Part shown: one piece after another, positions 1 to 20,564 of the stretch
Position numbering within the stretch: the stretch's first letter is position 1
Layout: each line of letters begins with the position of its first letter
IMG/VR virus record: IMGVR_UViG_3300031658_000189
Span: 1-20,564 of that record
Length of the DNA stretch: 20,564 nt
Reading direction: 5' to 3' (one strand)
Source of the DNA: a virus
Notes under the pieces: model-generated
Database searches by the model: none
Told to the model about the DNA's origin: nothing
Seen by the model: the letters and a program-made list of their open reading frames with translations, nothing else
Program-made: the position numbers and the translations under genes

Positions 1-245
1 AACCCCTATGTCTTAGGGTGTTACAACTCCAGAACGTCAAACGAGGGGGATATCCAGAGCCTTAGTCATGACCTACGCAAGGGGGAAGAGTCCCCCAGAA
101 AAAGCCAAAAAAAAGAGGAAAGGGATTTTGAAAAGGAGAGGGGAGGGGCTTAGAAAATATCGGTTTTCTTTAGGGGGTCCTTTGCTCAATGTAGTAGTAT
201 TACCCAAACACTCTAAGTATCTGATAATTTTTATTACCTTTGTAT
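1..245. other. G-rich structured region without a convincing gene
   Basis: No credible coding sequence is seen here; the one open frame (68-256) translates to a low-complexity, Lys/Arg/Pro-rich string and runs into the next gene. The stretch differs from the rest of the window by its G-runs (81-85, 140-143, 145-148, 173-177). It can fold a perfect 6-bp hairpin at 81-96 (GGGGGA / TCCCCC, AGAG loop) and a 5-bp hairpin at 4-18 (CCCTA / TAGGG). Neither is followed by a T-run, so they are not simple terminators. It may be a structured RNA or the trailer of an element starting upstream of the window. I could not match it to a known RNA family. Confidence 0.35.
235..242 (+). promoter_or_regulatory. 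Bacteroidota -7 promoter box, TACCTTTG
   Basis: TACCTTTG matches TAnnTTTG, the -7 element read by the Bacteroidota primary sigma factor. It ends only 3 bases before the ATG at 246, so the expected transcription start falls at or next to the start codon, suggesting a leaderless mRNA. No clear -33 TTG is seen at the expected spacing. Confidence 0.5.
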
Positions 246-380
246 ATGGAACTTGAAATTCACAACAGAATCAAGATAGGATTTGCTTTAGGGTGGTCAT
301 ATTTTGGAAGAGATAGAGAGTTTGACTATTCTGAAGTAAACATTTATTTTGGTCTTATAAGCTTTAAAATTACATATTAA
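246..380 (+). CDS. Small hypothetical phage protein, 44 aa
   Basis: The frame runs from ATG 246 to TAA 378-380 and encodes 44 residues beginning MELEIHNRIKIGFALGWSYF. It has alternating hydrophobic and aromatic residues (FALGWSYF, VNIYFGLISF), suggesting a small beta-rich or membrane-associated protein. The pattern resembles short conserved proteins I associate with flavobacterial phages, but no function is known to me. It directly follows a TAnnTTTG promoter box and lies 2 bases before the next gene at 383, so the two are probably co-transcribed. The ordinary amino-acid composition and the promoter placement favour a real gene over chance. Confidence 0.6.
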   Translation: MELEIHNRIKIGFALGWSYFGRDREFDYSEVNIYFGLISFKITY

Positions 381-382
381 AC

Positions 383-595
383 ATGAAAAAAATAAACACA
401 GGACATATGAGTGATTACGTAGAAGGTCTTCACGTAAAAGAAGGTAGATTAATTAATTCCAGACCAGATGGTATTTCAGGAATTCAACAGGCTGCTAATA
501 TTAGAAGAGCTGTCAAGAAATCAGAGAAAATTAATACGATAGTTGAGGCTATTGAAATTGCAGATATGAAGAAAAGTATTGGAGATTACATATAA
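383..595 (+). CDS. Hypothetical protein, 70 aa
   Basis: A 70-residue soluble protein with no membrane segment. The N-terminal half (MSDYVEGLHVKEGRLINSRP) looks like a short beta/turn region; the C-terminal half from about residue 30 (IQQAANIRRAVKKSEKINTI and on) is probably helical and charged. I do not recognise the family. It starts 2 bases after the 44-aa gene, forming a two-gene unit that ends at the intrinsic terminator at 624-651. A small regulatory or host-interaction protein is possible but cannot be supported from sequence. Confidence 0.6.
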   Translation: MKKINTGHMSDYVEGLHVKEGRLINSRPDGISGIQQAANIRRAVKKSEKINTIVEAIEIADMKKSIGDYI

Positions 596-623
596 TATTC
601 CATGTTGTTTTTGCAATAATGAT

Positions 624-651
624 GAGATAGCTACGGCTATCTTTTCTGTTT
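624..651 (+). terminator. Intrinsic terminator after the first small-gene unit
   Basis: GATAGC (626-631) pairs perfectly with GCTATC (636-641) around a TACG loop closed by C-G, an unusually stable UNCG-class tetraloop. The stem extends by A-T (625/642) and G-T (624/643) and is followed by a T-rich tract (TTTTCTGTTTT). It lies about 30 bases after the stop codon of the 70-aa gene. Confidence 0.75.
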
Positions 652-703
652 TAGCACAAACTGGGACGGTTGGAAATACTTTAAACTACGATTTAGCTCC
701 AAA

Positions 704-792
704 ATATGTTGTTCTTATACAATATATGTTGTTAATATGTTGAAAATATGTTATGGCAAGTACTATAAACATTGAAATATGTTGAAATGTTG
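704..792 (+). repeat. ATATGTTG repeat array, helically phased
   Basis: ATATGTTG occurs at 704-711, 724-731, 735-742 and 777-784, with a one-base variant ATATGTTA at 746-753 and a related AAATGTTG at 785-792. Start-to-start distances for the five main copies are 20, 11, 11 and 31, close to 2, 1, 1 and 3 helical turns, so they lie on nearly the same face of the DNA. All copies are in the same orientation. This suggests cooperative binding of a protein, either a regulator of the groEL promoter or a replication initiator. Confidence 0.6.
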
Positions 793-810
793 TTTTTTAT
801 CCTAATTTTA

Positions 811-854
811 TAATAATAATAATAATAATAATAATATAAATATATATATATATA
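811..854. repeat. TAA/TA microsatellite
   Basis: Eight perfect TAA units (811-834) are followed by TATAAA and seven TA units (841-854). The tract sits 33 bases upstream of the -33 element of the groEL promoter. It could act as an AT-rich upstream element, an easily melted segment, or a length-variable spacer. Confidence 0.8.
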
Positions 855-887
855 GTAGTAGGAAAATAAAACTAACATTATAACATT

Positions 888-917
888 TTGATTTTACAGA
901 AATTTGTTATAGATTTG
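888..917 (+). promoter_or_regulatory. groEL promoter, TTG-N19-TAGATTTG
   Basis: TTG at 888-890 and TAGATTTG at 910-917 are separated by 19 bases, matching the Bacteroidota -33/-7 consensus. The groEL start codon lies 20 bases after the -7 box, predicting a leader of about 15 bases that is A/T-rich and has no Shine-Dalgarno sequence. This is the best full promoter in the window. Confidence 0.75.
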
Positions 918-937
918 TATAAATTAAATTTAATGTA

Positions 938-2551
938 ATGGAACAAGGAGGATATTCACCCAAGGAATTACACTTCGGACAGGAAGGTCAAAAGAAGCTT
1001 ATTAATGGTATTACTAAGATGGCTAATGCGGTAAAGAGCACATTAGGTCCGATGGGTAATACGGTACTTATAGAATCTCCAGACCAACTAGGAGGACTAA
1101 CTGTAACGAAAGACGGTGTAACCGTTGCAAAATCCATAGCTTTATTAGACCCGGTAGAGAACCTTGCGGTAAAGATGATGCGCGAGGCGGCTGACCGCAC
1201 GGCTACGATTGCTGGAGACGGCACAACTACGGCGATAGTATTAACGGAGGCGTTAGTAAAGTCGGGTATGAGTAGGATTTCATCAAAAGACAACAAGACT
1301 GAGGTACTTCGTGAATTGTTGGCGGAGACCAATTCAGTATTGAAGCTATTAAAAAAAACAAGTAAGCCGGTAAACAAACGTATGTTAAAAGATGTGGCTA
1401 CCATATCTGCTAACAACGACAATACAATCGGTTCAATAATCGCAAATACTTATAATGCGGTTGGTGAGAATGGTATAGTTACGGTAGAGCGTTCTCAAAC
1501 TTCAGAGACGTATAACGAGACGACAGATGGTTTAAAGATAGACCGTGGGTATTCATCCAATCTATTTATTAATAACCATAAAAAAGATGAGTGTGTTTTA
1601 GAGGATGTGCATATTCTGGTGTCTGATGCAGAGATTGGGAATTTATTAACGATAGAGAACATACTAAAGCCGATTATATCGGACAATAAGAAATTACTAA
1701 TAGTAGCACCTTGTTCTACTAATGTCATAAACACCCTTGCGGCGAATGTGATGAAGAACAACTTGAAAATTTGTAACATCACTCCTCCAAATTTCGGTTA
1801 CAAACAACATGAACTAATGCAGGATATAGCTCTTGCTGTTGGTGCTACTTATTTTTCAGAAAAGACAGGAGATGATTTAAGTATAATTGATTTTAAAGAC
1901 CTTGGACACGCCAATAAAGTAATTGTTGGGTCGGATACGACCATCGTTCTTAAAAACAACAAAGATAATACCACGGAGGTAAAGGATAGAGTGGAGCAGC
2001 TATGGGATGCCCATAAGATGGCACACAAAAAAACAGACAAAGATTTTATATTGTCGAGAATCGCATCGCTTACAGGCGGGATTGGTGTTATATATGTTGG
2101 CGGTAACACCGACCTCGAGCAGAAGGAGCTCTATGACAGAGTTGATGATGCAGTGTGCGCGGTGCGCTCGGCTTTATTAGAAGGTATTCTCCCAGGTGGG
2201 GGCGTAGCACTATATGAATTTCATAATTCACAGTTAGCGAAATCTAAGTATGGTAAAAATGAGTCGAAAAAAATAGCTAGCGCTATTTTAGCGGACGCAC
2301 TTCGTGCGCCGCTTGCACAAATCCTTGAGAACGCAGGGTTGACAGAGAAGGATATTTATCCTCCAGATGATTTCCTGCCAGGAAGAGGGTATGATGTAAA
2401 GGCGGGTGTTTATGGAGACATGTTTAAACTAGGAATTATAGACCCTATGAAAGTTACAAAGATTGCACTTCAAAATGCAGTGTCTGTAGCGATAACTATT
2501 TTATCTACTAACGCTATTATTACTATGGCACGAAGTTATGATGCAGAATGA
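938..2551 (+). CDS. groEL: Phage GroEL-like chaperonin (group I Cpn60)
   Basis: A 537-residue group I chaperonin, which would form a ring that encloses a polypeptide and folds it using ATP in the cytoplasm. Equivalents of the key E. coli ATP-site residues are present: KDG at 58-60 (Asp52 equivalent D59), GDGTTTA at 93-99 (Asp87 equivalent D94), RVDDA at 401-405 (Asp398 equivalent D404) and GGG at 420-422 in the nucleotide pocket. The apical domain retains DRGYxSxxFIN and LMQDIA. The C-terminal GGM repeat tail of bacterial GroEL is absent; the protein ends ITMARSYDAE. Several hydrophobic substrate/GroES-binding positions seem changed. Parts of the gene use more GCG, ACG and CGN codons than its neighbours. 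It heads an operon with groES three genes on, from the promoter at 888-917. Confidence 0.96.
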   Translation: MEQGGYSPKELHFGQEGQKKLINGITKMANAVKSTLGPMGNTVLIESPDQLGGLTVTKDGVTVAKSIALLDPVENLAVKMMREAADRTATIAGDGTTTAIVLTEALVKSGMSRISSKDNKTEVLRELLAETNSVLKLLKKTSKPVNKRMLKDVATISANNDNTIGSIIANTYNAVGENGIVTVERSQTSETYNETTDGLKIDRGYSSNLFINNHKKDECVLEDVHILVSDAEIGNLLTIENILKPIISDNKKLLIVAPCSTNVINTLAANVMKNNLKICNITPPNFGYKQHELMQDIALAVGATYFSEKTGDDLSIIDFKDLGHANKVIVGSDTTIVLKNNKDNTTEVKDRVEQLWDAHKMAHKKTDKDFILSRIASLTGGIGVIYVGGNTDLEQKELYDRVDDAVCAVRSALLEGILPGGGVALYEFHNSQLAKSKYGKNESKKIASAILADALRAPLAQILENAGLTEKDIYPPDDFLPGRGYDVKAGVYGDMFKLGIIDPMKVTKIALQNAVSVAITILSTNAIITMARSYDAE

Positions 2552-2697
2552 AATGTCCACAATGTGTAGGTGATTTAATTTGGGGTGGAGATAGTGAATA
2601 TGAAGACTATAAATCCAAAGGAGTTGGGATTGTTTCTAGCTCATCTTGTCCAGATGAAAAGTGTTCTGTAGAAACTGTGTTAATCTATACAAATTAA
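2548..2697 (+). CDS. Zinc-ribbon microprotein, 49 aa
   Basis: The start overlaps the groEL stop codon (ATGA, 2548-2551), a typical translationally coupled junction. The 49 residues contain two cysteine pairs, C3-P-Q-C6 near the start and C34-x4-C39 near the end, separated by a hydrophilic region with EYEDY and KGVGIVSSSS. This is the layout of a small zinc ribbon. Similar MKCPxC...YxDYxxxGxGI...SC...C proteins are common in phages, generally without a known function. It may bind nucleic acid or protein. Its position inside the chaperonin operon makes a chaperonin-related role possible, but that is speculation. Confidence 0.8.
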   Translation: MKCPQCVGDLIWGGDSEYEDYKSKGVGIVSSSSCPDEKCSVETVLIYTN

Positions 2698-2699
2698 TT

Positions 2700-2912
2700 A
2701 TGGAAATAAATGGAAGGGAAGTTGGTCGTTTTGTAATCAAAAAAACGTGGTGTAAAGTTGATTGTATTGAAGAAGATGGGCCAAAGTTAAAAGTAATTAT
2801 AGAACGTGTTAAGGTTTTAGATAAACACGGAGAGTATATTAAATTTGAGAAACTTGAAAAAGTAAAAGAGTATTTAACTGAGTTTCCAGACTTACAAATA
2901 ACAATAGAATAA
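2700..2912 (+). CDS. Hypothetical protein, 70 aa, in chaperonin operon
   Basis: The start at ATG 2700 lies 2 bases after the zinc-ribbon stop; an upstream in-frame ATG at 2661 would overlap that gene and adds an implausible extension. The 70-residue product begins MEINGREVGRFVIKKTW and is Lys/Glu-rich with alternating hydrophobics (VDCIEE, LKVIIERVKVLD), suggesting a small beta-sheet protein finished by a helix (residues about 49-62). I do not recognise a family. It lies between groEL and groES with 2-base gaps on both sides, so it is almost certainly made together with them. It could equally be a passenger gene. Confidence 0.7.
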   Translation: MEINGREVGRFVIKKTWCKVDCIEEDGPKLKVIIERVKVLDKHGEYIKFEKLEKVKEYLTEFPDLQITIE

Positions 2913-2914
2913 TT

Positions 2915-3172
2915 ATGAAACCAATAGGAACAAATATTGTTATAAAAACAATTGAAGAAGAAATCAAAACCTCATCAGGATTATTATTGTCTTCAGACGA
3001 TGCTAACCAACTAAGATACAAAAAAGGATTGATAGTAAAACCGGGTACAGATGTGACGGTTATAAAAGAAGGTGATAAAATATATTACGACAAGAGAGCG
3101 GGATATACAATGCTTATAAATAATGAACCCTATACAATCATTTCTCAGAATGATGTCGTTGTTGTTTTATAA
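2915..3172 (+). CDS. groES: GroES-like co-chaperonin (Cpn10), 85 aa
   Basis: An 85-residue Cpn10 that would cap the GroEL ring. The strand GTNIVIKTIEEE (5-16) is followed by a mobile loop at about 17-37 whose GLLL (22-25) matches the GroES GIVL tripeptide region that docks to GroEL, and by KEGDKIYY (51-58), matching KVGDIVIF of GroES. The C-terminus (YTIISQNDVVVVL) matches the final strand. The protein is 12 residues shorter than E. coli GroES, and most of the loss is between residues 41 and 51, where the dome-forming hairpin should be. T4 Gp31 also lacks this hairpin. It starts 2 bases after the previous gene, and its last 35 bases overlap the oppositely oriented regulator gene. Confidence 0.88.
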   Translation: MKPIGTNIVIKTIEEEIKTSSGLLLSSDDANQLRYKKGLIVKPGTDVTVIKEGDKIYYDKRAGYTMLINNEPYTIISQNDVVVVL

Positions 3173-3572
3173 ACTTATTCATTTCTATTATCATATTGCG
3201 ATACACTTTATCTGAATAGGATACTTTTTTCTCAAACATAGGATTCCCTAATTTAGAAGTTGGAATCTCCTCCCCATTTAGTTTTTTATAAATAGAGTCT
3301 ACTACTCTTTTTGTTTTATAAGATAACGAATACAAAGTCTTGTGTCTTTTTCTACTTCTTCTAAATACTTCTATCCATCCATTCGCTAGTAGTCTTTTAA
3401 ATCTAGCCTCATCCCAGCTAAGTAAGTTGTTAAATTCTTTAAATTTTTCTTTACTAAAGTACATTTCTGAGTTCAGAAAGAGTATCATATCTAGGTCGGC
3501 TGGAGCAAGTCCATACTTCGCTTTAAAAAAGTATCTAATTACTTTCCAGTATTTTAAGTAGTCATTTTTCAT
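3138..3572 (-). CDS. Probable winged-helix (MarR-like) DNA-binding protein, 144 aa
   Basis: This is the only leftward gene in the window. The start is taken at ATG 3572-3570, giving MKNDYLKYWKVIRYFFKAKY; a TTG further upstream lies inside the promoter and is unlikely. Residues about 20-95 look like a winged helix-turn-helix: LAPADLDMILFLN, then FNNLLSWDEARFKRLLANGW as helix-turn-recognition helix, then a basic wing RRSRKRHKTLYSLS followed by KRVVDSIYKKLNGE. The Arg/Lys-rich wing fits DNA binding. It is transcribed from a promoter that overlaps the divergent late promoter, so it is well placed to control both. Its 3' end overlaps groES tail to tail by 35 bases. The fold call is by pattern only. 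Confidence 0.75.
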   Translation of the reverse strand: MKNDYLKYWKVIRYFFKAKYGLAPADLDMILFLNSEMYFSKEKFKEFNNLLSWDEARFKRLLANGWIEVFRRSRKRHKTLYSLSYKTKRVVDSIYKKLNGEEIPTSKLGNPMFEKKVSYSDKVYRNMIIEMNKFIKQQRHHSEK

Positions 3573-3586
3573 TGGATTTAATTTAG

Positions 3587-3604
3587 TAAATTTGTACAAA
3601 TATA
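3587..3604. promoter_or_regulatory. Overlapping divergent promoters centred on TTTGTACAAA
   Basis: On the plus strand TAAATTTG (3587-3594) and on the minus strand TATATTTG (3604-3597) are both good Bacteroidota -7 boxes. They share the perfect 10-bp palindrome TTTGTACAAA at 3591-3600. The plus-strand box lies 35 bases before the ATG at 3630; the minus-strand box lies 24 bases before the ATG at 3572. Two polymerases could not bind at once, so the two directions probably exclude each other, and the palindrome is a natural operator for the winged-helix protein. Confidence 0.65.
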
Positions 3605-3629
3605 TTTAATAATACTCAACCCCGCCAAT

Positions 3630-3971
3630 ATGAGAGAAGAAAAAAGAGATTTAAGACATTACATCGGAGCCTCCGGAGTATTTATATTAATAATTTTAAT
3701 ACTTTTATTCTTAAGTTTCAATGAGATACCACCTGTAAACAAAGATATTGTTGTTTCTATTGTAGGTATTTTAGTTGCGAGCCTAGGAATGGTTGTATAT
3801 ACCATCATTGGGCAACAACCAGATGAGGTGAATAAGCTTCAGAAGAAAAATGAGTCTTTAATGGCGAATGCAGACCAGATGGAAAAGAGGAATGACCAAT
3901 TGGAGGAGATGATAATTGAAATTCAAAAAGACATTATAACTAAATTAACAGATTTAAACGAGAAAAAATAA
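3630..3971 (+). CDS. Membrane protein with two TM segments and a coiled coil, 113 aa
   Basis: A short charged N-terminus (MREEKRDLRHY) is followed by a first transmembrane segment at about 16-30 (VFILIILILLFLSF region), a polar linker, a second at about 40-61 (VVSIVGILVASLGMVVYTII), and a charged helical tail from about 66 to 113 with heptad-like spacing (KLQKKNESLMANADQMEKR). Two TM helices plus a long cytoplasmic or periplasmic coiled coil could be a holin-like, spanin-like or virion membrane protein. It is the first gene of the rightward unit driven from the divergent promoter at 3587-3594, far from the lysis genes at 8.8-9.8 kb. Function is unknown. Confidence 0.7.
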   Translation: MREEKRDLRHYIGASGVFILIILILLFLSFNEIPPVNKDIVVSIVGILVASLGMVVYTIIGQQPDEVNKLQKKNESLMANADQMEKRNDQLEEMIIEIQKDIITKLTDLNEKK

Positions 3972-3975
3972 TATT

Positions 3976-4158
3976 ATGGCAAAGAAAAAAACAGTAAAAT
4001 CTAATAACACTGCTTATAAATTAAAAAAAGCAAGAGGATTTTCAGCAGGAGCAGGAACTGGTAAGAGAAAGATAATAACTAAAACACCTACTAGTATCTA
4101 CGTAAAAAAAGAAAAATCAATAAATAAAATCACTCCTAAAACTAAAAGAAAATTATAA
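3976..4158 (+). CDS. Very basic microprotein, 60 aa
   Basis: About a third of the 60 residues are Lys or Arg, spread throughout (MAKKKTVKSN, KLKKARGFS, GKRKIITK, TPKTKRKL), with a central Gly/Ala patch (SAGAGTG). No cysteines, membrane segment or recognised domain. High charge suggests binding to DNA or to an acidic protein. It begins 4 bases after the preceding stop and is the first of seven consecutive microgenes. Being Lys-rich in AT-rich DNA raises the chance of a spurious frame, but the tight spacing and the run of similar neighbours support a real gene. Confidence 0.6.
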   Translation: MAKKKTVKSNNTAYKLKKARGFSAGAGTGKRKIITKTPTSIYVKKEKSINKITPKTKRKL

Positions 4159-4162
4159 CATT

Positions 4163-4327
4163 ATGGCATATCCAATAGGACACAAGGACTACGGTAAAAT
4201 GGGGCCGAAGACAGTAGAAGAATACCAATCCCTAAACTTTAGTAATAAAGACATTAAAAAAATAACTAAAAAAACCGGCCCGGCTGGAAGTGTTATTGTA
4301 ACAAAGAAACCTGTTACTAAAGCTTAA
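4163..4327 (+). CDS. Basic microprotein, 54 aa
   Basis: ATG 4163 to TAA 4325-4327 encodes MAYPIGHKDYGKMGPKTVEE and on to 54 residues ending KKPVTKA. The N-terminal part has Gly/Tyr/Pro turns (PIGHKDYGKMGPK), the middle a probable helix (VEEYQSLNFSNKDIKKITKK). The start is 4 bases after the previous stop. No known family; the composition is like its neighbours, so it may be a minor virion or nucleoid-associated protein. Confidence 0.6.
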   Translation: MAYPIGHKDYGKMGPKTVEEYQSLNFSNKDIKKITKKTGPAGSVIVTKKPVTKA

Positions 4328-4358
4328 TACAAATAAAAAGACACAAGGAAAATATTAG

Positions 4359-4366
4359 TATCTTTG
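4359..4366 (+). promoter_or_regulatory. Bacteroidota -7 promoter box, TATCTTTG
   Basis: TATCTTTG matches TAnnTTTG and lies 19 bases before the ATG at 4386, in the only gap of more than 10 bases within the microgene run. No convincing -33 TTG precedes it. It would give an internal promoter for the downstream microgenes and tail-fibre genes. Confidence 0.5.
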
Positions 4367-4385
4367 TAGGGTAAAAAGAATTAAG

Positions 4386-4526
4386 ATGGCAAATTGGATT
4401 CAAAAAGCAACAAAGGGCATGCGTAAAGATAAGCCATGCACTGGAAAAAAGTTCGGTGGACCTACTTGCAAAAAAGGAACAAAGAGATATAACTTAGCGA
4501 AAACATTTCGCTCAATGAAGAAATAG
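4386..4526 (+). CDS. Basic cysteine-containing microprotein, 46 aa
   Basis: The 46 residues (MANWIQKATKGMRKDKPCTG, then a Cys-bearing Lys-rich part, ending LAKTFRSMKK) are strongly basic, with Cys at 18 and 28 flanking a KKFGGPT turn. The opening MANWIQ followed by a Lys/Gly-rich remainder is a form I associate with small proteins of marine bacteroidete phages, without a known function. It follows the promoter box at 4359-4366. A role in binding nucleic acid or as an internal virion peptide is possible. Confidence 0.65.
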   Translation: MANWIQKATKGMRKDKPCTGKKFGGPTCKKGTKRYNLAKTFRSMKK

Positions 4527-4528
4527 AA

Positions 4529-4678
4529 ATGAGAAAATTAGGAGCATGGCTTATAAAAGCCGCTAATCATATTAGTAGTTTTTTCAAATACTTAAAATGT
4601 AAATGGAATCACTTTTTGATTTTAATCTCTTTTAGTGTAGAGTCGTGTGAAAACAAAATATGTACTTGTAAACAATGA
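4529..4678 (+). CDS. Hydrophobic/amphipathic microprotein, 49 aa
   Basis: The frame starts 2 bases after the previous stop and ends at TGA 4676-4678, overlapping the next ATG (ATGA). The product has a basic amphipathic N-terminal half (MRKLGAWLIKAANHISSFFK), a short hydrophobic stretch (FLILISFSV, residues 29-37) and a C-terminal tail with three Cys (C40, C45, C47). It may associate with membranes, but the hydrophobic stretch is too short for a sure TM helix. The coupling to the next gene favours real translation. Confidence 0.5.
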   Translation: MRKLGAWLIKAANHISSFFKYLKCKWNHFLILISFSVESCENKICTCKQ

Positions 4679-4827
4679 AGTCAAAAGGACTGGGAGATAC
4701 TATACATAAAATAACAAAAGCAACAGGGATAAAAACTGTAGTAGATTCAATATCTAAAGCCGCAGATTCTGATTGCGGGTGTGACAAACGCCGAGACACA
4801 TTAAATAGAGTTATACCTTATAAATAA
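4675..4827 (+). CDS. Conserved-type phage microprotein with CGC motif, 50 aa
   Basis: The start overlaps the previous stop (ATGA). Residues 1-30 are a helical, Lys/Thr/Gly-rich part (KGLGDTIHKITKATGIKTVV); residues 34-50 hold DCGCDKRRDTLNRVIPYK. The DCGCxxRxxxLNxxxP(Y/F) ending is a pattern I recognise from small proteins encoded among structural genes of Bacteroidota phages. The vicinal CGC could bind a metal or form a disulphide. No function is established to my knowledge. Confidence 0.75.
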   Translation: MKSKGLGDTIHKITKATGIKTVVDSISKAADSDCGCDKRRDTLNRVIPYK

Positions 4828-4833
4828 AAAATT

Positions 4834-5103
4834 ATGTCATATCAAAAATTACAAGCCCAACGTGCAGCAGCAGTAACACCTAGTGATACTATTGATATAC
4901 CCAGTATATCTACTGACCCAGGAGCCGGAAGAAATAATGGATGTGTTTTATACGTTGGAATTGCAGGAAATCTAAGAGTAAAAACAACAGGAGGTGACAT
5001 TGTTACCTTTACAAATATTAACACCGGAGCTTTTATTCCGGTTCAAGTTTTAAGAGTATATGCTACAGGTACAACTGCCGCTAGCATATTAGCTTTATGG
5101 TAA
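4834..5103 (+). CDS. Small beta-rich phage structural protein, 89 aa
   Basis: An 89-residue protein opening MSYQKLQAQRAAAVTPSDTI, followed by alternating beta-prone segments: GCVLYVGIAGNLRVKTTG, DIVTFTNINTG, FIPVQVLRVYATGTTA and a terminal ILALW. This pattern, an oligomerising helix then a small beta sandwich ending in ALW, matches small virion proteins often found beside tail-fibre genes in marine phages. It probably sits on the virion as an oligomer, but whether on head or tail is unknown. It begins 6 bases after the previous gene behind an A-rich leader (AAAAATT). Confidence 0.75.
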   Translation: MSYQKLQAQRAAAVTPSDTIDIPSISTDPGAGRNNGCVLYVGIAGNLRVKTTGGDIVTFTNINTGAFIPVQVLRVYATGTTAASILALW

Positions 5104-5116
5104 AAAATAGATAAAA

Positions 5117-5266
5117 ATGGCTTTAATAAACGCAATTGGAATTTTTATTAGCTCAAATTTATCAGCTCAAGCACCTCCGTTCGGAAGTACTGATATTGTG
5201 AGTGAGCTAAACGTACAAATGGTAGATGAAGTAAATAGTGATGACTTAATAACAGAAACAACATAA
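5117..5266 (+). CDS. Small hypothetical protein, 49 aa
   Basis: ATG 5117 follows an A-rich leader and the frame ends at TAA 5264-5266, 1 base before the tail-fibre start. The 49 residues begin MALINAIGIFISSNLSAQAP, mildly hydrophobic, and continue into an acidic tail (SELNVQMVDEVNSDDLITET). It is the last of the microgenes and coupled by spacing to the fibre gene, so a tail-associated or fibre-assembly role is plausible but unproven. Confidence 0.6.
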   Translation: MALINAIGIFISSNLSAQAPPFGSTDIVSELNVQMVDEVNSDDLITETT

Positions 5267-5267
5267 G

Positions 5268-7520
5268 ATGGCAATAAAATTTTCCCAATTCGCAGTAGGA
5301 GCAACAACAGCTGATGTAGACTTTATAGTAGGATACAAGGCAACTGAAAATGTTCAAATTCCAATTGGCTTAGTTACTGCCAATACAACCTATAGTGTAT
5401 CCACAGCTCAGGCTGGGCTCAACGAAACACTAACTTTAACAGGAGCAGGCCCGGCAAGCACGGATGATATTACTTTTACAGCAGGAGCAGATATTGTTTT
5501 AACTGATGACGGAGCAGGAAATGGATTTACTATAGCTTCTAACGGCCCTCAAGGGACTGTTACTTCTGTAGGCTCTACCTCTGGAGTAACGGCTTTAACG
5601 CTTGTTACGAGTGCAGCCTCTCCAACCCCTGTATTAACATTAGGAGTTACTGGAGGTACACCAGGGCAATATTTACAACAAGACGGAAATTGGGAAACAT
5701 TACCTCCTGCCGATACATATACATTGCCAATAACTGGGAGTGCAGCAGCTGTTACCGCTACTCTTACTGGAAACGCAGGAGATACTGACCCTGTTCTTAT
5801 TACCGGAGGAACAAACGTTGCTTTCTCAAGTATTACAGCAGCAGGCTTTACTGTTGACGCTACAGACACAAATACTACATACGACCTAACAACTACTACT
5901 ACAGCAGATGGGCAAACTAATGTTCCTCTAAATTTAGTTCCTTCAACAGGAGCAACAGATGTTCTAAACTTAAAAGGAGCAGGAACAGTTACCATTGAAA
6001 GTGATTCCGGAACAGGAGTTGTTACAATTACAGGAGGTAGTCTTGGAGATGTTACTTCATTTAATCAGGTTTCAGGAGCTGCATCAACAGGAGCAGCACT
6101 AACTGCAGCCGGTACAGGAGCAGGGCCATACACTGGAACTGTAACTGTTGCATCAAATTCTTATGCTGGGGGAGCAAATGTGGGGCACGTCCCATCTGGA
6201 GGAGCAGCAGGACAATATTTAGACGGAGCCGCTGGAGCTTGGACAACAGTAACAACCGGCTCAGTAACAGAAGTAACTTCAGCAGATGTAAACTTAATTA
6301 GCGTAGCAACCGGAACAACTACACCTGTTCTTACCGCTGTAACAGGAGCTGTAACTGGAGCTTCTACTAATTTAGCTACAGGAACTCAAATACAAACAGC
6401 AATTGATACCGCATTAAGCTCCGCTTTAATTTTTAAAGGGGGATATGATGCCTCTACAAATGCGCCGGTATTAGATAGTAGAGGAACTCCAATAGCAATT
6501 TCAGTTGGAGACACTTATATAGTAAGTGTAGCAGGAACTTTTTATGGTGATGCTGTAACTACTGGTGAAACAATGATAGTAAAAGTGGACAGAGCCGCTG
6601 GAGCTTCAACTGCTGCCGATTGGACAGTAATACAAGAAAATATTGGATTAGCAACTACTACTACAGCAGGAATTTCTAGCTACTCAACAGCTGGAGGACT
6701 GGCTGTAGACGGAAATGGTGTTGCTTCAATAGCAAATTCAGGAGTAACCGCACTACGATTAGATACTGATTCTGTAATCACGACCAAGATATTAGATGCA
6801 AACGTTACAACTGCTAAAATAGCTGATAGTAATATCACAATTGCTAAAATGGCTGACGATTCTGTCGGAGCTGCCGAGTATGTTGATAATTCAGTGGGAG
6901 CTATTGCCTTAAATGTGGCAGGAGATGGAACTGTTGGACAAGCTCTTTTATCAGACGGGGATGGAACTATGTCATGGGGGGCTGCTGGAAGCAGTTATAC
7001 TGCCGGGGACGGAATAACATTAAACGCTTTAGAGTTTGATTTAGATGCAGACCTTACAACAGTAACATCTGTTTATAACGCAGGATTAAAAGTAGGTCGA
7101 GCTGTTAATGATGACTATATTAGTTTTGCAACCGATAACCAAATTAGCACTTTCATAGGAAACGCTGAAAAAATGAGGTTAGACTCTTCATTTGATTTAC
7201 AAGTTGCTGGAGACGTTGTCGCAGCCTCTACAGCATTTTCTGATGAGAGACTAAAGGAGAACATTAAAAAAATAGAAAGTCCATTAGAAGCCGTTAAAAA
7301 GCTTAATGGAGTTACATACAACTGGAAAGAAACAGGAAAAGCTAGTGTAGGAGTTATTGCTCAAAATATTCAAGAAGTTTATCCTGAGTTAGTAAAAGAA
7401 ATTTTACCAATCGGAAGTGACGAGAAAAGACTTACCGTAAACTACGATGGGCTTATTGGACTACTAATCGAAACAGTAAAAGAGTTAACTGAAAAGGTTG
7501 AAAAATTAGAAAATAAATAA
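5268..7520 (+). CDS. Tail fibre/spike with C-terminal S74 self-cleaving chaperone domain
   Basis: A 750-residue Gly/Thr/Ala-rich beta-structured protein, the composition of trimeric phage fibres. Residues about 1-40 (MAIKFSQFAVGATTADVDFI) likely anchor to the tail. The middle is a long run of short beta turns (VTSVG, TLTGNAGDTDPV, TVTIESDSGTGV). About 500-560 contains repeated TAKIADSNITIAKMADDSVG-type segments. The C-terminus from about 654 is an intramolecular chaperone of the endosialidase (peptidase S74) type: SDERLKENIKKIESPLEAVK, GVIAQNIQEVYPELV, then a terminal coiled coil. Ser658 and Lys663 occupy the positions of the known Ser/Lys cleavage pair, with cleavage expected just before Ser658 after trimer assembly. 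It probably binds the host surface. Confidence 0.92.
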   Translation: MAIKFSQFAVGATTADVDFIVGYKATENVQIPIGLVTANTTYSVSTAQAGLNETLTLTGAGPASTDDITFTAGADIVLTDDGAGNGFTIASNGPQGTVTSVGSTSGVTALTLVTSAASPTPVLTLGVTGGTPGQYLQQDGNWETLPPADTYTLPITGSAAAVTATLTGNAGDTDPVLITGGTNVAFSSITAAGFTVDATDTNTTYDLTTTTTADGQTNVPLNLVPSTGATDVLNLKGAGTVTIESDSGTGVVTITGGSLGDVTSFNQVSGAASTGAALTAAGTGAGPYTGTVTVASNSYAGGANVGHVPSGGAAGQYLDGAAGAWTTVTTGSVTEVTSADVNLISVATGTTTPVLTAVTGAVTGASTNLATGTQIQTAIDTALSSALIFKGGYDASTNAPVLDSRGTPIAISVGDTYIVSVAGTFYGDAVTTGETMIVKVDRAAGASTAADWTVIQENIGLATTTTAGISSYSTAGGLAVDGNGVASIANSGVTALRLDTDSVITTKILDANVTTAKIADSNITIAKMADDSVGAAEYVDNSVGAIALNVAGDGTVGQALLSDGDGTMSWGAAGSSYTAGDGITLNALEFDLDADLTTVTSVYNAGLKVGRAVNDDYISFATDNQISTFIGNAEKMRLDSSFDLQVAGDVVAASTAFSDERLKENIKKIESPLEAVKKLNGVTYNWKETGKASVGVIAQNIQEVYPELVKEILPIGSDEKRLTVNYDGLIGLLIETVKELTEKVEKLENK

Positions 7521-7521
7521 A

Positions 7522-7905
7522 ATGGCATTAACAGGAAATTGCAAAGACATAAATTATACAGACCACGAAACCGATACAGAAGCTGTAAGTATCACTTATC
7601 CTGATGGCACAACTAAAGAGATTCAACAACCTGTTCGGGTTAAAAATGAAGTTGATTATGAAAACGTTTATTTATGTATTAAACAAGTAGTAAATCAAAA
7701 TCTAAATGAAGGCAGTAATTATAGCAAACACATTTATTATCACTACGCCGCCTACGAAAATAAAGAAACAAGAGATGCAGACCAAGAAGATTTTTTGTTT
7801 TGGAAAACAGACGCATTCTCTTTAGACCACACTAAAACCTTATATGAACAAGTTTATGAGGTAATAAAAACAACTGAAGGTTTAACTGATTTAATAGACG
7901 CATAA
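7522..7905 (+). CDS. Hypothetical tail-fibre-associated protein, 127 aa
   Basis: Starts 1 base after the fibre stop. The 127-residue acidic protein has an N-terminal beta part (AVSITYPDGTTKEI, 20-34) and a helical remainder (VYLCIKQVVNQNLNEGSNYS, then FLFWKTDAFSLDHTKTLYEQ). There is no membrane segment or recognised catalytic motif. Its location directly after the fibre is typical of fibre chaperones or small tail proteins in marine phages. I cannot assign a specific family. Confidence 0.7.
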   Translation: MALTGNCKDINYTDHETDTEAVSITYPDGTTKEIQQPVRVKNEVDYENVYLCIKQVVNQNLNEGSNYSKHIYYHYAAYENKETRDADQEDFLFWKTDAFSLDHTKTLYEQVYEVIKTTEGLTDLIDA

Positions 7906-7906
7906 T

Positions 7907-8716
7907 ATGCCAATTCCAAGTTCAGGACAATTATTTCTAAGAGATACTATTGCTTTAGAGGTAGACGGAACAGATACAGGAACAAATGTATCCTTAAATG
8001 TCTTATCCACAGAGGCAGGGTTTTCAGCCCCTAATGGGATGCAGGAATTTTATGACTATAGTAGTGTAGTAGCACCAACATCAACCACCTTGACTTTTAC
8101 TTCAATCACAAGCAGTCAAGTAAGAGGAAGAGGGCAGGCCTGGCCTTGGCCTAGGCTTGGAGGCGCAGGAGCTATTACCTCGTATGGTTTTTACTTTGGA
8201 ACAAACTCATCAGGGCCAGGCTCAAACACAAAATATACATTTAGTGGGTCTCCGGCATATATATATTATAACTATTTTACAGGGTTAAATTCGAATACTA
8301 CTTACTATGCTTGGGCGTGGGCAGCTAATTCAGCTGGCGAAGGTGTTGGGTCAGTAACAAGTGCTGCGACATCACTCCCTTCAAGACCTTATCCTTGGGC
8401 AAGAAGCGCTAATTCAAACGGCCAAGATTGTTCCTTCAGTTGGAGCGGTGGCGGCCAAGCTAGGATGACTTCTAATGGGGAATTTGGAATTAGCTGCGGT
8501 AACCAAGGCGGTTCATTGCCTAATAACGGGGACTTCTATTTTGCTTCTTATAACGGGTATAGTAATGGGACTACTTCTACATCTGCTTCAGGAAGTGGGT
8601 ACACTAGCGGAGGTAAAGTGGATGGTTTGTGGTATGGTGGTAAATGTTTAACACTACACTTGCCTGCTACGGGCGGATATGCTGCAGGTTCATTCGGCAC
8701 TTGTTGGCCTTCTTAA
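7907..8716 (+). CDS. Tail protein with FN3-like domain, 269 aa
   Basis: Starts 1 base after the previous gene. Residues 1-55 (PIPSSGQLFLRDTIALEV and on) resemble the tail-attachment part of phage adhesins. Residues about 56-157 look like a fibronectin type III domain, with a TSTTLTFTSITSSQ start and the characteristic FTGLNSNTTYYAWAWAANS strand F region. The C-terminal 110 residues are rich in Gly, Ser, Tyr and Trp, with Cys at 175, 197, 247 and 266 that could form disulphides. FN3 domains in phage tails usually act as carbohydrate-binding or spacer modules, so a role in host adsorption is likely. The WPWPRLGG insertion at 79-86 is coded by unusually GC-rich DNA. Confidence 0.78.
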   Translation: MPIPSSGQLFLRDTIALEVDGTDTGTNVSLNVLSTEAGFSAPNGMQEFYDYSSVVAPTSTTLTFTSITSSQVRGRGQAWPWPRLGGAGAITSYGFYFGTNSSGPGSNTKYTFSGSPAYIYYNYFTGLNSNTTYYAWAWAANSAGEGVGSVTSAATSLPSRPYPWARSANSNGQDCSFSWSGGGQARMTSNGEFGISCGNQGGSLPNNGDFYFASYNGYSNGTTSTSASGSGYTSGGKVDGLWYGGKCLTLHLPATGGYAAGSFGTCWPS

Positions 8717-8726
8717 TTAAATAAAA

Positions 8727-8792
8727 ATGAATTATACTACACACACAACACAAGGAGATATTGAAGTTGTCTATTATATAACAAAAAAATGA
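8727..8792 (+). CDS. Possible 21-aa leader peptide before the holin-like gene
   Basis: ATG 8727 after an A-rich leader encodes 21 residues (MNYTTHTTQGDIEVVYYITK plus K) and stops at TGA 8790-8792, overlapping the next start (ATGA). The last codons form A_AAA_AAA immediately before the stop, so a -1 slip would fuse it in frame to the following protein. It may be a true micropeptide, a translational coupler, or chance. Confidence 0.35.
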   Translation: MNYTTHTTQGDIEVVYYITKK

Positions 8793-8944
8793 ATATAACT
8801 GATTTGAAACTATACACACTTAATTTTTTAGCATTAGCTATATCTATGTCTACAATTGACGTTATATTAAAAATAATTCTTTTAACCGTGTCTATAGGAT
8901 ACACTATACACAAATGGTATTTGATGTATGGAAAGAATAAGTAA
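8789..8944 (+). CDS. Small holin-like membrane protein, 51 aa
   Basis: A 51-residue protein with a hydrophobic first stretch at about 11-22 (LNFLALAISMST), a second at about 24-41 (DVILKIILLTVSIGYTIH) and a charged end (KWYLMYGKNK). This is the size and layout of small two-TM phage holins, which make membrane pores that let the lytic enzyme or its effect reach the cell wall. It lies directly upstream of the M15 peptidase and overlaps it by 17 bases, supporting a lysis role. Membrane topology is predicted only by eye. The 140-aa protein after the peptidase is a competing holin candidate. Confidence 0.68.
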   Translation: MNITDLKLYTLNFLALAISMSTIDVILKIILLTVSIGYTIHKWYLMYGKNK

Positions 8945-9389
8945 ACATATCTCCTACGAAGAGGGCGTTCATTCTAATACCGCCCTCAGATTAGATATTA
9001 TAAATACTCCTGGAGCTTACGAGATTTCTAATATGGCGGGTATTGCTCATAATCTATTTGAACCTTTACGATTATATGTTGGTGGAGCTATAAAAATAAG
9101 TTCTTTCTACAGGTCTCCAGATTTAAATACTGCTATTGGGGGGAGTTCAAAATCACAGCATTGCCAAGGTCGAGCAATTGATATAGACGATACCTTTGGT
9201 TATCTTACAAATGCAGAAATGTTTGAGCATATAAAATCAGTCTTAAACTTTGACCAGCTTATATGGGAATTTGGAGATGATAAGAATCCTAACTGGGTTC
9301 ATATGAGTTATATTTCAAGTGGGGAGAATAGAGGGCGTGTAATGCGTGCTTACAAGGTTAATGGAAGGACTTCTTATAAAATGATATGA
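8928..9389 (+). CDS. M15-family peptidase (endolysin), D-Ala-D-Ala/L-Ala-D-Glu carboxy- or endopeptidase
   Basis: A 153-residue zinc peptidase of the VanY/M15 type that would cut peptide cross-links of peptidoglycan for host lysis. The zinc-binding arrangement is visible: SSFYRSPDLN (58-67), SQHCQGRAIDID (76-87) giving ligands His78 and Asp85, and WVHMSY (123-128) giving His125. Glu114 in LIWEFGDD is the likely catalytic base. The opening ISKHISYEEG is typical of phage members. There is no signal peptide, so release needs a holin. The length is normal for a single-domain phage M15 enzyme. The start at 8928 lies inside the holin-like gene, and its stop overlaps the next start (ATGA at 9386-9389). 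Confidence 0.9.
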   Translation: MERISKHISYEEGVHSNTALRLDIINTPGAYEISNMAGIAHNLFEPLRLYVGGAIKISSFYRSPDLNTAIGGSSKSQHCQGRAIDIDDTFGYLTNAEMFEHIKSVLNFDQLIWEFGDDKNPNWVHMSYISSGENRGRVMRAYKVNGRTSYKMI

Positions 9390-9808
9390 GCACAACCAAA
9401 AAACCATTTAAAGATACCGCAGTAGGCAGATTCCTTATTGAAAAAGCTCCATCTATTTTAGGAGTGGTTGGAGATGCTTTTATTCCTGGAAATATAATAT
9501 CAGAGCTTATCTCTGGTAACAAGGAAATATCCGAAGCAGATAAAGTAATTGCTCTAGAAAAATTAAGAATAGAACGTGCTGAGATAGATGGTATTACCCG
9601 TAGATGGGTATCCGATTCTAGAAGCCAAAGTTGGCTTGCTCGGAATATCCGCCCACTAACTTTAGTGGTTTTGGTATTAGCATATGTAGGGGGATGGTTC
9701 ATGGGGTTAGACACTACCGACACTGCTAGTTTGCTTACGTGGGTTCTATGTGGATATTTCGGAGCTAGAACCGCAGATAAGATAGGAGTAAAATTCCCTG
9801 GTAAATAA
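9386..9808 (+). CDS. Holin-like protein (GTA-holin/3TM type), 140 aa
   Basis: The 140 residues begin with a moderately hydrophobic part (APSILGVVGDAFIPG, 21-35), an amphipathic region (ISEADKVIALEKLRIERAEI), then RRWVSDSRSQSWLARNIRPL, a signature-like segment just before a TM helix at about 90-107, and a second TM at about 113-127 ending in RTADK. The order 'D-x-x-S-x-x-W-L-x-x-N-I-R-P-L' then TM helices fits the 3TM holin family of gene transfer agents and phages. It is coupled to the M15 peptidase by an ATGA overlap, completing a lysis cassette. Confidence 0.75.
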   Translation: MSTTKKPFKDTAVGRFLIEKAPSILGVVGDAFIPGNIISELISGNKEISEADKVIALEKLRIERAEIDGITRRWVSDSRSQSWLARNIRPLTLVVLVLAYVGGWFMGLDTTDTASLLTWVLCGYFGARTADKIGVKFPGK

Positions 9809-9815
9809 TAATTAT

Positions 9816-9823
9816 TATATTTG
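9816..9823 (+). promoter_or_regulatory. Bacteroidota -7 promoter box, TATATTTG
   Basis: TATATTTG matches TAnnTTTG and lies 16 bases before the ATG at 9840. The downstream TTTGTATAAA and AATGTAATGG are shared with the groEL promoter-leader. The -33 region is weak (TTC at 9794-9796, spacing 19). It would start transcription of the packaging/head genes after the lysis cassette. Confidence 0.6.
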
Positions 9824-9839
9824 TATAAAATCAAATGTA

Positions 9840-10064
9840 ATGGATATTAGAAAAATCTCTGTAGGACCTGACTACAAGTCAGGAGCAATGCATTATTTAG
9901 TAGGACAAGAAGTTTTAGGAGGAACACATCAAATTCATTTAATAAAACAAAACACGGATAATGGGTCTATTTGTATATGGATTCAAAAGAAAGAAGAAAT
10001 CTTTTTATGGAAAGAGTTCAATTCTACCATACCAGTATCACTAGAGTATAACATAAATTTTTAA
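9840..10064 (+). CDS. Conserved-type hypothetical phage protein, 74 aa
   Basis: A 74-residue protein opening MDIRKISVGPDYKSGAMHYL and ending LWKEFNSTIPVSLEYNINF. It is a compact beta-rich sequence with short strands (GGTHQIHLIKQ, SICIWIQKK, IFLWKEF). I recognise this as a type found repeatedly in Bacteroidota phages near the packaging genes, without a known function. It sits alone behind the promoter at 9816-9823 and starts a chain of genes reaching the terminase. Confidence 0.75.
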   Translation: MDIRKISVGPDYKSGAMHYLVGQEVLGGTHQIHLIKQNTDNGSICIWIQKKEEIFLWKEFNSTIPVSLEYNINF

Positions 10065-10070
10065 AACCAC

Positions 10071-10244
10071 ATGAGCACAACCGAGTTATTAAATGAATTT
10101 AATGTATTGCAAGATAAAAAGAAAAATACCAGTGACTGGATGGAACAATTAGAAATACAAGACCAAATACATGGCATTGAAATGAAGCTGAACGGAGTAA
10201 AACCTACCGATTCTAGTATAGACTGTGAGGGCTGTGGCTCATGA
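10071..10244 (+). CDS. Helical microprotein with C-terminal CxxC, 57 aa
   Basis: ATG 10071 lies 6 bases after the previous stop; the frame ends at TGA 10242-10244, overlapping the next ATG (ATGA). Residues 1-45 are a likely helical pair (ELLNEFNVLQDKKKN, DWMEQLEIQDQIHGIEMKL), and the tail ends DCEGCGS, a possible metal or disulphide site. Similar short CEGCGS-ending proteins are found in related phages, to my recollection. Its coupling to the GroES-fold gene suggests a shared role or shared timing. Confidence 0.72.
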   Translation: MSTTELLNEFNVLQDKKKNTSDWMEQLEIQDQIHGIEMKLNGVKPTDSSIDCEGCGS

Positions 10245-10804
10245 GGTCTCCATTTTATTTCATAGTACAGCCTGTAAAAGGCAAAAGGTATAACAACTCA
10301 AAAGAAGTTGGAGGTATAAACCTTATAACAAGCACTTCTGAGGAAAACCACATGGCCTCTAACAGAGAAGCTATAGTAATTTCTACACCATTGGGCTATG
10401 AAGGAGATATAAGTCCAGGAGACGCGCTCCTAGTACACCACAATGTCTTTAAATTTTATAACGACATGAAGGGTCGTCAGCAAAGCGGTAAGAGCTTCTT
10501 TATGGATGACTTATTTTTTGTAGACAACGAACAATTTTTTATGTATAAAAAAGATAAGGAGTGGCACTGCCATGACCGGTATTGTTTTGTAGAGCCTGTT
10601 CCTGTTACTGAATCTTTTATAGACAAACCTTTTAAAGAAGAACCTTTAATGGGAAAAATGAAATATTTGAATAAAAAACTTATAGACGCTGGATTAAAAC
10701 AAGGAGATTTGATTAGCTTTAAGCCTGAGAGTGAATATGAGTTTACGGTAGACGATAAAAAACTTTATAGAATGTATGACCATCAGATAACGATGTCACT
10801 ATAA
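10241..10804 (+). CDS. Probable tandem GroES-fold (Cpn10-like) protein, 187 aa
   Basis: The first half follows the GroES plan: strand FYFIVQPVKG (5-14); a polar loop at 15-42 with GGINL at 24-28, matching GGIVL in the GroES mobile loop; strand REAIVISTPLGYEG (42-55); and PGDALLVHH (59-67), matching VGDIVIF. A strand at 92-103 and DRYCFVEPV (112-120) close the barrel. The second half seems to repeat it: EPLMGKMKYLN (134-144), KQGDLISF (153-160), a charged turn, then KKLYRMYDHQITMSL (173-187), like the closing strand of GroES. Two fused Cpn10 folds are known in plastid Cpn20. No roof hairpin is evident in either half. It could be a second co-chaperonin working with the phage GroEL or a virion protein reusing the fold. 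The assignment is by pattern only. Confidence 0.5.
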   Translation: MRSPFYFIVQPVKGKRYNNSKEVGGINLITSTSEENHMASNREAIVISTPLGYEGDISPGDALLVHHNVFKFYNDMKGRQQSGKSFFMDDLFFVDNEQFFMYKKDKEWHCHDRYCFVEPVPVTESFIDKPFKEEPLMGKMKYLNKKLIDAGLKQGDLISFKPESEYEFTVDDKKLYRMYDHQITMSL

Positions 10805-10807
10805 AAA

Positions 10808-10963
10808 ATGAGACATTCAATTAAATGTAGTCAATGTGATGAAACTTTTCCTGCGGGATTTGAATATAGAATGCATTGGGAAGATGCTCATTTAGACGGA
10901 GCTATAATATATGCAGAAAATAAATTAAATGAACTCAGAAGAATTAAAGATACAGATAATTAG
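10808..10963 (+). CDS. C2H2-like zinc-finger microprotein, 51 aa
   Basis: ATG 10808 follows an A-rich leader (ATAAAAA). The 51 residues contain C7-x2-C10 and H23-x4-H28, with spacing C-x2-C-x12-H-x4-H and aromatic/hydrophobic residues between (TFPAGFEYRMHW). This is a C2H2 zinc-finger layout, followed by a charged helix. A DNA-binding role is plausible. Its last 35 bases overlap the next gene in another frame, and its product ends RRIKDTDN. Its position directly before the terminase genes suggests involvement in packaging or its regulation. Confidence 0.7.
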   Translation: MRHSIKCSQCDETFPAGFEYRMHWEDAHLDGAIIYAENKLNELRRIKDTDN

Positions 10964-11210
10964 TGCAGGCAGAAAAGCTGTTGAGCAACTAATTAAAGTA
11001 GCTAAAGAAGATATTATTAAACACAATCCAGAAGATGATTTAGCTGCTGATAGATTAAAGAATGCGGCAGCTACAAAGAAGCTTGCTATTTTTGATGCTT
11101 TTGATATTCTCAATAAGATTGATGCAGAGCAAGAAAATATTAATTTATCAAATAACCCTGAAACTAAAGTAGAAACAAAACAAGGATTTGCAGAAAGACG
11201 CTCCAGATAG
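10929..11210 (+). CDS. Probable small terminase subunit, 93 aa
   Basis: A 93-residue, mostly helical, charged protein (MNSEELKIQIISAGRKAVEQ, then a linker DDLAADRLKNAAATKKLAIF and an acidic-basic tail ending QGFAERRSR). It has no enzymatic motif. It overlaps the TerL start by 23 bases, and small terminases are usually encoded immediately upstream of TerL. They form rings that recognise phage DNA and start packaging. The size is small for the family, and no clear helix-turn-helix is visible, so the call leans on gene order and overall character. Confidence 0.6.
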   Translation: MNSEELKIQIISAGRKAVEQLIKVAKEDIIKHNPEDDLAADRLKNAAATKKLAIFDAFDILNKIDAEQENINLSNNPETKVETKQGFAERRSR

Positions 11211-13434
11211 ATTATATACGGTAATTAAAAATTATATACCTAAGGGAGTTCTATCTAATAAGAATAGAGCTAAAACTTGGGCGTATGGTTATAACGAAAA
11301 GTATGAGCTTATTGTTATTTCTAAAAGCGGACAGGTCGGAGATGTTATTAAAATATCAAATTTAATTATTGGCCTTCCTCCTGTTTCTAAAGAAATTACA
11401 AATAGTCATAAAAAATCTAAGGAACAATATTGGGAGCGTAAAGAATTGCCAAAAGCTCTTTCTAGAATATTCTCTATTTTCCAATGGAATGAGATGCCTT
11501 CTAAGTTTAAAACACAGTGGGTTGATTATATTGAGCAGGAATTTGACCGTAGAGATTACGGTTATTGGTTTAATAACAATGGCGAATCAACTTATATTAC
11601 AGGCTCTCACTATATGTATCTTCAGTGGACTAGTATCGATATAGGATACCCTGATTTTAGAGAAGCAAATAGAATATTTTTTATGTTTTGGGAAGCTTGT
11701 AAGGCTGACAAAAGGAGCTTTGGAATGGTTTACTTAAAAATAAGACGTTCAGGATTTTCTTTTATGGGCTCTTCAGAGTCTGTAAACACAGGAACTTTAG
11801 TAAAAGATTCAAGGGTTGGTATATTATCTAAGACGGGGTCTGATGCTAAAAAGATGTTTACGGATAAGGTTGTTCCTATAGCGAACAGACTTCCTTTTTT
11901 CTTTAAACCTATTCAGGATGGTATGGATAAACCAAAGTCTGAGTTAGCTTTTCGTATACCAGCCTCAAAGATTACCAAAAAGAATATGTATGATTCTATT
12001 GACAATGAGTTGTATGGGTTAGATACTACTATTGACTGGAAGAATACAGATGACAACTCTTATGATGGGGAAAAATTACTTTTATTAGTTCATGATGAAT
12101 CTGGTAAATGGATTAAACCTAATAATATTCTCAATAACTGGCGCGTAACTAAAACATGTTTAAGACTGGGAAGTAAAATTATAGGAAAGTGTATGATGGG
12201 CTCAACCTCTAACGCACTAGACAAAGGAGGAGCTAACTTTAAAAAACTTTATGAAGACTCTGATGTAAAGACTAGAAATGCAAATGGTCAAACAAAAAGT
12301 GGGATGTATTCTTTATTTATACCTATGGAATTAAATATGGAAGGTTTTATAGACAGACATGGAATGCCGGTTTTGCGAGCTCCGACTGAAAAGATAAAAG
12401 GAGTAGATGGAGAATGGATAACTAACGGAGCTATAGACTATTGGGAGGCTGAAGTCGATTCTTTAAAGTCTGATGCAGACGCACTTAATGAATTTTATAG
12501 ACAGTTTCCAAGAACGGAATCGCATGCTTTTAGAGATGAAAGCAAATCATCATTATTTAATTTAACTAAAATATACCAGCAGATAGACTATAATGATTCT
12601 CTTATGATAGACCAACATGTTACTAGAGGTAATTTTTATTGGGAGAATGGAATAAAAGATGGTAAGGTTGCTTTTAGCCCTGACAGTAGAGGTCGATTCT
12701 TAATAAGTTGGGTTCCTTCTAAAGCATTACAGAATAGATTTACAGAACGAAAAGGTCTTAAGTATCCTGGGAATGAACACATTGGAGCTTTTGGTTGTGA
12801 CTCTTATGATATTTCAGGAACAGTTGGGGGTAGGGGCTCAAACGGAGCGCTGCATGGAATAACAAAATTCAGTATGGAAGAAGCTCCGTCTAATGAGTTT
12901 TTCTTACAGTATGTGGCTAGGCCTCAGACGGCGGAGATATTTTTTGAAGAGGTTCTTATGGCGTGTGCATTTTATGGGATGCCTATATTGGTAGAGAATA
13001 ATAAACCCAGACTATTATATCATTTTAAAAACAGAGGGTATAGACCTTTTTCTATAAACCGTCCTGATAAACATTCCTCTAAACTATCTAAAACAGAAAA
13101 AGAACTAGGAGGAATTCCTAATAGTTCTGAAGACGTAAAGCAATCTCATGCAGCTGCTATTGAATCTTATATAGAAAAAAATATAGGGTTAGATTTAAAC
13201 GGAACATTTAGAGGTGAAAATGAAATGGGTAATATGTTGTTTATTAGAACCTTAGAAGATTGGGCTAGATTTGATATAAACAATAGAACCAAATTTGATG
13301 CGAGTATAAGTTCCGGCTTAGCCATCATGGCAACACAAAAACATATGTATTTACCCGAGAAAAAACAATCAAAAATAAACCTTAACTTTGCAAGGTATAC
13401 GAATAAAGGAACTTTAAGTGAATTAATTAGATAG
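11188..13434 (+). CDS. terL: Terminase large subunit (packaging ATPase and nuclease)
   Basis: A 748-residue motor protein that cuts phage DNA and pumps it into the prohead through the portal. The ATPase half shows a Walker A-like KIRRSGFS (184-191), a Walker B LLLLVHDE (297-304) with catalytic Glu304, and a coupling segment KCMMGSTSN further on. The nuclease half has GCDSYDISG (536-544), where Asp538 and Asp541 are candidate metal ligands of the RNase H-like fold. The protein is longer than the usual 450-600 residues, with about 180 residues ahead of Walker A including an aromatic-rich part (WFNNNGESTYITGSHYMYLQ). The start lies within the small-terminase gene, and the portal starts directly after its stop. 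The start at 11188 is the first ATG, but a later start cannot be excluded. Confidence 0.93.
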   Translation: MQKDAPDRLYTVIKNYIPKGVLSNKNRAKTWAYGYNEKYELIVISKSGQVGDVIKISNLIIGLPPVSKEITNSHKKSKEQYWERKELPKALSRIFSIFQWNEMPSKFKTQWVDYIEQEFDRRDYGYWFNNNGESTYITGSHYMYLQWTSIDIGYPDFREANRIFFMFWEACKADKRSFGMVYLKIRRSGFSFMGSSESVNTGTLVKDSRVGILSKTGSDAKKMFTDKVVPIANRLPFFFKPIQDGMDKPKSELAFRIPASKITKKNMYDSIDNELYGLDTTIDWKNTDDNSYDGEKLLLLVHDESGKWIKPNNILNNWRVTKTCLRLGSKIIGKCMMGSTSNALDKGGANFKKLYEDSDVKTRNANGQTKSGMYSLFIPMELNMEGFIDRHGMPVLRAPTEKIKGVDGEWITNGAIDYWEAEVDSLKSDADALNEFYRQFPRTESHAFRDESKSSLFNLTKIYQQIDYNDSLMIDQHVTRGNFYWENGIKDGKVAFSPDSRGRFLISWVPSKALQNRFTERKGLKYPGNEHIGAFGCDSYDISGTVGGRGSNGALHGITKFSMEEAPSNEFFLQYVARPQTAEIFFEEVLMACAFYGMPILVENNKPRLLYHFKNRGYRPFSINRPDKHSSKLSKTEKELGGIPNSSEDVKQSHAAAIESYIEKNIGLDLNGTFRGENEMGNMLFIRTLEDWARFDINNRTKFDASISSGLAIMATQKHMYLPEKKQSKINLNFARYTNKGTLSELIR

Positions 13435-15870
13435 ATGAAGGATGTTACAATAGACATTGCATCTGCGGGCTTTCCAAGCCAATTTGTTTCAGATGCTAAA
13501 AAAGCAACTGATGAATTTGGCCTACAAATCGGACAAGCTATTCAGTACGAATGGTTTAAAAAAGATGGTAGCCAATGTAGATATTATAATCAATGGAGAG
13601 ATTTTCATAGACTGAGACTTTACGCACGAGGCGAACAGTCTGTGGCTAAATACAAAAGTGAATTAGCAATAGATGGAGATTTATCTTATCTTAATTTAGA
13701 CTGGACACCAGTTCCTATCCTTCCAAAGTTTGTTGACGTTGTTGTCAACGGAATGCAAGACCGAGAATTTAAGGTCAAAGCTTATGCTCAAGACGCTCTG
13801 TCTCAATCAAAAAGAAGTAAGTATCAAGATATGATTGAAGGTCAGATGGCCGCTAAACCTATCCTTGAAAATATACAAGAACAAACAGGAGTAGACCCTT
13901 TTATAATGGACCCTGATGAGCTCCCTTCTAGTGATGAGGAGTTGTCTTTGTATATGAATTTAAATTATAAGCCTGCTATAGAGATTGCTGAAGAAGAAGC
14001 AATCGATACTATGTTTGCTGAAAACCATTATAATGATACCCGTAAGAGATTAGATTATGATTCTACGGTTATTGGAATTGCTGTAGCTAAACACGAATTC
14101 TTACCAGGCTCAGGAGTTGAAATATCTTATGTAGACCCAGCTAATGTGGTTTATAGCTATACTGAAGACCCTTTCTTTAAAGATTGTTTTTATTGGGGAG
14201 AGATTAAAACTCTAGGCATTAGTGAGTTAATAAAAATAGACCCTAATCTTACTAAAGAAGATTTAGAAACAATATCAAAATATAGCCAGAGTTGGTTTGA
14301 TTATTACAATGTAGCTCAGTTTTATGAAAACGATATTTTCTATAGAGACACCTGCACATTAATGTATTTTAATTATAAGACCACTAAAAAAATGGTTTAT
14401 AAGAAAAGAATACTTGAGGGCGGAGGTTCTAAAATGATAGAAAAAGATGATGAGTTCAATCCTCCAGCTGAAATGCTTGAAGAAGGGAAGTTTGAAAAAA
14501 TAGAAAAAACTATAGACGTTTGGTACAATGGTATAATGGTAATGGGAACAAACATTATTATAAAGTGGGAGTTAGCAGAAAATATGGTTCGTCCACAATC
14601 TGCTTCTCAACATGCTTTACCAAACTACGTAGCGTGCGCACCAAGAATGTATAAAGGAGTAATCGAGTCTTTAGTTAGACGTATGATTCCTTTTGCAGAC
14701 CTTATTCAATTAACTCATCTAAAACTTCAGCAAGTAATTGCTAGAGTAGTTCCTGACGGAGTGTATATAGATGCTGATGGATTAAACGAAGTTGACTTAG
14801 GAAACGGAGCTGCATATGACCCGTCAGACGCATTAAGACTATATTTCCAAACAGGTAGTGTAGTAGGGCGGAGCTACACCCAAGAAGGAGAATATAATCA
14901 AGGTAAAGTTCCTATAACACAGCTCACAAGCAATTCAGGCGCTTCTAAGACACAAATGCTTATAGGTAACTATAACCACTACTTAGACATGATTCGCTCT
15001 GTAACAGGCTTAAATGAATCGAGAGACGGCTCTACTCCAGACCCTAATGCTTTAGTTGGTGTTCAAAAGTTAGCTGCATTAAATTCAAATACTGCAACTC
15101 GGCATATATTAGATGGAAGTCTGTATATATATAGAACATTAGCGGAAGCTTTAACATATAGAGTTGCTGATATATTAAAATATTCTGACTTTAAAGAAGA
15201 TTTTATAAATAAGATAGGTAAATATAATGTGAGTATTTTGGGAGAAATCTCTCAATTATACATATATGACTTTGGAGTATTTATAGAACTGTCCCCTGAT
15301 GAAGAACAAAGAGCTATGCTTGAACAGAACATTCAAATGGCTTTATCTAAAGGAGATATTAATTTAGAAGATGCTATAGATATTCGAGAGATTAGAAATC
15401 TTAAACTAGCAAATCAATTATTAAAAGTTAAAAGATTAGCTAAACAAGAGCGTGACGAGAAGACGGCAATGCAGCAGCAAGCTATTACTGCTCAACAGCA
15501 ATTAAAATCTCAAGAGATGGCAGCGCAAACAGCGATGCAAACAATACAACTTGAGACTCAATCTAAAATGCAAATCAAACAAGCTGAAATATCTTTTGAA
15601 ATAGAAAAGAATAAAATGGAGGCACAGCTTAAATCTCAATTAATGCAACAAGAGTTTGATTACAACGTGCAATTAAGAGGAATGAGTGAAAACGCTTTAA
15701 CTCAAAGAGAAGACCAGAGAGAAGGAGCGAAAAGTGACCGTATTAGTCAGCAAAATACTGAACAGTCTAAATTAATTACACAACGTAAAAATAATTTACC
15801 ACCTCAGAATTTTGAATCTAATGAAGATAGCTTAGATGGATTTGACTTGTCTGAGTTTTCACCTAGATAA
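13435..15870 (+). CDS. Portal protein, 811 aa
   Basis: The ATG directly abuts the TerL stop. Portals form the 12-subunit ring at one head vertex through which DNA enters and leaves. The protein has the usual order of an alpha/beta wing (residues about 60-400, with PILPKFVDVVVNGMQDREF, EEAIDTMFAENHYNDTRKRL, YVDPANVVYSY), then a stem/crown part (GVIESLVRRMIPFADLIQLT). A long Gln/Lys/Glu-rich helix at about 660-790 (AMQQQAITAQQQLKSQ, QIKQAEISFEIEKNKM) resembles the barrel extension of podovirus portals. There are no catalytic motifs. It is long for a portal. The ending SLDGFDLSEFSPR is acidic. The assignment rests on sequence character and its place between TerL and scaffold. Confidence 0.87.
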   Translation: MKDVTIDIASAGFPSQFVSDAKKATDEFGLQIGQAIQYEWFKKDGSQCRYYNQWRDFHRLRLYARGEQSVAKYKSELAIDGDLSYLNLDWTPVPILPKFVDVVVNGMQDREFKVKAYAQDALSQSKRSKYQDMIEGQMAAKPILENIQEQTGVDPFIMDPDELPSSDEELSLYMNLNYKPAIEIAEEEAIDTMFAENHYNDTRKRLDYDSTVIGIAVAKHEFLPGSGVEISYVDPANVVYSYTEDPFFKDCFYWGEIKTLGISELIKIDPNLTKEDLETISKYSQSWFDYYNVAQFYENDIFYRDTCTLMYFNYKTTKKMVYKKRILEGGGSKMIEKDDEFNPPAEMLEEGKFEKIEKTIDVWYNGIMVMGTNIIIKWELAENMVRPQSASQHALPNYVACAPRMYKGVIESLVRRMIPFADLIQLTHLKLQQVIARVVPDGVYIDADGLNEVDLGNGAAYDPSDALRLYFQTGSVVGRSYTQEGEYNQGKVPITQLTSNSGASKTQMLIGNYNHYLDMIRSVTGLNESRDGSTPDPNALVGVQKLAALNSNTATRHILDGSLYIYRTLAEALTYRVADILKYSDFKEDFINKIGKYNVSILGEISQLYIYDFGVFIELSPDEEQRAMLEQNIQMALSKGDINLEDAIDIREIRNLKLANQLLKVKRLAKQERDEKTAMQQQAITAQQQLKSQEMAAQTAMQTIQLETQSKMQIKQAEISFEIEKNKMEAQLKSQLMQQEFDYNVQLRGMSENALTQREDQREGAKSDRISQQNTEQSKLITQRKNNLPPQNFESNEDSLDGFDLSEFSPR

Positions 15871-15917
15871 ATCATGTATGAGTATAAAAATTTTAACCAA
15901 ATCTTAAATTAAATCAA

Positions 15918-17060
15918 ATGGAAATGAAAGTAAGAGCTCTAGATGGGCCAGAAGAAAAATCAATGCAAGAAGTTGAGCAAGATTTGCTCACTAAGCATGA
16001 AGAAAAATTTACCGATACTGAGGAAACAGAAAATATAGAGGTGGTTTCAGCAGAAAAAGAGGAGACCATTAAAGAAACTCCGCCCGTAGAAGAAGAAGAA
16101 AACTTAGATGATGTAGCTGAAAGAGCTTACGATTTAAGTGAACAAGACGTTCTTTCATATATTGGAAAAAGATATAATAAGCAGATTAATTCTATTGACG
16201 AATTGATAGAGGCAAGAGAAGAATCTGAAGAATTACCTGAAGATGTAGCTGCTTATTTTAAGTATAAAAAAGAAACAGGTCGTGGAATAGAAGACTATGT
16301 AAAAATACAAAGAGACTTTGACTCCATGAATCCTGATTCTTTGCTAAGGGAATATTTAACTGCTACCGAAGAAGGGCTAGACTCAGAAGATATTGATTCT
16401 CTAATGGAGGATTATGATTTTGACGAAGAACTAGATGAAGAATCTGCAATTAAAAAAACAAAATTAGCAAAGAAAAAAACTATTGCGAAGGCAAAGAGAT
16501 ACTTTAAAGAGCAGAAGGAATTATACAAACAACCCCTTGAGTCAAGACCGGTTGTTAATTCTGAAAGTGAAAATGAAGAATTTCAAGCTTATAAGCAATA
16601 TTTAGAATCAGCTAACACTCAAAAAGAGGAAGGTGAGGTAAAACGTAATTGGTTTCTTAAACAAACTGAAGAAGTTTTTACTGATGATTTCAAAGGTTTT
16701 GATTTCGCGCTTGACGACAAAACAGTAACTTACTCTCCCGGTGAAGCAAGCTCTTTAAAAAAGGCACAAGACACGCCTATGAATTTTATCAACAAATATC
16801 TTGATGATAAAGGTCTAATAAAAGATGCTGCTGGATACCACAGAGCTTTAGCTATAGCCATGAATCCTGACAAATTTGCTCAGTTCTTTTTTGAACAAGG
16901 CAAGTCTGATGCCACAGAAGAAGTTTTACGTAAGACTAAGAATATAAATATGACTGAACGTAGAGCGCCTGAAGTGACTAATAAAGGAGGAATGCAAGTT
17001 AAGTCAGTTAACCCTGATTCGGGACGCGGCTTAAAAATTAGAAGTATTAAAAGAAAATAA
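15918..17060 (+). CDS. Probable capsid scaffolding protein, 380 aa
   Basis: A 380-residue charged protein directly upstream of the major capsid gene. The first 75 residues are very acidic (EETENIEVVSAEKEE, PPVEEEENLDD), the middle is helical and charged with a Lys-rich stretch (KKTKLAKKKTIAKAKRYFKE, about 180-200), and the end is basic (SGRGLKIRSIKRK). Acidic body with a basic C-terminal end is the typical design of scaffolding proteins, whose tail binds the capsid shell during prohead assembly. No protease motif is seen. The region 15871-15917 before it holds only a 12-codon frame and an AT-rich leader. Confidence 0.75.
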   Translation: MEMKVRALDGPEEKSMQEVEQDLLTKHEEKFTDTEETENIEVVSAEKEETIKETPPVEEEENLDDVAERAYDLSEQDVLSYIGKRYNKQINSIDELIEAREESEELPEDVAAYFKYKKETGRGIEDYVKIQRDFDSMNPDSLLREYLTATEEGLDSEDIDSLMEDYDFDEELDEESAIKKTKLAKKKTIAKAKRYFKEQKELYKQPLESRPVVNSESENEEFQAYKQYLESANTQKEEGEVKRNWFLKQTEEVFTDDFKGFDFALDDKTVTYSPGEASSLKKAQDTPMNFINKYLDDKGLIKDAAGYHRALAIAMNPDKFAQFFFEQGKSDATEEVLRKTKNINMTERRAPEVTNKGGMQVKSVNPDSGRGLKIRSIKRK

Positions 17061-17078
17061 CAATTAAAAATTATAATT

Positions 17079-18512
17079 ATGGCAGGAGCAGTTCAAGCAG
17101 CCCCAGGGTTCGCTTTACAACCAAGTGCGGAACAAGTACCTTTGATTTCGAACTATATTACAGACTTCAATTTCTTAGACCAGTATCTTCCGGATACTTA
17201 CGAAAAGGAATTTGAAAGATACGGTAATCGTACCGTTGCATCATTTCTTCGTTTAGTAGGCGCTGAAATGCCTTCTAACTCTGACCTTATCAAATGGGCA
17301 GAACAAGGAAGATTACATACTAAATACACAGATTGTACTACAGCACAGGCTTTAGCGCCAGGAGTTACAACTGCAACTTTTACTATCAATGACACTTTAA
17401 TTCCTAATACAGGAAGTATCGCTGTTAGAGTTGGTCAAACTGTAGTTATCTCAGGAAATGCAGGAGAAGGTCTTCATAAAGCTGTTGTTATTGCTGTAGC
17501 TACTGGTGCGGGAACAATTGATGTTGCTTTTTACGGAGCTGATTTTGTAAACGCTGCTGCTGTAAATAAATACACAGTGTTTATTTATGGTTCAGAATTT
17601 AGAAAAGGAACAACAGGAATGGATGGCTCTTTAGAGGCAGACGATGTATTCTTTTCAAACTCTCCTATTATCATAAAAGACAAGTACGCTGTTAGCGGGT
17701 CTGATATGGCACAAATTGGATGGGTAGAGGTTCAAACTGAAAACGGAGCTAATGGATACCTATGGTATTTAAAATCTGAGCATGAAACACGTTTGCGTTT
17801 TGATGATTACCTAGAGACTTCAATGATTGAAGCTGTACCAGCGCTTGCTGCGTCTGGAGCTGCAACTCAAGCTGTCAACACAAATGTTGGTAACAAAGGG
17901 TCTGAAGGTATTTTCTATGTAGTAGAAAACCGTGGTAATGTATGGGGTGGAGGAAATCCTGTAGCATTAGCTGATTGGGATGCTATTATATCTCGTTTAG
18001 ATAAGCAAGGTTCTATTGAAGAAAACGTAGTTTTTGTTGATAGAGACTTTGGATTTGACATTGACGATATGTTGGCTGCACAGAACTCTTATGGAGCTGG
18101 TGGTACTTCTTATGGTCTTTTTGACAATGATAAGGAAATGGCCTTAAATTTAGGATTCACAGGTTTCCGTAGAGGTTATGACTTTTACAAGTCTGACTGG
18201 AAATACTTAAATGACCCAACTATGCGAGGTGGTTTACCTACAGGAGCTAATTCAGGACGTGTAAACGGACTATTAGTGCCAGCAGGTTCTACTACTGTAT
18301 ATGACCAGATTTTAGGTAAGAATGCTAAACGACCTTTCTTACATGTTCGTTACCGAGCATCTGAAACTGAAGATAGACGTTACAAAACTTGGATTACAGG
18401 TTCTGCTGGCGGAGCTTCAACTTCAAGCTTAGACGCTATGGAAGTTCATTTCTTGTCTGAGAGAGCTGTATGTACTTTAGGTGCAAACAACTTCTTCTTA
18501 TTCCAGGAGTAA
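17079..18512 (+). CDS. Major capsid protein, 477 aa
   Basis: The 477-residue product begins MAGAVQAAPGFALQPSAEQV and has an N-arm/E-loop-like part with NFLDQYLPDTYEKEFERYGN and FLRLVGAEMPSNSDLIKWAE. A beta-rich insert follows at about 87-171 (VRVGQTVVISGNAG, KYTVFIYGSEF), then the core with YLWYLKSEHETRLRFDDYLE, FVDRDFGFDIDDMLAAQNSY and GFTGFRRGYDFYKSDWKYLN. The position after the scaffold and before neck genes, the length, and the mixed alpha/beta character support an HK97-fold major capsid protein. The insert may be a surface domain. The A/T-rich leader (AAAAATTATAATT) and the strong terminator directly after suggest it is highly expressed. It is a plausible client of the phage chaperonin. 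Confidence 0.85.
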   Translation: MAGAVQAAPGFALQPSAEQVPLISNYITDFNFLDQYLPDTYEKEFERYGNRTVASFLRLVGAEMPSNSDLIKWAEQGRLHTKYTDCTTAQALAPGVTTATFTINDTLIPNTGSIAVRVGQTVVISGNAGEGLHKAVVIAVATGAGTIDVAFYGADFVNAAAVNKYTVFIYGSEFRKGTTGMDGSLEADDVFFSNSPIIIKDKYAVSGSDMAQIGWVEVQTENGANGYLWYLKSEHETRLRFDDYLETSMIEAVPALAASGAATQAVNTNVGNKGSEGIFYVVENRGNVWGGGNPVALADWDAIISRLDKQGSIEENVVFVDRDFGFDIDDMLAAQNSYGAGGTSYGLFDNDKEMALNLGFTGFRRGYDFYKSDWKYLNDPTMRGGLPTGANSGRVNGLLVPAGSTTVYDQILGKNAKRPFLHVRYRASETEDRRYKTWITGSAGGASTSSLDAMEVHFLSERAVCTLGANNFFLFQE

Positions 18513-18520
18513 TATTTACT

Positions 18521-18550
18521 AAGGGGGGTTTAACCGCCTCCCTTTTTTTT
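18521..18550 (+). terminator. Intrinsic terminator after the major capsid gene
   Basis: AAGGGGGG (18521-18528) pairs with CCTCCCTT (18537-18544) around TTTAACCG, with one G-T pair, followed by a run of T to 18550. It starts 8 bases after the capsid stop codon. It probably ends or attenuates the capsid transcript. Confidence 0.8.
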
Positions 18551-18573
18551 AAATCTAATTAAATTCTATTATA

Positions 18574-19326
18574 ATGAAAAATACTATAAAACTTGTAGAC
18601 AAAGTCTACAAACTCACAAGAGCTGCAGCTCCTCTATCTTTTATGCTGCCTACAAGACACTCAAGAAGATTTCCTTTATTATGGTTTGATGAAGAAAAAG
18701 GTGAAAACCGAACACTTCGTTATGCTCGTAATCAAAGGTCTCCTTTTGAAGATGAACAAGATGGAAATGTAATCATGGAGCCCATTATCTTTGAGGACGG
18801 ATTTCTATTTGTTCCTAAAAATAATCCTGTATTACAGAAGTTTTTATATTATCATCCTTTAAATGGAAAAAGATTTGAAGAAGTAAATGAAGAAAAAGAC
18901 GCTTCTGAACAAGTATCTCAATTAAACTTTGAAGTCGATGCTTTAATTGAAGCTCGAAAATTATCTGTTGAACAAGTAGAGACCATAGCTAGAGTTCTTT
19001 TAGGCTCTGACACTTCTCAAATTACAACAGCTGAATTAAGAAGAGATATATTAATTTATGTAAAGCAAGACCCGAAGAGTTTCATGAAAATGATAAACGA
19101 CCCGATGCTTAAATTACAATCTACTGTTCATTTGTTTTTTGACAAAGGATTATTAGGGTTTAGAAATAATCAAAAAGAAGTATGGTTTAATACATCATCT
19201 AATAAAAAGAAGATGCTTACTGTACCTTTTGGTGAAGACCCTTATTATATAACTACCTCATATCTTCAAAGCGATGATGGTATAGAGGCTTTAAAAATGC
19301 TAGAGAAACTATTAGCATCTAACTAA
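18574..19326 (+). CDS. Hypothetical virion-region protein, 250 aa
   Basis: A 250-residue soluble protein opening MKNTIKLVDKVYKLTRAAAP, with PLSFMLPTRHSRRFPLLWFD (20-39), an acidic middle and a helical stretch (NFEVDALIEARKLSVEQVET, about 118-137). No membrane segment or catalytic motif is seen. I recall similar proteins directly after the capsid gene in marine Bacteroidota phages, where they are unannotated. It lies between two intrinsic terminators with no obvious TAnnTTTG box ahead of it, so expression probably depends on read-through. It may be a minor head or completion protein. Confidence 0.7.
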   Translation: MKNTIKLVDKVYKLTRAAAPLSFMLPTRHSRRFPLLWFDEEKGENRTLRYARNQRSPFEDEQDGNVIMEPIIFEDGFLFVPKNNPVLQKFLYYHPLNGKRFEEVNEEKDASEQVSQLNFEVDALIEARKLSVEQVETIARVLLGSDTSQITTAELRRDILIYVKQDPKSFMKMINDPMLKLQSTVHLFFDKGLLGFRNNQKEVWFNTSSNKKKMLTVPFGEDPYYITTSYLQSDDGIEALKMLEKLLASN

Positions 19327-19364
19327 AACATCTCATAGAGAAAGTTTTAAATCAGTAAATAAAG

Positions 19365-19398
19365 AAGAGGGCGACAAAAAATTGACCTCTTTTTTTTT
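19365..19398 (+). terminator. Intrinsic terminator before the neck genes
   Basis: AAGAGG (19365-19370) pairs perfectly with CCTCTT (19386-19391) across a 15-base loop, and the stem runs into a T-tract ending at 19398. The loop is long, but the T-run is strong. A new promoter box follows after only 3 bases. Confidence 0.65.
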
Positions 19399-19401
19399 GT
19401 T

Positions 19402-19409
19402 TATCTTTG
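19402..19409 (+). promoter_or_regulatory. Bacteroidota -7 promoter box, TATCTTTG
   Basis: TATCTTTG matches TAnnTTTG and lies 14 bases before ATG 19424. A TTG at 19382-19384 gives a 17-base spacing, slightly short. The preceding terminator's T-run makes up most of the spacer, so terminator and promoter are fused into one compact punctuation element. Confidence 0.6.
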
Positions 19410-19423
19410 TAAAAAACAAAGCG

Positions 19424-20386
19424 ATGATAAACGCTGTTAGAAATACAGTACTTGCTATCTTAAATAAAAACAATTACGGTTATATATCTCCATCGGATTA
19501 TAACCTATTTGCTAAGCAAGCACAATTGGATATTTTTGATGAATACTTTATAGGATATAATTCTCAAATCAACAAAGAAAATTCAAGAGTCTCTGGCACT
19601 GGGTATGCAGATATAAAAAAAGGATATGAAGAGGTTATAGATACTTTTTCAGTAACTGGAGCTTTATCTAAAAGTTCACAAAACGAATATACAACTCCGA
19701 CTTCCGCTACAACAGGTTCAGATTATTATCTTTTAAATAAAATATTAATATATAGTGTAGTAACTTCATCTGGAACAACCACTAGTATAGGCGGAGGCAA
19801 CACGGAGCTTATAGATGCCGGAGCAACTTTTATAACTAATGAGGTAAAACCAGGAGATGTTGTTTCTGTAATATTAGCTAATTCAGTAGTTACTAACCTA
19901 AGCGTGGTTTCTGTAACCAATGAAACAACTTTAGTTGTTAGTGTAGCTTCTTTACTTACTGCTAATATTCTTTATTCTATTTATAAAAAAGTTAATTTAA
20001 AAAATGAGGCAGAGCGAGTAACCCATAGTAAAATTACTATGCTTAATAAATCATTACTTACTACTCCAAATACAACATACCCTGCTTACACGCAAGAGGG
20101 GAGCATACTAACTTTATATCCGGATACTGTATCTACTATAGGGCAAGTGGTTTCCCAATACATAAGGTATCCAAAAGACCCTAAGTGGACTTATATCTCA
20201 TTAACTGGTGGAGAGCCTATCTTTGACCAATCTCAGACTGATTATCAGGATTTTGAATTGCCTCCGGATGATGTGAATAATTTAGTAGCGAGAATTTTAC
20301 AATACGCAGGAATGTCTATTAGAGAAATAGCTACAGTACAATTTGGTAAAGCATTAGAACAATCAGAAAACCAAGAACAACAATAG
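19424..20386 (+). CDS. Probable head-tail connector (neck) protein, 320 aa
   Basis: The start is taken at ATG 19424, just after the promoter; an upstream TTG at 19382 lies inside the terminator stem region and is not credible. The protein opens MINAVRNTVLAILNKNNYGY and SPSDYNLFAKQAQLDIFDEY, a helical part typical of phage neck/adaptor proteins, followed by an inserted beta-rich module at about 112-188 (ELIDAGATFITNEVKPGDVV, LLTANILYSIYKK), then ERVTHSKITMLNKSLLTTPN and a C-terminal helical end. Gene order after capsid and tight coupling to the next neck gene support a connector role. The family is not formally identified. Confidence 0.7.
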   Translation: MINAVRNTVLAILNKNNYGYISPSDYNLFAKQAQLDIFDEYFIGYNSQINKENSRVSGTGYADIKKGYEEVIDTFSVTGALSKSSQNEYTTPTSATTGSDYYLLNKILIYSVVTSSGTTTSIGGGNTELIDAGATFITNEVKPGDVVSVILANSVVTNLSVVSVTNETTLVVSVASLLTANILYSIYKKVNLKNEAERVTHSKITMLNKSLLTTPNTTYPAYTQEGSILTLYPDTVSTIGQVVSQYIRYPKDPKWTYISLTGGEPIFDQSQTDYQDFELPPDDVNNLVARILQYAGMSIREIATVQFGKALEQSENQEQQ

Positions 20387-20387
20387 C

Positions 20388-20564
20388 ATGGCATATTTAT
20401 CACAATATCAATATTACGAAAATGCAGGGTCTGCTCCTACTGATAAAAATTGGGGGTCATATCAATATGTTAGTCTAGAAGATATAGTAAATAATTTTGA
20501 GCTAATGTATTCTGGAAATCATTCTTTGATTAATAATGAAGAAAGATATAAGATATTATTTCTC
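20388..20564 (+). CDS. Probable neck/structural protein, N-terminal 59 aa (cut by window end)
   Basis: ATG 20388 lies 1 base after the previous stop, and the frame is open to the window end. The visible 59 residues begin MAYLSQYQYYENAGSAPTDK and continue with SYQYVSLEDIVNNFELMYSG, a start I recognise from structural proteins of flavobacterial phages located after the capsid and connector genes. The remainder lies outside the window, so its length and domain content are unknown. Confidence 0.7.
   Translation, partial: MAYLSQYQYYENAGSAPTDKNWGSYQYVSLEDIVNNFELMYSGNHSLINNEERYKILFL

Follow-up and report, generated by a model that had tools for sequence, protein, structure and literature searches.

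Gene organization of the window

The DNA examined is a 20,564-base virus record of IMG/VR, hereafter the window. Its genes follow the order groEL, single groES, tail-fibre genes, an M15 peptidase endolysin with a holin, and then a cassette composed of a 74-aa ORF, the 187-aa ORF under study, a 93-aa ORF, the terminase large subunit gene (TerL), the portal gene and head genes. The chaperonin, cassette and structural genes described below lie on the + strand. GroEL (938..2551; Pfam Cpn60, E 4.4e-56) is a group I chaperonin with an intact ATP site according to residue mapping. The single Cpn10/GroES (2915..3172) is an 85-aa protein with 49.3 bits to Pfam Cpn10 and a mobile loop SSGLLL, whose top PDB match is Cpn20 of structure 7ekq. 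A large, tail-fibre-like ORF (5268-7520) has an end that matches the C-termini of numerous tail-fibre PHROG families; this end is probably an intramolecular chaperone domain.

The 187-aa ORF is found at 10241..10804, where the original prediction had placed it. It encodes a protein with a predicted double GroES fold, termed here the tandem Cpn10 protein. Upstream lies a conserved 74-aa ORF (9840..10064) and downstream a conserved 93-aa ORF (10929..11210), which could code for the small terminase subunit. The latter is followed by TerL (11188..13434; PHROG 6681, E 2.9e-177), the start codon of which is uncertain. The order 74-aa ORF, tandem gene, 93-aa ORF and TerL recurs in the 162 loci compared, the two short ORFs being found in 150 and 151 of them, respectively. 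A virion structural protein of 477 aa is encoded further downstream (17079..18512; PHROG 13704, E 5.8e-98). Gene order makes it the probable major capsid protein and a plausible client of a lid built with the tandem protein.

Predicted fold and sequence relationships of the tandem protein

AlphaFold2, run with 60 relatives in the alignment, models the full-length protein as two Cpn10 barrels (pLDDT 88.7, pTM 0.81) whose relative placement is confident. Foldseek against solved structures gives as top match 7ekq_R (E 1e-4), a plastid Cpn20 of Chlamydomonas that the PDB sequence file lists as Cpn20 co-chaperonin subunit, with a TM-score over the query of 0.56 versus 0.25-0.32 for single-domain GroES chains. 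The VIA-align superposition on this chain (Z 9.9, 4.4 A, 160 residues) spans residues 1-187, indicating that the two domains are arranged roughly as neighbours in the Cpn20 cap. Among predicted phage structures, the protein matches over its full length the 'Chaperonin cpn10' of Cellulophaga phage phi18:3 (E 6.8e-13).

The two domains also give Cpn10-type matches individually. Domain 1 (residues 1-105; 10241..10555) folds with a pLDDT of 92.4 when modelled separately, and rows 1 to 16 of its VIA-align list are all Cpn10, GroES, gp31 or Cpn20 (Z 6.1-7.8), followed by the GroES-like domain of dehydrogenases (Z 5.5); the Z values are moderate and the match list is homogeneous. Domain 2 (residues 106-187; 10556..10801) aligns to GroES with VIA Z values of 8-9, its barrel (residues 107-187) scoring 8.3-9.2 against GroES chains. 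The fold search that had been proposed as a check thus returns Cpn10, GroES, gp31 and Cpn20, and homology to an unrelated virion family was not found. The idea that the protein carries the GroES plan twice is borne out by the models, with two predicted barrels, the full-length Cpn20 match and a first domain that is Cpn10-like by itself; on this structural basis the window protein consists almost certainly of two Cpn10 folds.

Sequence comparison places the whole protein in one family. Residues 1-179 match positions 1-191 of PHROG 13932 (co-chaperonin GroES, 200 positions; E 2.7e-22), and the protein is therefore not unannotated as first believed, its family being already named co-chaperonin GroES in PHROG 13932 and RefSeq. 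The tandem proteins of phages phi18:3 and phi46:3 are related to the window family over their full length (E 1.8e-15 and 6.7e-15), providing a sequence bridge from it; the homology of phi18:3 gp096 to the tandem family covers residues 1-184. Pfam Cpn10 (PF00166) aligns only to residues 144-183 of the window protein, with 14.8 bits and thus under the cut-off of 21.1. The same profile passes the cut-off at domain 2 of relatives in phi38:1 (24 bits), in the Callevirus-like contig L090 (26 bits) and in phi18:3 and its kin (33-34 bits).

When the halves were profiled separately, as had been suggested, only the second was recognised. Profile-profile comparison to Cpn10 yields probabilities of 88-97% for domain 2 but only 2-20% for domain 1, reversed controls giving 0.7-4.4%. 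Domain 1 has no Pfam match, and in the window protein its score to the Cpn10 profile (1.2 bits) is inside the shuffled range. For phi18:3 and elemo, domain 1 aligns in register to the Cpn10 profile with about 12 bits, exceeding each of 1217 shuffles (maximum 8.7). An internal sequence repeat was not detected (probability of 1-3% between the profiles of domains 1 and 2), so the double GroES plan rests on structure and not on mutual likeness of the halves.

Mobile loops and conserved motifs

The motifs named in the original prediction are at the residues given there: GGINL at 24-28, PGDALLVHH at 59-67, KQGDLISF at 153-160 and LYRMYDHQITMSL at 175-187. GGIVL is the pattern of the GroES mobile loop. 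The domain 1 mobile-loop candidate (residues 12-40; 10274..10360) has the hydrophobic-x-hydrophobic pattern after Gly that characterizes GroES-type mobile loops (GGINL, 10310-10324). It is modelled as a hairpin with its turn at Gly24-Gly25 and has the lowest pLDDT values of the full-length model (blocks of 74 and 65). Among 60 relatives, an aliphatic residue or Phe is found at position 28 in 60/60 and at position 26 in 73%, and Gly24 and Gly25 are each conserved in about 75%.

The loop of domain 2 (10601..10648) is shorter, as anticipated, and lacks the GG-hydrophobic motif in the clade of the window protein. Relatives keep a motif at this place: GSIIVP in L090, NGLRV in phi38:1 and PSLIYIP in phi18:3. 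Its loss in one clade and retention in others suggest that the ancestral tandem protein probably had two loops, one of which was later reduced in the window clade.

Conservation in the tandem family is highest in the block GDxLLVHHNVF (residues 61-70; window 10421-10450). H66, H67 and N68 are invariant across 60 diverse rows, and GroES has no such motif. Pachyviridae have DVN at the HHN position.

Distribution and position next to the terminase gene

Relatives of the tandem protein, retrieved among viral contigs with alignment A1 as query, are encoded on at least 571 viral contig stretches; the same search with the Panino protein as sole query gave no matches. Weak and partial matches to Listeria, Erwinia and fecal sequences were dropped. 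Placement of the window in the Crassvirales, suggested by host and gene order, was abandoned since the relatives' records belong to Pervagoviridae, Pachyviridae and Elemovirus; the Crassvirales phage phi14:2 has neither Cpn10 nor an A3 match. Some tandem genes (L170-L192) are on contigs of MAGs labelled Aliivibrio, Aenigmatarchaeota, Woesearchaeota and others, which are probably mis-binned phage contigs.

All lineages examined have the tandem gene just ahead of TerL. It abuts or overlaps TerL in phi38:1, elemo and Panino, with overlap in phi38:1 and elemo, and is separated from it by a 99-aa ORF in Pachyviridae. This invariant place, the overlapping genes and the strong conservation of an HHN motif that has no GroES counterpart would be expected if the Cpn10 fold had been repurposed as a structural or packaging factor, like a connector or a terminase partner, instead of a chaperonin lid. 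Several observations render such a function improbable. The mobile-loop motif is retained and a single Cpn10 always co-occurs with the tandem protein (see below). The portal, capsid and tail proteins of phi18:3 carry 'experimental MS/MS proteomics' notes, whereas gp096 has none, which speaks weakly against a virion role, and phi38:1 gp089 is not listed as structural. The virion proteomes reportedly come from Holmfeldt et al. 2013.

Association with single Cpn10 and GroEL

Partners were surveyed in nine isolate or complete records with a tandem gene, which represent about five lineages. A separate single Cpn10 above the Pfam cut-off is encoded in 9/9 of these records and also in all six tandem-carrying IMG/VR contigs of at least 50 kb. 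The single GroES diverges too fast for a database-wide background rate, and nine other Cellulophaga phages were therefore used as matched controls; none of them (0/9) has a single Cpn10 and all lack the tandem gene. GroEL is less constant. It is encoded by 5/9 carriers and absent from four complete circular genomes of Pachyviridae, all of which have single and tandem Cpn10. L090 (72,812 bases; the 72.8-kb contig G006) likewise codes for both Cpn10 types and differs from phi38:1 in that GroEL was not detected on this contig, which may be incomplete. Since GroEL is optional across carriers, the constant pair is that of single and tandem Cpn10. A mixed lid would need this pairing, which is a correlation across few lineages.

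The phage GroELs of tandem carriers keep the ATP-site residues D52, D87 and D398, and most also GDGTTT. Position 234 in helix H is Glu, Ala or Gln, not Leu, in 8/9 aligned phage GroELs, and the GGM tail is absent from those aligned. The helix H changes suggest an altered lid-binding site, which would fit a dedicated lid. In GroEL of the window (938-2551), E. coli positions 234 and 264 are occupied by Glu and Ala, respectively, the GGM C-terminal tail is missing, and the residues that make inter-ring contacts in E. coli (E461, R452 and A109) are not retained. These features are broadly similar in the GroELs of other tandem-carrying phages.

In Pachyviridae, which have both lids and no GroEL, the partner would be GroEL of the host. 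The tandem protein could accordingly be seen as diverting host proteostasis by modulating host GroEL or another ring machine, for example as a ClpP cap. Cpn11/20/23 cap ClpP in Chlamydomonas, and the top structural match of the window protein is a ClpP-bound Cpn20. However, 7ekq may simply be the sole solved structure with a tandem Cpn10, neither the window nor the relatives' annotations that were read show a ClpP gene, and 5/9 carriers have their own GroEL. We consider modulation of host proteostasis very unlikely.

A putative mixed co-chaperonin lid

The fold, the domain 1 loop and the constant partner make a co-chaperonin role of the tandem protein likely. We favour, with some reservation, the hypothesis that it is a late co-chaperonin forming mixed seven-domain lids with single Cpn10 for the folding of head proteins. 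The tandem protein would be made together with the late head genes. Docking on GroEL would occur through the mobile loop of domain 1, joined in some relatives by that of domain 2. A ring made only of doubles cannot match the seven-fold symmetry of GroEL; three doubles would thus be joined by one single Cpn10 to complete a lid of seven domains. This lid would cap phage GroEL where present and otherwise host GroEL, and the capped cage would allow proteins of the head, the capsid protein for example, to fold.

Precedents exist for both aspects of the hypothesis. Plastid Cpn10 and Cpn20 assemble into functional mixed rings with seven GroES domains in total, and the co-chaperonin subunits of Chlamydomonas need mixing (PMC5780408, PMC4242682). 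T4 gp31 is needed with GroEL to fold the capsid protein gp23 (PMC3012670, PMC6318259) and sets the precedent for a capsid-folding phage lid.

The mixed ring itself, raised as a possibility in the original prediction, is a hypothesis that the strict co-occurrence with single Cpn10 strengthens, and we give it about even chances. Counting against the overall reading, the window protein is under the Pfam cut-off and its domain 1 is unrecognised by sequence, its domain 2 loop is without canonical motif, and the nine co-occurrences are not independent cases, since they represent about five lineages. In addition, the single gene lies beside groEL and the tandem gene beside TerL, far apart, so that the two proteins may be made at different times. 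That the tandem gene lies among the late head genes and the single gene elsewhere would also suit a tandem protein that builds its own late, client-specific lid apart from the single-Cpn10 lid, for example as a four-chain ring with one of eight domains left out or as a three-chain ring. We find a separate lid rather unlikely. Every complete carrier keeps the single Cpn10, even those without groEL, which favours a joint role, and loss of the domain 2 motif in the window clade would leave at most four GroEL-binding loops per four-chain ring.

If the mixed lid exists, it would be asymmetric, with loop-bearing and loop-less domains. A broader and more tentative proposal, which we hold somewhat less probable than its contrary, is that a large group of Bacteroidetes phages independently converged on what chloroplasts do, namely an obligate lid combining double with single Cpn10 subunits, with loops on only some of the seven domains, acting on phage or host GroEL depending on the lineage and tuned to head proteins.

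Relationship to known co-chaperonins

Entries of PHROG 13932 and RefSeq named 'co-chaperonin GroES' (Elemovirus, Callevirus, Maribacter phage Panino) belong to the same full-length family and occupy the same place before TerL. They are annotated as GroES only, with no mention of the tandem architecture or of its association with a single GroES. The closest known architecture is that of plastid Cpn20 (Chlamydomonas CPN20, Arabidopsis Cpn20), which also has two head-to-tail Cpn10 domains beside a separate Cpn10. The window protein differs from it by its phage origin, an identity of about 11-13%, the lack of a transit peptide and an extra insertion in domain 1. A mobile loop in both domains, as in Cpn20, is missing in the window clade and present in the Callevirus and Pachyviridae relatives.

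T4 gp31 and RB49 CocO are likewise phage-encoded lids of GroES fold, and domain 1 of the window protein matches gp31 with Z 6.5-7.3. Gp31 has one domain and acts as a homoheptamer on host GroEL, whereas the window protein has two domains; since the window also encodes a separate phage GroES, the tandem protein does not correspond to a single-domain replacement of host GroES of the gp31 type. A roofless barrel like that of gp31 was discarded as evidence, the roof segment of host-type Bacteroidetes GroES being also shorter. Cellulophaga phage phi18:3 gp096 ('chaperonin cpn10', Pachyviridae) is tandem and encoded before TerL like the window protein; unlike it, gp096 has a hydrophobic motif in both loops and belongs to a phage without GroEL.

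A review terms tandem Cpn10 chloroplast-specific (PMC5780408). Our literature search, which covered full texts available without subscription, found no description of the tandem architecture in phages. The name GroES of the family is already known from databases, and the new element, as read from the sequences, would be the tandem architecture in phages. Hundreds of phages have tandem Cpn10, and every complete carrier genome checked has a single Cpn10 as well. They offer small, expressible systems that bear on how even-numbered lids serve a ring of seven-fold symmetry and on the reasons for the evolution of mixed lids. As phi18:3 and phi38:1 have been isolated and their hosts are known, the hypothesis is directly testable. 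GroEL of phi38:1 is produced, methylated GroEL peptides being found in infected cells and virion preparations (PMC13288928).
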